Notes under the pieces: model-generated
Told to the model about the DNA's origin: nothing
Databases searched by the model: none
Seen by the model: the letters and a program-made list of their open reading frames with translations, nothing else
Program-made: the position numbers and the translations under genes
NCBI GenBank assembly: GCA_930633525.1
Contig: CAKNFP010000001.1
Coordinates: 3,016,001-3,080,000 of the forward strand
From: Hyphomicrobiales bacterium
Lineage (GTDB): Bacteria; Pseudomonadota; Alphaproteobacteria; Rhizobiales; Beijerinckiaceae
Direction: 5' to 3'
Length of the DNA stretch: 64,000 bases
Part shown: piece after piece, positions 1-64,000 of the stretch
Layout of the letters: the number at the start of each line of letters is the position of its first letter
Numbering within the stretch: position 1 is the first letter of the stretch

Positions 1-535
1 GGCTCTGCGTGACCGAGGAGTCGAGGTAGTCAGCGGTCAGAACCTCGAGCTGCATCGCGATCGGCAGACCGTCGCGCGACTTCCGAGGCCGACGTCGGAT
101 GAGCGCATCCCCGCCCTCCACCATCTCGCGCGCGCCGAGCGCCTGGAGCCCGTACACGTCAGATCCAGCGTCTGCGTCAGCGACCTTTGCGAACTCGTCC
201 CAGAGATCGTTGACGATCTTGTCTTGTTCGGCGTTGCCCGTGTTGGCTCGCGGCACGATGCCTGGGCCGACCAGGTTATTCACCCAGGCGGTGACAGCCT
301 TGGCGGCGGTCGGGTTGTTGCGGTTGAGGTCGCGCTGAATAGCTCGCAGCTTGTCTGCCGCGGCGCCAATCTCTGCATCCGCAGAAGTGCCAGCACGCAC
401 CCATCCGCCGTTTGCTCGGCTCGGCTTTGTCGCGCTGTAGCCGCGGCGCAAGATGTCCGATTGCGCACGCGCCCGCTGCCTCCGCAACCCCGCCTTGGGC
501 GATACGTAGGATATCGCCCGGTCGAGGAAGTTCAT
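1..535 (-). CDS. Phage portal protein, lambda type (partial, N-terminal 178 residues)
   Basis: The ATG at 535-533 opens a frame that runs off the left edge. The visible N-terminal part reads MNFLDRAISYVSPKAGLRR and then has the RDLNRNNPTAAKAV and WVNNLVGPGIVP stretches typical of lambda gpB-like portal proteins, the dodecameric ring that docks terminase and joins head to tail. It starts one base after the stop of the gpW-like gene, so translation is probably coupled. Position after terminase and joiner is the usual lambda order. The C-terminal part is outside the window. Confidence 0.88.
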   Translation of the reverse strand, partial: MNFLDRAISYVSPKAGLRRQRARAQSDILRRGYSATKPSRANGGWVRAGTSADAEIGAAADKLRAIQRDLNRNNPTAAKAVTAWVNNLVGPGIVPRANTGNAEQDKIVNDLWDEFAKVADADAGSDVYGLQALGAREMVEGGDALIRRRPRKSRDGLPIAMQLEVLTADYLDSSVTQS

Positions 536-536
536 G

Positions 537-752
537 CTACCCCCTATGGAAGGAGATGAGGCGAGCGCTTGAGGCTGGCCGCGTGGGCGGGTCCAACTCG
601 GCTTCCAGATCGGTGATGATCCGCTTCATATCTTCGCGAGAGCGATACTCGATGTCCCGATCACCAGCACGGACACGCCGCGCGCCCATGGCGAGCGCGC
701 GCTTCAAGTCCAAGAGAAGCTCTCGCTTCTCCTCGATCGTCAGGTCAGCCAT
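537..752 (-). CDS. gpW-like head-tail joining protein
   Basis: A 71-residue protein beginning MADLTIEEKRELLLDLKRAL and holding the charged helix, basic loop and second helix of small phage head-tail connectors (lambda gpW type). gpW sits between terminase and portal in lambda-like phages, and this gene occupies exactly that slot, overlapping the end of the terminase gene by 13 bases and ending one base before the portal start. The C-terminal 20 residues are proline- and serine-rich. The call rests on size, helix pattern and position. Confidence 0.7.
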   Translation of the reverse strand: MADLTIEEKRELLLDLKRALAMGARRVRAGDRDIEYRSREDMKRIITDLEAELDPPTRPASSARLISFHRG

Positions 753-2656
753 CCGCGCCGCCTCTCACCTAGAAATGAATTGGCTCGGGGCTGCGTCTGC
801 TGCACCCGTTCGACCGGAACCGCATCAAGGCCTCGGACCTCGCGCTCCCGCTTCCACCGTTCCGGCGACCAGGACGCCACACCGCGTGTCCAGAGGGCCG
901 CTCGGGAATAAACCCGACAATCGAGCGCCTCGTTGGCCTTGTGGTCGATCTTCCATTCGTAGCGACCGGTCTTATTTCGAACCCGGCGTTCCGCCACTAA
1001 TTGCTTGCACCACTCGGCATCCATGAAATCAGGCACGTGCACATACCCCTGAGGGTAAGCGCCGTCCTCTTCGCGACCGCGGAGCAGGAACCGATAGAGT
1101 TCCGCCTTGAACACGTCGCCAGTGACCATCCGCAGGCGGATGGCTCGCTTGCGCCGCCCAAATGGAATGTTCGTCGGCGACGCCACGGGAGCATTGGCCT
1201 CGTAGCCGCGGCGCCCCTTGATCGCCAACACGCGCGCCTGGTCCTGTTTCGAGATCCAGCCGTAGACCGCCGTCGTCTGGTCGCCTGTATCCACCGCGAG
1301 CAGATCGATCTTCATCTGCACGCCGGACACATGACGCCAGGTGTCGTCGAGGGCTTGCTCAACCCCCGCCCAAGTCTTGGGATCGTCTGCCGGGCCGTAT
1401 AAGACCCGCCGCTCGACCGCCCAACTTTCCAGCCCGTCGCCCCAGCCCCACACGTGGAGCTCGAGGCGAGCGGGGCTCGCCTGCACGTCGACCGCGGCCG
1501 TGAGCAGTGTCACACCCGATGGCAATGTCCCCGGCTGCCAGCTTTCGCGGCGCTCGTAGATCCGCTCCCAGTCAACCAGCTCGGACGCTTCGAACCACGT
1601 CTCGCCGAGGCGCGTGTTCTTGAAGGTCTTGAGCTTCGAGACGTCGCCTTGGGCCTCTTCCCACTCGCGGGCCATCTCCTCCCAGGAGAGCCAACCCAAC
1701 GGCGAGTAGAGCCCGGAAATGTGAAAGCCGACCGAGTGCGGATCCGAGGGAGTGGCCGTCGCGCGCCACTCGCCCTTAGCGAGGAAGGCTGTCTTGTGGC
1801 GTTCTTCGAAGTAGACGCCGCAGTGCTCGCAGGCATAATGCGCGGACTCCGGCTTGCCCGGATCCCACTTCAACCGCTCCCACTTCAGCCACTGCATTCC
1901 GCCGCAGTCTGGGCAGGGAATGAAGTAACGGCGCTGGTCCGACTTCTCGTATTCACGCTCGATCCGGCTTTCGCCGTGGATCGTTGGCGTGGACACCAGG
2001 AACATCTTGGCCTTGCGGCCGAAGGTCGTCGTGCGGTTCGCGACAAGGGCAATTGGATCGCCTTCGCCATCCACGTCGCCAGGATAGGCATCCACCTCGT
2101 CGAGGAAGGCGTAACGCGCCGGCATTGAGCGCAGCCCAACGCCGGAATTGGCGCCTGTCATCACGAGGATACCGCCGGGGAACGTCTTGGCGAGCACCGT
2201 GTTGCCGCTGTCGCGCGACTTGGCGTCACCCATGATGGCCCGCAACTCCGGGCAATCATCGATCAGCGGCTGAACGCGCTGCTGCGAAACCTTCTTGGCG
2301 GTGTCGACGGTCGGCCACACGCCCATGACGGGCGCCGGCGACCAATGCATGATGTAGCCGAGCCAGTTGTTGCCGGCCTCGGTGGCCCCAACCTGCGCTG
2401 ACTTCATAAACACGACGCGCCGTGCGGTGTGCATGGGCGACAGCGCGTCCATCACGTCACGCAGGAACGGCACTCGATCGGTGCGATAGTTGCCGGCTTC
2501 CGCCGCCAGCTTGGTCGAGAGGACGCGGTACTTATCCGCCCACTGCGAAACCGTTAGAACGGGCTCCGGCCGGATGGCATACCGAAGCTCGTCCTCTACA
2601 TCGGCGAAGCCTTGGTACTCTGCATCAGGCTCGGACCACCGGGCTTGATAATTCAT
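740..2656 (-). CDS. Phage terminase large subunit, GpA family
   Basis: 638 residues, normal for lambda gpA-like terminases. The N-terminal ATPase half shows the variant Walker A around VFMKSAQVGATEAG (about residue 85) and Walker B around YAFLDEVDAYP. A zinc-like cluster CPDCGGMQW and CEHCG follows near residues 250-285, and the C-terminal half should hold the nuclease. It cuts and pumps phage DNA into the capsid together with the small subunit. It overlaps the small-subunit gene by 32 bases and the joiner gene by 13 bases. Confidence 0.95.
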   Translation of the reverse strand: MNYQARWSEPDAEYQGFADVEDELRYAIRPEPVLTVSQWADKYRVLSTKLAAEAGNYRTDRVPFLRDVMDALSPMHTARRVVFMKSAQVGATEAGNNWLGYIMHWSPAPVMGVWPTVDTAKKVSQQRVQPLIDDCPELRAIMGDAKSRDSGNTVLAKTFPGGILVMTGANSGVGLRSMPARYAFLDEVDAYPGDVDGEGDPIALVANRTTTFGRKAKMFLVSTPTIHGESRIEREYEKSDQRRYFIPCPDCGGMQWLKWERLKWDPGKPESAHYACEHCGVYFEERHKTAFLAKGEWRATATPSDPHSVGFHISGLYSPLGWLSWEEMAREWEEAQGDVSKLKTFKNTRLGETWFEASELVDWERIYERRESWQPGTLPSGVTLLTAAVDVQASPARLELHVWGWGDGLESWAVERRVLYGPADDPKTWAGVEQALDDTWRHVSGVQMKIDLLAVDTGDQTTAVYGWISKQDQARVLAIKGRRGYEANAPVASPTNIPFGRRKRAIRLRMVTGDVFKAELYRFLLRGREEDGAYPQGYVHVPDFMDAEWCKQLVAERRVRNKTGRYEWKIDHKANEALDCRVYSRAALWTRGVASWSPERWKREREVRGLDAVPVERVQQTQPRANSFLGERRRGWLT

Positions 2657-3203
2657 CGAGCACCATCGCGATCACTTTGTTCAGCGCCGCGTCGAGCAGC
2701 CCAACGTCACAGCCGACCTCGGCTGCCATCTGCGCGCCGAAGCGCGCCGGGATGCCCTGCACCGCCTGGCGATAGCCGGTGAAGGCTCGATTGACGTGTT
2801 TGCGGACAGCCTCAAGCGGCACGAGTTCCTTCCGCAGCTTCGCGATGCGGATGTCGCGCTCGCGTGCTTTCAGGATGGTCTCAGCGGTGCGGGCCTGGTC
2901 GAAGTCGAGGCCAGTGGATTCAGCCCCGCCCTCCTCCATCAACACGCGCTTGATCAGGTTGACCGCTTCACGAGCGGTGCCTTCGTCGAGGGGCGCTGCC
3001 TGTTCGGGATCCGTGCGCACAGTGCGCGCACTGCGCACTTTGGTGCGCGCCGGGTCGGAGTTTTTGGCCCAAGCCTCGCGCGCCGCCTCGGGATCAATCG
3101 TCCCATCGGGCAGCGCCGTGATTTTCCCTTGGCTCAGCGCCTTTCGGACGCCGGCCTCCGACACCCCGAGGATCCGGGCCAGCTCTCGACGTGAAACACC
3201 CAA
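2625..3203 (-). CDS. Phage terminase small subunit, Nu1-like
   Basis: 192 residues starting MGVSRRELARILGVSEAGVR, a winged helix-turn-helix like the DNA-binding end of lambda Nu1, then a long helical region (ARTAETILKARERDIRIAKL) for oligomerisation and large-subunit binding. It recognises the cos/pac site and hands DNA to the large subunit, whose gene overlaps its 3' end. The 156 bases upstream (3204-3359) hold no gene; by analogy with lambda the packaging site could lie there, but no site was proved. An alternating gcgc-rich stretch (3018-3050) encodes a Thr/Arg/Val linker. Confidence 0.85.
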   Translation of the reverse strand: MGVSRRELARILGVSEAGVRKALSQGKITALPDGTIDPEAAREAWAKNSDPARTKVRSARTVRTDPEQAAPLDEGTAREAVNLIKRVLMEEGGAESTGLDFDQARTAETILKARERDIRIAKLRKELVPLEAVRKHVNRAFTGYRQAVQGIPARFGAQMAAEVGCDVGLLDAALNKVIAMVLDELSSPVVRA

Positions 3204-3359
3204 GTGCGAACCTCGGAAATTTGGCTGAAACTAGAGAAATTTAGGGCTGCCGCCGCCGCGCAGGGGTGGGGGTACCGGGGAAGGACCCGCGTGCCAAAAT
3301 GGGACATGTTACACACGCAACCATTGTGCGGTGCAGCATGAATATCTGTGAAACATGTT

Positions 3360-3869
3360 TTACGGCATCGCTCTCATGACGCGGCGGGTGATGGCATCGA
3401 GCACAAAGGTGCGCGCCGACTGCTCGAACGTCTGCTCGCTCTGGTCCTTCACGATCTCCTTGGCCACAGACGGGCCGTAGAGTGCGCGGATGGGGAAGCG
3501 GGCCGACGTGGTACGCGCCCGATACCTGCCACCCACAGCGAACGATCGCTTGAACTGGTGTGCCGTGCCCCATGGGAACGCCAGCACGCCCTTGCTGTTC
3601 ACGCCAACACGGAAATTGCCAATCGGCATTCCCTTGCCCTCGCCACGGATGACGTAGGCGAGGTCGCCGGCCATGCTGCCGTGCGTGCGCTCCAAGATAG
3701 CCCTGTAGGCCTTCACACCGGTCTGCGTGCGCAAGGCCCGACGGACCTGCGTCAGCGTCTTCTTGCCGCCCTCCTGCAAGCCCTCGCGCATGGCGCGCTG
3801 CATGCGTGCAGGTTGGATGGCATCAGCGAACTGCTGAATGACGCCATCTGTGGAGACGAGGATTTGCAT
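3360..3869 (-). CDS. Minor tail protein Z-like (GpZ family)
   Basis: 169 residues from the ATG at 3869 (a TTG at 3896 would add nine). The middle has the TLTQVRRALRTQTGVKAYRA segment and the C-terminal part RFPIRALYGPSVAKE, both typical of prophage minor tail protein Z, which acts in tail completion. A lambda tail gene normally lies beyond the head genes, whereas this one is upstream of the small terminase gene on the same strand. Whether that is a rearrangement or a neck role is open. Confidence 0.65.
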   Translation of the reverse strand: MQILVSTDGVIQQFADAIQPARMQRAMREGLQEGGKKTLTQVRRALRTQTGVKAYRAILERTHGSMAGDLAYVIRGEGKGMPIGNFRVGVNSKGVLAFPWGTAHQFKRSFAVGGRYRARTTSARFPIRALYGPSVAKEIVKDQSEQTFEQSARTFVLDAITRRVMRAMP

Positions 3870-4098
3870 CAGAAGGCCGGTACGAGGGGCCGGCAAGCCT
3901 CACGCAGCCGATCGAGAATGCGCTGGATCAGGGACATGTTGCTCTCCAAGAAAAGCGGCCGGGGAGCACGTTGGCGCTCGACCCGGCCGAGGGTCGCCTT
4001 GCGGCGATCAGGTTCCGAACATGCCAACCCACATGCAGTGGAGGGCGTGCACCCAAAAGGCGATAGCGACGGCGTGCATGTGGATGCCTCGGTAGTGT

Positions 4099-4174
4099 TG
4101 GAGCCGCCGGCAGGAATCGAACCCGCGACCTGTGCCGTACAAAGGGACTGCTCTTCCAGATGAGCTACGGCGGC
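4099..4174 (-). tRNA. Phage-encoded tRNA-Thr (anticodon UGU)
   Basis: A 76-nt cloverleaf read on the minus strand. The acceptor stem GCCGCCG pairs with CGGCGGC, the D stem is GCTC/GAGC, the T arm is GCGGG-TTCGATT-CCCGC, the discriminator base is T and CCA is encoded. The anticodon loop is TTTGTAC, giving UGU (Thr). The anticodon stem has one C-C mismatch, so the gene may be slightly degenerate or phage-adapted. It lies inside the prophage between structural and early genes, far from host tRNAs. Confidence 0.85.
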
Positions 4175-4601
4175 AAAACGCGGCAGCCGGGGCCGCCGCG
4201 TGTCCTGCCAGCTCGCGCCGACAGGGGAGAAAGGTAGAGGTGCGGCACCGACCCTGTCAGTCGGCTCTCGGGAGTTGCACCCGCTGAGAACGCCAAAGGC
4301 GCCAGTTGAACTAACCCAGGCAGAATGGCGAATGGTCTTAGACACCATTGTAAGACGCCAAACCGCCGCCGCACCAAGGAGTAACCCGCCAGGGTGCGCG
4401 TCGTTGAGAGGCGCGGCAGGTATTGTTGGTCGCCACTGTCTGCGGAGCCATACGGCGTCCGCTTGGGCTTCGGGCTTTCATGTCCGCGAACGAACCGCAG
4501 GCATCCACCTTCGTGGCTCTCCCGCGCGAATGTGTGAGCGCACCAAACTTGACTCTCATCCCTCGACGTGAACAAATAGGGAACATAAACGGAGAGAAGC
4601 G
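4175..4601. other. Gene-free stretch between tRNA-Thr and the small Cys-pair genes
   Basis: No convincing coding frame. The minus strand at about 4262-4320 has a D-arm-like GGTTAGTTCAACTGG and a T-arm-like GGGTGCAACTCCC, but no complete cloverleaf, so it may be a decayed tRNA. Immediately before 4602 is GGAGAGAAGCG, the ribosome site of the next gene. Confidence 0.4.
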
Positions 4602-4856
4602 ATGAGCCACATTGAGATCGCGAACGTTCCGCCGGTCACCGAGGACAAGCTAAGCGCAACTTCGGTCAAGTACTACGCTGTGTGCAAGCATTGTCGCATC
4701 GTCAACGATCGTGGGATCGCTATAGAGCCGGCTGGTGACATCCTGCCCTCGAAGGAAGAACTTGAGGCGGCCAACATTCCTCAAGCTCTCAACATCGTTT
4801 GCGAGCGTTGCAACCAGCAGGATTTTGACTTCGAGGCTGCCGGCATTCTGCAATAA
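4602..4856 (+). CDS. Small Cys-pair (zinc ribbon-like) protein, paralogue 1
   Basis: 84 residues with a CKHC pair near residue 28 and a CERC pair near residue 67, spaced like a small zinc ribbon, and a good ribosome site (GGAGAGAAG) ahead of the ATG. The segment LPSKEELEAANIPQALNIVC matches the next gene's LPTQEELQAADIASRTGIVC, so the two are diverged tandem duplicates. Function is unknown; small phage zinc ribbons often bind nucleic acid or host transcription proteins. The pair is on the plus strand in a mostly minus-strand region. Confidence 0.7.
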   Translation: MSHIEIANVPPVTEDKLSATSVKYYAVCKHCRIVNDRGIAIEPAGDILPSKEELEAANIPQALNIVCERCNQQDFDFEAAGILQ

Positions 4857-5005
4857 CCGCCAACTTCACGCGTCGCGCCCGAAGGCCGGTGGCTGCGCCA
4901 CTTCACCTCGTTCGAGGCGGGCGGGTACAGATCGGTTGTTGCTGCGCTTGAACTCACTCGCTGCCGCCAGCGTTGACGGACAGCGAACGAACGTGGAGGC
5001 ATGCC

Positions 5006-5293
5006 ATGGACAATGTTGTCCAGATCAAGAACCCACCGGAGGACGCGGCCCCACCGCCCGGCGCCGTCTACTATCTCCCGATCTGCCGAAGGTGCGGCAT
5101 CATTGCCCTGCCCGGCTTTCACATACCGCCCATATCGGGGCAGTTGCCCACACAGGAAGAACTTCAGGCTGCTGACATTGCCAGCCGGACGGGCATCGTT
5201 TGCAAGCGCTGCGACGGGAATGATTTCGTCTTCGTGCCAGATTGCGAGATCGACGAGAACTATCGGGTGCGTGGCCCGATAGAGAAGGGGTGA
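5006..5293 (+). CDS. Small Cys-pair (zinc ribbon-like) protein, paralogue 2
   Basis: 95 residues from the ATG at 5006, chosen because GGAGG lies at 4995-4999; a longer frame from 4973 lacks such a site. Two Cys pairs, CRRC and CKRC, sit in the same layout as the preceding gene, with the shared LP-x-x-EEL-x-AA/AD and IVCxRC signatures. The N-terminal 25 residues are proline-rich and differ. Function is not recognised. A 149-bp gap separates the two copies, so they may share a transcript. Confidence 0.7.
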   Translation: MDNVVQIKNPPEDAAPPPGAVYYLPICRRCGIIALPGFHIPPISGQLPTQEELQAADIASRTGIVCKRCDGNDFVFVPDCEIDENYRVRGPIEKG

Positions 5294-5384
5294 GCCGCCC
5301 CGGCATATAGCCAGGGCGGCCTCGTTACGTGGGCAGTCCGATCGCTGATGCGCATCGGCAAACTGTTAGCCTGCCCAGATTCTG

Positions 5385-5636
5385 CTAAGCGGCAATGGCC
5401 ATGGCGACGGGTGGACTGTTATCGTTGGCCGCCAAGCCAGCATTGATCATCGCCTGATGAAGCGGGACGCTTCCATCCACGCCGAACTGCTTCAGCAGCG
5501 CTTTGTCGCGGGCATGCGTTCTGCCCTCGGTCATGGAGATGTAGAGGGCATCGTTGGCCCATGCGTCGCCAGTGAGTAGCGTGGCGTTGTCGTAGTCGCG
5601 GTTGTCGTAGTGGTCGAGGCTTGGACGCTTCGTCAT
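5385..5636 (-). CDS. Hypothetical phage protein with ANDN tail
   Basis: 83 residues with no recognised domain. The N-terminal third is rich in Asp, Asn and Tyr (LDHYDNRDYDNATLLTGD), the middle is helical and the C-terminus carries the AANDNSPP motif that recurs at the ends of several unrelated proteins of this prophage. It lies 67 bp beyond the stop of the next minus-strand gene and could be the last gene of that unit. Confidence 0.55.
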   Translation of the reverse strand: MTKRPSLDHYDNRDYDNATLLTGDAWANDALYISMTEGRTHARDKALLKQFGVDGSVPLHQAMINAGLAANDNSPPVAMAIAA

Positions 5637-5703
5637 CTAGGACGCGCTCCTGAAATTCGGTGGCTTCCCATTAACCCGCACGGCGGGGCGATGTGGGTAT
5701 ACG

Positions 5704-6387
5704 CTATGCCGCGAGTTGCTGGCGCGTGACGTCGCCAAGCGCGTCGCGGATGGCGATGAGGCCCATGTGAACCAAGGCTGATGCCGCGCCTTTCGCCCCA
5801 GCGTGGTTGCCGATCCCCATCATCCGGCCCACGTGCTCATAGGTCTTTCCGTGCAGCACGAGCTCCTCGAAAGGCTCTAGGATGATCCCCAGCCGGTTGC
5901 GTAGCTGCGCCAGCAAGGCCTTGTCATCGATCATCGCGTGGACCTTGGCGTCGCCGTTCCACTTCTTTGCGACCTTCGCGCCGTTGTGTGTGCCAATATC
6001 ACCCGTCACCTCGACGGCGGTAAGTCTCCGGGCACCCTTGTTCACCACCTCGCCCTTCGCATTGAGCCAGGTTCGCTGATCGAGCGGCATGAACTCCATG
6101 CCCTGCGATGTCCCTCCCAGTTGCGCGCCGCTTGTCGCGCTGGCCTCGATTTGCCTGTACCGGATGGCGTACTTGAGCAGGTCGCCGTTCTTTTCGGCCA
6201 AAAGCGCTTTGGCAAGCGGCCACGCGATATTGTCGTTGTCGGGCCTGCCGTCCCATCCGTCCCCGATCGCCTGCCGAGCCCGGATCGATCGTTTCAGCTT
6301 TTCGGCCGCTCGGTCGTCTCTCTTGCGCTCCGTATCCATCGCGAGCTTACGGGCCGATGGTGTGTTGTCGTTGGCTGCAATGGTCAT
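5704..6387 (-). CDS. Phage protein with C-terminal HTH-like region (possible late regulator)
   Basis: 227 residues. The N-terminus (MTIAANDNTPSARKL) is basic and probably disordered. The C-terminal 60 residues (EPFEELVLHGKTYEHVGRMM then AKGAASALVHMGLIAIRDAL) look like the sigma4/DUF6456-type helix-turn-helix of alphaproteobacterial phage regulators, where EELVL-x-GKTYEHVG would be the first two helices. It overlaps the VRR-NUC gene by 4 bases. A role in late transcription or antitermination is inference from this similarity and from its place at the end of the early unit. Confidence 0.6.
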   Translation of the reverse strand: MTIAANDNTPSARKLAMDTERKRDDRAAEKLKRSIRARQAIGDGWDGRPDNDNIAWPLAKALLAEKNGDLLKYAIRYRQIEASATSGAQLGGTSQGMEFMPLDQRTWLNAKGEVVNKGARRLTAVEVTGDIGTHNGAKVAKKWNGDAKVHAMIDDKALLAQLRNRLGIILEPFEELVLHGKTYEHVGRMMGIGNHAGAKGAASALVHMGLIAIRDALGDVTRQQLAA

Positions 6388-6770
6388 TGGATGTCCTGGA
6401 TGCGCTGGCGCACGAGCTTGAGGGTTTGATTGGCTGCGTCGTCTTCGTCCTTGGCGACGACAACGGCCACGGGAGGGAAGCCCAGGTCGAGAATTTCAGC
6501 GTGGGCGTCGATTTGCTCGGAGGACAGCTCGCCGTCCTCGGTCTTGTATTCGATCTGGAGAAGCCGACCCTTGGGCAGGTAGATGTTCAGGTCGGGTTCG
6601 CCGGCCGCCATGCCGGTGGCTTTGGCGATTGCTCGGTCTCGTGGGCTGCGAAGCCCGGCGTTCATGCTGGCCGCGTATCGGAGGGCCATGCCTTCCTTGC
6701 GAGCCTGGAACAGCGCCTTGATCGCAGCGTGCTGCAAGCGCCATTCGGGAATTCGTCGTGGGGTTGCCAT
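6384..6770 (-). CDS. VRR-NUC domain nuclease
   Basis: 128 residues with the core of the VRR-NUC (PD-(D/E)XK) fold: GMAAGEPDLNIYLP supplies the catalytic Asp, LLQIEYKTEDGELSSEQ the E-x-K pair and the following Ser-Glu-Gln signature. Stand-alone VRR-NUC proteins occur in many phages and are Holliday-junction or flap nucleases; eukaryotic FAN1 has the same domain. The family's usual phage size is about 90-130 residues, so this is full length. Its start is preceded by a gene-free 290-bp AT-rich block. Confidence 0.88.
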   Translation of the reverse strand: MATPRRIPEWRLQHAAIKALFQARKEGMALRYAASMNAGLRSPRDRAIAKATGMAAGEPDLNIYLPKGRLLQIEYKTEDGELSSEQIDAHAEILDLGFPPVAVVVAKDEDDAANQTLKLVRQRIQDIQ

Positions 6771-6839
6771 CGTTGTCCTGGGGTGATGGCGGGCCGTAGA
6801 GCGTGTTGTTGGCGTCCGGCTCTCAGGGCCGGTTTATGT

Positions 6840-7063
6840 GCATCTTGTAATAAACACCCATTTCTCAGAATCTATATCCCTTTTTAGGGTAGATGTGTGT
6901 ACCCCCTATATTTACAAGTTAAAGTTATAAGTAGATGATATATAACGATAAAAGGGGAATTTTTAACTTGTTCGACCTTCCCGGATTCCTGCAAGTTTGC
7001 AAGTTCGAACTTGCAGGAATCCCCCTTTTGCAAGTTTGGCCGACAAGTTTGCTGCAAGTTCGG
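6840..7063. repeat. AT-rich block with CAAGTT iterons and palindromes (candidate phage origin)
   Basis: An unusually AT-rich block in a GC-rich prophage, next to the primase-polymerase genes. CAAGTT or its complement AACTTG occurs many times between 6912 and 7061. There is a perfect 18-bp palindrome TGCAAGTTCGAACTTGCA at 6998-7015, nested in a 15-bp inverted repeat (arms 6983-6997 and 7008-7022, starting GGATTCC). Iterons, AT-rich DNA and a neighbouring primase fit a replication origin; the inverted repeat could instead end transcription. This is inference from sequence pattern. Confidence 0.5.
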
Positions 7064-7480
7064 TCAAGGCATGCGATCACGTGGTAAGGGCGGCCTCACA
7101 TTGTCGTTCGCGACCGTGACCCGATCTTTGTAAGCCCCCAGAAAAATGTGGTCGTTGTCATCGAGGTGAGGGGTGATGATCCTGATTGCCTGGTCCGGAA
7201 GAAGGCGAAACCACTCACCTCGAATGTGGTGATCGCGCAAGGCAGTGTGCGAGCGCCTCTCCGCCGCCCTGGCTCGCCCGCGGTTTCTGTATGGGTAAGT
7301 GAGGGCCGGGAATATCTCGAAAGGTACTGCTGTCGAGAGCCCGGAAATCCGATACCGCACGTTGGCTGCGATCCCCACTTTGCAATAGTGGCCAATGCGG
7401 TCACCTTCCCGCAGACCCAGAACGTACAGATCAACAGGATCCACCTTTTCTGGCTTCCGACTACGCAGCAATTTCGTCAT
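7064..7480 (-). CDS. GIY-YIG-like (T5orf172/Mug113 family) protein
   Basis: 138 residues. DLYVLGLREGDRIGHYCKVG carries the beginning of a GIY-YIG-like fold in the T5orf172 form (YVLxL...KVGIAANVRYRI), and AERRSHTALRDHHIRGEWF supplies the conserved Glu-Trp-Phe block. Such proteins are small phage endonucleases or DNA-binding proteins of uncertain role. The C-terminus has the prophage ANDN tail. The start overlaps the end of the primase-polymerase gene by 20 bases, so the two are co-transcribed. Confidence 0.75.
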   Translation of the reverse strand: MTKLLRSRKPEKVDPVDLYVLGLREGDRIGHYCKVGIAANVRYRISGLSTAVPFEIFPALTYPYRNRGRARAAERRSHTALRDHHIRGEWFRLLPDQAIRIITPHLDDNDHIFLGAYKDRVTVANDNVRPPLPRDRMP

Positions 7481-9782
7481 CTCCCAATTCCGCCAGTTTC
7501 AGCCCCTGCCCACCGTTGCGGGCGCGTGTGCGGACCACGTCGCCGACGCGCACCAGCCGATCGATGGCCGCGTTGACGTGCCGGTCTTCGGATCGTGAGA
7601 TGCCCTTGATGCGGAGCAGGTGCCCCATGGGCATAGCCCCGTCCTTGGACTTCCGCAGAGCGGCGACGATCGCCTTGCAGAGGGACTCGAACTCGCTTGA
7701 CGCCATGTGCTCCCGCACGCCCCGATCGAGGCAATCGAGCGAGCGCTGGACGACGGCATAGCCCCATTCCACATCGTCGAGCGTGACGCGTGCACGGGCG
7801 CCGTCACGGGACAGAGCGCGGATGGTGGCGAGCTTGATCGTCTGTTCCGCGGTTCGGCCAATGATGCCTTCGACGCCGTTGCGCTCCTCGATCTCGGCAA
7901 TCTGCCAGTCCTCGATTTCGAGCCAGCGCGCTTCGACGGCCGGGCTCTCCCATTCCACTACGTGCAGCGGCGGCCTGGCGCGGGAATCCCGGTGGTTTGC
8001 GCCCGCGAGGTTGCCCCGGCCGAACTGCGTGTTCGCCGCCGCCTTGATCTCCGCCTGCAACGAAGGCGGCGTGATCATCACCGGAGGCGCCTTCCGGCGC
8101 TCGGGTGTCTCGGTGGCGTGGATCACGGTCATCCGGTTCAGGAAGCCATCCGACAGGTTGCCGTCCGCCAGCCCGTCGTAGAACGTCGAGGGCGTCGTCA
8201 TGCCCAGGATCGACAGCGTGGGGCAGAAGATGGGCTCGGGGTCGTCGCGCTTTGGGTCGGCATACTGCTTGCCGGTCCACATGTCCGCCGAAAGGCTGTA
8301 GACCTCCAGGAGCGCCCGGCGCACCGTGCGCGTCCAGGAGGATGCGTTCTTGCCGTTCACGCCTTGCAGCACGAGCCCGAACTCGTCCCACGCCACAACC
8401 ATCGACGGGGAGCGGCGCAAGGCGCGCTCTATGGCGCTGTCGGCCGTGAAGTCGCCGGCAACGACGAGCTGCTGCAAGCCGGTGTCCACGGCCAGCGTCT
8501 TGAGCGCCTTCAACGGATGGCCCTTTCCGTGGGCAGAGGAGCCCAGCCCGACGAAGTAGACGTTCAGCCCCGCACCGGTAGGCCCGACGCAGCGACGGCC
8601 GTACAGCCCCGCCAGGAACGTCGTGGCGGCCATGATGGCGTACTCCGGCACCGGGCGCCGCCCGTTGTCCAAGACCCACTGCGAGATGGCATGGAGCAGC
8701 CCGCCGGCGGCCGATGGCGCGAACGGGTTGACCGTGGCACGCGGCGCGGCGACAGGCTGGGGCTCGGATTGTTCGGGAGCGGACTCGGTGGCGGCGACCT
8801 TCGGGAACCAGGCTTCCAGGCCGTAAAGGTCCGGCTCCTGGTATCCGAGCTTGCCGCGCAACCACTCGTCCGCGAAGTCGAGCCCGCAGCCGAGTGCCTC
8901 CATGACAACGTCGAGCGCCGTGTAGCCGCGATCACCGTCGTGGAAATCTTTAATTCCGTCGCGGGTGATCTTCAGGTTCGGGTTGCGCTGGTGCGTCGGC
9001 CGACCGCGATTGGACGGGCGCCAGAACGGCACCGCCACATAGCCGCGTGGAGTGCGCTTGCATTTGGGAAGGTCGAGCGCTGGCACCCAAGCGTCGAGGT
9101 TTTCGAGCGCCTTGGCATTCAGGTCGCGCCAGATTGAGTGGCCGTATCCCTCCCCCTGCGGCCTGGGCGTGTGCGTCGGCGCGTATCCGAAAGGTGCCAG
9201 GGCCTCCGCGATGCGTTCGGCGATGTCGGGGGGGAGCGTGGGGAGACGGTCGGGCGTCGTGGACTCGAGCGCCTCGCCGATCCACTGATAAGGCTTTTGG
9301 GTCTCCGGGTGGATGGTGGGCGGGACGACCGTCTGCTTGCCGTGGGCCAGAAGGTCCACGACGCGCTCGTTGTTCACGTTGAAGGCGGCCGACTTGATGG
9401 TGTCGGGGCCGGTATAAAACGCCGTGAAACCCTTCTGGCCGCGCTTCATGATCGGGGATTCCGGGATGACCGCGGCCAGCGCGGCGCATAGCTCCGGATC
9501 GTCCGTATCGATGTCGATCGCGATCAGGCCGGCATAGCCCAGCGCCACGCAGACGCCAGCGTCCGGCCAGCGCTCCCAGGCGCGGGTTTCGTAGTCGGTC
9601 GGAAGCCGGTTGCAATACTGCTGCCAGTCGTTCCGGCCGTACCACTGCCCGTAACTGTAGGAACCGGGTCTTTTGGATCCGGGGCGGCATGGGATCGCGC
9701 TGAAGCCCTGGTCGACGAGCGTGGAGCCAGTCTGATTGTAGGGTGTCGGCGCGGTGGGGGTGGTGGGGGTTAGGAGGGTCAT
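7461..9782 (-). CDS. Bifunctional primase-polymerase fused to DUF3987 helicase-like domain
   Basis: 773 residues from the ATG at 9782, just 4 bases after the preceding stop; an upstream TTG would overlap that gene. Residues 15-210 are an archaeo-eukaryotic primase-polymerase domain with the metal-binding Asp pair in LIAIDIDTDDPE (about 90-94) and a later KRGQKGFTAFY strand. Residues 340-650 are a DUF3987-type P-loop region with GLGSSAHGKGHPLKAL as Walker A and MVVAWDEFGLVL as Walker B. Together they would prime and unwind phage DNA, replacing separate primase and helicase. The C-terminal 100 residues look like a winged helix. Confidence 0.9.
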   Translation of the reverse strand: MTLLTPTTPTAPTPYNQTGSTLVDQGFSAIPCRPGSKRPGSYSYGQWYGRNDWQQYCNRLPTDYETRAWERWPDAGVCVALGYAGLIAIDIDTDDPELCAALAAVIPESPIMKRGQKGFTAFYTGPDTIKSAAFNVNNERVVDLLAHGKQTVVPPTIHPETQKPYQWIGEALESTTPDRLPTLPPDIAERIAEALAPFGYAPTHTPRPQGEGYGHSIWRDLNAKALENLDAWVPALDLPKCKRTPRGYVAVPFWRPSNRGRPTHQRNPNLKITRDGIKDFHDGDRGYTALDVVMEALGCGLDFADEWLRGKLGYQEPDLYGLEAWFPKVAATESAPEQSEPQPVAAPRATVNPFAPSAAGGLLHAISQWVLDNGRRPVPEYAIMAATTFLAGLYGRRCVGPTGAGLNVYFVGLGSSAHGKGHPLKALKTLAVDTGLQQLVVAGDFTADSAIERALRRSPSMVVAWDEFGLVLQGVNGKNASSWTRTVRRALLEVYSLSADMWTGKQYADPKRDDPEPIFCPTLSILGMTTPSTFYDGLADGNLSDGFLNRMTVIHATETPERRKAPPVMITPPSLQAEIKAAANTQFGRGNLAGANHRDSRARPPLHVVEWESPAVEARWLEIEDWQIAEIEERNGVEGIIGRTAEQTIKLATIRALSRDGARARVTLDDVEWGYAVVQRSLDCLDRGVREHMASSEFESLCKAIVAALRKSKDGAMPMGHLLRIKGISRSEDRHVNAAIDRLVRVGDVVRTRARNGGQGLKLAELGDDEIAA

Positions 9783-9786
9783 TGCG

Positions 9787-10131
9787 CTACGCCGCGTGCT
9801 GCTCAAGGTCATCCGCAAGACGACGCAGGCGCGCGATGAGGAAGGGGGTGCCTTTGCTTTTGGCGATGTCTGTCAGATCCCAGATATACCCCGTCGCATA
9901 CCTGCTGTGACTCCATATGTCGCTGGAGAGCCCATCCACGAGCAGTTTCACATTCACCGACTTGGCGCCCTTGGCTGTCTCGTGCAGCGAACCATCAAGG
10001 GCCTGATAGCCCATGGCCTGCGGCGGCGGCACGGGCTTCACAGGCGCAGCCTCGTCGTCGATCGTGACTTTCAGGTGAAGCGATTTGCCGTTGTCCGTGA
10101 TGGACGGCTTTGCCCATTTGAAGATGCTCAT
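9787..10131 (-). CDS. Hypothetical phage protein
   Basis: 114 residues with no recognised family. The N-terminal half has beta-strand-like stretches (SLHLKVTIDDE and SVNVKLLVDGL), the C-terminal half helices (GTPFLIARLRRLADDLEQH). It overlaps the upstream coiled-coil gene by 4 bases and ends 4 bases before the primase-polymerase start, so it belongs to that transcription unit. Confidence 0.65.
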   Translation of the reverse strand: MSIFKWAKPSITDNGKSLHLKVTIDDEAAPVKPVPPPQAMGYQALDGSLHETAKGAKSVNVKLLVDGLSSDIWSHSRYATGYIWDLTDIAKSKGTPFLIARLRRLADDLEQHAA

Positions 10132-10550
10132 TCCCCATTCCTCGCAGGAAGTTCGATAGCCAGGATGTCCGCCTCGATGCCGGCTTTATCGATCAGCCAC
10201 ATAGACGGTGTTTGGATCGTCGGAAGCGACCAGTTGCGCACGACGCTCGCGGCCATGGCCATCGCATCTCGAAAGCCAGCCCCATAGGCACGTTCAGCCT
10301 TCCCCTCTGCCTCTTCGGCCCGCTTCAATGCCTTGTCCCGCTGGTGCCAAGCGTTTCGCTCTCGCTGCTCGGCGCTGGTGAGATACGCGATCTTGCTTCG
10401 GTTGGCGGCAGCCTGGTCGCCGAGATGGCGGTTCGCCCGGCGCAGCGATTCCACTTCCGCCTCCAGGCTCTCGATGACCGCACCGCGTCGGTCGATCTCT
10501 GCGGCCATTTCCGCTGCGCTGGCTTGGCGCTGGACTGTAGCTATACTCAA
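10128..10550 (-). CDS. Coiled-coil phage protein
   Basis: 140 residues, largely a coiled coil from about residue 12 to 90 (EIDRRGAVIESLEAEVESLR, then a KALKRAEEAEGKAERAYGAG heptad tract). The C-terminal 45 residues are less helical. No enzyme motif is seen. Overlaps of 4 bases on both sides place it inside the primase operon. This architecture is common in phage genes of unknown role. Confidence 0.65.
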   Translation of the reverse strand: MSIATVQRQASAAEMAAEIDRRGAVIESLEAEVESLRRANRHLGDQAAANRSKIAYLTSAEQRERNAWHQRDKALKRAEEAEGKAERAYGAGFRDAMAMAASVVRNWSLPTIQTPSMWLIDKAGIEADILAIELPARNGE

Positions 10551-10882
10551 AACGGCGCCCTCCCCTCTCGAATCTGCTGCCTTAGACTTGCGCCAAACCC
10601 CTGCACCACACGCCGCACGAACTCGCGGAATTCATGCTCAGTGAGTTCGGCCAAGTCAGTTTTTCCCAAAGCGTCCAAATACGCCCCTCCGTCCGCGCCT
10701 GCGTCGGTGAGCGCTAGAACTTCGAACGCGTCCAAACGGCGCGCCCTGCGAATGTCGTCGGCCATCACGAGGCACTCCTTACAGAGCCACTTGGGCTGCT
10801 GCGGCGTCCCCACACCCAGCCCCTCGGCGTGTCGGTGGCACAGCCAGCAATCGGCCGGTTCTTCCATTGGTGGAATTGCCAT
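10547..10882 (-). CDS. Zinc-finger-like phage protein (DUF6511-type)
   Basis: 111 residues. The N-terminus has CWLCHRHAEG and, 18 residues later, CKEC, a four-Cys treble-clef or ribbon site. The rest is helical, with ELTEHEFREFVRRVVQGF. This matches small alphaproteobacterial phage proteins listed as DUF6511 (from memory). It is the first gene of the leftward primase unit; its ATG lies 15 bp from the nearer of the two palindromes that serve as probable HicAB operators, so that unit may share regulation. Confidence 0.6.
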   Translation of the reverse strand: MAIPPMEEPADCWLCHRHAEGLGVGTPQQPKWLCKECLVMADDIRRARRLDAFEVLALTDAGADGGAYLDALGKTDLAELTEHEFREFVRRVVQGFGASLRQQIREGRAPF

Positions 10883-10896
10883 TGTCGTCCCGTCTA

Positions 10897-10960
10897 ATTA
10901 TGTGTATCAAGATACACATAATCGGTTGACACGTCGCCCTCATGGTGTATAACTATACAC
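10897..10960 (+). promoter_or_regulatory. hicAB promoter with two palindromic operators
   Basis: Operator 1 (10897-10922) is a perfect 12-bp inverted repeat, ATTATGTGTATC then AA then GATACACATAAT. Operator 2 (10945-10960) is GTGTATA-AC-TATACAC, sharing the GTGTAT/ATACAC half-sites. Between them is a -35 TTGACA at 10926-10931, and the -10 TATAAC (10948-10953, 16-bp spacing) lies inside operator 2. A repressor bound there would block RNA polymerase, the usual autoregulation by HicB. Operator 1 also sits just upstream of the divergent gene at 10882. Confidence 0.75.
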
Positions 10961-10979
10961 ATCAACGGGGAGCGACGAC

Positions 10980-11180
10980 ATGAACACGATGAAGGCTTCA
11001 GAGATCAGGGCGCAGCTGGAACGGGAGGGTTGGGTGGTGTCACGGTCAGAAAAGCACATCACCTACTGGCACCCGGTCCTCAAGCGTATCGCCCGCGTTC
11101 CTCATGGCAGGAAGATGGTCTCATCCGGTGTCATGATTTCGATCGCTAAAGCCGCCGGCTGGAAGTGGCCACCCCGATAA
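10980..11180 (+). CDS. hicA: HicA-type toxin (mRNA interferase)
   Basis: 66 residues with the dsRBD-like HicA fold: MKASEIRAQLEREGWVVSRS, then the active-site strand SEKHITYWHPV with the catalytic His, and RVPHGRKMVSSGVMISIAKA. HicA toxins cleave mRNA and are inhibited by HicB. Toxin first, antitoxin second is the normal order. The ATG follows a GGGGAG ribosome site at 10967-10972. The pair is the only plus-strand unit between 5.3 and 15.7 kb and could stabilise the prophage or limit other phages. Confidence 0.9.
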   Translation: MNTMKASEIRAQLEREGWVVSRSEKHITYWHPVLKRIARVPHGRKMVSSGVMISIAKAAGWKWPPR

Positions 11181-11208
11181 GGGGTGGCTAACACAAGGAT
11201 CTGTGAAA

Positions 11209-11619
11209 ATGACATACTACACCGCCATCATTGACCGTTCAGAAGACGGCGCCTTCGGAGCCTCATTCCCCGATCTCCCCGGCGCCACTGCAATGGCCGA
11301 TACCCTTGACGAAGCCATCGACGCCGCGCGTGAAGCCTTGCGCGACTGGGTGGAAGTTGCCGTTGAAAACGGTGTCGAGGTTCCCGCCCCCCGCGACGCA
11401 GCCGACATCGTCAAGGACGCCGACGTGAAAGACCTGCTCGCCGCCGGCGCCGTATTGGTGGGCGTGCCCCTCGTCGCCCGTCGCGGCCGCGCTGTGCGCG
11501 TCCAGATTACGTTAGACGAAGGCACGCTCGCGGCCGTTGACGAAGCTGCCCGGCGCACGAAGGACACCCGCAGCGGCTTTCTGGCACGGGCGGCAATCGC
11601 GGAAATTGCCCGTGCCTAG
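11209..11619 (+). CDS. hicB: HicB-type antitoxin
   Basis: 136 residues from the ATG at 11209, ten bases after AAGGA; a GTG at 11203 is possible. The N-terminal half is the partial RNase H-like HicB domain (YYTAIIDRSEDGAFGASFPDL and the TLDEAIDAAREALRDW helix). The C-terminal half has a ribbon-helix-helix (VRVQITLDEGTLAAVDEAAR) that would bind the palindromes upstream of hicA. It overlaps the convergent gene at 11616 by 4 bases. Confidence 0.92.
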   Translation: MTYYTAIIDRSEDGAFGASFPDLPGATAMADTLDEAIDAAREALRDWVEVAVENGVEVPAPRDAADIVKDADVKDLLAAGAVLVGVPLVARRGRAVRVQITLDEGTLAAVDEAARRTKDTRSGFLARAAIAEIARA

Positions 11620-11885
11620 CGGCCGGCCCGCCAATCGCTTAGCGCCTTCACCTGCCGGAATTTCCGCCCCCTCGCCCGCAGATTCTGGCACTGGTTTTCG
11701 ACGGCCATAATGTCATCGACGTTTCCGATGCGGTCGGGGTTCGTCGTCCAGATCTCAGCGAGCCATCGCACGGCATCGCGGCTTGGTAGGCGCACGTGGC
11801 GCGGGACAGTGTAGACGACGGCGCGCGTGTCGCTCCATACAAGGCGGAGAAGGCCACCATCCTTATGGAGGACGATGCACGCCAT
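11616..11885 (-). CDS. Hypothetical phage protein
   Basis: 89 basic residues, no recognised domain. The sequence starts MACIVLHKDGGLLRLVWSDT and has helix-forming stretches toward the C-terminus (AVENQCQNLRARGRKFRQV). Its start overlaps the stop of the upstream membrane protein gene by one base, and its end overlaps hicB convergently. It is the last gene of the long leftward early unit. Confidence 0.6.
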   Translation of the reverse strand: MACIVLHKDGGLLRLVWSDTRAVVYTVPRHVRLPSRDAVRWLAEIWTTNPDRIGNVDDIMAVENQCQNLRARGRKFRQVKALSDWRAGR

Positions 11886-12139
11886 CAGCGGCCCTCGACG
11901 TGGAGTTGGGCGGCGGAGTCGGAAGCTGGCATCCGTTTATCCCGGCCAACGGCGACACCGATAACGCCGAAGCCGATAGCGAGCACCAGGGCATACACTG
12001 CGGCGAGAGCGGCGCCCATTCCGATGATTGGCTTGAGCGCCTCGAGAGCGAAGGTGAGCGTCCCGATGACCGTGGCCAAGGCGGCGGAAACCGCCAACCC
12101 GACTCCAGCGCCAAGCCAGAAGTTCTTCACGTCCTGCAT
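11885..12139 (-). CDS. Small phage membrane protein (two helices)
   Basis: 84 residues with two hydrophobic segments, about 8-32 (GAGVGLAVSAALATVIGTL) and 38-62 (GMGAALAAVYALVLAIGFGV), and a short polar tail ending HVEGR. No family recognised. Phage proteins of this form include holin-like and superinfection-exclusion proteins, but its place among early replication genes does not favour lysis. It abuts the TSCPD gene directly. Confidence 0.6.
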   Translation of the reverse strand: MQDVKNFWLGAGVGLAVSAALATVIGTLTFALEALKPIIGMGAALAAVYALVLAIGFGVIGVAVGRDKRMPASDSAAQLHVEGR

Positions 12140-12442
12140 TCACTCTCCCTCCAGTATGTCCAGCAGCGCGCCCAAAGGCCCCTCCGCTTTCCCGTCTCCC
12201 CGCCGCGTCAGCGCCTCGCGGATGTCCTCGATAGGAGCGCCGTACTGGAGCCCTATGCTGATTGCGATGGCGGCATCCCGCCCGTTGATCTGCATTCCTG
12301 TCCCCGTCTTGCCGGAGTCGATAAACACCTCAGCCACGCGGCCGTCCGGATAGCGGCCGATCCCGGCGGTGTACTTGTGGAAGTCATGAAAGAACTCGAT
12401 GACCTCATGCTGTCTGCGGTTCGGTAGTGGTTCGCGGGTCAT
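12140..12442 (-). CDS. TSCPD domain protein
   Basis: 100 residues matching the TSCPD domain found at the end of B12-dependent ribonucleotide reductases: IGRYPDGRVAEVFIDSGKTG followed by RDAAIAISIGLQYGAPIEDI. The stand-alone form is common in alphaproteobacterial phages; its role is unknown. The two strongly conserved Cys of the reductase tail are absent here. It overlaps the methyltransferase gene by 4 bases. Confidence 0.75.
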   Translation of the reverse strand: MTREPLPNRRQHEVIEFFHDFHKYTAGIGRYPDGRVAEVFIDSGKTGTGMQINGRDAAIAISIGLQYGAPIEDIREALTRRGDGKAEGPLGALLDILEGE

Positions 12443-13113
12443 GCGGCTTTGGTGATGGTGTTGTCGTTGGCGAAGAGCGGCACTTGCTCGAACTTCGGAC
12501 GCGCCCCAGGCGAAACGAAAAGGTCGGCTTGGGAGTGCGCCTTCGCGATGCGATCGCAGGCTATCTCGAAATACTCCTCGTCGATCTCAACTCCAATAAA
12601 GGGACGCCCCATCCTCGCGCACGCCACACCAGTCGTTCCCGATCCCATGAAGGGGTCGAAAACTGTTCCGGACGTCCATCCGACTACCGTCATCATTAGG
12701 GATATCGGCTTTTCAGTCGGATGATTTCCGTTGCCGGTTCGTCGCGCATCAACAACATCGGTCGGCCTTCCGGTCGGGAAAAAATGATTAGGTCCAGGGT
12801 AGAACAGCGCAACTTCTGTTTGCCGGGCGTGCTCGTGCTTAAGATCACCCATGGACCAGTTGTTTTTTACCCAAGTCACTAGACTCTTTGGCTTTGGCAC
12901 CTCCCTAAGGTTATCCCATCTGCAAAAGATGTATTTTGAATGCGTCGCGGGAAGATCACACGCCCAAACGAGAAGTTCGGCGCAGTCGTCATTTGCGATA
13001 GAGCTATGCTTTTCTATGCGGTGGTTTGATTGAAAGGCCATGCCATAAGGTGGATCAGAGACCATGGACTCGATGCCCCCCCCCAATTGCATGAAGCGCC
13101 TCTCTGCAATCAC
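12439..13113 (-). CDS. DNA methyltransferase, N6-adenine/N4-cytosine, beta class
   Basis: 224 residues. The catalytic motif SDPPYG comes first (about residue 19) and the S-adenosylmethionine site DPFMGSGTTGVAC later (about 170), the beta-class order. GNHPTEKP and FIGVEIDEEYFEIA are the other standard blocks. Few residues precede DPPY, so the start may be a little further upstream, but no better start was seen. It probably protects phage DNA from restriction or times replication. The C-terminus carries the ANDN tail. Confidence 0.88.
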   Translation of the reverse strand: MIAERRFMQLGGGIESMVSDPPYGMAFQSNHRIEKHSSIANDDCAELLVWACDLPATHSKYIFCRWDNLREVPKPKSLVTWVKNNWSMGDLKHEHARQTEVALFYPGPNHFFPTGRPTDVVDARRTGNGNHPTEKPISLMMTVVGWTSGTVFDPFMGSGTTGVACARMGRPFIGVEIDEEYFEIACDRIAKAHSQADLFVSPGARPKFEQVPLFANDNTITKAA

Positions 13114-13143
13114 CGCAATACAGAGTCGCAGGGCCGATTGTCT

Positions 13144-13773
13144 CTACGCGCATCCTACCTCCGAAGATCCATTATCATTCGCCGCCGCATAATCCTTCCA
13201 GTCGAACCACTGGATGACCGGGCGGCCTTCGTGCCTGCGGTCCCAGACAAACCATGCGTGGCAGACGGCGGAGCTGGCCTTTGGCCCCTCCCAGCCGTGC
13301 CGGTGCATCATGGGCAGGCGGCGGCTGGCGACGTGGACGCGTGCGAGCGGGCGCATTTCAAACCACGGCCGGCGCGCGGTTCCTTCCAGGAATGCGAGCC
13401 GCAGCAGCATCGCGACATATCCACACTCCTGCAGGGCGCGCTCTACGAACTCGCGCGCCAGCCGAAATGGCGGATTGGTGACGATGGCTTGAGTCACACC
13501 CTGGCCGGGATAGCGCCCATCCCTGATGAAGTCCAAACCGCCCACGCTATCGTGGCAACCCCGATCGACCAGATCCGTCGCGACGACGTTGCGCCCTCTC
13601 GCCCGCAGAACATCGACGATCGCCCCGTCACCGCAGGCTGGCTCCCAGATAGTGCCCGATGGCAGCCACTTGGCCTCGATCGCCAGCAGGGCTTCTACAG
13701 CCTCGCGTGGCGTGGCGTAGAAGTCATCGCCGCGCGCTGCGTGGGTGTGTGATCCGACGCCGCAGACGGTCAT
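13144..13773 (-). CDS. Class I SAM-dependent DNA methyltransferase (N6-adenine type)
   Basis: 209 residues. DDFYATPREAVEALL leads into the SAM-binding motif IWEPACGDGAIVDVL (about 42-56) and the catalytic IVTNPPF (about 96-102), whose NPPF form marks N6-adenine enzymes. The C-terminal third is aromatic (WFVWDRRHEGRPVIQWFDW), as in phage adenine methylases. It overlaps the next gene upstream by 4 bases. It ends with ANDN near the C-terminus. It is the second of three methylase genes within 5 kb. Confidence 0.85.
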   Translation of the reverse strand: MTVCGVGSHTHAARGDDFYATPREAVEALLAIEAKWLPSGTIWEPACGDGAIVDVLRARGRNVVATDLVDRGCHDSVGGLDFIRDGRYPGQGVTQAIVTNPPFRLAREFVERALQECGYVAMLLRLAFLEGTARRPWFEMRPLARVHVASRRLPMMHRHGWEGPKASSAVCHAWFVWDRRHEGRPVIQWFDWKDYAAANDNGSSEVGCA

Positions 13774-14081
13774 TGTGCAGCCTCGATGTCGGCCAATCGA
13801 GCAGCCACCGCATCGTGCGCATCCGGGTTGCGGTCACCTATTGCTGCGGCCAGCGCGCGCAATAATAGATCGTATGGCCCCAGCCGAAGACGGGGGAATC
13901 CCGTCACCGCGCCGCGCTTCCAGTTGCCGGGACGCTGCGCATATTCTGGCGACTTGGAAAGCTTCACCGCATAGTCGCCGCTTTCAGCTGTTCCCCCGAT
14001 GTTGGCGATCTCCACCACGCCGAGATCTCGAGCCTTCTCACGATTGCCGCCAGGCCAGATTTCAATATTGCAGACGAGCAC
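13770..14081 (-). CDS. Hypothetical phage protein (GTG start)
   Basis: 103 residues. The frame continues upstream inside the helicase gene, but the GTG at 14081-14079 shares its first base with the helicase TAG stop (TAGTG), which identifies the true start. Sequence begins MLVCNIEIWPGGNREKARDL and contains VVEIANIGGTAESGDYAVKL, resembling small phage proteins found beside methylase and helicase genes; function unknown. It overlaps the adenine methylase gene by 4 bases. Confidence 0.65.
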   Translation of the reverse strand: MLVCNIEIWPGGNREKARDLGVVEIANIGGTAESGDYAVKLSKSPEYAQRPGNWKRGAVTGFPRLRLGPYDLLLRALAAAIGDRNPDAHDAVAARLADIEAAQ

Positions 14082-15673
14082 TAGGCCGCCTCCCTCATCT
14101 CCACGGCCGGCCTCACGCCGACCACCTCGAAATAGCGGCCGCTCGGCCGCACGCTGATTTCCGCTGTCATCCGCAACTCCCCTTCCCGGTCCAGCCACTC
14201 CTGGACGCCCTTGGGTGCTGGCATCGTCCCGCCATGCTGCGCCCAGAAACGGTCGGCCTTTTGCTTCGCGAACCCTTTGTGCTCCGGGCAAACCCACATC
14301 TTGTGCACCGTCAGCCCGCAGTCGAAATCGACCCTCACACTGTCCGTGCCCCCCGGCTTGTCGTGATACCGAAACCGACGGCCGGTGACGGGGAGCCATT
14401 CGGGTTCGGCCGTCGAGAGGATGGGGGCGCTGTCCGCGGTCGCTTTGTGCTTCGGCTTTTCCTCGAACTCGAATTCATTGCCGCAGTCAGCGCAGACCCG
14501 CGCCGACGCATGCACCAGACTGAAGCACTCGGGACAGACCTTGACCGGCGCCTCGCCCTGCCCTTTGCCGGGCTTGCGGGCGCGAACGTCATCAACCGGG
14601 CCGTGCGTCATCACCCAACCGGCGAAGTCCAGCACAAGACAGTTGGTCTTGCCCGGCGCGAGCCGCGTTCCGCGCCCCACGGCCTGGACGTAAAGGCTCG
14701 GAGACAGTGTCGGTCGTAAGGCTGCGATCAGATCAACGCCGGGTGCGTTAAAGCCTGTCGTCAACACGCTGTTGTTGGTGAGACACCTTATGCGGCCCGC
14801 CTTGAAGTCCTCGATGATGCGCCGCCGCTCCGGTGCGGGCGTCTCCCCGGTGACCACCTCCGCAGAAAATCCGCGCGACCGGATCTCGTCTCGGACATGA
14901 TGTGCGTGCTTAACTCCTGAACAGAACGCCATCCATGACCGCCGGTCGCGACCATAGCCAACGATCTCATCAACTGCCGCGCGAGTGACTTCGTCTTGAT
15001 CAACGGCATCCTGCAGAGCGCCCGGAACATAATCTCCCCCTTTCTTCGCGACACCGGACAGATCGAACTCTGTCGTCATGCCTTTGCTGACGAGCGGCGA
15101 CAGGTAACCGTCGCGGATGCCGTCGGCGATGCCGTAGGTGTAGACGACCTTGTCGAACAGCCGGTCATCGCCTTCGTCGAGTCGCCCCGACCCAAGCCGG
15201 AAAGGCGTGGCTGTCAGCCCAACGATCTTAAGGTCCGGGTTGATGGCGCGGAGCGCCTCTATGAACCGGCCGTACATGGTGTTGGCCTTTGGCGGGATGA
15301 GGTGCGCTTCATCCACCATCAGCACGTCGACGTGGCCGATCTGGGCTGCTTTGGTGTGAGCTGTTTGGATCCCGGCGAACAGGATTTGCGCGTATGTGTT
15401 TCGTTGACCCAGCCCTGCTGACAGGATCCCTGCTGGCGCCCATGGCCAAAGGCCCGTGAGCTCTTTGAAGTCTTGCTCTATGAGTTCCGCCACATGGGTT
15501 GCGATCAGAATGCGCATGTCCGGCCAGCCCTCCAGCAGTCGCTGGATCGTCGTGGCCATCACCAGGCTTTTGCCGGTGCCCGTCGCCAGGTCGATCAGCG
15601 GGTTACCGGGCTCGGACGCCCAATAGTCGAAGAGGGCTTCGATTGCCTCCTGTTGATAGGGTCTGAGTTGCAT
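14081..15673 (-). CDS. DEAD/DEAH-box (SSL2-type) helicase
   Basis: 530 residues from the ATG at 15673 (MQLRPYQQEAIEALFDYW, the usual start of this family); a longer frame has no support. Motifs in order: Walker A DLATGTGKSLVMA (about 30), Walker B MVDEAHLIPP (about 125), VGLTATPFR (about 157), motif V LTTGFNAPGVDLI and motif VI VQAVGRGTRLAPGK. A four-Cys ribbon (CPEC then CADC) follows near 390. This is superfamily 2, probably for phage replication or recombination. Confidence 0.93.
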   Translation of the reverse strand: MQLRPYQQEAIEALFDYWASEPGNPLIDLATGTGKSLVMATTIQRLLEGWPDMRILIATHVAELIEQDFKELTGLWPWAPAGILSAGLGQRNTYAQILFAGIQTAHTKAAQIGHVDVLMVDEAHLIPPKANTMYGRFIEALRAINPDLKIVGLTATPFRLGSGRLDEGDDRLFDKVVYTYGIADGIRDGYLSPLVSKGMTTEFDLSGVAKKGGDYVPGALQDAVDQDEVTRAAVDEIVGYGRDRRSWMAFCSGVKHAHHVRDEIRSRGFSAEVVTGETPAPERRRIIEDFKAGRIRCLTNNSVLTTGFNAPGVDLIAALRPTLSPSLYVQAVGRGTRLAPGKTNCLVLDFAGWVMTHGPVDDVRARKPGKGQGEAPVKVCPECFSLVHASARVCADCGNEFEFEEKPKHKATADSAPILSTAEPEWLPVTGRRFRYHDKPGGTDSVRVDFDCGLTVHKMWVCPEHKGFAKQKADRFWAQHGGTMPAPKGVQEWLDREGELRMTAEISVRPSGRYFEVVGVRPAVEMREAA

Positions 15674-15702
15674 GGCACTCTCTAGAAAAATAGGGGGATG
15701 TA

Positions 15703-15996
15703 ATGCCGCTCTATCGCGTCGATGTGCCCGCGCAGCTGCATGAATACCGTGGGTTTGAATGGTCCTATGCATTTCCGATGCAGGATGACGCTGGGAATGT
15801 GGTGCCCTGCGTCGTTACCAAATCCGCGCTGGAAGATTTCATCGAGCCTGCTCAATTGCCGCAAGGCGACGAAGCATGTTTGGAAATTCTGGAGCTAAAC
15901 CGCTCTGAGTTCGAAGCAATCGCCTCGACAAAATTCGACGATCGAGGCGTGAGCTCCGATCAGAAGCTTTGGATAGACACTGAGGACGTGGCCTAG
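15703..15996 (+). CDS. Hypothetical phage protein on the opposite strand
   Basis: 97 residues, with a ribosome site AGGGGGA nine bases before the ATG. Beginning MPLYRVDVPAQLHEYRGFEW it has beta-rich N-terminal and acidic C-terminal parts, no known motif. It is the only plus-strand gene between 11.6 and 27.7 kb. It starts divergently 29 bp from the helicase start and overlaps the cytosine methylase gene by 4 bases at its end, so it needs its own promoter or is made from antisense transcription. Confidence 0.6.
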   Translation: MPLYRVDVPAQLHEYRGFEWSYAFPMQDDAGNVVPCVVTKSALEDFIEPAQLPQGDEACLEILELNRSEFEAIASTKFDDRGVSSDQKLWIDTEDVA

Positions 15997-17093
15997 GCGG
16001 CCAGCCGCAAGTTGCGAGCCTCTTCAACCACCTGTATCCGCTGGCCCAACCAACGGACAACCGGAACCGCGAAACTATTGCCGAGGGCCTTGTAGCGAGG
16101 GCCGTCTGCGGCGGGCTTTCCGCGAAAGCGGATGAGCGTGTAGTCGTCGGGGAAGCCCTGCAGGCGCTCGCACTCGCGGGGCGTCAGGCGGCGGACGGCA
16201 GATGCATACTGAACGCCGACACCCCATCCGTCCGTATCGAGCGGACCCGTCATATCGCCATATTGGACCACGTCGGATTGGCGGGCGTCGAAGGCGTGGA
16301 CCGGCACCAACGGCGTACCGCGCCCCGTGCCATCCTCGCTGGCGTCGAAGCCTTCCCCGCGCAGCGAATGAGCGACAAAGGTCTCCGTTTCCCAATCAAT
16401 CCTCTGGTTGCTCGTTGTGTCACAACGAGCAACGTCAGGCGCGGCGATCAGATGCCCGGCTTGTCCCTGGTTGTCGTCCGCGCCGCATGTTCCAACGCCC
16501 TGCGCAGTGAGGGCGGCAACTGTCTGCCTCGCTTCTCGGCGCGGCGCAGTATCCCCGCGCAGGCTTTCGCGCTCAAAAAGAACCGCTGTGGCAGGTCGCC
16601 AGTCTCCAAAATATCCGACAACGAACACACGCCGGCGCCGCTGTGGAACTCCGAAGAACTGAGCGTCCAGCACTCGGTAGGCGAACCCATACCCGAGTTC
16701 GACCATGCCCCCGAGGATGGCGCCAAAGTCCCGTCCTCCGTTCGATGACAGAACGCCGGGGACATTCTCCCAGACCAGCCAGCGGGGCCGTAAGCGGTCA
16801 GCAAGCCTAAGAAATTCGAGGGCCAGGTTGCCACGGTCGTCGCCCAGCCCGCCGCGCAATCCGGCGATGCTGAAGGACTGGCAGGGCGTGCCTCCGACAA
16901 GAAGGTCAATTGGTTCATAGTCACCCGCCTGAATGGTGGTGAAGTCCCCATGCAGCGGCACATTGGGATAGTGATGCGCCAGCACGGCCCGTGGGAATTT
17001 CTCGATCTCCGAGAGGAACGCCGCGCGCCAGCCGAGCGGATGCCAGGCAACGGAAGCGGCCTCGATGCCGGAGCAGATGGAGCCGAAGATCAT
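15993..17093 (-). CDS. DNA (cytosine-5-)-methyltransferase
   Basis: 366 residues from the ATG at 17093, preceded by GAGGGAGG and overlapping the HNH stop as ATGA. Motif I is FGSICSGIEAASVAW, the catalytic Pro-Cys is in LLVGGTPCQSFSIAGLRGG (about 75), motif VI is WENVPG, motif VIII has PQRRRRVFVVG, then RLTPRECERLQGFPDDYT and ALGNSFAVPVVRWL (motifs IX and X). The region of about residues 175-260 is the target-recognition part. This methylates C5 of cytosine, and with no cognate restriction enzyme seen it is probably a protective phage enzyme. Confidence 0.95.
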   Translation of the reverse strand: MIFGSICSGIEAASVAWHPLGWRAAFLSEIEKFPRAVLAHHYPNVPLHGDFTTIQAGDYEPIDLLVGGTPCQSFSIAGLRGGLGDDRGNLALEFLRLADRLRPRWLVWENVPGVLSSNGGRDFGAILGGMVELGYGFAYRVLDAQFFGVPQRRRRVFVVGYFGDWRPATAVLFERESLRGDTAPRREARQTVAALTAQGVGTCGADDNQGQAGHLIAAPDVARCDTTSNQRIDWETETFVAHSLRGEGFDASEDGTGRGTPLVPVHAFDARQSDVVQYGDMTGPLDTDGWGVGVQYASAVRRLTPRECERLQGFPDDYTLIRFRGKPAADGPRYKALGNSFAVPVVRWLGQRIQVVEEARNLRLAA

Positions 17094-17419
17094 GCTGCCT
17101 CCCTCACACTTTCCACCCGCCTTCGGTGCGCCAACCTCAAGTTCACCGACTGTGTCCGCGGGCGCAGGTGAAGCGGATTGCAGCACCTGCGGTTGTTGCA
17201 TTCGTGGTCCAGTTGCTCGCCCGGTCGCAGCCGGCGGCCGCCCAGCAACCGCCAAATCAGGAGGTGGACTCCAACGGTCGCGCCGCGATAGCTGACCCGG
17301 CCGTATCCGCCTCCCCTGCCCGACCCGCTGTCACTGCCGGTCCAATTCCAACAGCCGTGGCACTGGATCCGCTCGCGAATTCTTTCGGGAATCCGGGCGT
17401 CGTTGATGTCAGGCTGCAT
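17090..17419 (-). CDS. HNH endonuclease
   Basis: 109 residues from the ATG at 17419, which overlaps the RNA ligase stop by 11 bases. The C-terminal part has the HNH fold of phage homing-type nucleases: GVHLLIWRLLGG, then LDHECNNRRCCNPLHLRPRT with the catalytic His and the Cys-Cys pair. CWNWTGS near residue 24 is also typical. Such genes are often selfish or assist packaging; here it lies far from terminase and next to the cytosine methylase. Confidence 0.88.
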   Translation of the reverse strand: MQPDINDARIPERIRERIQCHGCWNWTGSDSGSGRGGGYGRVSYRGATVGVHLLIWRLLGGRRLRPGEQLDHECNNRRCCNPLHLRPRTQSVNLRLAHRRRVESVREAA

Positions 17420-18545
17420 CGCGCAACTCGGCATTGTCGTTGGTTCCCAATGCAAAGCGGGCACAGAACATCCCTCGTGCTCCTTCCACCGCGCTTGCCG
17501 ACCCGACATGCTTGAGCAAAAGCGCAGTGACCGCCGCAACTGGTTCGCCTCCGCCCCGGATCTGAAAAGCCAGAGGGCGAAACAGTGGTGGCATCGTAGC
17601 CGCCGGACCGAGAGCGAACTCCTTTTGGGACAGGTCGCTGTAGCGCGTGACCACGTCTGAGATCATGCGCGCCGTTCTGGACACCCCTGTCAGCACATCG
17701 TCGCGATATTGCTGCACGCTGAGGCGGTCGGGGCCATCCAGCAGCGGCAGTACATCGTCAACCTCGCCGCGCAGCACGAGGGCGAGCACGTTCTTTTCCT
17801 GAAGAATGCTGTCTTTGGCCTTGTGTTTAAGGACGTATTCTTCACCCTTCGCCTTGACCATGCGCCCGTCAGCGAACCGGACGACGAAGCCCTCCATCCC
17901 CGTGACGGCGCGAGTGTGGGCAAGAAATTCGCTAGCGGTGCGCGGCGCGTCGTGGATCGGAGCTTGATAAACAAGCATAGCCCTGGCTGCGCGCTCCACC
18001 TGGGACCATTCCAGATATTCGCCCGTGACGGTATTGCGGAGAGCCAAAAGATATAGTGCCGAGGTGGCATACGGTACTACGATGCGGTTGTCGGGCGCCG
18101 TGAACTCGAATATCGGAGTGACGCTTTTATTGAGCCACGTCTCGCATTCATGAGCCAGCTCGCGCGAGAGATGCCTCTCTGCCTTAACGGCAACATCTGT
18201 ACGCCCCATGCGAGTCATGAACACGACTTTCCCGCCCACGACAGCCGGATGGATCATCGACCCATCGAGCTTTTCCATCACGACGTGCGGGGCGCTAAAA
18301 TCGAGTGCGTCCGGTTGGGTCTCGGGCCGCTCGCCGATATTGAAGAACTTCTGAAAGGGGCGCGCCAACGTCCGGCCATCCGGAGCGAACTTGATGCCCC
18401 GGCACTCTAACCTCACGAAATCGTCGAACGTGTCGGCCGCCGCATAAACATAGTCGATGACGGTATAGCCGTCCTTCTTCGCTGTGATGAAGTCGTTCCG
18501 GCCGGCGATATGAGGTAGCACTTGGTCGATGTGTTCTATGATCAT
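17409..18545 (-). CDS. RNA ligase, T4 Rnl1-like
   Basis: 378 residues from the ATG at 18545, which overlaps the kinase-phosphatase stop. Nucleotidyltransferase motifs are present: motif I EKLDGSM (91-97) with K92 as the AMP-accepting lysine, ECRGIKF (48-54) before it, motif III-like FEFTAPDNRIVV (146-157), motif IV EGFVVRF (218-224), motif V MVKAK (229-233). T4 Rnl1 has the same KxDGS core and length (374). It seals 5'-phosphate and 3'-OH RNA ends. Paired with an end-healing enzyme it forms a tRNA or mRNA repair unit. Confidence 0.88.
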   Translation of the reverse strand: MIIEHIDQVLPHIAGRNDFITAKKDGYTVIDYVYAAADTFDDFVRLECRGIKFAPDGRTLARPFQKFFNIGERPETQPDALDFSAPHVVMEKLDGSMIHPAVVGGKVVFMTRMGRTDVAVKAERHLSRELAHECETWLNKSVTPIFEFTAPDNRIVVPYATSALYLLALRNTVTGEYLEWSQVERAARAMLVYQAPIHDAPRTASEFLAHTRAVTGMEGFVVRFADGRMVKAKGEEYVLKHKAKDSILQEKNVLALVLRGEVDDVLPLLDGPDRLSVQQYRDDVLTGVSRTARMISDVVTRYSDLSQKEFALGPAATMPPLFRPLAFQIRGGGEPVAAVTALLLKHVGSASAVEGARGMFCARFALGTNDNAELRDAA

Positions 18546-19495
18546 GCTGCTTGCCTCGGCGCAATGTCCTTCGATGTACGCGCATCGACAACCGTCACAT
18601 TCGGCAAGCCGTCGCCGCGGAGCGCTTCGGGAAGGATGCTCTGCATCCGCTCGTGATGCGCCACGACCAGCGTCTTTCCATTCGGCAAGATCACGTCGTT
18701 CCGCCAACCGCCATCGCGAATTTTCACATCGAGGGGACGGTCGACCACGACATACCGGACGTTGGCCCATGGGGGCGCCAGAGACGCACAGGCAAGTCGA
18801 TCGCGTCGACGCAGATTGGTTGCGTCTATGATGACCGGAAGACCGCTGGCGAGCCTCGCACGGGCTATCCTATGCAATGCAACGAAGACGTCTTCATTGC
18901 GTGACTGGTCTTGGATTCTGCCGGTGAACTCGTAACGGAGGGCGTCAGAGGAGATGACGTGCTCCCAGCCTGCGCACCACCGACTCTTACCGGCGCCACT
19001 GGGCCCGACCATGACCGTAAGCAAAGGGTCCTCGGTCGGCGCAATAATGCGCTCAGCGGCTTCCCAGTTCGGGGCCACCTGAAAGCAAGTGATGCCTTCG
19101 GCGCGCCACATGTCGACGACGCGCTGGCGGTCGTCGTACACCAGATCCGGCCGGTTAACTTCATGCAGTTGCGCAAGCCAATATCGCTTGAGGGCAACGT
19201 CGGGTGTGTTGTCGCCGCTGGCACGCATGTGCGTCATAAGCATGGGCGCGACGCCGGCATCGCAGGCCAGCCACTCTTCGGTTTCGCGTCGGACCTGGTC
19301 AGATCTTGCCGACCAAATTTCGACGCGATGACCAGCCTGCAGGTGGGCCTTGAGCGAGGCGACGACAGGCCAGTTGGGCACGTCATGGACGCAAGCCGCG
19401 AAGAACGCATCCCAGTTTGGCTTGGTGCCCCGCACGAGATGCACGCGATGCCGGATGTCGGCCAGTGTTCCATCTAGATCAAATACAACGAACAT
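18542..19495 (-). CDS. Polynucleotide 3'-phosphatase / 5'-kinase (HAD + P-loop)
   Basis: 317 residues from the ATG at 19495. Residues 1-155 are a HAD phosphatase: motif I FDLDGTLAD (5-13), SARSD (62-66) and the VYDDRQ Asp pair (121-122). Residues 158-317 are a P-loop kinase: GPSGAGKS (164-171), then VIIDATNLRRRDR. This heals RNA ends by removing 3'-phosphate and phosphorylating 5'-OH. T4 Pnkp carries kinase first; here the order is phosphatase-kinase, as in animal PNKP and some phage proteins. Start and stop overlap both neighbours. Confidence 0.88.
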   Translation of the reverse strand: MFVVFDLDGTLADIRHRVHLVRGTKPNWDAFFAACVHDVPNWPVVASLKAHLQAGHRVEIWSARSDQVRRETEEWLACDAGVAPMLMTHMRASGDNTPDVALKRYWLAQLHEVNRPDLVYDDRQRVVDMWRAEGITCFQVAPNWEAAERIIAPTEDPLLTVMVGPSGAGKSRWCAGWEHVISSDALRYEFTGRIQDQSRNEDVFVALHRIARARLASGLPVIIDATNLRRRDRLACASLAPPWANVRYVVVDRPLDVKIRDGGWRNDVILPNGKTLVVAHHERMQSILPEALRGDGLPNVTVVDARTSKDIAPRQAA

Positions 19496-20472
19496 CACGC
19501 TGCCCTTTCTTCTTCCTGTCCGCCCCCATCCCGCCAGACACTCCCGTCCGCGAGCCTGTACTCGACCCATTCTTCGCCTTCGCTGCTATCCACCTGCTCG
19601 CCCGGCACCAAGGCCGGGATGAACAGGTGGGCCGCACAGCCGGCCTGCTGCTCCTCGTGGGTCAGCGGCCTGTCCCAGCGGCCGCAGGTCCAGACGCCAC
19701 GCTCACCGACGATCTCCGGCGTCGAGTACAGGCACGTCCTGCAATTCACCCGCGGCCAAGCCTTCTCGTGGCAGTGCGGCTTGTGCTTGCACCAGCCGCA
19801 GGCGAAGGCTGCTTTGGAGTCTGGATCTTCGTGGAGGCGCATGAGCGGCTCGTCGGCGCGGACAATGCGCTCGGCCTTGGCGATAAGGCGTAGGCAATAT
19901 TCCGAATCGTAGTTGACGCGCTCCGCGTAGAGCTCGTCGGTATTCTTATTGACCGCGAGATAGATCGCCCGGTCCCGGTGTCGCAGGTGCATGTACATCT
20001 GAAACTGCCCAAAATGGTCTGGCTTCGACTTGGCGACGCCCTCCTTGAGCAGTTTGCGGAATGACTTGTCGTTGTGGCTTTTCATTTCGGCGACATGGAT
20101 CGTCTTGGGCGCCTCCGGCAGCCCTAAGACCTCCGCGTCAAGCTTGCCCTTCACGTGACCGCCGACGGCGGTCACTGTGATCTGTCGGCCGGTCGCGGGA
20201 TCCTTGTCCTGGACCTCGCAGCCAATCGCCCGCAGCTCCTCGATGAACCGGTCTTCCTCGATGTTGCCGGTGGCGAAAAGCCGGATCTTCTGGCCGGTAA
20301 GAACCTCCCCCGGTGACACCCAATGGAAGTCGTACCAGAGCTTACGCAGGCAGGGATCCGCGAGCGTGGAGATCGATAGGGTGCGCCCCTCCCACTGCTC
20401 ACGGGCTTCGTAGTGCTTGTAAATGGCCGCGATCGTGGGGGCGACCGTCACGAGTTGCGGGAGGGGCGCCAT
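19495..20472 (-). CDS. PD-(D/E)XK nuclease, Cas4/exonuclease-like
   Basis: 325 residues. The core nuclease motifs are GHVKGKLDAEV (about 104-114, catalytic Asp) and IHVAEMKSHN (about 125-134, E-x-K), with a QFQMYMHL helix after. The C-terminal third has clustered Cys (CGWCKHKPHC then CRTC and WTCGRW) that could bind iron-sulfur or zinc, as in Cas4 and AddB. It probably resects phage DNA with the recombination genes nearby. Its stop and the phosphatase-kinase ATG share TGATG. Confidence 0.82.
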   Translation of the reverse strand: MAPLPQLVTVAPTIAAIYKHYEAREQWEGRTLSISTLADPCLRKLWYDFHWVSPGEVLTGQKIRLFATGNIEEDRFIEELRAIGCEVQDKDPATGRQITVTAVGGHVKGKLDAEVLGLPEAPKTIHVAEMKSHNDKSFRKLLKEGVAKSKPDHFGQFQMYMHLRHRDRAIYLAVNKNTDELYAERVNYDSEYCLRLIAKAERIVRADEPLMRLHEDPDSKAAFACGWCKHKPHCHEKAWPRVNCRTCLYSTPEIVGERGVWTCGRWDRPLTHEEQQAGCAAHLFIPALVPGEQVDSSEGEEWVEYRLADGSVWRDGGGQEEERAA

Positions 20473-20628
20473 TTAGCGGGCGTCCAGTTTGTCGTAGAGG
20501 CGTTCGATCCGGAAGCTTAGGAGGCCATAGACGCCGACAATGAGCGGGATTGCCTCTTGGCTGACGATCCCGATCAGGGCCAGGGCAATCGCGAGCACGA
20601 GGTTCGCGACACTGATGAAGGTCGCCAT
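20473..20628 (-). CDS. Small phage membrane protein, 51 residues
   Basis: The ATG at 20628 shares its A with the upstream TGA (TGATG). The protein is two short hydrophobic helices (SVANLVLAIALALIGIV and AIPLIVGVYGLLSF) with a charged end IERLYDKLDAR. It ends exactly where the nuclease gene begins. No family recognised. Tight coupling on both sides supports real expression. Confidence 0.6.
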   Translation of the reverse strand: MATFISVANLVLAIALALIGIVSQEAIPLIVGVYGLLSFRIERLYDKLDAR

Positions 20629-21131
20629 CACCGCACCTGCAACGTCGGTTCGCCGGTCTTGATGCGCGCGCCAGGCACGGACAGCCCGCCGTCGATCGCT
20701 TCCTTGATCGCCGACTTGGACACGGACTTCGTCACGTCGGTCTTCCAAGCCCATGCGGGCAGACCGGCCTCGTCGGTGATCTCGACGCTGTCACGGCCTT
20801 TGGCGACCGTCAGCGTGGCCTCTGGCAGGCGCACACGCGGCAGGTCCGCGGCCTGCAAGAGACGTAGCGCCAACTTGCGCATGGCCTCTCCACGGCGCTC
20901 GCTGCCGGCCTGACGAGCCTTCAGATCGTCAATGCGGGACTGCTGCGCGGCTGCAATGGCTTTGGCGTCGAGGATCTGGGCAGCGATCCGCGAAAGGACG
21001 ACCTCCGCATTGGTTTCCCCCTCGATCGTGTCGGCCCGCAGTTGCTCGTCTTCCGCGAGCTCGGGGTAGGCGGCGACGAGATCCTGAAACTCACGTTCCA
21101 GCAGCGTTACCTCAAGCAGCAAGTTGGACAT
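20628..21131 (-). CDS. Siphovirus Gp157-like protein
   Basis: 167 residues matching the Gp157 family: a long N-terminal coiled coil with DTIEGETNAEVVLSRI and AAAQQSRIDDLKARQ, then a beta-rich end (RLPEATLTVAK, ITDEAGLPAWAW) and AIKEAIDGGLSVPGARIKTG. In Streptococcus phage Sfi21 this gene gives resistance-linked functions, and it commonly sits with recombination and replication genes as here. Its biochemical role is not known. It overlaps the gene on its 5' side by 20 bases. Confidence 0.8.
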   Translation of the reverse strand: MSNLLLEVTLLEREFQDLVAAYPELAEDEQLRADTIEGETNAEVVLSRIAAQILDAKAIAAAQQSRIDDLKARQAGSERRGEAMRKLALRLLQAADLPRVRLPEATLTVAKGRDSVEITDEAGLPAWAWKTDVTKSVSKSAIKEAIDGGLSVPGARIKTGEPTLQVR

Positions 21132-21408
21132 GGGTTGCCTCGCGTTTGGCGGCCATGGCCGCGTCGTATTTCTTGCGTTCGGTTTCGGGGGAGATCTCGC
21201 GGGGGTAGAGTGCCGCCTCTATTAGGCAGACGCCGTGATCGAGGTGTCCGCGCCGGATCTCCCGGAGGCCGTCTTCGGCGAGGTCGGAGGCTTTGTATGG
21301 AAGCCGATCGAGCAAGCCGCGGTCGCTGATCTCGTTGATAAGATCATCGTCATCGAGAAGCCCTAGATAGACCTCAACCCCAACCTCAACGGTGACTGAT
21401 CTGCTCAT
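21112..21408 (-). CDS. Hypothetical phage protein
   Basis: 98 residues from the ATG at 21408, two bases after the clamp gene's stop. The N-terminus is a beta strand (SRSVTVEVGVEVYLGLL) followed by acidic and helical segments (LLDDDDLINEISDRGLL). Sequence is reminiscent of small phage proteins found beside DnaN or Gp157 genes but no domain name can be given. Confidence 0.6.
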   Translation of the reverse strand: MSRSVTVEVGVEVYLGLLDDDDLINEISDRGLLDRLPYKASDLAEDGLREIRRGHLDHGVCLIEAALYPREISPETERKKYDAAMAAKREATHVQLAA

Positions 21409-21410
21409 CC

Positions 21411-22487
21411 TCAAACCCTCAGCGGCATGATGACGTGCAGGCTGGTATCGTCCCCGCACAGAAGAGCCGGCGATCCAGGGTCGCCCAGCTTCAGCGAGAC
21501 GGTCGGCGTCCCGATCGCTGCTAGGGTGCCCGTGACGTATTCGCCGTTGAACCCGATAGTGATGGGCTCCGCGCTGTACTCGATGGCGATTTCGTCGCTG
21601 GCGCTCTTGCCTTCCGGCCCGGTCGCGGACAGGGCTGCGCCGTCGCCGGCAAGGTCGAAGCGGACGGCTCGGCTGCTGCGATCCTGGATGGCTGAGACAC
21701 GAGCCACAGCCTTTGTCAGAGCCTCCGACGCAATGACAGCGACCTTGTCATTCTGCCGGGGGATGACCCGCTCGTAGTCCGGGAAGTTGCCGTCGACCAG
21801 CTTGGACGTGATCACGACCGCGCCCGTCTCCACCCGGATTTTGGACTGGGAGAGCGACACCGTGAGATCCGCGTCCAGCCGCTGGATCTCACCCACCATC
21901 TGACGCGGGATGATCACGGCCGGCACTTCGGCCACGGGGCTCGGTACCGACACGCGTGCCAGCTGGTGACCGTCGGTGGCCACCACCACCAGATCGCCCC
22001 CAACCACGTGCATGTAAACGCCATTCAGGTAATAGCGGGTCTCCTCTGTACTCATGGCGTAGGCCGCCCGGCCGAAGAGGGTTTTGACGTCGTGGGCGGA
22101 CAAGGAAAACGTCACGTCAAACGCGCCGGCTGCGAGGTTCGGGAAGTCGTCGGCCGGCAGGGTCTGGAGCTTGAAGCGCGACCGCCCCGCCTTCACGGTC
22201 GCCGTGTCGCCGTCGACACTGATCGTGACCAGCGCATCCTTAGGCAGCCGCGCCGCGATGTCCTTCAAGGTCCGGCCGGGCACCGTGATAGCGCCAGGAG
22301 CGTCTACATCGACCTCGGCGCTAGCCTGCGCCTCCATGTCCAGGTTGGTCGCCCGTGCCTTCAGGCGGCCGGTCTCGGCCGTCAGAAGCACGTTCTGTAA
22401 GATGGGGATGGTGCTTCTGGCCTCGACCGCGCGGTCGACAGCCGTCAGCAGGCGCGCCAAGTCGGCGCGCGCAATCTCTACGCGCAT
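21411..22487 (-). CDS. Phage-encoded DNA polymerase III beta subunit (sliding clamp)
   Basis: 358 residues with the three repeated clamp domains. N-terminal RSTIPILQNVLLTAETGRL, then FPNLAAGAF, RYYLNGVYMHVV, VVVATDGHQLARVSVPSP, GNFPDYERVIP, SSRAVRFDLAGDGAALSATG, FNGEYVTGTLAAI and the C-terminal HVIMPLRV, all standard DnaN landmarks. Host DnaN is encoded near the origin elsewhere, so this is a second, phage copy. It would hold a polymerase on phage DNA or displace host clamp partners. The leader at 22488-22548 has no gene. Confidence 0.93.
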   Translation of the reverse strand: MRVEIARADLARLLTAVDRAVEARSTIPILQNVLLTAETGRLKARATNLDMEAQASAEVDVDAPGAITVPGRTLKDIAARLPKDALVTISVDGDTATVKAGRSRFKLQTLPADDFPNLAAGAFDVTFSLSAHDVKTLFGRAAYAMSTEETRYYLNGVYMHVVGGDLVVVATDGHQLARVSVPSPVAEVPAVIIPRQMVGEIQRLDADLTVSLSQSKIRVETGAVVITSKLVDGNFPDYERVIPRQNDKVAVIASEALTKAVARVSAIQDRSSRAVRFDLAGDGAALSATGPEGKSASDEIAIEYSAEPITIGFNGEYVTGTLAAIGTPTVSLKLGDPGSPALLCGDDTSLHVIMPLRV

Positions 22488-22548
22488 GGTTTGTTTCCTT
22501 GGGGGTGAAGGGCGGCGCGAACGCCGCCCGAAAGGTGCTACGTGCGGA

Positions 22549-23064
22549 TTACCGCCGCCCAGTCGGCCACGGCCGCTTGCCTGCCGTCCCCGTAGCGCGC
22601 TGCTCCTGCGGCGCTGGCCGATTCTCGTTGGCAGCGGCGCGGTTGTCGTTGGCGGGAGCGCCGCCCTCGCCGTCGAAGTAGTACTTCTTGATCACGTTCT
22701 GCAGGTCGCCGGTATCAGCGCGCTTGCGGGTGCCGATGCGGGCAGTGAAAGCCTTGAAGTGCAGTTCTTCACTGTCTTCCGGATTTGGCACGCCAACAGC
22801 TCGGCGCAGAGCTGCAAACTGGCGCTGTGCGATGTCCTGCGTTTCCTGCTTTTCGTGCACCAAGCTAAAGTTTTCGAAGAGCTTCCGATCTTCGTATTCC
22901 CCGCTGACGATCCTCAATGTCAGCTTGAGCATCTCGCCCGTGCCCTTCGAGTTCGGCCCGTAATCCGACTCGATGACCTCTAACTCATAGTCGCCGTCAG
23001 GGAGGGGAGTATAGCCCGATGACGGTTCGGCGTTCGGATCGTAGCTTCCACCTAAAGCAGCCAT
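22549..23064 (-). CDS. DUF669 protein (probable single-strand DNA-binding)
   Basis: 171 residues. The pattern YTPLPDGDYELEVIESDYGP, GEMLKLTLRIVSGEYEDRKLF and FAALRRAVG is that of DUF669, phage proteins with an OB-like fold regularly next to a Sak4-type ATPase and thought to bind or coat single-stranded DNA. The last 40 residues are low-complexity with two ANDN/ANEN copies and a basic end, like the acidic or disordered tails of SSB proteins. Confidence 0.82.
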   Translation of the reverse strand: MAALGGSYDPNAEPSSGYTPLPDGDYELEVIESDYGPNSKGTGEMLKLTLRIVSGEYEDRKLFENFSLVHEKQETQDIAQRQFAALRRAVGVPNPEDSEELHFKAFTARIGTRKRADTGDLQNVIKKYYFDGEGGAPANDNRAAANENRPAPQEQRATGTAGKRPWPTGRR

Positions 23065-23077
23065 TCAATAGATCTCC

Positions 23078-23893
23078 TTACGCAGCTTCTGCGATGTCGT
23101 TGTCGTTTGCGACACCTTCAGGCGCCGGGAAGTATTTGGAGAGTTCGGTGTACCCCTGACCTTTCTTGTAGGGGATGCTTGGGGGCATGTTGTAGCGGTT
23201 CTTGGCCACGAAGCCGGCCCGCTCTTCCAGGTGAATCTGTCGGTCGCCGCCAGACTCGCCGTGGGTTACCTTCTTGTTGAAGCCGGCGTCCGCCGTCTTC
23301 AGCGTGACCCGGTAGTTGATGAAGCCGACGATGTCCGCTCGCTCACGCACCAAAGCATTGGCGCGCTTATGCAATTTCAAGCTGTAGCGGCTGTACGGGT
23401 CGGACGTAGGGGAGTCGAACCGCACGATGTCGGGATGGGCAAGCTGCACCACGCCGATGCCTTGAGCGGCAAGCTCCGCCAGACCGGACAGGTAGTCATT
23501 CCACTCGTTGTCCGCTTCCGAGTATCCCCGGCCATAGGAGGCCGGCGAGCCCTTCTCATTGGAGTCGATGGAGTCGGCGCCGATCCGCTGCGCGGTGGCC
23601 CGCTGCAGGAGCGGCTCGAACCCATCAAGGCTGTCGATGATCACCGTCTTGAAGTCATGCGGCTGGGTCAGCAGTTCGCCGATCGCATCCAGCATGTCGC
23701 CGTAGGTCTCGATCGTGCCGGGGGTCGCCAGCTCGACATCAGAAGGCGGACTCTCGCCTGCTGTCTGGAGATAAAGCGGGTCGGGAAACTCCGCTGCCAG
23801 GGATGTCTTGCCAACGCCGTCCACGCCGTACAAGACGATGATTGGCGGCCTCTGACTCTTCGTCGACTTGAGCTTGGAAAGGGATATCGCCAT
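23078..23893 (-). CDS. Sak4-like RecA-fold ATPase (single-strand annealing partner)
   Basis: 271 residues from the ATG at 23893. Walker A is VLYGVDGVGKTSLAAEF (about 20-36), Walker B is VIIDSLDGFEPL (about 87-98), and a later QLAHPD strand fits the RecA core. Proteins of this type (AAA_24/Sak4) act in phage recombination with DUF669 and Gp157 neighbours, as here. The end has the ANDN tail. Start and the preceding tiny membrane gene's stop share TGATG. Confidence 0.82.
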   Translation of the reverse strand: MAISLSKLKSTKSQRPPIIVLYGVDGVGKTSLAAEFPDPLYLQTAGESPPSDVELATPGTIETYGDMLDAIGELLTQPHDFKTVIIDSLDGFEPLLQRATAQRIGADSIDSNEKGSPASYGRGYSEADNEWNDYLSGLAELAAQGIGVVQLAHPDIVRFDSPTSDPYSRYSLKLHKRANALVRERADIVGFINYRVTLKTADAGFNKKVTHGESGGDRQIHLEERAGFVAKNRYNMPPSIPYKKGQGYTELSKYFPAPEGVANDNDIAEAA

Positions 23894-24006
23894 CACAGCA
23901 CTCCCATGAACTTGGCGACCGTGAGGTACTGGCCAAGGTCGCCGATGATGGACAGCAGCAACGAAGCCACCACGAGCCAAAGGATGATCTTGATGGGGAG
24001 GGTCAC
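23893..24006 (-). CDS. Tiny membrane protein, 37 residues, GTG start
   Basis: GTG at 24006-24004 overlaps the upstream TGA (GTGA), and the stop overlaps the ATG of the Sak4-like gene (TGATG). The product is MTLPIKIILWLVVASLLLSI followed by IGDLGQYLTVAKFMGVL, a single hydrophobic helix. Exact coupling at both ends supports it as a gene although it is very short. Function unknown. Confidence 0.5.
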   Translation of the reverse strand: MTLPIKIILWLVVASLLLSIIGDLGQYLTVAKFMGVL

Positions 24007-24212
24007 GCCGCCATCCTTTCGTGCTGGCCGGAGAGGCTCGCCGCACAGGCCCGGAGCGCAGCCGCGTTGCCGTCGTGGCGTCGAATGTCAGCCCGGCCGC
24101 GGGCCTTGGCAGCGCGCCGCTCGTTCCACGCTGCCACCCGCTGTAAGCGCGCAGCCGCTCTCGTTGCGTCCCCGGCTTCCGCCAGGGCGCGCCCTATTGA
24201 AATCACGTGCAT
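24003..24212 (-). CDS. Small basic helical protein
   Basis: 69 residues from the ATG at 24212, ten bases after the upstream stop. Composition is Ala/Arg-rich (AARLQRVAAWNERRAAKARG), mostly helical. No domain recognised. It overlaps the tiny membrane gene by 4 bases. Confidence 0.5.
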   Translation of the reverse strand: MHVISIGRALAEAGDATRAAARLQRVAAWNERRAAKARGRADIRRHDGNAAALRACAASLSGQHERMAA

Positions 24213-24222
24213 GAGTTGCGCC

Positions 24223-24960
24223 TTAGCTGGGGAGGTGGGGAACGAGTTCGTTGGCGGAGTAGGTGCCGGAGAAGCCGAGGGTAACCAATCCGACCTGATA
24301 CGGGTCGCAGTCCTCCGGATCGCCGTCGTCATGGAAGACGATTCCAACGCTGCCGGCCGCGGTCTTCACCCAATCGCCGGGCTTGAACTTGCGCCTAGGT
24401 GGCGGGCCGAACACCAGCTTGTAGACGCTGTTGCGGGTGCGAACGACGTTGTCCGGCAAATCCTCGACAATCACGCTGGTGCGGATCTGCATGCCGTCAG
24501 CGAAGCGCCCCTTTCTGTCGCCATAGATCCAGCCGACCGCCACGCGCCCATAGATGCCGGTATAGATTGACGCGTCGTAGAGCGTGGCGTCGGGGGCCGG
24601 GATGAGGGTGCAAGGTGGGCAGTACCAGCGGTCCCAGGTTTCCTCATCGCCGGTCGATCCGCAATGCCCACCGCGCCAGGTATCAAACCGGACCTCAAGC
24701 GAACCATCGGGGCCGCCCCCCACAATTTCCCCCGCTTCGCCATTCGGTCTAAGGGCGCCGTGTTTCACCACCACCCGATCGCCGACCTTGAACGTCGGCT
24801 CCGCAGCCGCGAGTTCATCGTCACCCCACCAGAACGGGGCCTTCTCGCCTCCGACCGCGTGCAGCTTGTAACCCTTTGCGGGGTTCACCTTGCGGATCGT
24901 ATAGACTTCGTCGTGCCGGCCGTTTACCAAGAGCACTCTGTCGCCAATTGAAAATGCCAT
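24223..24960 (-). CDS. Phage protein with repeated SH3/KOW-like segments
   Basis: 245 residues from the ATG at 24960, which shares bases with the upstream stop. Three segments begin with a G-D-R/W-V turn: SIGDRVLLVNGRHDEVYTIR, FKVGDRVVVKHGALRPNGEA and FKPGDWVKTAAGSVGIVF, each the start of a small beta barrel. A CGST...CPPC region lies between. Such repeats often bind nucleic acid or protein tails. The next gene but one (25166) has the same kind of motif. No function can be assigned. Confidence 0.65.
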   Translation of the reverse strand: MAFSIGDRVLLVNGRHDEVYTIRKVNPAKGYKLHAVGGEKAPFWWGDDELAAAEPTFKVGDRVVVKHGALRPNGEAGEIVGGGPDGSLEVRFDTWRGGHCGSTGDEETWDRWYCPPCTLIPAPDATLYDASIYTGIYGRVAVGWIYGDRKGRFADGMQIRTSVIVEDLPDNVVRTRNSVYKLVFGPPPRRKFKPGDWVKTAAGSVGIVFHDDGDPEDCDPYQVGLVTLGFSGTYSANELVPHLPS

Positions 24961-25169
24961 CAGTTCATCCCCTTCGGACCAGCCAGAACAAGTAAGCTTT
25001 CGGGATAGATCGCCTGGAGAATTTCCCCCGACTGCGACTCTATCCGGCGAATGAGATACGTGTTCTCGGCATATGCATGCCGCGTCTGGGCAATCACTTC
25101 CCAAACCACTTCGGTGTGCAGGATTTTCACGATACTCAGCATGTCGAACGCGAAATCGTCGTTCGTCAT
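24960..25169 (-). CDS. Hypothetical small phage protein
   Basis: 69 residues, MTNDDFAFDMLSIVKILHTE and a central EVIAQTRHAYAENTYLIRRI; no recognised domain. Overlaps the neighbours by one base (downstream) and 4 bases (upstream), fitting the same operon. Confidence 0.5.
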   Translation of the reverse strand: MTNDDFAFDMLSIVKILHTEVVWEVIAQTRHAYAENTYLIRRIESQSGEILQAIYPESLLVLAGPKGMN

Positions 25170-25423
25170 GCCGCTCTCCGAATGGGGATAACCTCCGCGA
25201 TACGCGGGATCGGGGCCGCCATAGCTACGGCAGGCGCCGTGCTCTCGTCCTCGTCCGCCGGCTCGATCTCTGTCGTCCAGAGGGCGCGTCTCCTCAAATC
25301 TCCTTCATTGTCATCGTATTCGACAACAACCTGCTCGCCCTGGCTGTTGCGTCTGACCTCGATCACACGTCCTTCGATGTTCGCTCGAACGTAGTCACCA
25401 ATTTCGTATTCTGCTTCCGACAT
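25166..25423 (-). CDS. Small SH3-like phage protein
   Basis: 85 residues. YEIGDYVRANIEGRVIEVRR and GEQVVVEYDDNEGDLRRRAL form a KOW/SH3-like beta barrel, followed by an acidic then Ala/Pro-rich tail. It resembles the repeated segments of the 24223-24960 protein. Function unknown; 121 bp follow upstream before the next gene. Confidence 0.55.
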   Translation of the reverse strand: MSEAEYEIGDYVRANIEGRVIEVRRNSQGEQVVVEYDDNEGDLRRRALWTTEIEPADEDESTAPAVAMAAPIPRIAEVIPIRRAA

Positions 25424-25544
25424 GACTTTACCTTCGTCATGTGGTTCTTATCCCGGCGGCCGAGCCGCTGCGGTCGTGAGTTGCCCCACGGCGGAACGCT
25501 GGAGTGCAGCGCTCGGCGGTGGGCTATGGCGCACGGCGCCATAG

Positions 25545-25784
25545 CTATGGGCTAACTGCTCGCCTCATCGCGAGATAGACCTCGACCGCAAGGTCGATTG
25601 GGTCAGGCCCGCTGCAGTGCTTGCAGTGGCCTCCATATTTGGCAGCCGCCGCCTCGCCCGCGAGCAACATTGCCCGGCTGATCTCGGGCTCGTGCGCCGT
25701 CAGCTCGGCCTCGCGCCTGTCCGCCTCCTCGGCCCGCCAGTCCGCCATCTCAGCGGCTTTGGCCCGGTCCCTCCATGATGCCAT
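25545..25784 (-). CDS. Small phage protein with CKHC motif
   Basis: 79 residues from the ATG at 25784; a longer frame has no support. It is a charged helix (WRDRAKAAEMADWRAEEADR) followed by YGGHCKHCSGPDPIDLAVEV, a single Cys pair. No family recognised. Its TAG stop is inside a palindrome (25523-25545) that could end the upstream transcript or belong to the adjacent repeat array. Confidence 0.5.
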   Translation of the reverse strand: MASWRDRAKAAEMADWRAEEADRREAELTAHEPEISRAMLLAGEAAAAKYGGHCKHCSGPDPIDLAVEVYLAMRRAVSP

Positions 25785-25856
25785 GATCGTCCCCCCCCTA
25801 CGGTAATTGACCCGTGCCGTTAACATTTTTCAAGGTCTGTGTTTTCTTGGATGGTG

Positions 25857-26180
25857 AGAGAGCGGGGCGCCCGCGATGTGGGTTGCGCTGGTGGAATGGC
25901 CCCACTCTCTTGGGGTTGGTGGGGTGGGGCGAACCCTCTGTGGTTTGCTCCGAGTTCCTGGCCCCTACCCCCACCAAGTTCTCCTATGACGGCCGTCGGC
26001 CGTCATAGGGTGCGGGCGCTACGACCACGGGTTCCGATATCGCCATGGCCCGCACAAGGGGATGACGTGAGATAGGCGCACGATCTGTGGGTTGCGCCGC
26101 AACATTGTCCCATCTCACGTCAAACGGTTTGGGGCGAGCGCCGCTACGGTGGGTTGCGCTACGCCGATGGCCCGCCCCGG
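25857..26180 (-). repeat. Hairpin guide-like array, distal block (units A-E)
   Basis: Five hairpins, all with a loop of exactly 30 nt. Core positions on the plus strand: A 25880-25888, B 25942-25950, C 26029-26037, D 26089-26097, E 26151-26159. Arms: A 25857-25868/25899-25910, B about 25914-25930/25961-25977, C 26010-26017/26048-26055, D 26063-26077/26108-26122, E 26131-26139/26170-26178. The loop is 11 variable + 9 core (GGGTTGCGC; B and C two changes) + 10 variable ending TG; GGC precedes and GCC follows it except at E and D. Arm sequences differ between units but stay complementary. Strand given as that of the enclosing operon; core there reads GCGCAACCC. Confidence 0.88.
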
Positions 26181-26185
26181 CAGCG

Positions 26186-27151
26186 CTATGCGCGCCGCCA
26201 TTCAAGATAGAGATGTTTCAGCACTCGCTTCTCGACATACCGCAGAGCTCGGTTTGCGACATGCGCGTCGTACGAGTCCTTTCCGGTCTTGGACTCTTTG
26301 ACTGGCAAGCCAAGCGCCTGCGCCTCGTATCGAGCGCGATCGGTAAAGACCTTCTGGTAATAGGTCGCACCGGGGTCATCCGTGCCGAACGGTGATCGGT
26401 ACAGCCCCATGCTGCCAATGACATACTGCAATCCGACGCGGGACACAGAGCGACGGCGCTTGCTGTATCCGTGCTTGATCCAGTCGTCTGCGGACGCCCC
26501 CGCCCCCGGCCGACCCTGGGCTTTTCCGTCGATCACGGCGAGCCCCATCCGCTTCCACACAGCCGAGACGCTCTTGTAGGTGCCCACGTCCCCGCACTCC
26601 CCGACGATGCCGGCAAGCGACATCTCGCCGAGCCCCTTGATGGACTTTGCCCAAGCATGGATCGGGAGGGTGCGGACGAGCTTTACGAGCGACTTCTCAT
26701 AGGCGGCGCGCTGCTTTTCGATGGGCTCGAGTGCAGCAAGGTGCGGGAAGATGTGCCCCGAATACGGATGAGGCTCACCGGCCTTGATCCGATCGAACGC
26801 CGCAGACGCCTCCTTCTTGTCACCGCCAATGGCGCGCCGTAGCAGTGACTTCGCCTGGAGGATCAGCTTTGTCTGTGCCGAGACCATGTCCTGACGCAGC
26901 CGCCAAAATTCGATGATCTGGTCTGTCGCCTCCTGGATCTCGGCTGTCGGTTCGTAGGGTGCCAGTGGGATGATGTCTGGGGTGGCATAGGGAGCGGGCG
27001 ACATGATGGTGGGCGGCGGCGGCGCGCTGGCCCGCTCCCTATGTTTGGGGTTGCTGTTGGCGCGAAATCCATGGGTTGCGCGTGTAGACTGGCCAGCAGC
27101 AGATCTTGAATTCCGGGTGGTCGATTGGGCGATCTCGGCGACGGAAAGCAT
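26186..27151 (-). CDS. IS110/Tnp_20-like (Nop/Tas-like) protein associated with the hairpin array
   Basis: 321 residues from the ATG at 27151, chosen for AGGAG seven bases upstream; an internal ATG (27004) has no ribosome site. Residues 1-60 are low-complexity. Residues 70-175 are helical, probably coiled coil (IIEFWRLRQDMVSAQTKLIL, EKQRAAYEKSLVKLVRTLP). Residues 180-260 hold IKGLGEMSLAGIVGECGDVG then VWKRMGLAVI and a KRRRSVSRVGLQYVIGSMG helix, the helix-hairpin-helix layout of IS110-family C-terminal domains. The IS110 N-terminal DEDD (RuvC) nuclease is absent. A nuclease-free protein of this kind beside an array fits TasA; RNA-guided binding is inferred. It is not bounded by an insertion sequence's ends. 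Confidence 0.72.
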   Translation of the reverse strand: MLSVAEIAQSTTRNSRSAAGQSTRATHGFRANSNPKHRERASAPPPPTIMSPAPYATPDIIPLAPYEPTAEIQEATDQIIEFWRLRQDMVSAQTKLILQAKSLLRRAIGGDKKEASAAFDRIKAGEPHPYSGHIFPHLAALEPIEKQRAAYEKSLVKLVRTLPIHAWAKSIKGLGEMSLAGIVGECGDVGTYKSVSAVWKRMGLAVIDGKAQGRPGAGASADDWIKHGYSKRRRSVSRVGLQYVIGSMGLYRSPFGTDDPGATYYQKVFTDRARYEAQALGLPVKESKTGKDSYDAHVANRALRYVEKRVLKHLYLEWRRA

Positions 27152-27442
27152 GGGTAGTCTCCTGGGGTGGGGTGCTGAGGGCACTTCAGCGTTGGGTTGC
27201 GAATGTTGCCTGGCCCTCAACGAGGGGTGACGATGGGGCGGTCCGGTTAAGGGCTGCGCTGCGCTATTGGCCCCATCGTCATAGAATTGGCTGGCGACAA
27301 TCGATTGGGTTGCGCGGGAACATTGGCCAGCCGAAGTGGGTCGTGGGCTATCGGACCTTGGGTTGCGCCTGATGGATGGCCCACGCATTCAATTGGGGCG
27401 GGCGACAGCTTCATGGGTTGCGCCATCTTCTTGGCCCGCCCC
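26986..27442 (-). repeat. Hairpin guide-like array, proximal block (units F-L)
   Basis: Seven hairpins with 30-nt loops. Cores (plus strand): F 27011-27019, G 27073-27081, H 27194-27202, I 27251-27259, J 27307-27315, K 27360-27368, L 27415-27423. Arms: F 26986-26999/27030-27043 (14 bp perfect), G 27053-27061/27092-27100, H 27176-27182/27213-27219, I 27228-27239/27270-27281 (12 bp perfect), J 27289-27295/27326-27332, K 27342-27348/27379-27385, L 27395-27403/27434-27442. Every unit has GGC before and GCC after the loop. F has a degenerate core (GGGCGGCGG). H to L repeat every 53-57 bp. F and G lie inside the 5' end of the array-associated gene. Confidence 0.9.
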
Positions 27443-27447
27443 GCCGC

Positions 27448-27676
27448 TTACGCGGCTTCCTTCCGAGGGGCGGTCTGCAGCCTCTCCAATTCCTTCACGC
27501 CCATGACCTCGCCGACGCGCTTGCCGTCCGGCACAGATGCCGCGACGCGCTCAAGCCATCGCCCGGTGCGGATCATGGTCGTGCCCTGCGAGAGGTAGTG
27601 CTGGGCGACCGCGAGCACTTCGTCGCCGGTCGCATTCTTCAGCAAAATGGACTTGCCGTTCAGGCGAAGCTCGTAG
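27448..27676 (-). pseudogene. 3' part of IS-interrupted phage gene
   Basis: C-terminal half of the gene whose 5' half is at 29071-29396. Reading continues from the 9-bp target duplication (27668-27676) as YELRLNGKSILLKNATGDEV and ends KELERLQTAPRKEAA. Removing the element and one copy of the duplication gives an uninterrupted frame of 181 residues (546 bases including stop). The stop is 6 bp before hairpin L, so before the insertion the gene was probably co-transcribed with the array. Confidence 0.8.
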
Positions 27677-29070
27677 GAGCTATGGCGGAAAGTGGGTGAT
27701 GCTGGATTGAGAAAGGCGGCGTATCGAGGCGGGTGTCGAGCCTGCCAGAACCTCTTCGAGAGAGCGATACGCCATGAACGCATCTACCAATGTTTTACGC
27801 CTGCGTCAGCCCAATGAGATTGACGATCCCCTGACGGATATTCTGCGAACCGGTGCCCGCAAGTTGCTGGCTCAAGCCATCGAGATCGAAGCCGAGGCTT
27901 ATCTCGCCAGCATGCGCGATCTGAAGCTGCCGGATGGACGCGAACGCCTGGTCCGGCACGGCCATGGGCCGGAACGGACCATTCAGACCGGCATCGGCCC
28001 GGTGGAGGTCAGCCGCGTCAAGATCCGCGATCGTGGTGCTGAGGGAGAGGACCGCATCCGCTTTTCCTCGGCGATCCTGCCGAAATGGGCGCGCCGCACC
28101 AAAAGCCTGGATGCGCTGCTGCCGATCCTCTACCTGCGCGGGCTCTCGACCGGCGACTTCCAGGAGGCGCTCTCAGCCTTGCTCGGCAAGGATGCTCCGA
28201 ACCTCTCGCCCTCCGCCATTACCCGACTGACGGGCGAATGGCAGGCCGAGTACGAGCATTGGCAGGCGCGGGACCTGTCGGCCCGCCGATACGTCTACGT
28301 CTGGGCCGACGGCGTCTATCTCCAGGCCCGGATGGAGGATCAGGCCGAATGCATGCTGGTGCTGATCGGCGCCACGCCGGAGGGCAAGAAGGAACTGGTC
28401 GGCTTCCAGGCCGGGGTGCGCGAGAGCGCCCAGAGCTGGCGCGAGCTTCTCGTCGAGATCAAGCGAAGGGGCCTGTCCATCCCACCCCGGATCGCCGTCG
28501 GGGATGGGGCACTGGGCTTCTGGAAAGCGCTCGACGAGCTCTTTCCCGGCACGCATCATCAGCGCTGCTGGCTGCACAAGACCGCCAACGTGCTCAACAA
28601 GGTGCCGAAATCCGTGCAACCGGGCCTGAAGGCGGCCCTGCGGGAGATCTATCTCGCGCCCACCCGCGCGCAGGCCGAGGTGGCCGTCGATCTGTTTGCC
28701 GAGGCCTACCAGGCGCGCTATCCCAAGGCAGTGGAGTGCGTGCGCAAGGACCAGCGGGCGCTGCTGGCGTTCTATGACTGGCCGGCGGAACACTGGATCC
28801 ATCTGCGCACGACGAACCCAATTGAGAGTGTGTTCGCTACGGTCCGACACCGTACGGTGCGTACCAAGGGCTCGCTGTCGCCGACCACCGCCCGGCTGAT
28901 GGTGTTCAAGCTGGTGATGGCGGCCGCGAAGAGCTGGCGGAGATTGATGGGCGAAAACCAGTTGCCCAAGGTGATCGCCGGTGTCAGGTTTAAGGACGGC
29001 AGCGAGGTCATTCCGATGCCGACAAACAGCGCCGCCTGATCGGCCCGTCACCCAATATCCATCATAGCTC
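27677..29070 (+). mobile_element. IS256-family insertion sequence (1394 bp)
   Basis: Imperfect terminal inverted repeats: left end starts GAGCTATGGCGGAAAGTGGG, right end read inward starts GAGCTATGATGGATATTGGG; 19 of the first 23 bases match. A 9-bp direct duplication AGCTCGTAG flanks it (27668-27676 and 29071-29079), within the 8-9 bp range of IS256 elements. It holds one transposase gene and has interrupted a prophage gene. The perfect duplication suggests a recent insertion. Confidence 0.93.
27774..29039 (+). CDS. IS256-family (Mutator-type) transposase
   Basis: 421 residues, usual for the family. The DDE residues are visible: Asp in VYVWADGVYLQ (about 187), Asp in RIAVGDGALGFW (about 246) and Glu in TTNPIESVFA (about 352), with the C/D-x-x-H-like QRCWLHKTANVL block between. 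The N-terminal part carries the DNA-binding region. It should catalyse copy-out or cut-and-paste movement of the element. No frameshift is seen, so the element is probably active. Confidence 0.95.
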   Translation: MNASTNVLRLRQPNEIDDPLTDILRTGARKLLAQAIEIEAEAYLASMRDLKLPDGRERLVRHGHGPERTIQTGIGPVEVSRVKIRDRGAEGEDRIRFSSAILPKWARRTKSLDALLPILYLRGLSTGDFQEALSALLGKDAPNLSPSAITRLTGEWQAEYEHWQARDLSARRYVYVWADGVYLQARMEDQAECMLVLIGATPEGKKELVGFQAGVRESAQSWRELLVEIKRRGLSIPPRIAVGDGALGFWKALDELFPGTHHQRCWLHKTANVLNKVPKSVQPGLKAALREIYLAPTRAQAEVAVDLFAEAYQARYPKAVECVRKDQRALLAFYDWPAEHWIHLRTTNPIESVFATVRHRTVRTKGSLSPTTARLMVFKLVMAAAKSWRRLMGENQLPKVIAGVRFKDGSEVIPMPTNSAA

Positions 29071-29396
29071 AGCTCGTAGTCGAGGATGCTGTGGGTCACC
29101 GCCGCGCCAAACCGCGCTGCTCTGGTTCTCGCCCTGTTTAAGCTGGTCGGTGTGGGCTCAACGCGAAGAGGCGTCCGAATTGCCTCGTTTCGAGCGCGAG
29201 CCGCCTCGCCTATCGCAACGTCCGCCCAACGGCGAAAAATATCCTCGTGCCAGTCCCTGCGGCGACGTGCCACCGATATCAGTTTCTTCGACGCGGCGGA
29301 GCGGTCGCCGGCACATTCATCCAACAGGCGCGCCGCAATACTGGTCGCGCTCTCAGGCTCGATCGGATGTAATCTCAGGTCTGGTGCTGGTGTCAT
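29071..29396 (-). pseudogene. 5' part of IS-interrupted phage gene
   Basis: Starts MTPAPDLRLHPIEPESATSI at the ATG at 29396, 15 bp after the antirepressor stop, and continues with basic helical stretches (SKKLISVARRRRDWHEDIF) to ILDYEL, where the IS256 element enters. Beyond the junction the frame would run into the element. The joined product (see 27448-27676) has no recognised domain. Next to an antirepressor, it would be an early gene. Confidence 0.8.
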
Positions 29397-29410
29397 TCCG
29401 GTATCTTTCT

Positions 29411-30133
29411 TTAAGCCGCGAACTGAGCCGGCTCGCCGACCTTGTGACGTGCCTCGTCGAGCAATCCGCGCGGATAAATGTTGACCGCGCCTGTGAGTTT
29501 CTGCCCGTCCCGCGTATATTCGCGGGTGTGCTTCTCGAGCTTGATGCCGCGCTCTCGGGCCAGCTTGCTTGCCGCCGCCGCAAGAGTGCGCCTGTAGCTC
29601 CAATGCCATGACGCTCGGCTGGCCGCCCGATATTGATCCAAGGTCATAAAGGCAGATTGGGCCGCGAGAGCATCGCGCTCAGCCGTGAGCCGCTCGACCT
29701 TCGTCTGCAGGAGGGTAATGGCGCGAAGAACAAACTCGTCGTCCGAGAGTTCGCCGGAGGTGACCTTCTCCTCCCCTTTGATATAGGCGCCGTCTTTTCG
29801 GATGGCGGGGAGGACAGTTCGCGTGACCCAGTCCTGAAACGTGCGGGCCTGCGGCTTATCCGACCGCATGATGAGTTTGTAGAGTCCGGATTCGGAGATG
29901 ATCGAAGTGGGGTGATGTATCCCCCCAATCTGATTGGGGGGTATCGGCGTTCGTTCATCAGCTGCTAGCTTGACCAGGTGGCGAGTGTACTCGCCCCGTC
30001 GCCCAGGCCGAAGGTCTAGCGCCCGGCACACATCAGCCGCCACGAACCACGGCGCACCGTCGATATCGACTACCCGCACATTATGGTTCTGTGTGTCGAT
30101 GGCGAAGTCAAAGGAGGTGACTGCTTTGCCCAT
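29411..30133 (-). CDS. BRO-N domain phage antirepressor
   Basis: 240 residues from the ATG at 30133, two bases after the upstream stop. Residues 12-115 are a BRO-N domain: NHNVRVVDIDGAPWFVAADV, then IISESGLYKLIMRSDKPQAR, FQDWVTRTVLPAIRKDGAY. The C-terminal half has a coiled coil (LLQTKVERLTAERDALAAQ) and a basic region ending GLLDEARHKVGEPAQF, as in phage antirepressors. It would counter the CI-like repressor next door on induction. It is the first or second gene of the leftward early operon. Confidence 0.88.
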   Translation of the reverse strand: MGKAVTSFDFAIDTQNHNVRVVDIDGAPWFVAADVCRALDLRPGRRGEYTRHLVKLAADERTPIPPNQIGGIHHPTSIISESGLYKLIMRSDKPQARTFQDWVTRTVLPAIRKDGAYIKGEEKVTSGELSDDEFVLRAITLLQTKVERLTAERDALAAQSAFMTLDQYRAASRASWHWSYRRTLAAAASKLARERGIKLEKHTREYTRDGQKLTGAVNIYPRGLLDEARHKVGEPAQFAA

Positions 30134-30134
30134 G

Positions 30135-30332
30135 TCACGCCTCCAGCCGGCGTGCGGCGAGGCGGCGCCCGGTATCGGGCGACAGAGAGACCCGGCCGCC
30201 CTGGCGGTCGAAGTCGGGGTCGACATATGGGTGGTAGCTGTCTTCATCGCGCCTGGCACCAGGCGAGAAGCTCAGCATGCGCTGACGTTTGTTGCGGAAG
30301 TCAAAGAGCGGACGGAATTGCGTCTGTCTCAT
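30135..30332 (-). CDS. Small phage protein upstream of antirepressor
   Basis: 65 basic residues (MRQTQFRPLFDFRNKRQRML) with no recognised domain, ending two bases before the antirepressor start. The ribosome site is weak (GCGAG). Its place directly downstream of the leftward operator region makes it the likely first gene of the operon, possibly a small regulator; coding is not certain. Confidence 0.45.
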   Translation of the reverse strand: MRQTQFRPLFDFRNKRQRMLSFSPGARRDEDSYHPYVDPDFDRQGGRVSLSPDTGRRLAARRLEA

Positions 30333-30373
30333 GGCGTGGCTCGCGCTGTTTGGGATGATGGAATATCACCGAA

Positions 30374-30475
30374 GATTCTAATTCTGTCAAACGAATTCTC
30401 GGGATTTTCCTTCCCGCTTCACGCCATTGAAATCTAAGCCGTTGTGTGAAATAGAGAATTCAGAAAACTTTTCTC
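30374..30475 (-). promoter_or_regulatory. Left operator region of CI-like repressor
   Basis: Between divergent repressor and antirepressor units. TAATTC (30379-30384), GAATTC (30393-30398) and GAATTC (30456-30461) recur; the first two are 14 bp apart, the same step as in the cluster after the repressor gene. A GAGAA...TTCTC dyad at 30454-30475 precedes the repressor start. This suggests repressor binding controlling both its own gene and the leftward operon. Confidence 0.5.
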
Positions 30476-30490
30476 TGAAGGGTATTAAAA

Positions 30491-31216
30491 ATGACGCTCG
30501 GGGACCGTGTTCGAAAAGAGCGCGAAGCGCGAGGGTGGACTCAACCATACCTCGCCGAACTAGTCGGGCTGGACGCCAGCACCGTCAACAAGATCGAACT
30601 CGGGAAGTCCAGGGTTCCGCGAAACTTTCTCCGAATCGCTGCGGCACTTGGCATGGACGAGGCCGAGGCGCTTCGAATCTTGAACGAGGCGCGCATGCAG
30701 GAAGAGGGCGTGGCGCCGAATGACCCGCCCGTCATGACGCGGTTTCGTGTTAAGGGCTCAGCGAAGCCCCTCGGCGCGTTCGGGCCGCTTCCTCAAATGC
30801 CGCCCCAAGGGAATAAGACGCTTCCTGTTTTGGGCTACGCGGCTGGCGGAAACACGGGCTCATTCCGCATCAGCGACTCCACATATGACGTTGTGCCATG
30901 CCCCCCGCAGCTCGAGCATGTGAGTGGCGCTTACGCGGTCTTTGTCTACGGCGAATCGATGGAGCCGAGGTATTTCCCCGGCGAAACCGTTTACGTGCAC
31001 CCTCGCCTCCCCGTCGCACGCGGCGACTTTGTCGTTGTCCAATTGAGTGATGAAGGCGAGTCCGAGCCCACAGAGGGAATCGTCAAACAATACGTTGGCC
31101 AGGGCGACGAAGGCCTGATTCTCCACGAGTTCAATCCAAAGTCCGTCGATCTGCCTCCTGTCCCGCTGGCTCGCGTGCGGGCAATTCACAAAATCATCCT
31201 TGCAGGATCAAGCTAG
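30491..31216 (+). CDS. CI-like repressor: HTH XRE plus S24 peptidase domain
   Basis: 241 residues. N-terminal helix-turn-helix MTLGDRVRKEREARGWTQPY with STVNKIELGKSRVP; C-terminal LexA/CI-like S24 domain with the nucleophile Ser in VYGESMEPRYFPGE (about 155) and the general base Lys in EGIVKQYVG (about 197), so self-cleavage after DNA damage is expected. This is the lysogeny switch. Leftward (antirepressor) and rightward (31300 on) genes are both flanked by its presumed operators. Confidence 0.93.
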   Translation: MTLGDRVRKEREARGWTQPYLAELVGLDASTVNKIELGKSRVPRNFLRIAAALGMDEAEALRILNEARMQEEGVAPNDPPVMTRFRVKGSAKPLGAFGPLPQMPPQGNKTLPVLGYAAGGNTGSFRISDSTYDVVPCPPQLEHVSGAYAVFVYGESMEPRYFPGETVYVHPRLPVARGDFVVVQLSDEGESEPTEGIVKQYVGQGDEGLILHEFNPKSVDLPPVPLARVRAIHKIILAGSS

Positions 31217-31268
31217 GAATTCCGCTGATATGAATTCACTTGACGGAATTCGAATCTCGTGTAAATTC
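31217..31268 (+). promoter_or_regulatory. Rightward early promoter with GAATTC operators
   Basis: GAATTC occurs at 31217-31222, 31232-31237 and 31246-31251 and an AAATTC at 31263-31268, steps of 14-17 bp. The -35 TTGACG (31240-31245) and -10 TAAATT (31262-31267) with a 16-bp spacer lie among them, so a bound repressor would cover the promoter. It drives the plus-strand genes from 31300. Same half-sites occur upstream of the repressor gene. Confidence 0.68.
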
Positions 31269-31299
31269 CAATCATCGCAGCACCAAAGAGGACAAAGCG

Positions 31300-31590
31300 A
31301 TGATGGAAACAACCACCCACCCCACCCCCAGAAGAAGACCTCTCCCGCCAACGCTCCTAACAAGAAGATTACCGGCAGGAGAATCCACCGTGGTAAAGGG
31401 CGTAGAGGTCAAGGCAATTGGCCCGCAATTGGAGATCAGGCTCGAGGATGGCCTGACGATAGTGTCTTACGTGGGCTCGGCGGAAATCGCCAAGACCCTC
31501 GCCCGTGGTTTTCATAACGATCATATTGTCGACGCCTACCTTAATTTACTCGAATATTGCTTGGCCAAGCGCAGCGGGAGGCTTTCATGA
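31300..31590 (+). CDS. Hypothetical early phage protein
   Basis: 96 residues from the ATG at 31300 (another at 31303), after AAAGAGGA. N-terminal 25 residues are Thr/Pro/Arg-rich, then a beta-rich domain (VKGVEVKAIGPQLEIRLEDG) and helices. First gene after the rightward promoter, the place of a cro or cII in lambdoid phages, but no helix-turn-helix is seen. It overlaps the next gene by 4 bases. Confidence 0.6.
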   Translation: MMETTTHPTPRRRPLPPTLLTRRLPAGESTVVKGVEVKAIGPQLEIRLEDGLTIVSYVGSAEIAKTLARGFHNDHIVDAYLNLLEYCLAKRSGRLS

Positions 31591-32102
31591 CTCCCGATGT
31601 TGCGGTGAATAATGCTGTTTTCAAAGTAGCGGAGCGCAGGGGAATTGACCCAGCCGCCATATTCGGTCGCGCTCGGAAGCAGGAAGTTGTGACCGCCCGT
31701 CACATTGCCATTCGCGAGGCTGCTAAGGAAACGGGTTATGGCAAGCGGCGCCTGGCCAAGGCATTTGGTCTGGACCACTCGACAGTCCACTATGCTTTAA
31801 GACATCGTGGACTGTCGGCTAGGCGCGCTGCCGCCATATCCCTTCGGAAGCAATCGGCCCGAGAATTCTTGGACTCGCCCAGCCAGCTGCGCTTTCTGCT
31901 GAACAATGCCGTCGTGTCGCTGGCACACGTTGGCATCATCGACCGGCTTCACGGCTTAAGATTATGCGAGGAGCAATTGTCCGCCATAGAACGCCGCCGC
32001 GAGCCCAACGCACGGCGCGTTCCGGCAGAGCAGCGCATTGACGATATCGATGCCGCCATTCTGGCCGCCCGCTACGTGCGGAGGTTTGGCAATGGCCACT
32101 GA
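31587..32102 (+). CDS. DnaA domain IV-like (Bac_DnaA_C) protein
   Basis: 171 residues from the ATG at 31587 (ATGA overlap). Residues 25-75 match the C-terminal DNA-binding domain of DnaA: IFGRARKQEVVTARHIAIRE, GKRRLAKAFGLDHSTVHYAL, where DHSTVxxA is the DnaA-box-binding signature. DnaA's ATPase domain is absent. The C-terminal part is helical. It may bind DnaA boxes in host or phage origins, or act as a regulator; this type is known in alphaproteobacterial phages. Confidence 0.82.
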   Translation: MTPDVAVNNAVFKVAERRGIDPAAIFGRARKQEVVTARHIAIREAAKETGYGKRRLAKAFGLDHSTVHYALRHRGLSARRAAAISLRKQSAREFLDSPSQLRFLLNNAVVSLAHVGIIDRLHGLRLCEEQLSAIERRREPNARRVPAEQRIDDIDAAILAARYVRRFGNGH

Positions 32103-32229
32103 ACAGGGTGCCGCTGCGCTAATGGGGATAGCGTTCTTAGCTGGCGCCTGTGCGGCGGTAGCGGCGCGCGCCATCATCGATTGGTGGCGCAGCCGCAACC
32201 GCATGCCCGATCCTGACTGGGATATCTGA
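32092..32229 (+). CDS. Small single-helix membrane protein
   Basis: 45 residues from the ATG at 32092, overlapping the previous gene by 11 bases. One hydrophobic helix (LMGIAFLAGACAAVAARAII) followed by a basic WWRSRNRMPDPDWDI tail. No family recognised. Overlap with its neighbour supports translation coupling. Confidence 0.5.
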   Translation: MATEQGAAALMGIAFLAGACAAVAARAIIDWWRSRNRMPDPDWDI

Positions 32230-32289
32230 ACCACTTCGACAATCAGTTTTGCGGGCGCGGCTTAGGCGCAGACGGGAGAGGTTTGTGTG

Positions 32290-32616
32290 ATGGGCGAGAG
32301 AAGAGAACGGACGCCGGGCCCGTGGTGGCTGGAAGCGACCGAGGGCGGCAGCATGGGCGCCCATTTGCTGCTGCGCCACGGCCCGCGAGACGGCGATGGC
32401 TACATCGCTCACATCTACCGCGATGGCGGTGCCGATGGCGATCCGTGGTTCATCATCCGCGCGGTGAACGCGCATGATGAACTGGTGGCGGCGTTGACGT
32501 TGGCACGAGACGAGATCAAGCGGATTTCGGATTGGTCGGGTTACGGGCCCGCCGGGGGCGTCGAGGATCGCATCGACATAGCTCTTATCCTGGCGGGGGC
32601 CTCACCCCATGACTGA
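32290..32616 (+). CDS. Hypothetical phage protein (TPGPW type)
   Basis: 108 residues from the ATG at 32290 (a GTG three bases earlier is possible) after GGGAGAGG. ERTPGPWWLEATEGG is the opening of a common family of small alphaproteobacterial phage proteins of unknown role; the end ELVAALTLARDEIKRI is helical, also as in that family. It overlaps the next gene by 8 bases. Confidence 0.6.
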   Translation: MGERRERTPGPWWLEATEGGSMGAHLLLRHGPRDGDGYIAHIYRDGGADGDPWFIIRAVNAHDELVAALTLARDEIKRISDWSGYGPAGGVEDRIDIALILAGASPHD

Positions 32617-32917
32617 CACACGCGAGGCCACGCTGCGGCGCTTGATGAAGCTCGTCACGGACGGCGCTGGGCTTCAAACGAATATCTACGCTGAGAGCCC
32701 GGAAGGCATGATCCTGATGGCCACAGCCGTCAACTACGACGTTGCTGAATATATGGCCCGCGCCGCGAACCATTTCGAGGAGGCGGTGGAGGTGTTGCGT
32801 TGGTACGCCTCGTCTGAGGCCTGGACGGTGCGTGAAACGGAAGGTCCAGACGGCGATTATGGGAAGCGCGCCCGAGCCCTCATTTCCAAGCTGGAGGCCA
32901 GCCATGGAAGCGCGTGA
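32609..32917 (+). CDS. Hypothetical early phage protein
   Basis: 102 residues, mostly helical (ATLRRLMKLVTDGAGLQTNI; YMARAANHFEEAVEVLRWYA). No recognised domain. Overlaps both neighbours (8 and 14 bases), belonging to the rightward early operon. Confidence 0.55.
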   Translation: MTDTREATLRRLMKLVTDGAGLQTNIYAESPEGMILMATAVNYDVAEYMARAANHFEEAVEVLRWYASSEAWTVRETEGPDGDYGKRARALISKLEASHGSA

Positions 32918-33230
32918 GCGGCTGGCGAGTATCATAGACCCGAAGGTTCTCCACGGGTGTGCAGACTTCTCCGAATTCAACGAGATGTTTGCCAAGATTG
33001 CATTCCGCAAGGCTGGAGAAATCCTCAAAGCCCTCAACCTCACCGACGACGCAGCACTTGCGCTGATGGATGGCGAGGGGGTGGCGGTGCCTAAGGAGGC
33101 AACACCCGAGATGATCGCCGCCGGGGCTGGATGCATCGGTGCGCGAGGCGTCCCGTGGGAAGCCCAGCAGGCGGATTGCTACAGGACGCACCTATCACAC
33201 TCTCCATATGAGGATCGAGATGACCGCTGA
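32904..33230 (+). CDS. Hypothetical early phage protein
   Basis: 108 residues from the ATG at 32904, overlapping the preceding gene by 14 bases; the longer frame lacks a start signal. Contains VPKEATPEMIAAGAGCIGAR, a segment also typical of phage proteins that have a 'EATPEMI-AGA' repeat of unknown use (compare EPTQEMIDIGMD at 34965). No function assigned. Confidence 0.55.
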   Translation: MEARERLASIIDPKVLHGCADFSEFNEMFAKIAFRKAGEILKALNLTDDAALALMDGEGVAVPKEATPEMIAAGAGCIGARGVPWEAQQADCYRTHLSHSPYEDRDDR

Positions 33231-33813
33231 TGAGATCGCGGAGTTGCGGCGCGTGGTGATGGTACGTCCGCTTGCTTGGGATCAGCCGGACGGCCCTGAT
33301 GGCAATGCATGGCTCGGGCACGGTACAGATATGTGCCAGTACTATATTCGGTTCGATATCGAGAGTGCTTCCTATTGGATGCCAGGCGAAGCGCCCACGT
33401 CAGATGATGACGATAGTGCGCAAGAGTACCTGGCAATAGATGACGCCAAAGCCGCCGCCCAAGCCGACTACGAACAGCGCATCCTCTCCGCTCTCACCCT
33501 CGACTCCCGCGCCCCCGCCGCCGCTCCTGATGTGGGGGATCAAGAGGAAGCCGATCGGATTGCGGGGCACGTGACTAACAACCTCGAAGCCATGAAGGCT
33601 GGGGGCCAAGCTCTACTAGCATTCACCCGCATCCGCGATCAGGCAAAGCGTGATGCGTATGCGGAGTGTTCGGACGTGGCTGGCGGCTACAACGGCGCTT
33701 GGAACTCAAAGGAGAACAAGCCCTTCGTCGATGCGGGGGTGATGGCCTTGGTCCTTGAACGTGATCTAGCCATCGCTGCCGCCATCGAAGCCCTCGCGGA
33801 GAAGAAGCCATGA
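33220..33813 (+). CDS. Hypothetical early phage protein
   Basis: 197 residues from the ATG at 33220, chosen because GAGGA lies just upstream; another ATG at 33208 has none. Beta-rich first half (RPLAWDQPDGPDGNAWLGHG) and helical second half (RIRDQAKRDAYAECSDVAGG). The WDQP...YYIRFD layout is seen in other phage hypothetical proteins. It overlaps neighbours by 11 and 4 bases. Confidence 0.55.
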   Translation: MTADEIAELRRVVMVRPLAWDQPDGPDGNAWLGHGTDMCQYYIRFDIESASYWMPGEAPTSDDDDSAQEYLAIDDAKAAAQADYEQRILSALTLDSRAPAAAPDVGDQEEADRIAGHVTNNLEAMKAGGQALLAFTRIRDQAKRDAYAECSDVAGGYNGAWNSKENKPFVDAGVMALVLERDLAIAAAIEALAEKKP

Positions 33814-34061
33814 GTATATGGCGTAAGTTCATGTGTCGCATAGGACGCCATAAGAGTTTTGACGTAATTCAGAGGTTCGGAGCCGCGACACATATTGGTT
33901 GCCCGTACTGCGGGGTACAGTTTGGTATGCATGACGAATTACGCGCGTGTATTCCATGGGACCATGACTTGCGCAATATGTATGAGAGGTTTGGTCACGA
34001 TGTAAGCGGGCCGCTGGCAAAGTGGCATGCTTACAGAAAGCAGTCAGGATACACATCATGA
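33810..34061 (+). CDS. Small Cys-pair phage protein
   Basis: 83 residues, basic, with GCPYCGVQFG (about 30-39) and an N-terminal MCRIGRHK, which could together bind zinc (C-x-x-C with His). AT content is higher than its neighbours, suggesting separate origin. Overlaps the gene on each side by 4 bases. Function unknown. Confidence 0.5.
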   Translation: MSIWRKFMCRIGRHKSFDVIQRFGAATHIGCPYCGVQFGMHDELRACIPWDHDLRNMYERFGHDVSGPLAKWHAYRKQSGYTS

Positions 34062-34708
34062 CCAACACAGACAAAGAGCGCGCTGATTTTGAGGCGTGGT
34101 TCCGAGTGGCGTATCCTGAGAGAACACCCGCTCATTACTACTTGGCTAGGTACTATTTTGGTGAATACGCACGAGCATACACCGCTCATGCGTACAAAGG
34201 CTATATTGCCGGTCGCGAGGCGGAACGCGCCGAGGCTGTGACGGATGAAAAGCCCGCCGCCTACCTGCATCAGCACGCTACAGGCGGCCCCTGTCTAAGC
34301 TTTCTGCCTTCGGATGCTCACGAGCAGGAGCAAGGATGGATCGATACGCCGCTATATCCTCGCGAGGCCAAGCCCGAGCCGTCGCCGGACGCAGACCACC
34401 TCCACATTTTCTATACCAACTACCGTGGTGAAAGCGGCGAGCGACGGATCATCCCGATTAGCGTCCGGTGGGGATCGACCGAATGGCATCCCAGGCCGCA
34501 ATGGCTGTTGCGGGCGATGGATGTAGATAAAGGCGAGGAGCGAGAGTTCGCTATGTCGGATATCGGCGGGCCATCCGAGCCGTCGCCGGATGTGGAGGCG
34601 ACATGCCGTGTTGCCAAGATTTTAGAGCGTTGCGGGTTCACCTCCGTCGATATGGACGATATCGCATCTGAAATTGTCGCCACCCTCAGCAAGCCGGAGG
34701 GGAAGTGA
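34058..34708 (+). CDS. Phage protein with WYL-like segment
   Basis: 216 residues from the ATG at 34058 (ATGA overlap). The first 60 residues are helical (FEAWFRVAYPERTPAHYYLA, a common phage N-terminal region). The middle HIFYTNYRGESGERRIIPIS then STEWHPRPQWLLRAMDVDKG is a short beta domain that recurs in alphaproteobacterial phages and resembles a WYL ligand-binding fold. Function unknown; regulation by sensing nucleic acid is possible but unproved. Confidence 0.6.
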   Translation: MTNTDKERADFEAWFRVAYPERTPAHYYLARYYFGEYARAYTAHAYKGYIAGREAERAEAVTDEKPAAYLHQHATGGPCLSFLPSDAHEQEQGWIDTPLYPREAKPEPSPDADHLHIFYTNYRGESGERRIIPISVRWGSTEWHPRPQWLLRAMDVDKGEEREFAMSDIGGPSEPSPDVEATCRVAKILERCGFTSVDMDDIASEIVATLSKPEGK

Positions 34709-34968
34709 TGCCGCGCATCCTCAAGTTTGAACTGCCTATAAGCCCTGGATCGCACGGGCTTTCGCTACCAAAAGTCATCGTCCCCCGTTTGATCGATGTC
34801 CAAGAAGGCCGCCCATATTTGTGGGCGGAATGTGATGGCGTGGATTACGCAAAGGTCGTTAGTGTCGCCTATACGGGGCACGATCGGCCGGGTGGGAACT
34901 ACATCGGCACAGCACTGCTAGATGAGGGGCGCTATGTCCTTCACTACTATCTTGAGGGCTTCGCATGA
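34708..34968 (+). CDS. Hypothetical phage protein
   Basis: 86 residues; ATG at 34708 shares a base with the previous TGA (a GTG at 34705 is possible). Beta-rich sequence MPRILKFELPISPGSHGLSL, PYLWAECDG and NYIGTALLDEGRYVLHYYLE, a widespread small phage family without known function. Overlaps next gene by 4 bases. Confidence 0.6.
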   Translation: MPRILKFELPISPGSHGLSLPKVIVPRLIDVQEGRPYLWAECDGVDYAKVVSVAYTGHDRPGGNYIGTALLDEGRYVLHYYLEGFA

Positions 34969-35462
34969 CCGCGCCCGGATACCGGCTGGTGCCGGAAGAA
35001 CCCACTCAGGAGATGATCGACATAGGCATGGATCACACCGCTGACCCGTGCTGGCCGGATAGGCTTGTCAAGGCATACAAGGCCATGCTCGCCGCCGCGC
35101 CCCAGCCCGAACCGCCTGCGGATCTCGTGGAGAGGGCGGATAAAGCGTGGATCAACTGGGCAACGGGGCGAGGCACCACGCCGGTAGGCCCGGAGTTTCT
35201 CGCCGCCTTCGCGCAGGAACATGCGGCGGTAGAGAACAAGCGCATACGAGACGACGCCTTAGCAGCCTTGATGGATGCAGAGCATGATCTTGGCGAGGCA
35301 CGCCTTGATCTGGCGGCAGAGAAAGCCCGCGCCGATAAGGCGGAGAAGGCGCTCACGGATATCGTAGAGCAGGACGTTATCGAGATCGCGCTTGACCCTG
35401 GATGGCCTCAGCGTATCGCTGCCGCCGCCATCCGCGCCCGCAAAGGAGGTGGGGATGAGTGA
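34965..35462 (+). CDS. Coiled-coil early phage protein
   Basis: 165 residues. Starts YRLVPEEPTQEMIDIGMD, then a helical middle and a long coiled coil (about 85-130: ALAALMDAEHDLGEARLDLA, EKARADKAEKAL). No enzymatic motif. Overlaps neighbours by 4 and 8 bases. Function unknown. Confidence 0.55.
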   Translation: MTAPGYRLVPEEPTQEMIDIGMDHTADPCWPDRLVKAYKAMLAAAPQPEPPADLVERADKAWINWATGRGTTPVGPEFLAAFAQEHAAVENKRIRDDALAALMDAEHDLGEARLDLAAEKARADKAEKALTDIVEQDVIEIALDPGWPQRIAAAAIRARKGGGDE

Positions 35463-35664
35463 GGGTCTGCGAACGGATCAGGACTACATGGACGCAGCAG
35501 CCGCATGGCGATCCCATAAAACAACTTATCATCGTTCGCGGGACATCGCCTACGAGCTTGGGTTTCGCTCCGATACCGAAATTGGACAGGCAGCCATAAA
35601 AATAATCGAACTTCGGCTCGCTAGCATCCTTGCGTCGGAGACAAAGAGGAAGCCCAACCCATGA
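35455..35664 (+). CDS. Small early phage protein
   Basis: 69 residues from the ATG at 35455, after AAAGGAGGTGG, the strongest ribosome site of this operon. Basic helical sequence (WRSHKTTYHRSRDIAYELGF). No domain recognised. Overlaps neighbours by 8 and 4 bases. Confidence 0.55.
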   Translation: MSEGLRTDQDYMDAAAAWRSHKTTYHRSRDIAYELGFRSDTEIGQAAIKIIELRLASILASETKRKPNP

Positions 35665-35933
35665 CTAAGACGCTGGTAGAGAGGTTGCGGGAGCGTTCCC
35701 CGCAGATAGACCTAAACGAAGGCGATGGCGGTCTCATGGGGGAAGCCGCCGACCGCATCGAGAAGCTGGAAGCGGCGTTGAGGCCGTTTGCGGACATCGC
35801 CGATCTGCTCGACGCAGAGACGGAAGGCGTGTCCGACACCGACGAGATGAATCTCTATTTCTACGATTACCTAGCCGGTCGTTATGAGGCTGGTGACTTC
35901 CGCACCGCCCGCGCCGCCCTCAATGGAGAGTGA
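35661..35933 (+). CDS. Small acidic phage protein
   Basis: 90 residues: LVERLRERSPQIDLNEGDGG, then AADRIEKLEAALRPFADIAD, the pattern of a common small phage family (LxxRLR...EAADRIExLE) with unknown function. The end is acidic with aromatic residues (EMNLYFYDYLAGRYE). One base separates it from the next ATG. Confidence 0.6.
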   Translation: MTKTLVERLRERSPQIDLNEGDGGLMGEAADRIEKLEAALRPFADIADLLDAETEGVSDTDEMNLYFYDYLAGRYEAGDFRTARAALNGE

Positions 35934-35934
35934 G

Positions 35935-36216
35935 ATGGCGAATATCGACTACAAGCTTGTCTATGAAGCAAAGGCGCCGCTCGATCGCTTGCTCCAGGCA
36001 CGGCGAAGCGCAGCTTCTGCCGCTCTCGCGGCGGACGAGGCCCTGGTGAATTGGAAGAAATCCGTGGCCAAACTTTGCGGATGTGCCCTCGACGAGCTGC
36101 AATTCTCAAACGTCGCCTGTTTAGCCAACGGGATGATCCACCACGTGTATCGAGGAAAGGGTCAACAGAGCGTCGGAAAATACGTCTGCGTTTTCTGTGG
36201 TTGTGATGATGCTTAG
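35935..36216 (+). CDS. Hypothetical phage protein with C-terminal Cys cluster
   Basis: 93 residues from the ATG at 35935. Helical front (DRLLQARRSAASAALAADEA), then LCGCALDELQF and the end KYVCVFCGCDDA, so four to five Cys may form a metal site. Last gene of the rightward early operon; it converges on the DUF982 gene at 36226 with 9 bp between stops. Confidence 0.5.
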   Translation: MANIDYKLVYEAKAPLDRLLQARRSAASAALAADEALVNWKKSVAKLCGCALDELQFSNVACLANGMIHHVYRGKGQQSVGKYVCVFCGCDDA

Positions 36217-36225
36217 CACTGCCCC

Positions 36226-36471
36226 TCACCCCATCCCCGCTTCCTCGGCCGCCTCAATGAAGGCCGAACGAGCCAAGTCGATGGTCTTTGGGGTCTTGGC
36301 TTTCAACGCCGCGTAGCAGGCCTCCATGGCGAAAAGGCGCGCATCGCAAGTGTCACCCGGATTTGGCCACTCCTCCATAAGAACCCGAGCCGCCTCTTCC
36401 ACGCTCGTTACCGTCCGTCGCGTGCTGTCAGAGATCCAGATATCTACCGGTTCAAACCAGAGACGAGGCAT
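36226..36471 (-). CDS. DUF982 protein
   Basis: 81 residues from the ATG at 36471. PRLWFEPVDIWISDSTRRTV, SVEEAARVLMEEWPNPGDTC and the ending IDLARSAFIEAAEEAGMG are the DUF982 pattern found almost only in Rhizobiales genomes and their phages. Function unknown. Its start overlaps the start of the divergent nuclease gene within the same CATG, so both cannot be initiated freely at once. Confidence 0.8.
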   Translation of the reverse strand: MPRLWFEPVDIWISDSTRRTVTSVEEAARVLMEEWPNPGDTCDARLFAMEACYAALKAKTPKTIDLARSAFIEAAEEAGMG

Positions 36472-36892
36472 GGTCCGAATCAACAAGCATCTCAGGTCCG
36501 GGTTCCGCGCAGCCGTCCTGGCGCTCGTTCTGGTCACGCCCGCCATTGCTCAAGAGCGCATCCTCGTGCTTGACGGCGATACGATCGCAGTAGGCCGCGA
36601 GCGGATCCGGGTTATCGGGGTCGACGCGCCGGAGACCTTCGACGCTCGGTGCCCGGCCGAGAAGGCACTTGGAGACAAGGCCACCGCGGCCATGCGCCAG
36701 ATGGTCGCCCAAGGCGTGCGGGTCGAGCGCACGGGTACCAAGGATCGATATCGCCGCTCTCTGGCGCGGGTCTATTTCCGGGGCCGCGACGTTGCTGACA
36801 TCATGGTCGAGCGTGGACTAGCCGTGCGGTATGATTGCCCCCATGGGCGATGCCCAAAGCGAATTGATTGGTGCACAAGGCTGGGAGGTTGA
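36470..36892 (+). CDS. Secreted thermonuclease-like (SNase) protein
   Basis: 140 residues from the ATG at 36470. Residues 1-28 are a signal peptide (RAAVLALVLVTPAIA, cleavage before Gln). Then RILVLDGDTIAVGRERIRVI and GVDAPETFDARCPAEK, the SNase core with catalytic Arg and Asp; RYRRSLARVYFRGRDVADIM completes it, and the end CPHGRCPKRIDWC may bind metal. Cuts DNA or RNA outside the cytoplasm. In phages this may block entry of competing DNA or serve lysogen scavenging. Confidence 0.88.
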   Translation: MVRINKHLRSGFRAAVLALVLVTPAIAQERILVLDGDTIAVGRERIRVIGVDAPETFDARCPAEKALGDKATAAMRQMVAQGVRVERTGTKDRYRRSLARVYFRGRDVADIMVERGLAVRYDCPHGRCPKRIDWCTRLGG

Positions 36893-36895
36893 GAA

Positions 36896-37180
36896 ATGCC
36901 TTCACCAAACGTGATCGCGGCTGCCCGCCTCCTACGTGAGGAAGGCTACGCAGTTGTGAAGCTGGAATGGTCCCCTGACATGGCAACAGCCGGCGAAGAG
37001 GCTCTTGCTGCCTCGGAACATCTACCGGAAGAAGACGCCGCCGCGCATGTCTACGCCGCTGTGCTGTCGCAGGCTAACGCGGCAACCGCAAAGGCCATGG
37101 GTGAGGTCGAGGCAGACCAGATGACGGCCCATGACGATGTCTGGGCGTCCGTGCCCGAAGCGGCGCATGTGAACTACTAG
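36896..37180 (+). CDS. Hypothetical small phage protein
   Basis: 94 residues, acidic and Ala-rich (ATAGEEALAASEHLPEEDAA), helical; no family recognised. Starts 3 bases after the nuclease stop and precedes the excisionase by 9 bp, so likely co-transcribed with integration genes. Confidence 0.5.
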   Translation: MPSPNVIAAARLLREEGYAVVKLEWSPDMATAGEEALAASEHLPEEDAAAHVYAAVLSQANAATAKAMGEVEADQMTAHDDVWASVPEAAHVNY

Positions 37181-37189
37181 GGGCTTTGT

Positions 37190-37549
37190 ATGGCCGCGTC
37201 GAATGACAACATCGGGCCGGACGAGCCCCTTCGCTTGGTGGATGCTGTGCGCTATGGGTTCCCGCACGGGGGCATGACCTTGAGCGGCCTCCGTAAGGAA
37301 GCGAAGCGGGGACGGCTGGCAGTCGAGCGAATCGCTGGCAAGGACTTCACTACGCTCAGGGCAATTGAGGAGATGCGTCGGCTATGCCACGTCCAGCGAA
37401 GGGCGCCCGGCTCTGGCTCCGGAAGGAGCGGATCGATAAGCGAACGGGCAAGCGCATCGCCAATGCTGCCTGGTTCATTCTCGACGGCGGCGAGCATATC
37501 CCCACGGGATGCGCTGCTGGCGAAATTGAGCAAGCGGAAAAGCGCCTAA
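37190..37549 (+). CDS. Excisionase-like protein
   Basis: 119 residues. The N-terminal 65 residues (EPLRLVDAVRYGFPHGGMTL, SGLRKEAKRGRLAVERIAGK, DFTTLRAIEEM) are the winged-helix pattern of small proteins placed before tyrosine integrases in Rhizobiales islands and phages. The C-terminal half is Ser/Pro/Arg-rich and is encoded in the same DNA as the integrase start: 166 bases overlap in different frames, a layout typical of this gene pair. It should direct excision. Its N-terminus has the SNDN variant of the tail motif. Confidence 0.75.
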   Translation: MAASNDNIGPDEPLRLVDAVRYGFPHGGMTLSGLRKEAKRGRLAVERIAGKDFTTLRAIEEMRRLCHVQRRAPGSGSGRSGSISERASASPMLPGSFSTAASISPRDALLAKLSKRKSA

Positions 37550-38589
37550 AAGAATATATAGCAGAAAAATACAGGCCGGAGCGGCGAGAGCGAGATATCG
37601 AACGCATCGATATTGCCGATGTGCTTTCGATTTACGACGACGATACACGCCAGCGTCAGGCTAATCTACGCACATTCGATCAGCGCTTGAGCCGCCTCGC
37701 CGAATGGTGGGGCGGCAAAATGCTGTCCGACGTCACGGGCGAATCATGCCGCGCCTACGTCGAGCATCGCAGGGCAGTTGAGCTGCAGCGCCGCGCCACA
37801 GCCAAGCACCGCCCGAAGGGCACGCCCACCGCCCCGACGGCTGGAGGCGCGCGCCGGGATCTCGAGGACCTGCGGGCCGCAGTCAACCACCACGCGAAAC
37901 AGGGTCTACATCGGGGTGTCGTGAAGGTCGCGCTTCCCGAGAAGGGAACTGCCCGCGACCGATGGCTGACACGCGATGAAGCGGCGCGGTTGCTCTGGGT
38001 GTGTTGGCGGGCCCGAGAGGAGCAGAAGCGGCATCGGGGCCCGGATACCGGCAAAGTGCTGCCCACCGACAAGCGGCCGTTGCGGCACGTCGCCCGCTTC
38101 ATTCTCCTGGGCCTCTACACCGGATCGCGTGCCGCTGCATTGGCCGCTGCGTCCCCGTCGAAAGCCATCGGGCGGTCCTATGTCGACCTCGATCGCGGGA
38201 TCTTCTATCGGCTTGCTGAGGGGAAGAAGGCGACGAACAAGCGTCAGCCTCCGGTTCCCATCCCCCCTCACCTTCTTGCTCATATGCGGCGATGGCAGGC
38301 CAAGGGAATCGCAGGCGAGCACTTCGTTCAATGGAACGGCAAGCCTGTCATTTCGGTGAAGACGGCGTTCGGGACTGCAGTGGAAAAGGCGGGCCTGGAC
38401 GGGAAAGTCACCCCCCACACCCTTCGGCACACCGCCGCGACTTGGCTCATGCAGAATGGCGTACCAATCTGGACGGCGGCCGGGTTCCTGGGAATGTCGC
38501 CTGAGATGGTCGAGAGGACTTATGGGCACCACCACCCCGACTATCTTGCCGAGGCTGTCCGGGGCTTCAAACCAAAGAAATCAGCGTAA
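37384..38589 (+). CDS. int: Tyrosine recombinase integrase
   Basis: 401 residues. The start MPRPAKGARLWLRKERIDKR with a Gly-Gly-rich DNA-binding arm is usual for this family. Catalytic residues: Arg in YTGSRAAALAA (about 247), Lys in the beta hairpin GKKATNKRQPP, HTLRHTAATWLM (His-x-x-Arg, about 343-346), His/Trp-type site WTAAGFLGMS and nucleophile Tyr in ERTYGHHHPDY (about 379). It ends 57 bp from tRNA-Ile2, so insertion at that tRNA is likely. Confidence 0.95.
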   Translation: MPRPAKGARLWLRKERIDKRTGKRIANAAWFILDGGEHIPTGCAAGEIEQAEKRLKEYIAEKYRPERRERDIERIDIADVLSIYDDDTRQRQANLRTFDQRLSRLAEWWGGKMLSDVTGESCRAYVEHRRAVELQRRATAKHRPKGTPTAPTAGGARRDLEDLRAAVNHHAKQGLHRGVVKVALPEKGTARDRWLTRDEAARLLWVCWRAREEQKRHRGPDTGKVLPTDKRPLRHVARFILLGLYTGSRAAALAAASPSKAIGRSYVDLDRGIFYRLAEGKKATNKRQPPVPIPPHLLAHMRRWQAKGIAGEHFVQWNGKPVISVKTAFGTAVEKAGLDGKVTPHTLRHTAATWLMQNGVPIWTAAGFLGMSPEMVERTYGHHHPDYLAEAVRGFKPKKSA

Positions 38590-38646
38590 TCGTTGGAGAT
38601 TTCATTGGAGATTGAGATTGGCGCTTTTGTAAGCACTTGAAATAAT

Positions 38647-38722
38647 TGGTGGGCCCGGCAGGACTCGAACCTGCAACCAGACCGTTATGAGCGGTCGGCT
38701 CTAACCATTGAGCTACAGGCCC
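38647..38722 (-). tRNA. tRNA-Ile2 (anticodon CAU, lysidine type); probable attachment gene
   Basis: 76 nt on the minus strand, CCA encoded. Acceptor GGGCCTG/CGGGCCC, D arm GCTC...GAGC, anticodon stem GACCG/CGGTC with loop CTCATAA, T arm GCAGG-TTCGAGT-CCTGC. The CTCATAA loop is that of isoleucine-2 tRNA (like E. coli ileX) rather than elongator Met. Its 3' end faces the integrase, so the crossover is probably in the 3' half and the prophage keeps or restores a complete gene. The other attachment copy would be beyond the left edge. Confidence 0.88.
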
Positions 38723-38926
38723 ATGAGGCACGGACACAACTACGCCGCTGACGGCGACCTCATCGTGCTCTGGATGACACGGCACAGTTTGGCGGTCAAG
38801 GGTACCTCGGCAAGACAGCGCCGCGGTGACACCCGGGACGAGGACCAATCCGGCATCACGCAGACAATCCCCTCCCGTGAACACGCTTGGGGCTCGCGTC
38901 CGCTCCGCCCCGCCCGCTTCGACCGC

Positions 38927-40726
38927 CTATTGCGCGAGACGCAAGCTTCCGAGTTGTCGTGCGATATTGTTGAAGATCTCGATGATATCAGCGCTGTCGG
39001 TCGCGATATAGGTCAGCTTCTGGACACCGCTGGGATCCGCGGACGCGCAGTTGCGAAGCAACGTCTTGCCCTGGGCGTCAATATCGGAGCCCGTATCGAA
39101 GCCAATGGTGTAGACGATCAGCCCGGCCGCCTTGGCATTGTTGCAGGCCTCAAGGGTTTTCGCATCCATGGCATTGCGGGATGCTTGCGTCGTCGTCAAG
39201 CCGGAGGCAATGCGGTTGTTCGTGAAGAAGCCGAAGGGCGAATAGTATGAGGCGTTATGGTTGCTGGCTTGCAGCCACTGGTTGTTCCCATCGGTCATCA
39301 TGATGACGATCTTGCGGTTTCTGCGCTCGGTATAGGCCTTGCCGTCCGCGAAGGGGGCACGCGGACTGAGCGTGCGCCATCCCCACATGAAGCCCTCGAC
39401 GAGATTGGTGCCACCATCGGCCGCCATCTGGTTGATCTTGGTCTTGAGGTTGGAAACATTGTTCGTCAGGCGCGTCAGGGCCTGGGAGGAACAGAGATAG
39501 TTCGGGCCATAGCCCCCGCTCAAAACCCTCGCGGAGCGATATTTGCAGAGCTTGTTCTGGGCCTTCGCATATGCGCCGGCGGCCGTCTGGTTGGTCGACC
39601 CGCTGCAGGCGTTGGCCGTGTTGTCATTCAGGTAGCTGTTGAGATAGGTCCAGGTAGTGGTCGTCTTTCCCGAGGTGAACTTATAGTTCGAGCCGTTGTT
39701 GGCATCGGGCTCGTCCGGCCAGAACTGGGGCACGAACAGCGTGTTGAAATCGGCCTGGCTCACGGGGGAGTTGACCGGCGGCGTGTCGGTTGTGCCAATC
39801 GTGCCGGGCCGCATTTCAAAGCAGCCGCCCCAGCCATAGCTGGATTTGACGGCCGCGAGTTCGGTGAAAAGATCGAAGCGCGACTGTGGGGGCCAGGTCG
39901 CAGACGCCGTGCGCGGATTGCTGGGCCGCCCCTCGAAGATGTTCGATGGCCAATGGATTTCCGAGCGGCCTGTCGTATCGGTGTACATGCTGGGAACCTG
40001 CCCGCCGGTGTTGACCGAGAGGTTGAAGGGGACCAACGCAATCTTCGTGCGGTTGAGGGCTTGCGGCGTCGAGAACATGGCGTCCACAAGCTTGATCGCG
40101 GCCGTCTTCGTCGCCTGCATCTTGTTCTGGGAACCGGCGTTGCTCGCCATCGAGCCGGAATTGTCGATCACAAGCGCGATCTCATATTCCACGTCGGAGG
40201 CGATGGTGCGCGACAAGGTGCTGACCGTCATCGCCTCGCCGCCCGAGCTCACGAGGCTCATGACCATCGGTTCATAGGCTGCCGAGCTGACCACCGTTAC
40301 GTCACCACGATCCCCGCTGATCGTGATGGAGTCGATGCGGACATCGCGTCCGCCCATGCTGTTGATGGCCGACGCCATGGCCGCGCGCAGGAAGCTCTCC
40401 GCCATGGACCTGAGCTCAGCGTCCGTCTTCTGGCCGGCAAAAGGGGCAACGGCGAGCGTGGCGGCGTCGGTCGCCTGCTGCAGCTTCGTGCGTAAGGTCG
40501 CCGCCCGGGCATAATCCACGGCCGCCCCCGCAGCGAGAAGAAGTGGCAGGAGCATGAAGGCGAACCAGAGCACCATATTGGCATCATCGGCACGTCCGAA
40601 CGCCCGCGCATTGGCCAGCACGGCTCGCGTTCCGCGCAGGGCGAAACCGATCGCCGCGAAACGACGCGCTCTCATCCCATGCCTGTCCCTGTCCCCGCCG
40701 CGATGGGCAGAACCGTGATTGCTCAT
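38927..40726 (-). CDS. Tad/Flp-pilus TadG-like protein with VWA domain
   Basis: 599 residues from the ATG at 40726, six bases after GGGAG. A cytoplasmic basic N-terminus, one membrane helix (about 50-70, FMLLPLLLAAGAAVDYARA) and the start of a TadG-like region AATLRTKLQQATDAATLAVA. A von Willebrand A domain follows with metal-site DNSGSM (about 195-200) and a later MMTDGNN. It probably sits in the envelope with Tad pilus machinery. No other tad gene is adjacent. Host gene immediately beyond the attachment tRNA. Confidence 0.85.
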   Translation of the reverse strand: MSNHGSAHRGGDRDRHGMRARRFAAIGFALRGTRAVLANARAFGRADDANMVLWFAFMLLPLLLAAGAAVDYARAATLRTKLQQATDAATLAVAPFAGQKTDAELRSMAESFLRAAMASAINSMGGRDVRIDSITISGDRGDVTVVSSAAYEPMVMSLVSSGGEAMTVSTLSRTIASDVEYEIALVIDNSGSMASNAGSQNKMQATKTAAIKLVDAMFSTPQALNRTKIALVPFNLSVNTGGQVPSMYTDTTGRSEIHWPSNIFEGRPSNPRTASATWPPQSRFDLFTELAAVKSSYGWGGCFEMRPGTIGTTDTPPVNSPVSQADFNTLFVPQFWPDEPDANNGSNYKFTSGKTTTTWTYLNSYLNDNTANACSGSTNQTAAGAYAKAQNKLCKYRSARVLSGGYGPNYLCSSQALTRLTNNVSNLKTKINQMAADGGTNLVEGFMWGWRTLSPRAPFADGKAYTERRNRKIVIMMTDGNNQWLQASNHNASYYSPFGFFTNNRIASGLTTTQASRNAMDAKTLEACNNAKAAGLIVYTIGFDTGSDIDAQGKTLLRNCASADPSGVQKLTYIATDSADIIEIFNNIARQLGSLRLAQ

Positions 40727-41027
40727 TGGATGCTCCCAAACATGCAATCCGGGCAGGCTACAGGGAGAGTGTAAATCCCAAGTTCACCCCTAGGTTGTAT
40801 TATTGAATAAAATCAATCGATAGATGCAGCCATCCCGTTGCGTTGACACAGCAATGCCGCCGGCAAACCGGCCGGCGATGTCCCGGCCCGGGCCATGTCC
40901 CCCCGGACCGCGTGAAAAGCCGGGCGGCACGTGAAGTATCGGGCCGAAAGCGCATTGTGGTTTTCGGGTCAGCTTGATGCTCAATCCTACAGACAGAGCA
41001 GCGGCTTCTATCCCAGCGGAGTGCTCG
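40727..41027. other. Gene-free stretch between TadG-like and adenylate cyclase genes
   Basis: 301 bp holding no convincing gene. An AT-rich TTGTATTATTGAATAAAATC at 40794-40813 could carry promoter elements for the leftward pilus gene; a run CCGGCCGGCGATGTCCCGGC near 40868 is GC-rich but no clear terminator with a T-run was found. Confidence 0.4.
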
Positions 41028-42362
41028 TTACGGCGAGTAGATCTCAAACGTGCCGTCGAGGCCGTCGAGCTCGAAGAAACCGAGGCTGCGCGGATCCGCC
41101 CACAGATGCTCGACGAAGGGGCGAGAGAGAAGGAGCGGTTCGCCCAGCACCTTGTTGAGCCCCGCCATGCGGCTGGTGAGATTGACGTCGCGCCCGACGA
41201 CCGTGAAATCGAGCCGCTGACCAGAGCCCACGTTGCCGTAGGCCGCCTCGCCATGATGCAAGGCGATGCCCGCTTTCAAAGGCACGCCGGCGACGCCGGA
41301 GGCATTGGCGGCGTCGATACGCGCCAGGGCATCGAGAGCCGCCGTGAGCGCGGACTGCGCCGCCGCACCGGTATCGTCGCCCCTGTCGCGGAAGATCGCG
41401 AGCAACCCGTCGCCGAGATACTTCAACACCTCACCGCCTTCTGCCTCGATCGGCGGCACAAGGCAGTCGAAATACACATTGAGCAGGCTGACCACGTCCT
41501 CGGGGTGCATGCTGGACGTCAACCGGGTATAGCTGCGCATGTCGGCGAACAGGATAGCGGAGCGGATGCGGCTGACCTGCCCGCGCCGGACATCCCCCGA
41601 CAACACGCGCTGATGCGGCTCATCGCCGATATAGACCCTGAGAATCTGGTCGAGCGTCGCATAACCGGCACGGATTTCCATCGCGGCCGCCAATGCCGGG
41701 ACAATACCCTCGAGGAAGGTGCGGTTAGGCTTGGAAAATCCCTCGCTCGACTTTGTCGCGAAGGAGATGCCGTTTTCGTCACCATTCGCGAAGAAAACCG
41801 GAAAGCAGCTATAGCCGACATACCCGTCGGCCTTCAGCTCCGGAATGATGCCAAAACGGTCATCCGGCGTCTCTCGCAGATCCAGGAACAAGGGCTCGCG
41901 CGTCTGATGCACATGGTAGAAGGGGCTGCGCTCGTAAGTGCCATCAGCATTGCCCGAATAGGGAAAAGCTTTCTGCTCACTATCGCCGCCCTTCAGCCAG
42001 ACGCTGGTGACCGCCGCATGCTCGGAATGCAGCGTTTCAGTGGTCATCGAGGCGCGATCGATTGGCACGCCTGCGGCATTGAGCTGCTCGGCAAGGGTGG
42101 TCAGCAGTGATGTCTGGTCTTTTTTCTCCCGCGCCTCGGTGAGAAGCCAGTCGCGAATCGAAATCATCGACCGCAGCCCGTCCAGGGACAATCCCTTGAG
42201 CGTGTTCTGGATCGAGGTGATCGTTGCCGCGGCGTCCGACGCCGCAGGCTCTACGAAAATCGGCGCGGGAGGCACCGGCGCACCAACGCCTGCCAACATG
42301 GGCTTGATCCCATCGCTATCGGCCTCGGAGAGGGACGTGTCTTCGGTCATGCGCGCATTCAT
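41028..42362 (-). CDS. Class III adenylate/guanylate cyclase
   Basis: 444 residues (two Met at 42362 and 42350). N-terminal 240 residues form a sensory region of unknown ligand. The catalytic domain (about 250-420) has ILFADMRSYTRLTS with the first metal Asp, GGEVLKYLGDGLLAIF with the second metal Asp and KAGIALHHGEAAYGNVGSGQ and RDVNLTSRM for substrate and transition-state residues. Cytoplasmic; no membrane helix. cAMP is the usual product. Similar free-standing cyclases are numerous in Rhizobiales. Confidence 0.9.
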   Translation of the reverse strand: MNARMTEDTSLSEADSDGIKPMLAGVGAPVPPAPIFVEPAASDAAATITSIQNTLKGLSLDGLRSMISIRDWLLTEAREKKDQTSLLTTLAEQLNAAGVPIDRASMTTETLHSEHAAVTSVWLKGGDSEQKAFPYSGNADGTYERSPFYHVHQTREPLFLDLRETPDDRFGIIPELKADGYVGYSCFPVFFANGDENGISFATKSSEGFSKPNRTFLEGIVPALAAAMEIRAGYATLDQILRVYIGDEPHQRVLSGDVRRGQVSRIRSAILFADMRSYTRLTSSMHPEDVVSLLNVYFDCLVPPIEAEGGEVLKYLGDGLLAIFRDRGDDTGAAAQSALTAALDALARIDAANASGVAGVPLKAGIALHHGEAAYGNVGSGQRLDFTVVGRDVNLTSRMAGLNKVLGEPLLLSRPFVEHLWADPRSLGFFELDGLDGTFEIYSP

Positions 42363-42614
42363 GTGGGCATGCCTTCCTGTGACTGCAATCCATCGCGAAA
42401 AAAAGACGCATACAACCCCGCGAGATCGCGCAGGATCATCCCCGTCTCATTGATTTGTTCTCATTATGTTCACTACCGGGACACCCGTCAAGGCACCATA
42501 AGCCCTGATCCAAAGCCGGATTTAGCGAATGAACAAGTCAGACAATCGTCGATATCAAGCGCTTTGAGGAGGTGCTTCAGATTACCGAATGACAGGCTTC
42601 AAAGCCGTTCCCGA

Positions 42615-42902
42615 TCAGCGGAACAGCCCCTCACCCTGCTCGTCGATAATCTGCCGGCCTTTAGCGAGCGCGAACTCGGCAGCCTCATCAGCGGAGGTGA
42701 AGCGGTCCGCGCGGATGAAGTTCTGCTCGCGCAGAACGCCATCACTTTCCTTCTGGATCACGCCGGCCGTCTGGTACTGCCCCTCGGATTGAAAGGGCTC
42801 CGCGCGGATCAGAAAGCCCTTATGCTCCAAGGTCTTCAGGGTTTTCGGCGCAGCCGGCTCACTGGAAGAGCGGCGCGAGAAGAGAGATTTCAAAAACGAC
42901 AT
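42615..42902 (-). CDS. HlyU family regulator-like protein
   Basis: 95 residues matching the HlyU family (PF10115): GFLIRAEPFQSEGQYQTAGV, then NFIRADRFTSADEAAEFALA and KGRQIIDEQGEGLF. Proteins of this alphaproteobacterial group are small and often given as transcriptional activators from Vibrio HlyU, although evidence is indirect. The gene stands alone, with 252 bp to the cyclase gene that hold no other gene. Confidence 0.85.
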   Translation of the reverse strand: MSFLKSLFSRRSSSEPAAPKTLKTLEHKGFLIRAEPFQSEGQYQTAGVIQKESDGVLREQNFIRADRFTSADEAAEFALAKGRQIIDEQGEGLFR

Positions 42903-43015
42903 AGGTCCATTCCTCTCCGTTCAGGCGCCACAGCCACTCATCCTGATGCGACCGGACAAGACTTCATGCATCCAGGGCGGCGAGCGCGGGGCAAGCAGGT
43001 GTCGCCCCGCACAGA

Positions 43016-45004
<1,989 letters not shown>

Positions 45005-45241
45005 GTTCCATGCTCCACTCGCACACAGCCTATCGCGTCAGCCATATGCGCTCATAGACAAAAAGGCAGCATGAGCCCCGACGCTCAGCCACCCGTCGCA
45101 TTCTTCATTCAAGCGCGTGACCGCTTGACTAACCGTTAACCAACCCCCGGTCGCGGCAAGCCGAACCGAAAACCTCAAAAACTGCGGCGCTTTGCGCCCA
45201 CGCACTATAAACAGCTCCACCACGCCGAAGCCGCCACCCAC

Positions 45242-47230
45242 CTATGGGCGGTCACGGGAGGTTGACATTTTTTTCGCCGCCTCCCGGTCGGCCTCCGCTC
45301 CGTCGAGCGAAGTCAACTGGGTACGCACCTCCGTGAGCCAAGCGAGATTCGCCTCGCTTTCGTCCTCGGCAAGGGCACGTTCAGCGGCCTTCAGTTCGCT
45401 ATGTAGCGTGAATGCGCGCCGATGCAAGATCAGTGCTTGCCGCAATATCTCCTCGACGGCCGACAATTCGGCGTCCTGATCGAAGGCCCAGACATCCCCA
45501 TGACGCACCACGACGCGCAGCCGCTCGGCTGCCAGCGCGACTTCCTGCGGTAGCGAATCGGATGGCTGCGGTCCATCCATCGCCAAGGCTTCCCTGTCGA
45601 TCAGGCAGGCCCGAAGGCGTAGCGCATCTGCATTGGCAAAATCAAGCGAAGTCACGTCTTCGCCGTAGCGATGCATCAATTCCGGATGGGCGAGAAGCGT
45701 CAACACGATCAGGGCTTCACGCGGTGCCCCCGCATTCGTGGCGGCGAACAGAGAGTTTCGCGCCAGGCTCTGGCTGACCCGGAGGGGCGCACTGCCCGGC
45801 CGCTGGCGCCCGTCCCGGCCGCCGCGGCCATTCCTCCCAAAGTTTTGACCGCCATAGCCGGCGCCTGGCGCCTGCTGGAAAGCCCCTTGCTGGTATGAAG
45901 ATCCCTGCGGGTAGCCTTGGCCTCGCCCGCCGCCTGCATAATTGCCGCGGCGTCCGCCGGATTGCGGCAGCAGCTGGCGAAGCCTTTCACTGATCTCCGC
46001 CCGATAATGACGCCGCAGGTCTTCATCGCGGATACCGTTGAGCAGCCCGAACAGGCGCTTTTCCAGCGCGGCGCGGCGCTCGGGTGTGTCCAGGGAAGCC
46101 GCCTCCACCTCGCGCATCCACAGCAGGTCGACGAGCGGCTGCGTATTGTCCAGCACTTTGGCAATGGCCGAGGCGCCACCGCTACGTGCGAGATCGTCCG
46201 GGTCCTGTCCCTCGGGCAGCAGCGCGAAACGCAGCGATTGGCCTGCGACGAGATGTGGCAGCGCGACATCGATGGCGCGATAAGCCGCGCGCCGCCCCGC
46301 CCCATCCCCGTCGAAACAGAGAATAGGCTCTGGAGCCATGCGCCACAGCAGACTGAGCTGGTCCTCTGTCAGCGCCGTGCCGAGCGGCGCCACCGCATGC
46401 GGAAACCCCGCCATCGTCATGGCGATGACATCCACATAACCCTCGACGACCACGACCGTGCCCTTGTCATGGGCCGCCTTGCGCGCCGACTGGTGATTGT
46501 AGAGCACATGGCCCTTGTGGAAGAGCGGCGTCTCCGACGAATTGAGATATTTCGCCGGCGCATCCGCGCTCATCGCGCGGCCACCGAAGGCGATCACCCT
46601 GCCCCGCACGTCGGTGATCGGGAACATGATGCGGTCGCGGAATCGGTCATGCGGGACGGTCACATCCTCGCGATTGACCAGAAGGCCGGCCTCGATCATC
46701 GCATCCGCATCGACGCCCTGGGCCGCCAGATGCTCACGCAGCGCGAATCGCTCTGGCAAGGCGTAGCCGAGGCGGAAGCGCGCACGCGCCTCGTGACCCA
46801 GTCCGCGTCCATCGAGATAACGCGAGGCTTGCGCACCCTCCTTCTTCGCCAAATTGGCCTCGAAGAAGCGCGCGGCCATGTCCATGATCTCATGCAGGCC
46901 GCGCCGGCGCTCCTCCTCGGCCTGCGCTTCCTGCGACACTTTCGGCAGGGTGACACCGGCGTCGGCGGCCAGCCGCTCCACTGCCTCCGGGAAGGACACG
47001 CCTTCCGTCTCCATCAGGAAGGTGAAGATGTCGCCATGCTTGCCCGAGGAGAAGCAGTGGTAAAAACCCTTGTGATCATTGACGTAGAAGGAGGGCGTCT
47101 TCTCCGCGTTGAAGGGAGACAGGCCCTTCCATTCGCGCCCGGCCTTGGTCAGCCGAACGCGTCGCCCGACCACCGCCGTTACCGGGAGCCGTGCCCGAAT
47201 CTCTTCGAGAATTGAGGGCGGAAAACGCAT
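45242..47230 (-). CDS. dnaG: DNA primase DnaG
   Basis: 662 residues from the ATG at 47230 (MRFPPSILEEIRARLPVTAV). N-terminal zinc-binding region aligns as LSPFNAEKTPSFYVNDHKGF then HCFSSGKHG, where most of the CHC2 cysteines are replaced; this is usual for Rhizobiales primases. TOPRIM motifs: VVVVEGYVDVIAM (about 258), ILCFDGDGAGRRAA (about 305). A long Gly/Gln-rich linker (about 440-490) leads to the C-terminal helicase-binding domain. It makes RNA primers at the fork. Confidence 0.98.
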   Translation of the reverse strand: MRFPPSILEEIRARLPVTAVVGRRVRLTKAGREWKGLSPFNAEKTPSFYVNDHKGFYHCFSSGKHGDIFTFLMETEGVSFPEAVERLAADAGVTLPKVSQEAQAEEERRRGLHEIMDMAARFFEANLAKKEGAQASRYLDGRGLGHEARARFRLGYALPERFALREHLAAQGVDADAMIEAGLLVNREDVTVPHDRFRDRIMFPITDVRGRVIAFGGRAMSADAPAKYLNSSETPLFHKGHVLYNHQSARKAAHDKGTVVVVEGYVDVIAMTMAGFPHAVAPLGTALTEDQLSLLWRMAPEPILCFDGDGAGRRAAYRAIDVALPHLVAGQSLRFALLPEGQDPDDLARSGGASAIAKVLDNTQPLVDLLWMREVEAASLDTPERRAALEKRLFGLLNGIRDEDLRRHYRAEISERLRQLLPQSGGRRGNYAGGGRGQGYPQGSSYQQGAFQQAPGAGYGGQNFGRNGRGGRDGRQRPGSAPLRVSQSLARNSLFAATNAGAPREALIVLTLLAHPELMHRYGEDVTSLDFANADALRLRACLIDREALAMDGPQPSDSLPQEVALAAERLRVVVRHGDVWAFDQDAELSAVEEILRQALILHRRAFTLHSELKAAERALAEDESEANLAWLTEVRTQLTSLDGAEADREAAKKMSTSRDRP

Positions 47231-47392
47231 GGTCACCGAAGGATGGTCCCCGACCACGGCCAATGCAAGGGCGGCCGCATCGCCGCGCTGTCACGCTGGA
47301 AAGAGGCGATCAAGGCGCTTGAAAGTTATCCCCTGTTGAGCGGCTTATCCCGCCTGTCCACAGGAGCGATGGTCTCCGCGCCCGCGTTCTCC

Positions 47393-47411
47393 CTCTCCCC
47401 GGCGGGGAGAG
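47393..47411. repeat. CTCTCCCC hairpin (short dispersed repeat)
   Basis: CTCTCCCC-GGC-GGGGAGAG perfect inverted repeat between dnaG and yqeY. Similar hairpins recur at 50802-50822 and 50866-50886 in other host intergenic gaps, so this is a small dispersed palindrome, not a gene-specific terminator; no T-run follows on either strand. Confidence 0.6.
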
Positions 47412-47489
47412 GTAGGAGGTGGCAATCGTCGCGCGTCATCAAATCGATCGGTGGCACCCGGCGTTGGGGCATGACAGACCGGAAGCGCC

Positions 47490-47954
47490 TCAAGCGCCCG
47501 ACAGCTTGGCCTTCACCGCAGCGCTCGCCTTCGCGAAATCCATGCGACCAGCATAGGCGCCCTTGAGGTGGGCAACGACCTTGCCCATGTCCTTGATGCT
47601 GGCAGCGCCCGTCTCGGCGATGGCCGTATCGATCGCTGCCGCGACCTCGGCCTCGTCGAGCTGCTTGGGCAGGAAGGAGGAGATCACGACGATTTCCGCA
47701 TTTTCCTGGTCGGCAAGCTCGGTGCGGCCGGCATCGGTATAGATGGCCGCCGATTCCTGGCGCTGCTTGATCTCCTTCTGGAGCATGGAGAGGATCTCGT
47801 CGTCGGTGGTGGTGCCCTTGCCTGCGCCGCGCGCCTCGATGTCCTTGTCCTTGAGCTTGGCCTGGATGAGGCGCACGGCGGACAACCGGGTCTTGTCGCC
47901 TGCCTTCATGGCGTCTTTCATGGCCGCGGTGAAGCTTTCGCGCAAAGTGGACAT
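47490..47954 (-). CDS. GatB/YqeY domain protein
   Basis: 154 residues, full length for the family: MSTLRESFTAAMKDAMKAGD then LQKEIKQRQESAAIYTDAGR and FLPKQLDEAEV with the small C-terminal helical bundle like the tail of GatB. It is presumed to bind tRNA, but its function is not established. It stands just upstream of dnaG and rpoD, a conserved alphaproteobacterial order, and is divergent from carA. Confidence 0.92.
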   Translation of the reverse strand: MSTLRESFTAAMKDAMKAGDKTRLSAVRLIQAKLKDKDIEARGAGKGTTTDDEILSMLQKEIKQRQESAAIYTDAGRTELADQENAEIVVISSFLPKQLDEAEVAAAIDTAIAETGAASIKDMGKVVAHLKGAYAGRMDFAKASAAVKAKLSGA

Positions 47955-48060
47955 CGCCAGGGCATCCTCTGTTTCCCCATTCGCCGCCTTACGCAGGGCG
48001 TGACGAATAGAGCGTTGACGTGTATGTCAGTCGTTCATTAAACGACGACGAATGTGACGC

Positions 48061-48090
48061 GCGGGCGGCCTTCGGGCTTTTTTGGCCCGC
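48061..48090 (+). promoter_or_regulatory. Terminator-like hairpin in the carA leader (possible attenuator)
   Basis: GGCC-TTCG-GGCT at 48067-48078 followed by TTTTTT (48078-48083) has the form of an intrinsic terminator; an outer GCGGGC/GCCCGC pair (48061-48066, 48085-48090) can enclose it. It lies 47 bp before the carA start on the same strand. It may attenuate carA or end an upstream transcript. No leader peptide was identified. Confidence 0.4.
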
Positions 48091-48136
48091 CTTTTCCATG
48101 CCCGCACGCCGGGCTGACCGAGGGCTTAAACGGAAC

Positions 48137-49375
48137 ATGGCGACGCTGCAAGACGATGCTGACCGCGGCCTCCACTCCGGCGCACAATCCGTTGCCGGCT
48201 GGAGCGAGCCGCGCTCGACCGCGCTGCTGGTGCTGGCGGACGGAACGGTATTGGAGGGCTTCGGGCTTGGTGCCACGGGCGAGGCGCCCGGCGAGGTCTG
48301 CTTCAACACAGCCATGACCGGCTACCAGGAAATCCTCACCGATCCCTCCTACGCCGGTCAAATCATCACTTTCACCTTCCCGCATATCGGCAATGTCGGC
48401 GTCAACGATGAGGACATCGAGACGGTCAACATGGCCGCCTCGTCGGGCGTGCGCGGCATCGTCGTCCATGCGGATGTGACATCGCCGGCCAACTGGCGCG
48501 CAAGCCGCCATCTCGACCAGTGGCTGAAGGCGCGTGGCATCGTCGGCCTTTCCGGTATCGACACCCGCGCCTTGACCGCGCTCATCCGCGACAAGGGCAT
48601 GCCCAATGCCATCATCGCCCATGACCCCGACGGCAATTTCGACATCGACGCCCTGAAGGCGAAGGCCGCGGCCGTGCCCTCCATGGACGGGCTCGACCTG
48701 GTGCCGCTGGTCGGCACCACCCAGCGCTACGAATGGGACGAGACGCCCTGGACGCTGGAGAACGGCTATGGCCGCCGCGAGGGCGAGGCCAAATACCATG
48801 TCGTCGCGATCGACTACGGCGTGAAGCGCAACATTCTGCGGCTGCTGGCCGAACGCGATTGCAAGGTGACCGTGATGCCCGCGACGGCGACGGCCGAGGA
48901 CATTCTCGCGCTGAAGCCCGATGGGGTGTTCCTTGCCAATGGCCCCGGCGATCCGGCCGCGACCGGCCAATATTCGGTCCCCGTAATCCGCAGGATCCTT
49001 GACGAGAAGCTGCCGACCTTCGGTATCTGCCTCGGTCACCAGATGCTCGGGCTCGCCATCGGCGCCAGGACGGCGAAGATGCACCAGGGCCATCATGGCG
49101 CGAACCACCCCGTGAAGGACGAAACGACCGGCAAGGTCGAGATCGTCTCGATGAACCACGGCTTCGCGGTAGATCGCGACAGCTTGCCGGCGAATGCGGT
49201 CGAAACCCATGTCTCGCTCTTCGATGGATCGAACTGCGGCATCGCCTTGACGGACCGGCCGGCCTTCTCGGTGCAGCACCATCCCGAGGCTTCGCCCGGT
49301 CCGCAGGACAGCCACTATCTGTTCGACCGTTTCGTCGCGCTCATCGAGAGCGAGAAGAAGGCCAAGCGGGCTTAA
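48137..49375 (+). CDS. carA: Carbamoyl-phosphate synthase small subunit
   Basis: 412 residues from the ATG at 48137 (MATLQDDADRGL); upstream in-frame codons lack a ribosome site. The amidotransferase domain has the nucleophile Cys in FGICLGHQMLG (about 300) and His/Glu in SVQHHPEASPGP; the N-terminal CPSase domain starts LVLADGTVLEGFGLGATGEA. It supplies ammonia from glutamine to CarB for arginine and pyrimidine synthesis. carB is 2.5 kb away, after three unrelated genes. Confidence 0.97.
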   Translation: MATLQDDADRGLHSGAQSVAGWSEPRSTALLVLADGTVLEGFGLGATGEAPGEVCFNTAMTGYQEILTDPSYAGQIITFTFPHIGNVGVNDEDIETVNMAASSGVRGIVVHADVTSPANWRASRHLDQWLKARGIVGLSGIDTRALTALIRDKGMPNAIIAHDPDGNFDIDALKAKAAAVPSMDGLDLVPLVGTTQRYEWDETPWTLENGYGRREGEAKYHVVAIDYGVKRNILRLLAERDCKVTVMPATATAEDILALKPDGVFLANGPGDPAATGQYSVPVIRRILDEKLPTFGICLGHQMLGLAIGARTAKMHQGHHGANHPVKDETTGKVEIVSMNHGFAVDRDSLPANAVETHVSLFDGSNCGIALTDRPAFSVQHHPEASPGPQDSHYLFDRFVALIESEKKAKRA

Positions 49376-49474
49376 AAAGGACCGCGGTCCCGAACCAACG
49401 GCGGCGATGTCAGTTGTCCCCGAGCCGGCGCTTCGTCCGGTTCGACCAGGAAGGACAATCGGGGAGCCGCCGCC

Positions 49475-49990
49475 ATGGGACAGCATCCGTCAACCGAGCC
49501 GCAGCGCTTCGCCTTCAGAGGCGACGGCAAAATCCCCAATAGCAGCCTGCCGCTCCTGCTCTATGGCAAGGCGACCGGGCTCGATGCGGATGATCCCGCC
49601 GGGACGCTGGAAGACCTGTTTACCGGCAACGGCTGGACGGATAGCTGGCGCAACGGGATTTTCCCTTATCACCATTATCATTCCCTGACCCACGAGGTGC
49701 TCGGCATCGCCCGTGGCCACGGCCGCGTGAGGTTCGGGGGTGAGAGCGGCCAGGATTTTGACGTGACGGCAGGCGATGTCGTCGTCATTCCGGCCGGCGT
49801 CGGCCATATCAGCCTGGAGGCGTCCAAAGACTTCCTCGTCGTCGGAGCCTACCCGCCGGGCTGCGGCTATGACCTGATCAAGGCCGATCCCACGGCCTAT
49901 GAGGCCGCCCGCGCGCGGATCGACAAGGTGCCAAAACCGGAAACCGACCCGGTGATGGGGACAAAAGGCGGCTTGCTCGACGCGTGGTGA
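49475..49990 (+). CDS. Cupin-fold protein
   Basis: 171 residues with the double-stranded beta-helix pattern PYHHYHSLTHEVLGIARGHG (metal His and Glu) and GDVVVIPAGVGHISL (second motif with His). The family resembles YjlB-like small cupins; the reaction is unknown. It begins 100 bp after carA and is followed by a methyltransferase; shared transcription is possible. Confidence 0.82.
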   Translation: MGQHPSTEPQRFAFRGDGKIPNSSLPLLLYGKATGLDADDPAGTLEDLFTGNGWTDSWRNGIFPYHHYHSLTHEVLGIARGHGRVRFGGESGQDFDVTAGDVVVIPAGVGHISLEASKDFLVVGAYPPGCGYDLIKADPTAYEAARARIDKVPKPETDPVMGTKGGLLDAW

Positions 49991-50029
49991 AGCGCCAGAG
50001 TGCTTGCGCTAATCGCGAGTGCCAAGCGC

Positions 50030-50764
50030 ATGACCTGGACCGACTTCTGGAATTCCGACACGCCGATCTATGTCAATGAGCGCCACAAGCTCCTGCACTA
50101 CCGCTTGATCGCGCGTGACATCATCAAGCTCCTGCCTTCCCGCGCGGCGCGCGTGCTCGATTACGGCTGCGGTGAAGCGCTTTCCGCGCGTGAGGTCGCG
50201 GCGCAATGCCAGTCCCTCACGCTCGTCGACGCAGCACCCAGGGTGCGCGAGAAGCTCGGCGAGCGGTTTGCCCCCGTCGCGAATATCAACGTCGCTTCTC
50301 CCGAGGATATCGCCGCCCTGCCGGCCGGATCCTTCGATCTCGTGATCATCAACTCGGTACTGCAGTATCTCACCAAGGATGAGGCGGCCGCAGTCTTCGC
50401 CACGTTGCGCGGCAAGTTGGCGCCGGGCGGCCGGCTGGTGCTCGCCGATATCCTGCAACCCGGCGTGAGCCCGCTTGCCGACGTCAAGGCGCTGCTTGGC
50501 TTCGGGTGGACCGGGGGATTTCTCGGCGCCGCCTGCCTCGGACTGGTCCGCACCGCCTTGTCCGACTATCGCAAGCTGCGCGGCCAGCTCGGCCTGACCC
50601 ATTACAGCGAGGGCGAGATCATCGCGGCGCTCACCGCAGCCGGCTTTTCCGCCCACCGGCAACGCCCCAATATCGGCCATAACCAGGATCGCATGCTGAT
50701 TATCGCCGAGCCGATCCCGGCGCGGGTGGAAATGCCAGCGGAAACGGCTCCGGCAGCGGTATGA
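50030..50764 (+). CDS. Class I SAM-dependent methyltransferase
   Basis: 244 residues from the ATG at 50030 (MTWTDFWNSDTPIYVNERHK); a GTG at 50000 is an alternative. Motif I VLDYGCGEALSAREV (about 42-56), acidic LTLVDAAP and post-I ALPAGSFDLVIINSVLQYL, PGGRLVLADIL follow. The C-terminal GQLGLTHYSEGEIIAALTAA is usual for small-molecule methylases. Substrate unknown. Confidence 0.85.
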   Translation: MTWTDFWNSDTPIYVNERHKLLHYRLIARDIIKLLPSRAARVLDYGCGEALSAREVAAQCQSLTLVDAAPRVREKLGERFAPVANINVASPEDIAALPAGSFDLVIINSVLQYLTKDEAAAVFATLRGKLAPGGRLVLADILQPGVSPLADVKALLGFGWTGGFLGAACLGLVRTALSDYRKLRGQLGLTHYSEGEIIAALTAAGFSAHRQRPNIGHNQDRMLIIAEPIPARVEMPAETAPAAV

Positions 50765-50785
50765 GCCGGCGCGGGGCCCTCACCC

Positions 50786-50886
50786 GGACGCTGCGCGTCC
50801 GACCTCTCCCCGCCGGGAGAGGTGGCCCGCGCCCTATGCCAGCCGCTGGGTGGATCGCTGGCGTCCCCTCTCCCGATGGGAGAGGG
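50786..50886. repeat. Cluster of three short intergenic hairpins
   Basis: GGACGC-TGC-GCGTCC at 50786-50800, ACCTCTCCC...GGGAGAGGT at 50802-50822 and CCCTCTCCC-GAT-GGGAGAGGG at 50866-50886. The last two repeat the motif at 47393-47411. They lie between convergent genes and may end transcription or be dispersed palindromic repeats of this genome. Confidence 0.6.
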
Positions 50887-50957
50887 TGAGGGACGACAAC
50901 CGTATTCACGGCGACCAGGACAACTGCGACGGGGGACGACGGCGTCCTGCGATACCC

Positions 50958-51380
50958 TCACACGGGGCCCGCGCCGAATGTCCAGAGCTTATTGCCGAGG
51001 AAGTTCCAGACCAGCACGATGCCCGTGGTCACGACTTGCGCCGGCAGATAGGGCAGCGCGAACTGATGGATGAAGACATACATCAACGCGAAAGTGAGCC
51101 CGAAACCGCCGCTGGCGACGATGGCGAAACGCCAGCTGGCCTCGCGATGCGGCCGGGTGCTCGCGAAGGTCATGCTGCGATTGAGGATATAGGACACGAT
51201 GCCGCCAGCGATGAAGCCGATGAGCGTGGCCGGCACCGGCCCCATGCCAGCGCCCTCGACAAGTCCGATCAGGGTGCCGAAATGGGCGACCGCGGCGAGA
51301 AGGCCGACGATGACGAAGCTCCCGACCTGACGCGGCAAACCGGCGGCATGACGGGCGATGAAGGACGAACGGTCGCTCAT
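50958..51380 (-). CDS. GtrA family membrane protein
   Basis: 140 residues from the ATG at 51380 (MSDRSSFIARHAAGLPRQVG). Four membrane helices: VGSFVIVGLLAAVAHFGTLI, VPATLIGFIAGGIVSYILNR, FAIVASGGFGLTFALMYVFI and VVTTGIVLVWNFLGNKLWTF; the YILNRSMTF and NFLGNKLWTF ends are GtrA signatures. GtrA proteins are linked to moving lipid-linked sugars. The gene stands alone and converges on the methyltransferase. Confidence 0.88.
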   Translation of the reverse strand: MSDRSSFIARHAAGLPRQVGSFVIVGLLAAVAHFGTLIGLVEGAGMGPVPATLIGFIAGGIVSYILNRSMTFASTRPHREASWRFAIVASGGFGLTFALMYVFIHQFALPYLPAQVVTTGIVLVWNFLGNKLWTFGAGPV

Positions 51381-51869
51381 GATGTTCCTTCGGCGCGCAC
51401 CCTCAGCCCAGCCACCGGGGCACGCAGCACGTGGCCTTGCCATATCGCCTCGGCTATCGCTTTGCCAATCGGCTTTCTCGGCCATCAGGCATGCAAGCAC
51501 CGCCCAAGCACCGTTTAACCACCCGACAACCGTCTAACGGACCGCGCATGCATCACCAACGCATGTGTGCGATGCACTGGCGAGACGCCTTTAGGGCTTC
51601 CTTTGCCGCCCGACCCCGTGTAAACGACAGCTTCAGCCGACGTTACTCTCGAACTTTGCGGTCCGCGCGCCCATCCTGGCCAACCTTGTCCCGGGATGTG
51701 CGGAGGCGGATCGCGCTGACACGCCGGGTGTAGGCCCCACGGACAACGGGCAACCGTTCTTCGCGTTGAGCCGCACACTCAGATATAAGAAGCGCTCATG
51801 CTGTCGCCTGATCTGCTCCAGGCCTCGCGACAGCATGGGTTCCCCGAGCCAGGACAATACCGGACGACC
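51381..51869. other. Gene-free stretch before carB
   Basis: About 490 bp between the divergent GtrA gene and carB. Frames present are low quality. A GCATGC...CGCATGTGTGCGATGCAC stretch at 51547-51573 has short dyads. The carB promoter should lie here; no strong -35/-10 pair could be fixed. Confidence 0.4.
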
Positions 51870-55202
<3,333 letters not shown>

Positions 55203-55350
55203 TCGACCGCCCGTCGTGGCAGACAGAGTTTTTCATTGATCCCGTCGCATCCCCGATAGCCTAATATCCCGATCCTGGAACCCTGGGTTCGGACCACCCC
55301 GCGAAAGCGGGGACGGCCGGGGGCGGCGTTGTATTGCGAGAGAAGGACGA

Positions 55351-55824
55351 ATGGAGAAGATCCCGATGACCGCGGCGGGCTACGCTGCTCTGGAAACGGA
55401 GTTGAAGCACCGCCAGCAGCAGGAGCGCCCGCGCATCATCCAGGCGATCGCGGAGGCGCGTGCGTTGGGCGATTTGTCTGAGAATGCCGAGTACCACGCG
55501 GCGAAGGAAGCCCAGGGGCTGAACGAAGGCCGCGTGCAGGAACTCGAGGGCCTGATTTCCCGTGCTGACATCATCGATGTCGGCAAGCTCGACGGAAAGA
55601 GCGTGAAGTTCGGCGCGACGGTGACCCTCATCGACGAGGACACCGAGGAAGAGCGGGTCTACCAGATCGTCGGCGAGCCTGAGGCGGACGTGCGCCGCGG
55701 CAAGATGTCGATCACCTCCCCGGTTGCTCGCGCGCTCATCGGCAAATCCGTGGGCGACACCGTCGAGGTCAATACGCCCGGCGGCGGCAAGTCCTACGAG
55801 ATCGTCAAAGTCGCTTTCATCTAG
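55351..55824 (+). CDS. greA: Transcription elongation factor GreA
   Basis: 157 residues. N-terminal coiled coil with the catalytic acidic tip in [20 protein letters not shown] (Asp and Glu at about 41-44) and C-terminal domain [37 protein letters not shown]. It binds the polymerase secondary channel and cleaves backtracked RNA. It lies 148 bp after carB; the gap shows no other gene. Confidence 0.97.
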
Positions 55825-55915
55825 AGCCTCTTGCGCAAAAAGTGTGAGCGGATTTGCGCTGGAGCGAACCGCGAGCCTGGAATTCGCGTTGAAAGAATGA
55901 GCAGGAGGGATCGTC

Positions 55916-56446
55916 ATGCGTAACGTATCACGTCGCACCGCCGCGGTTGGCATACTGGCGGCCCTCGCTCTGGCGGGGTGCGTATCAAAGGGCGATCTCA
56001 AGCTTCCGGCCGATGTGGCCGCGACGCTGCAATACGCGGCGATCAACGTGGACGTCGCTCCATTGCAGGCCAAGGGGTTGACTGACTGGGCGACCATCAT
56101 CCAGCAGGCCACCGCCGCCCAGCTCACCAAGGAATTCGCGGACCGGCGAACCACCGCGAAGACCGGCGCGACCCTTCAGGTCATCATCACGGGCGTGACG
56201 CTGACAAGCTTCGTCGGTGGCGACGGTGGTGACTTGCCCATGGATGGCGGCAGCTCCACCGACTATCTCGAAGGCGATGCTCTCGTCATCTCCTCCACGG
56301 GCGAGACACTGGCCAAGCAGCACATTCTGCTCGCCCTGCCCTCGGACGGGGCCGGCGCCTGGTACCTGCCGAACATCGATCAACTGCGACTGGCGTATCT
56401 GTCGAAGAACTTCGCCCGGTGGGTGAAGAGCTACTTCCACAACTGA
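55916..56446 (+). CDS. Lipoprotein of unknown function
   Basis: 176 residues with a signal sequence and lipobox LALAGC (Cys about 22, MRNVSRRTAAVGILAALALA before it), so it should be lipid-anchored. The mature part (VDVAPLQAKGLTDWATIIQQ, GATLQVIITGVTLTSFVGGD) is mixed; resembling LPS-assembly or DUF-type Rhizobiales lipoproteins, none named. Convergent with the Lrp gene. Confidence 0.75.
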   Translation: MRNVSRRTAAVGILAALALAGCVSKGDLKLPADVAATLQYAAINVDVAPLQAKGLTDWATIIQQATAAQLTKEFADRRTTAKTGATLQVIITGVTLTSFVGGDGGDLPMDGGSSTDYLEGDALVISSTGETLAKQHILLALPSDGAGAWYLPNIDQLRLAYLSKNFARWVKSYFHN

Positions 56447-56450
56447 CGCT

Positions 56451-56930
56451 TTACACCGTCTCCTTGTCCGGGAACGGCATGATCGGCGCATCCTTGACCT
56501 GGTCAAGGGTGACGGCCGTGCGCACATTGCGCACATTAGGCAGCCCGGTCAGTTCAAGAACGAAGGACTGGAAGGACTTCAGGTCCGGCGCCACGCATTT
56601 CAGGAGATAGTCGATATCGCCGGACAGGGTCCAGCATTCCCGCACCAGGGGCAAGGCGCGAATACGCGCCTCGAACTGGGCGAGATCGGTCTCTGCCTGA
56701 CTGGCGAGATGGACCATCGCGAAGCAGGTCACCTCGTAGCCGAGCTGCCTTTCATCGAGAATCGCGCGATAGCCCTTGATGAGCCCGGCTTCCTCGAGAG
56801 CGCGCACACGCCTGAGGCAGGGAGGCGCGGACAGACCCGCACGCTTGGCGAGTTCGACGTTCGTTATGCGTCCTTCGGACTGCAACTCCGCCAGAATTTT
56901 CCAGTCAGTATCGTCCAAAGTGAAACGCAA
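56451..56930 (-). CDS. Lrp/AsnC family transcriptional regulator
   Basis: About 159 residues if started at the TTG at 56930 (after AAGGG); a TTG at 56918 would give a shorter start; no ATG is in frame nearby. N-terminal helix-turn-helix (DDTDWKILAELQSEGRITNV, ELAKRAGLSAPPCLRRVRAL) and a C-terminal ACT-like RAM domain (ECWTLSGDIDYLLKCVAPDL). Amino-acid responsive control is usual. The ELM1 gene is divergent 113 bp away. Confidence 0.9.
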   Translation of the reverse strand: MRFTLDDTDWKILAELQSEGRITNVELAKRAGLSAPPCLRRVRALEEAGLIKGYRAILDERQLGYEVTCFAMVHLASQAETDLAQFEARIRALPLVRECWTLSGDIDYLLKCVAPDLKSFQSFVLELTGLPNVRNVRTAVTLDQVKDAPIMPFPDKETV

Positions 56931-57042
56931 GGGGAAACCATCCCTTCCCGCAGGTGCGAAGGCTGTGTAGACCGGTGAGCAGACTGACACAAGCGCGGCT
57001 GTCCGGCGATAGCCGCTATGCGCACCGTAACCGGAGCCTGTC

Positions 57043-59047
<2,005 letters not shown>

Positions 59048-59098
59048 TCGTGCTCGATGCCATCTTGATGATAACAAAGAAACGCCCGGGGGGCGGCC

Positions 59099-59989
59099 GT
59101 GGATTGGGACAAAGTTCGTATCTTCTACACAGTTGCCGAAGCGGGGAGTTTCACCCGGGCCGGCGATGATCTCGGCCTCAGCCAGTCTGCCGTCAGCCGG
59201 CAGGTCAGCGCTCTTGAGCGAGAGCTGAAGGCACCCCTGTTTCATCGTCATGCCCGCGGCCTCATTCTGACCGAGCAGGGCGAACTTCTGTTCCGTGCCG
59301 CGCGCGATATGACCATGCGGCTCGACTCGACTCGCGCCCGCCTTGCCGAATCCCGCGAACGCCCCTCCGGCAATCTGCGTGTCACCACGACACTAGGGCT
59401 CGGCTCGCATTGGCTCACCCCGCGCCTGGGTGAATTCCTGGACCTTTATCCCGATGTGCGCGTCGAGCTCATCCTCACCGACGAGGAACTCGACCTCTCC
59501 ATGCGTGAGGCCGACGTCGCGATCCGACTGCGACAGCCTGTTCAGGGCGACCTGATCCAGCGGCGGCTGTTCACCGTGCATTTTCACGTCTATGCGTCCA
59601 CCGAGTATCTCAAGCGCTTCGGCCAGCCGGATAAGCTCGCCGATCTCGACAGCCACCGCATCCTGACATTCGGCGGCGCGATCCCGCATTATCTGCTGGC
59701 CGCTCATTGGCTCGCGACGGCAGGCCGCGACGTCAAGGACCCGCGTGCCTATCACCTCGTGGTCAACAATATCACGGCGCTCAAGAAGGCGACGGAGAAG
59801 GGCTCCGGGATCGCCGTCCTGCCGGACTATCTCGTCGAGCCCGGACTTGGCCTCGTGCAGATCCTGACGGATGTCGAGATGCCGTCGCTCGACAGCTACC
59901 TCGTCTTTCCCGAAGAGATGAAGAACGTGGCGCGCGTTCAGGTCTTCCGGGATTTCCTGATCAGCAAGGCCCAGCGCTGGACCTACTGA
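59099..59989 (+). CDS. LysR family transcriptional regulator
   Basis: 296 residues from a GTG at 59099 (VDWDKVRIFYTVAEAGSFTR). The helix-turn-helix has AGDDLGLSQSAVSRQVSALE, followed by the long linker helix and the effector domain (LRVTTTLGLGSHWLTPRLGE, DVAIRLRQPVQGDLIQRRLF). The type lies downstream of trxB in many Rhizobiales and is likely to respond to redox or an unidentified ligand. The target is not shown by the sequence. Confidence 0.92.
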   Translation: MDWDKVRIFYTVAEAGSFTRAGDDLGLSQSAVSRQVSALERELKAPLFHRHARGLILTEQGELLFRAARDMTMRLDSTRARLAESRERPSGNLRVTTTLGLGSHWLTPRLGEFLDLYPDVRVELILTDEELDLSMREADVAIRLRQPVQGDLIQRRLFTVHFHVYASTEYLKRFGQPDKLADLDSHRILTFGGAIPHYLLAAHWLATAGRDVKDPRAYHLVVNNITALKKATEKGSGIAVLPDYLVEPGLGLVQILTDVEMPSLDSYLVFPEEMKNVARVQVFRDFLISKAQRWTY

Positions 59990-60382
59990 CCGAGGGCACT
60001 CCAAAGCGAGACTGCCCTTTGCCTCCATCGCGGGTTGGGCCGCGCGATCAGAGCGCGTGGCCTTCAGGCGCTTCCGCTTCCCCAGCGGCGCGCGGCGCTC
60101 CATCGCCTTGAATCATGCTGATTGAGCACAGAGCCGGCCCGCCGTTCCGGCCTTGGTAGAGAAGCCTGAGCCCCGATTAGCCGTCGGATCCGGCTCAAAA
60201 CACGGCGCCCTCGGCCCCAACATTTGCGTGCCTAAAAAATCGGCAGGTTGCGTCGCGCAATGGCTGTGGTGGCGCCCAGCGAGAACCGGCATGCATCCCT
60301 CGCACGCTGGAAACCGCATTGTGGATCCGCATCCATCCGCCTCCAAGCCGATTGCCCGCATCAAAGTCGGGAACGATTTGGG
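59990..60382. other. Gene-poor stretch after LysR gene
   Basis: Nearly 400 bp with only weak frames. Composition stays GC-rich until about 60360, then turns AT-rich. No RNA gene or repeat was recognised. It begins with a CCGAGGGCACTCC-like end of the LysR transcript but no strong terminator. Confidence 0.4.
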
Positions 60383-60634
60383 ATGCGATTCGGGTATTCA
60401 AATACCTATAATGTCGAAATTGGGCGGAATTTTAGCGTTAAACAGCGCCTGGCAAGAGCCCTATTGAATTTTTTTAAACGCAGTCAACACATTCTTACTC
60501 CCGCTTTCCGCCGAGCGAGAAAGACAAATAACGATCTAAAATTATTGGACTTTTTGGCAGAAGGCCTGCCTCGATCACGCAGTTCCCACCTTTATCAGCA
60601 GGACTTACCGACTAAATATGCGGCAACTGCATAG
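60383..60634 (+). CDS. Possible small protein in AT-rich stretch
   Basis: 83 residues from the ATG at 60383 (weak GGG site). Sequence is basic and helical (VKQRLARALLNFFKRSQHIL, RARKTNNDLKLLDFLAEGLP) and ends SSHLYQQDLPTKYAATA. RARK-x(3)-LKLLDFLAEGLP loosely recalls DUF1127-like small proteins (RRxxxLxxLDDRxLxDIGL), but the match is poor. Local AT content is higher than the surrounding DNA, which supports transfer or an unusual gene; coding is uncertain. Confidence 0.38.
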   Translation: MRFGYSNTYNVEIGRNFSVKQRLARALLNFFKRSQHILTPAFRRARKTNNDLKLLDFLAEGLPRSRSSHLYQQDLPTKYAATA

Positions 60635-60788
60635 CAGTCATGTCGCATGTTGCATTGCAAAAAGGCAGAAACTCAGTCATATTGATCGTGGCTGAAGACG
60701 TTGGGCTCCGCACCACCTCCCGGCGTAGAGCTTGTTTTCGGCCGTTCCCCTCTGGAAGTGTTCTGACTTCGGTCAGACATTAACTCGG

Positions 60789-60826
60789 GCCGGATTTCCC
60801 TAGCGGAGATCCGGCTCCTTTTCTTT
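60789..60826 (+). terminator. Intrinsic terminator-like hairpin
   Basis: GCCGGAT (60789-60795) pairs with ATCCGGC (60809-60815) around a 13-nt loop, followed by TCCTTTTCTTT. On the plus strand it fits a rho-independent terminator for the small gene at 60383 or for an unlabelled small RNA in 60640-60790. Confidence 0.55.
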
Positions 60827-60928
60827 GTAGGGTCTGCTTAGGCGTCTTACCCTAGCGCTCAAAACCTGCCGATGGCGTTCCTGACTGGCGCATCGCCAGG
60901 AACCTGAGCCCTCCCGGAGCCGTAGCCT

Positions 60929-61864
60929 CTACATGAAGAGGCGCTCTCCTTCCATCCCCTTGTACATGTCGGCCACGAACTCGCCGTAGCCGTTGTAGAT
61001 CACGGTCGGCCGATACTCGCCCGTGCCCAGCACCTCTTCGCGCGCCTGGCTCCAGCGGGGATGGGCGACCTCGGGGTTCACGTTGGCCCAGAAGCCGTAT
61101 TCAGAGTTTTGCAGGCTCTCCCAGTAGCTGACCGGGCGCTTCTCCGAGAAGGAGATGGCGACGATCGACTTGATGGACTTGAAGCCATATTTCCAGGGGG
61201 TCGCCAGCCTGATCGGCGCACCCATCACCTTGGGGAGCGGTTTGCCATAGGCGCCCGTGACCATGAATGTGAGCTCGTTGGTCGCCTCGGCGATGGTGAG
61301 CCCTTCAGTGTAGGGCCAAGGATACCACGTCTGCTTCTGCGCGGGCGCGACCTTCGGATTGAGAAAGGTCTTCATCACGACATATTTGGCGGAGCCGAGC
61401 GGCCGCGCCATATCGACCAATGCGCGCATGGGGAAGCCAGTCCACGGCACAGCCATAGACCACGCCTCGACGCAGCGGTGCCGATAGAGCCGTTCCTCCA
61501 GAGCGACGCGTCGCAAAAGATCCTCGAAGGCGATCTCGAACGGCTTTTCCACGAGGCCGTCGATCTTGACCGTCCAAGGCGAGATCGGCAGCGCCTCGGC
61601 CGCGGAGGCGACGCGCTTGGAGAATCCGAACTCGTAGAAATTGTTGTAGTTGGTGTTGTCGCTCTCCGGCGTCACCGGCTGGGCGAGCTTGTAGCGATCA
61701 TTGCGGGCCGCCGGATAGGGGCTGTCGGCGGCCAGGGCCGGGCTGCTCGCGGCAAGCGCCATAGCCGTGCCGCCTGCCATGAAAGCGCGGCGATTGAGAA
61801 AGATCGCCTCATGCACCGCTTCATGTTCGGGAATTTCCCAGCCACGTTTTGCTCTGACGAACAT
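60929..61864 (-). CDS. msrP: Protein-methionine-sulfoxide reductase catalytic subunit MsrP
   Basis: 311 residues from the ATG at 61864. Tat signal FLNRRAFMAGGTAMALAASS (twin Arg, then hydrophobic stretch) sends it folded to the periplasm. Molybdopterin-ligating Cys is in YRHRCVEAWSMAVPWTGFP (about 145), with GAPIRLATPWKYGFKSIKSI after. It repairs oxidised Met in envelope proteins, taking electrons from the haem protein MsrQ. No msrQ gene is adjacent in the window. Confidence 0.95.
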   Translation of the reverse strand: MFVRAKRGWEIPEHEAVHEAIFLNRRAFMAGGTAMALAASSPALAADSPYPAARNDRYKLAQPVTPESDNTNYNNFYEFGFSKRVASAAEALPISPWTVKIDGLVEKPFEIAFEDLLRRVALEERLYRHRCVEAWSMAVPWTGFPMRALVDMARPLGSAKYVVMKTFLNPKVAPAQKQTWYPWPYTEGLTIAEATNELTFMVTGAYGKPLPKVMGAPIRLATPWKYGFKSIKSIVAISFSEKRPVSYWESLQNSEYGFWANVNPEVAHPRWSQAREEVLGTGEYRPTVIYNGYGEFVADMYKGMEGERLFM

Positions 61865-61941
61865 ACACGGCCCCATCGTTCATATGCTGGTTTCTGTTGC
61901 GCCTGAGAAAGCGCCTCCCGCGCGTGAAGCGCAAATCACGT

Positions 61942-63672
61942 TCAGGTGCTTGCGGGTGGATGCCCGTCCAGCACGGCCTCGCGCAGGACACGGCGCAGCA
62001 CCTTGCCCACATTGGACTTCGGCAGGCTGTCGCAGAAGGTGATTCGCCGCGGCATCTTGTAGGGCGTGAGCGACTGGCGCGCGAAGGCGCGGATCTCCTC
62101 CTCGGTCAGGCTCGGATCGCGCCGCACGATATAGGCGGCGACCATCTCGCCGGACTGCGGATCCGGCAGCCCGATCACCGCCGCCTCCAGCACCTTCGGA
62201 TGCCGCACCAGCACGTCCTCCACCTCGGTCGGATAGACGTTGAATCCCGAGACGATCACCATGTCCTTGATGCGATCGACGATCCGCAGCGCGCCATCCG
62301 CTTCCATGACGGCAAGATCGCCGGTGCGGAAGAAGCCGTCCGTCGTCATCACCGCGGCTGTCGCATCCGGGTGCCGCCAGTAGCCGGCCATCACCTGCGG
62401 GCCACGGACGCACAGCTCGCCGACGCTGCCGATCGGCAGATCATCGCTGGTGCCGGGTGTACGAATGACCACATCGGTTGACGGCAGGGGATAGCCGATA
62501 GTGCCCGTGAAAGCCTCGATGTCGAGCCGGTTGACGGACACCACGGGCGAGGTCTCCGAGAGGCCATAGCCCTCGATGATCGGCTGCCCCGTCAAGTCCT
62601 TCCAGCGCTCCGCGACGGCCGCCTGGGTCGCCATGCCTCCCGACACACAGAAGGAGAGCCGCGAGAAGTCGATCTCCTTCGCGCCCGGATGGTTCAGGAT
62701 GGCGTTGAACAAGGTGTTCACGCCGCAGAGCATGGTGAAGCGCTCCTTCTGGAGGGTCTTCACAAGGCCAGCGATGTCGCGCGGATTGGCGATCAGAAGC
62801 GAGCAGGCACCGCAGACGAAGCGGCTGATGCAACAGGCGGTCAAGGAGAAGATGTGGTAGAGCGGCAAGGCCGTCACCATCACCTGACCTTCCATGTCGT
62901 CAGGCACCCAGGCGCCCACCCATGCGCGGATCTGGGCGACGTTGGCGACGATGTTGCGGTGCGTCAGCATCGCGCCCTTCGGCGTTCCCGTGGTCCCGCC
63001 GGTATATTGCAGGAAAGCGACATCCTCGCCGGCGATGGCGACGGGTGATGCGCGCCCCGCCGAGGCCGCCATGATGGCGCTGAACCTGTGATGTCCCGGC
63101 AAGGCAAAGGGTGGCACGGCGCGCTTCACGTGCCGCGACACCGCGTTGACGAGATGGCCCTTCCACCCCATGAGATCCCCGGGGGCTGCGACGACAATGG
63201 CATCAAGCCCCAGATCCGGCCGCGCCGCCTCCACGGTATGGGCGAAATTCTCAAGGACGAACAAGGCGCGCGCTCCCGCATCCTGCAGCTGATGGGTCAG
63301 CTCGTTCGCGGTGTAGAGCGGATTGACATTGACGACCGTGTAGCCGCCGCGGATGGCACCGATCATCACGGCGGGAAAGGCGAGCACGTTCGGCATCATG
63401 ATGGCGATTCGGTCGCCTTTCACGAAGCCTTGCGCCTGCAGCCAGGCGGTGACCTTGTCGGCCGCCTGCCCCAGGGCGTGATAGCTCAACACCGAGCCGA
63501 AGCTCTTGAAGGCCGGGCGACTGTCGAACTGGGCGATCGCCCCGCTGAACAAATCCGCCAAGGTGCCCTGCGGCTCGATCGCGTGAGGGATGGAGGCTGG
63601 ATAGGCGGAGAACCAGGGAGCCTTCTCGTTCCCGGCGAGATGCACCTCGCCTCCCCTCTCGTCGCGCGCCAT
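61942..63672 (-). CDS. fadD: Long-chain fatty acid-CoA ligase
   Basis: 576 residues from the ATG at 63672 (after GGAAAGGCAAGGG). Adenylate-forming motifs: P-loop LQYTGGTTGTPKGAMLTHRN (about 220-235), GYGLSETSPVVS (about 360), DGFFRTGDLAVMEADGALRI and DMVIVSGFNVYPTEVEDVLV, then KSNVGKVLRRVLR with the catalytic Lys. It activates fatty acids to acyl-CoA for beta-oxidation or lipids. Symbol by best match only; the substrate chain length is not shown. 77 bp separate it from msrP. Confidence 0.9.
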   Translation of the reverse strand: MARDERGGEVHLAGNEKAPWFSAYPASIPHAIEPQGTLADLFSGAIAQFDSRPAFKSFGSVLSYHALGQAADKVTAWLQAQGFVKGDRIAIMMPNVLAFPAVMIGAIRGGYTVVNVNPLYTANELTHQLQDAGARALFVLENFAHTVEAARPDLGLDAIVVAAPGDLMGWKGHLVNAVSRHVKRAVPPFALPGHHRFSAIMAASAGRASPVAIAGEDVAFLQYTGGTTGTPKGAMLTHRNIVANVAQIRAWVGAWVPDDMEGQVMVTALPLYHIFSLTACCISRFVCGACSLLIANPRDIAGLVKTLQKERFTMLCGVNTLFNAILNHPGAKEIDFSRLSFCVSGGMATQAAVAERWKDLTGQPIIEGYGLSETSPVVSVNRLDIEAFTGTIGYPLPSTDVVIRTPGTSDDLPIGSVGELCVRGPQVMAGYWRHPDATAAVMTTDGFFRTGDLAVMEADGALRIVDRIKDMVIVSGFNVYPTEVEDVLVRHPKVLEAAVIGLPDPQSGEMVAAYIVRRDPSLTEEEIRAFARQSLTPYKMPRRITFCDSLPKSNVGKVLRRVLREAVLDGHPPAST

Positions 63673-63731
63673 CCCTTGCCTTTCCGATCTTGTTCTTTCA
63701 GGGCGCATGCCGCGCCGGGCGACAGACTAGA

Positions 63732-63831
63732 GCATTTTCAAGCGAAGTGGGAACCGGTTCGCGTGAAGAAAATGCGTGGAAACAAGGACCTAGAGCATTC
63801 CGGCGAACCCGGAGTTCGCCGGAAATGCTCT
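63732..63831. repeat. Two palindromic repeats of Rhizobiales type
   Basis: A GCATTTTC...GAAAATGC inverted repeat at about 63732-63775 and an AGAGCATT-CCGGCGAAC...GTTCGCCGG-AAATGCTCT repeat at about 63793-63831, both with the AGAGCATT lead. Related elements are dispersed in Rhizobiales genomes. The remaining bases of the right edge (63673-63731 and 63832-64000) hold no recognised gene. Confidence 0.65.
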
Positions 63832-64000
63832 AACCCGCCAAAGCCGGAGCGCAATCGCCGTTGCAGTATCGAGGGCATTATCGGCTGGGATGATTGACCA
63901 AAAGTTGGCGCCCGGACACCTTTCAGCATCCGAGCGCTCCAAAAGATCCATCCAGTCCGCGCTGGCGCCCCGGCTCAGGTGTGTGCGGCCTGCTGTGCCA

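Follow-up and report, generated by a model that had tools for sequence, protein, structure and literature searches.

What is an array of short hairpins arranged around a prophage gene for, when that gene encodes a protein reminiscent of the C-terminal region of IS110 transposases? The question is raised by a locus of a Hyphomicrobiales bacterium (GCA_930633525.1), which lies within a stretch of 64,000 nucleotides of contig CAKNFP010000001.1, referred to below as the window. The original prediction had proposed an organisation of the TIGR-Tas type. This proposal is supported by our analysis, since the locus matches the stem-loop arrays of TasA as presented in the part of PMC12045711 available to us.

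Architecture of the array

All twelve of the predicted hairpins, each with a 30-nt loop, are present between positions 25857 and 27442 of the window (Table 1). They had been described on the plus strand, but the meaningful strand is the minus one, i.e. that of the gene. Read in this direction, every unit conforms to the scheme stem-CCA-N9-YG-NNNN-CCA-N9-YG-stem' and contains two 9-nt spacers, each with CCA (box C) on its 5' side and YG (box D) on its 3' side. The loop reads CA-N9-Y-G-NNNN-CCA-N9-Y, and its four-base linker is often CAAC. The earlier division of the loop into 11 variable, 9 conserved and 10 variable bases was therefore correct as to the total length, but not as to the spacers (9 + 9 nt), because some of the bases regarded as variable belong to the boxes. 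Seven units lie on the upstream side of the conserved protein domain; the other five follow the gene.

Table 1. Array units and associated features of the window (listed in the direction of the gene)
Feature	Position	Strand	Remarks
Unit 1	27395..27442	-	Stem-loop guide unit, two 9-nt spacers
Unit 2	27342..27385	-	Stem-loop unit
Unit 3	27287..27334	-	Spacers 17/18 identical with L109
Unit 4	27228..27281	-	Both spacers identical with L109
Unit 5	27174..27221	-	Stem-loop unit
AGGAG, Shine-Dalgarno-like	27159..27163	-	Kept in L108, L109 and L111 (alignment)
tas-like gene, 321 aa	26186..27151	-	N-terminal peptide, unit 6-7 stretch, predicted coiled coil, Nop/Tnp_20-like domain
Unit 6	27052..27101	-	In frame inside tas ORF; both spacers identical with L109
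Unit 7	26986..27043	-	Within tas ORF, in frame; degenerate loop repeat; identical with L108 in both spacers
Unit 8	26131..26178	-	Directly downstream of tas-like gene
Unit 9	26063..26122	-	Closing pair mismatched
Unit 10	26010..26055	-	Stem-loop unit
Unit 11	25926..25965	-	Core; stem goes on past bulge
Unit 12	25857..25910	-	Stem-loop unit

An automatic rule combining a stem score with the box C/D pattern on the minus strand recovered 11 of the 12 units; unit 9 was missed because of its mismatched closing pair. Unit 11 has only 5 uninterrupted pairs, which are followed by a bulge. Over the whole window the pattern gave 12 matches on the minus strand (11 in the array) versus 4, scattered, on the plus strand. 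Single-unit folding compared with shuffled sequences yielded z values of -2.0 or lower for 9 of the 12 units, and of -0.4, -1.3 and -1.6 for the others. The stems differ from unit to unit, forming variable palindromes where edge repeats would stand, and the stretch common to the units of this array is about 9 nt long. A CRISPR array was also considered, and rejected because such short sharing and dissimilar stems leave no identical direct repeats of ~25–36 nt. Rfam returned no match in the region 25500–27700 at E ≤ 1, and the promoter search found 1 site, versus 1.2 in shuffled sequences.

Between units 10 and 11 (25983–26009) there is a perfect palindrome of 13 bp whose centre is 1 nt long (CCTATGACGGCCG/CGGCCGTCATAGG), a possible protein-binding site, which is nearly unchanged in L108 and L109, the corresponding loci of the closest same-genus prophages.

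Prophage setting

The window contains prophage genes for a terminase, primase, helicase, sliding clamp and integrase. The integrase gene is adjacent to a tRNA-Met gene (37384–38722), which is likely to mark the prophage attachment site, and the genes to the right of the prophage (carB, rpoD, dnaG) are host-like. Two same-genus genomes contain regions that correspond to pieces of the window in the same order, with 80–96% identity; at this threshold just two pieces outside the tas locus are held in common with a third locus, L111. Approximately 235 bp upstream of unit 1 we detected an element of 1394 bp (27677–29070) that encodes a transposase of the Mutator family (IS256-type). The 9-bp target repeat AGCTCGTAG stands on either side of it, and two same-genus relatives lack it at this position. 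This element might weaken transcription of the window copy of the array.

Recurrence in homologous loci

A profile of 38 homologs of the protein fetched 23 loci from genome contigs and the best 80 of 132 viral-contig loci. When hairpins (stem score of at least 9) were counted by loop length in 92 distinct loci, with no motif filter applied, 376 were found at a length of 30, compared with 33–87 for each of the remaining lengths between 22 and 49. In these 376 hairpins the box bases emerged unasked. The pattern search identified 659 units on the gene-sense strand, in 89 of 107 sequences; the same sequences gave 51 units on the opposite strand and 24 after mononucleotide shuffling. The original prediction had named a lack of homologous arrays beside related genes as evidence that would speak against it. 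After the removal of 11 duplicate loci, a unit was detected in 78 of 96 loci (mostly from viral contigs), at least three units in 64 and none in 18. Five of these 18 were examined: four carry arrays of other loop lengths (L083, 4862–6841; L106, 2999–3889; L057, 216–527; L074, 688–1967) and one, L012, has none. Judged by eye, the loop repeat in L083, L106 and L057 is itself a small hairpin (e.g. GCCGAAAGGC; GCC-GAAA-GGC before CCA).

The units have a fixed orientation, which is that of the gene. In 58 loci, the two sides covary at the first base of box D (C or T; r = 0.89) and weakly at the third base of box C (r = 0.29). Read on the gene strand, the stems of 556 non-redundant units include 234 G-U pairs versus 138 A-C mismatches, as would be expected were the gene strand the RNA.

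A locus of this kind is carried by a sequenced phage annotated with repressor and integrase genes, Rhizobium phage RHph_X2_25 (MW960032.1; L145, 5569–7087), in which eight clear units (three weaker matches were dropped by eye) accompany a tas gene annotated as a hypothetical protein. This phage, the viral-contig loci (again the best 80 of 132) and the prophage genes around the window copy place tas-like arrays in phages and mobile elements.

Spacers differ between conserved stems

Comparison of the window with L108 revealed identity at 227 of 238 stem positions, 87 of 96 loop-repeat positions and 753 of 799 positions of the domain-coding DNA, versus 38 of 108 positions of the first and 38 of 108 of the second spacers. 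The values for L109 were 230/238 (stems), 88/96 (loop repeats), 740/799 (domain), and 45/108 and 46/108 (spacers), and the more distant L111 gave 179/238, 77/96, 644/799, and 33/108 and 25/108, respectively. Thus, in the closest same-genus prophages, stem identity amounts to 95–97% and spacer identity to 35–43%, unrelated units sharing 26% of bases. The two spacers of a unit mostly agree or differ together: of 115 stem-matched unit pairs, drawn from locus pairs with at least 3 matches, 102 had two dissimilar spacers and 11 two similar ones (at least 7 of 9 bases), and 2 were mixed; these pairs are not independent events, since 4 of the 11 come from L072 and L073 of a single genome and some rows match one stem more than once. 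Within the fetched loci few spacers are shared outside near relatives.

Further observations concern individual loci. Spacer A (ATGAAGCAT) is identical in L145 (6143–6198) and L009 (3649–3700), where spacer B is different and the units are otherwise unlike; this is either half-sharing between distant phages or chance. The genome G015 holds two tas loci, L108 and L111, with different spacers. The proteins of these two loci are 95% and 81% identical, respectively, to that of the window.

Since each position keeps its own stem, replacement of whole hairpins fails to explain the difference in spacers. To judge from these alignments, it would be accounted for by short-tract recombination from an unseen pool or by active rewriting. 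The chances that ordinary homologous recombination among many phages with the same stems, and not a dedicated rewriting mechanism, lies behind the difference appear to us evenly balanced. Phage genomes are mosaics, some units are identical between relatives, as if alleles had been sampled from a pool, and one unit is common to L108 and L109 through spacer B only, all of which is in line with recombination; against it, the differing spacers are flanked by stems and loop repeats that are 91–97% identical (window versus L108 and L109), which would call for tracts of ~20–30 nt, and there is almost no spacer sharing outside near relatives among the fetched loci. We found no mention of spacer differences between conserved stems in the available parts of the PMC12045711 main text and of PMC12385481.

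Overlap of upstream units with the tas reading frame

The AGGAG motif and ATG codon (27163–27149) that open the tas-like gene, and the N-terminal peptide MLSVAEIA, are kept in L108, L109 and L111. They are followed by units 6 and 7, in frame, and then by the Nop domain. Stop codons lying wholly inside spacers at most 500 nt upstream of the domain (508 spacers) numbered 14 in the tas frame, versus 54 and 51 in the other two frames (p = 4e-6), with no bias in the 188 downstream spacers (16, 14 and 15 across the three frames). Counted by locus (69 loci), stops in the tas frame were below the mean of the other frames in 43, above it in 7 and tied in 19; with one locus per sequence cluster (62 loci) the corresponding values were 37, 7 and 18. 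Neighbouring units were spaced by a multiple of three nucleotides in 126 of 282 upstream cases and in 21 of 49 downstream ones. In phage RHph_X2_25, the coding sequence annotated by the depositors spans three of the eight clear units. A PA.ICA-like motif, picked after inspection of the alignment, occurs near the N terminus of 17 of the 38 homologs.

As read from the sequences, the in-frame overlap of upstream units with the tas coding sequence is general across the loci. It could be merely apparent if translation began after the array and the open frame were an accident of GC-rich DNA, which we consider improbable. By a simple rule, just 31 of the 78 loci have a unit between an ATG preceded by a Shine-Dalgarno motif and the domain, and in L005, L010 and L028 such an ATG stands after in-frame units, as a late start would predict. 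An accidental open frame is nevertheless hard to reconcile with a depletion of stops that is confined to the tas frame and to the upstream side and recurs locus by locus, with a start and N-terminal peptide kept ahead of units 6 and 7 in three relatives, or with the RHph_X2_25 annotation. The available parts of the PMC12045711 main text and of PMC12385481 make no mention of this overlap that we could find, and the original prediction had not remarked on it.

The Tas-like protein

The 321-aa protein comprises the conserved N-terminal peptide, a predicted coiled coil and a Nop/Tnp_20-like domain at model residues ~64–321. Confidence in the model is low over the stretch encoded by units 6 and 7. 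A likeness to TIGR-Tas that the original prediction had limited to organisation extends to the protein itself: the family profile had TasR (E 3e-11) as its sole PDB match at E ≤ 1, and in a structure search with the predicted fold TasR and TasH ranked first, above IS110 structures, which came next with a structural similarity not far below that to Tas. By this ranking and the profile, the Nop-domain protein stands closer to the Tas proteins than to either IS110 or Nop5. A fold with no Nop/Tnp_20 similarity had been named beforehand as counter-evidence; the predicted fold is Nop/Tnp_20-like.

For the window protein, Pfam returned solely a sub-threshold Transposase_20 match; 22 of the 38 homologs had weak matches to the same family (best E 3e-4). 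The original prediction had described a protein with an IS110-like C-terminal region but no DEDD or HNH domain, and there was no sign of either: no homolog among the 38 matched DEDD_Tnp_IS110, and none matched RuvC or HNH at E ≤ 0.1, model residues before ~60 being of low confidence. A single homolog gave a weak NucS_C match (E 0.05). By these searches, the window protein is TasA-like, with no nuclease domain found. A homolog with 81% identity (P0002) bears the NCBI name Chelatococcus.

The PHROGs label of the relatives is 'transposase', which, together with the weak Transposase_20 matches and the rank of the IS110 structures, would agree with a degenerate IS110 transposase whose hairpins are bridge-RNA-like or insertion-end relics with no array function. 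We regard such an origin as very unlikely, given the absence of the DEDD domain from all 38 homologs, TasR as the sole sequence match in PDB at E ≤ 1, and the presence in most loci of arrays with fixed spacer length and kept stems, which is unlike decay.

Searches for targets

We found no convincing target in this prophage, in sibling prophage regions, in four same-genus genomes or in 50,697 phage records. A first scan used 43 spacer pairs of four same-genus loci (one L109 pair was spurious and window unit 9 was absent) against the window and the fetched loci; the corrected pairs were then run against regions of this prophage and its siblings, 344 kb in all. In both geometries, with gaps of 0–2, neither scan revealed a place matching at 17 or 18 of 18 positions. 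At 16 of 18, the 344-kb scan gave 9 and 8 places versus 3.8 for shuffled pairs, several of these places being one site for two identical spacer pairs and some lying in the unit's own array. The eight units of RHph_X2_25 reached at best 15 of 18 in their own genome.

For the same-genus search, 43 targets joined with gap 0 were run together with two 18-mers as controls. Both controls were recovered, and among the matches inspected no target reached 18 of 18 in the 4 genomes; at 17 of 18, which the seed may miss, four targets matched at five places, with ~2 estimated by chance. In an order-wide search (111 targets, 397 genomes), matches were listed to E 0.18, an exact 18-nt match having E ~0.3–0.8; among the matches listed, 19 were exact over 19–21 nt, and 2, versus ~2.5 expected, contained the whole target in register. 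Exact patterns of three units were also sought in IMG/VR: the first occurred in 16 contigs, in several unrelated open frames, and the other two in 1 and 2 contigs (two contigs were inspected around the site only).

The annotated phages (50,697 records, gap 0) were searched with the 12 window units and the 8 units of RHph_X2_25, and a control 18-mer was recovered. The one exact in-register match over 18 bases was to window unit 1 and falls within a DNA polymerase gene carried by three Enterococcus phages; this is implausible as a target, as ~1.3 such matches are expected by chance for 20 units (an estimate) and the host is not a fitting one. For RHph_X2_25, the unit at L145 6033 matched at 17 of 18 in a Cas4/RecB-type exonuclease gene of many Septimatrevirus-like phages (L148–L151, position 601–621). 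This match does not exceed chance, and since equally good ones occur out of register, it is a lead only.

That the two spacers pair instead with RNA in the manner of box C/D snoRNAs, regulating or marking transcripts, is the least likely of the alternatives, in spite of the Nop-like protein and boxes C and D, because spacers that differ nearly wholly between same-genus relatives misfit a conserved RNA target and the characterised TasR, in the available part of PMC12045711, acts on DNA with no activity on RNA.

Proposed mode of action and significance

Assignment of the window locus to the stem-loop TIGR arrays with a TasA-type effector is well supported. Its function would, with good confidence, be best explained overall by a prophage TIGR array whose guide RNAs steer a predicted Nop-domain protein, apparently lacking a nuclease, to DNA. 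The hairpins are likely to be transcribed together with the gene, and the transcript is likely to be cut into guide RNAs. Each guide RNA would load a protein dimer, and the dimer would be held on DNA that matches one spacer on each of its strands, and would leave this DNA uncut. The purpose would most likely be the blocking of rival mobile DNA. As units 6 and 7 lie inside the message, their excision would destroy it, and the making of guides would in this way limit protein synthesis.

A more specific reading is put forward tentatively, and we doubt it more than we trust it: the locus may represent a TIGR subtype in which hairpins reside in the effector coding sequence, a message serves either as protein template or as a source of guides, and paired spacers are rewritten in place, within fixed hairpins, by a dedicated mechanism. 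If true, this would amount to a reprogrammable, self-limiting guide cassette, whose targets change with no gain or loss of units.

Three questions are left open in the available part of PMC12045711: the origin and change of TIGR arrays, their targets, and the role of the nuclease-less TasA. The family studied here bears on the first of these, as its orthologous arrays keep their stems, boxes and unit order and exchange their spacer pairs, a pattern for which any mechanism of acquisition has to account. The sharing of one reading frame by guides and effector suggests a built-in self-control that is easy to test, and RHph_X2_25, which comes from Sinorhizobium americanum, provides a phage-host pair that can be worked with. 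To a specialist, the new elements would be the in-frame overlap and the difference of spacers between conserved stems.

Comparison with known systems

The window system resembles box C/D snoRNPs (Nop5) in its Nop fold and in the C and D boxes beside the guides. With IS110 and its bridge RNA it shares the C-terminal Tnp_20/Nop-like domain and tandem guides in a loop; it differs in that the family has no DEDD domain and in having many units versus one two-loop RNA. TnpB systems have a single omegaRNA, located at the gene's 3' end. In the window, by contrast, the 5' part of the gene for the Nop protein contains several guide hairpins, independent of one another and in frame. What the two would have in common is a guide RNA cut from the effector's own message, as described for TnpB in the available part of PMC10278001.

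Among TIGR systems, the dual-repeat arrays with TasR or TasH are similar in the UG...CCA boxes of loop and edge, the ~9-nt tandem spacers and the symmetric Nop-domain protein. According to the available part of PMC12045711 (Faure et al. 2025), TasR repeats begin with UG and end with CCA, and the edge and loop motifs covary, as needed by a symmetric dimer. In the window the stems are position-specific versus a constant edge repeat, and no nuclease domain was found. Nor is the 36-nt product foreseen in the original prediction expected, since the same part of that paper ascribes it to dual-repeat arrays and whole hairpin units to stem-loop arrays.

The stem-loop arrays are exemplified there by 13 stem-loops from the gut of Peromyscus leucopus. 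Their units, as described, hold two spacers of 8–12 nt enclosed by boxes C and D; palindromes that vary take the place of the edge repeats, and the linker may be constant in length. The protein is a TasA, and processing releases single hairpins, cleaved at variable positions. The window locus is like them in its two spacers between boxes C and D, its variable palindromes, a linker able to keep length and sequence, and the lack of a nuclease. Unlike the stem-loop arrays described in that part of the paper, the loci presented here have 9-nt spacers and loops of exactly 30 nt, occur in (pro)phages of Hyphomicrobiales and others, carry units in frame in the tas coding sequence, and differ in their spacers between kept stems.
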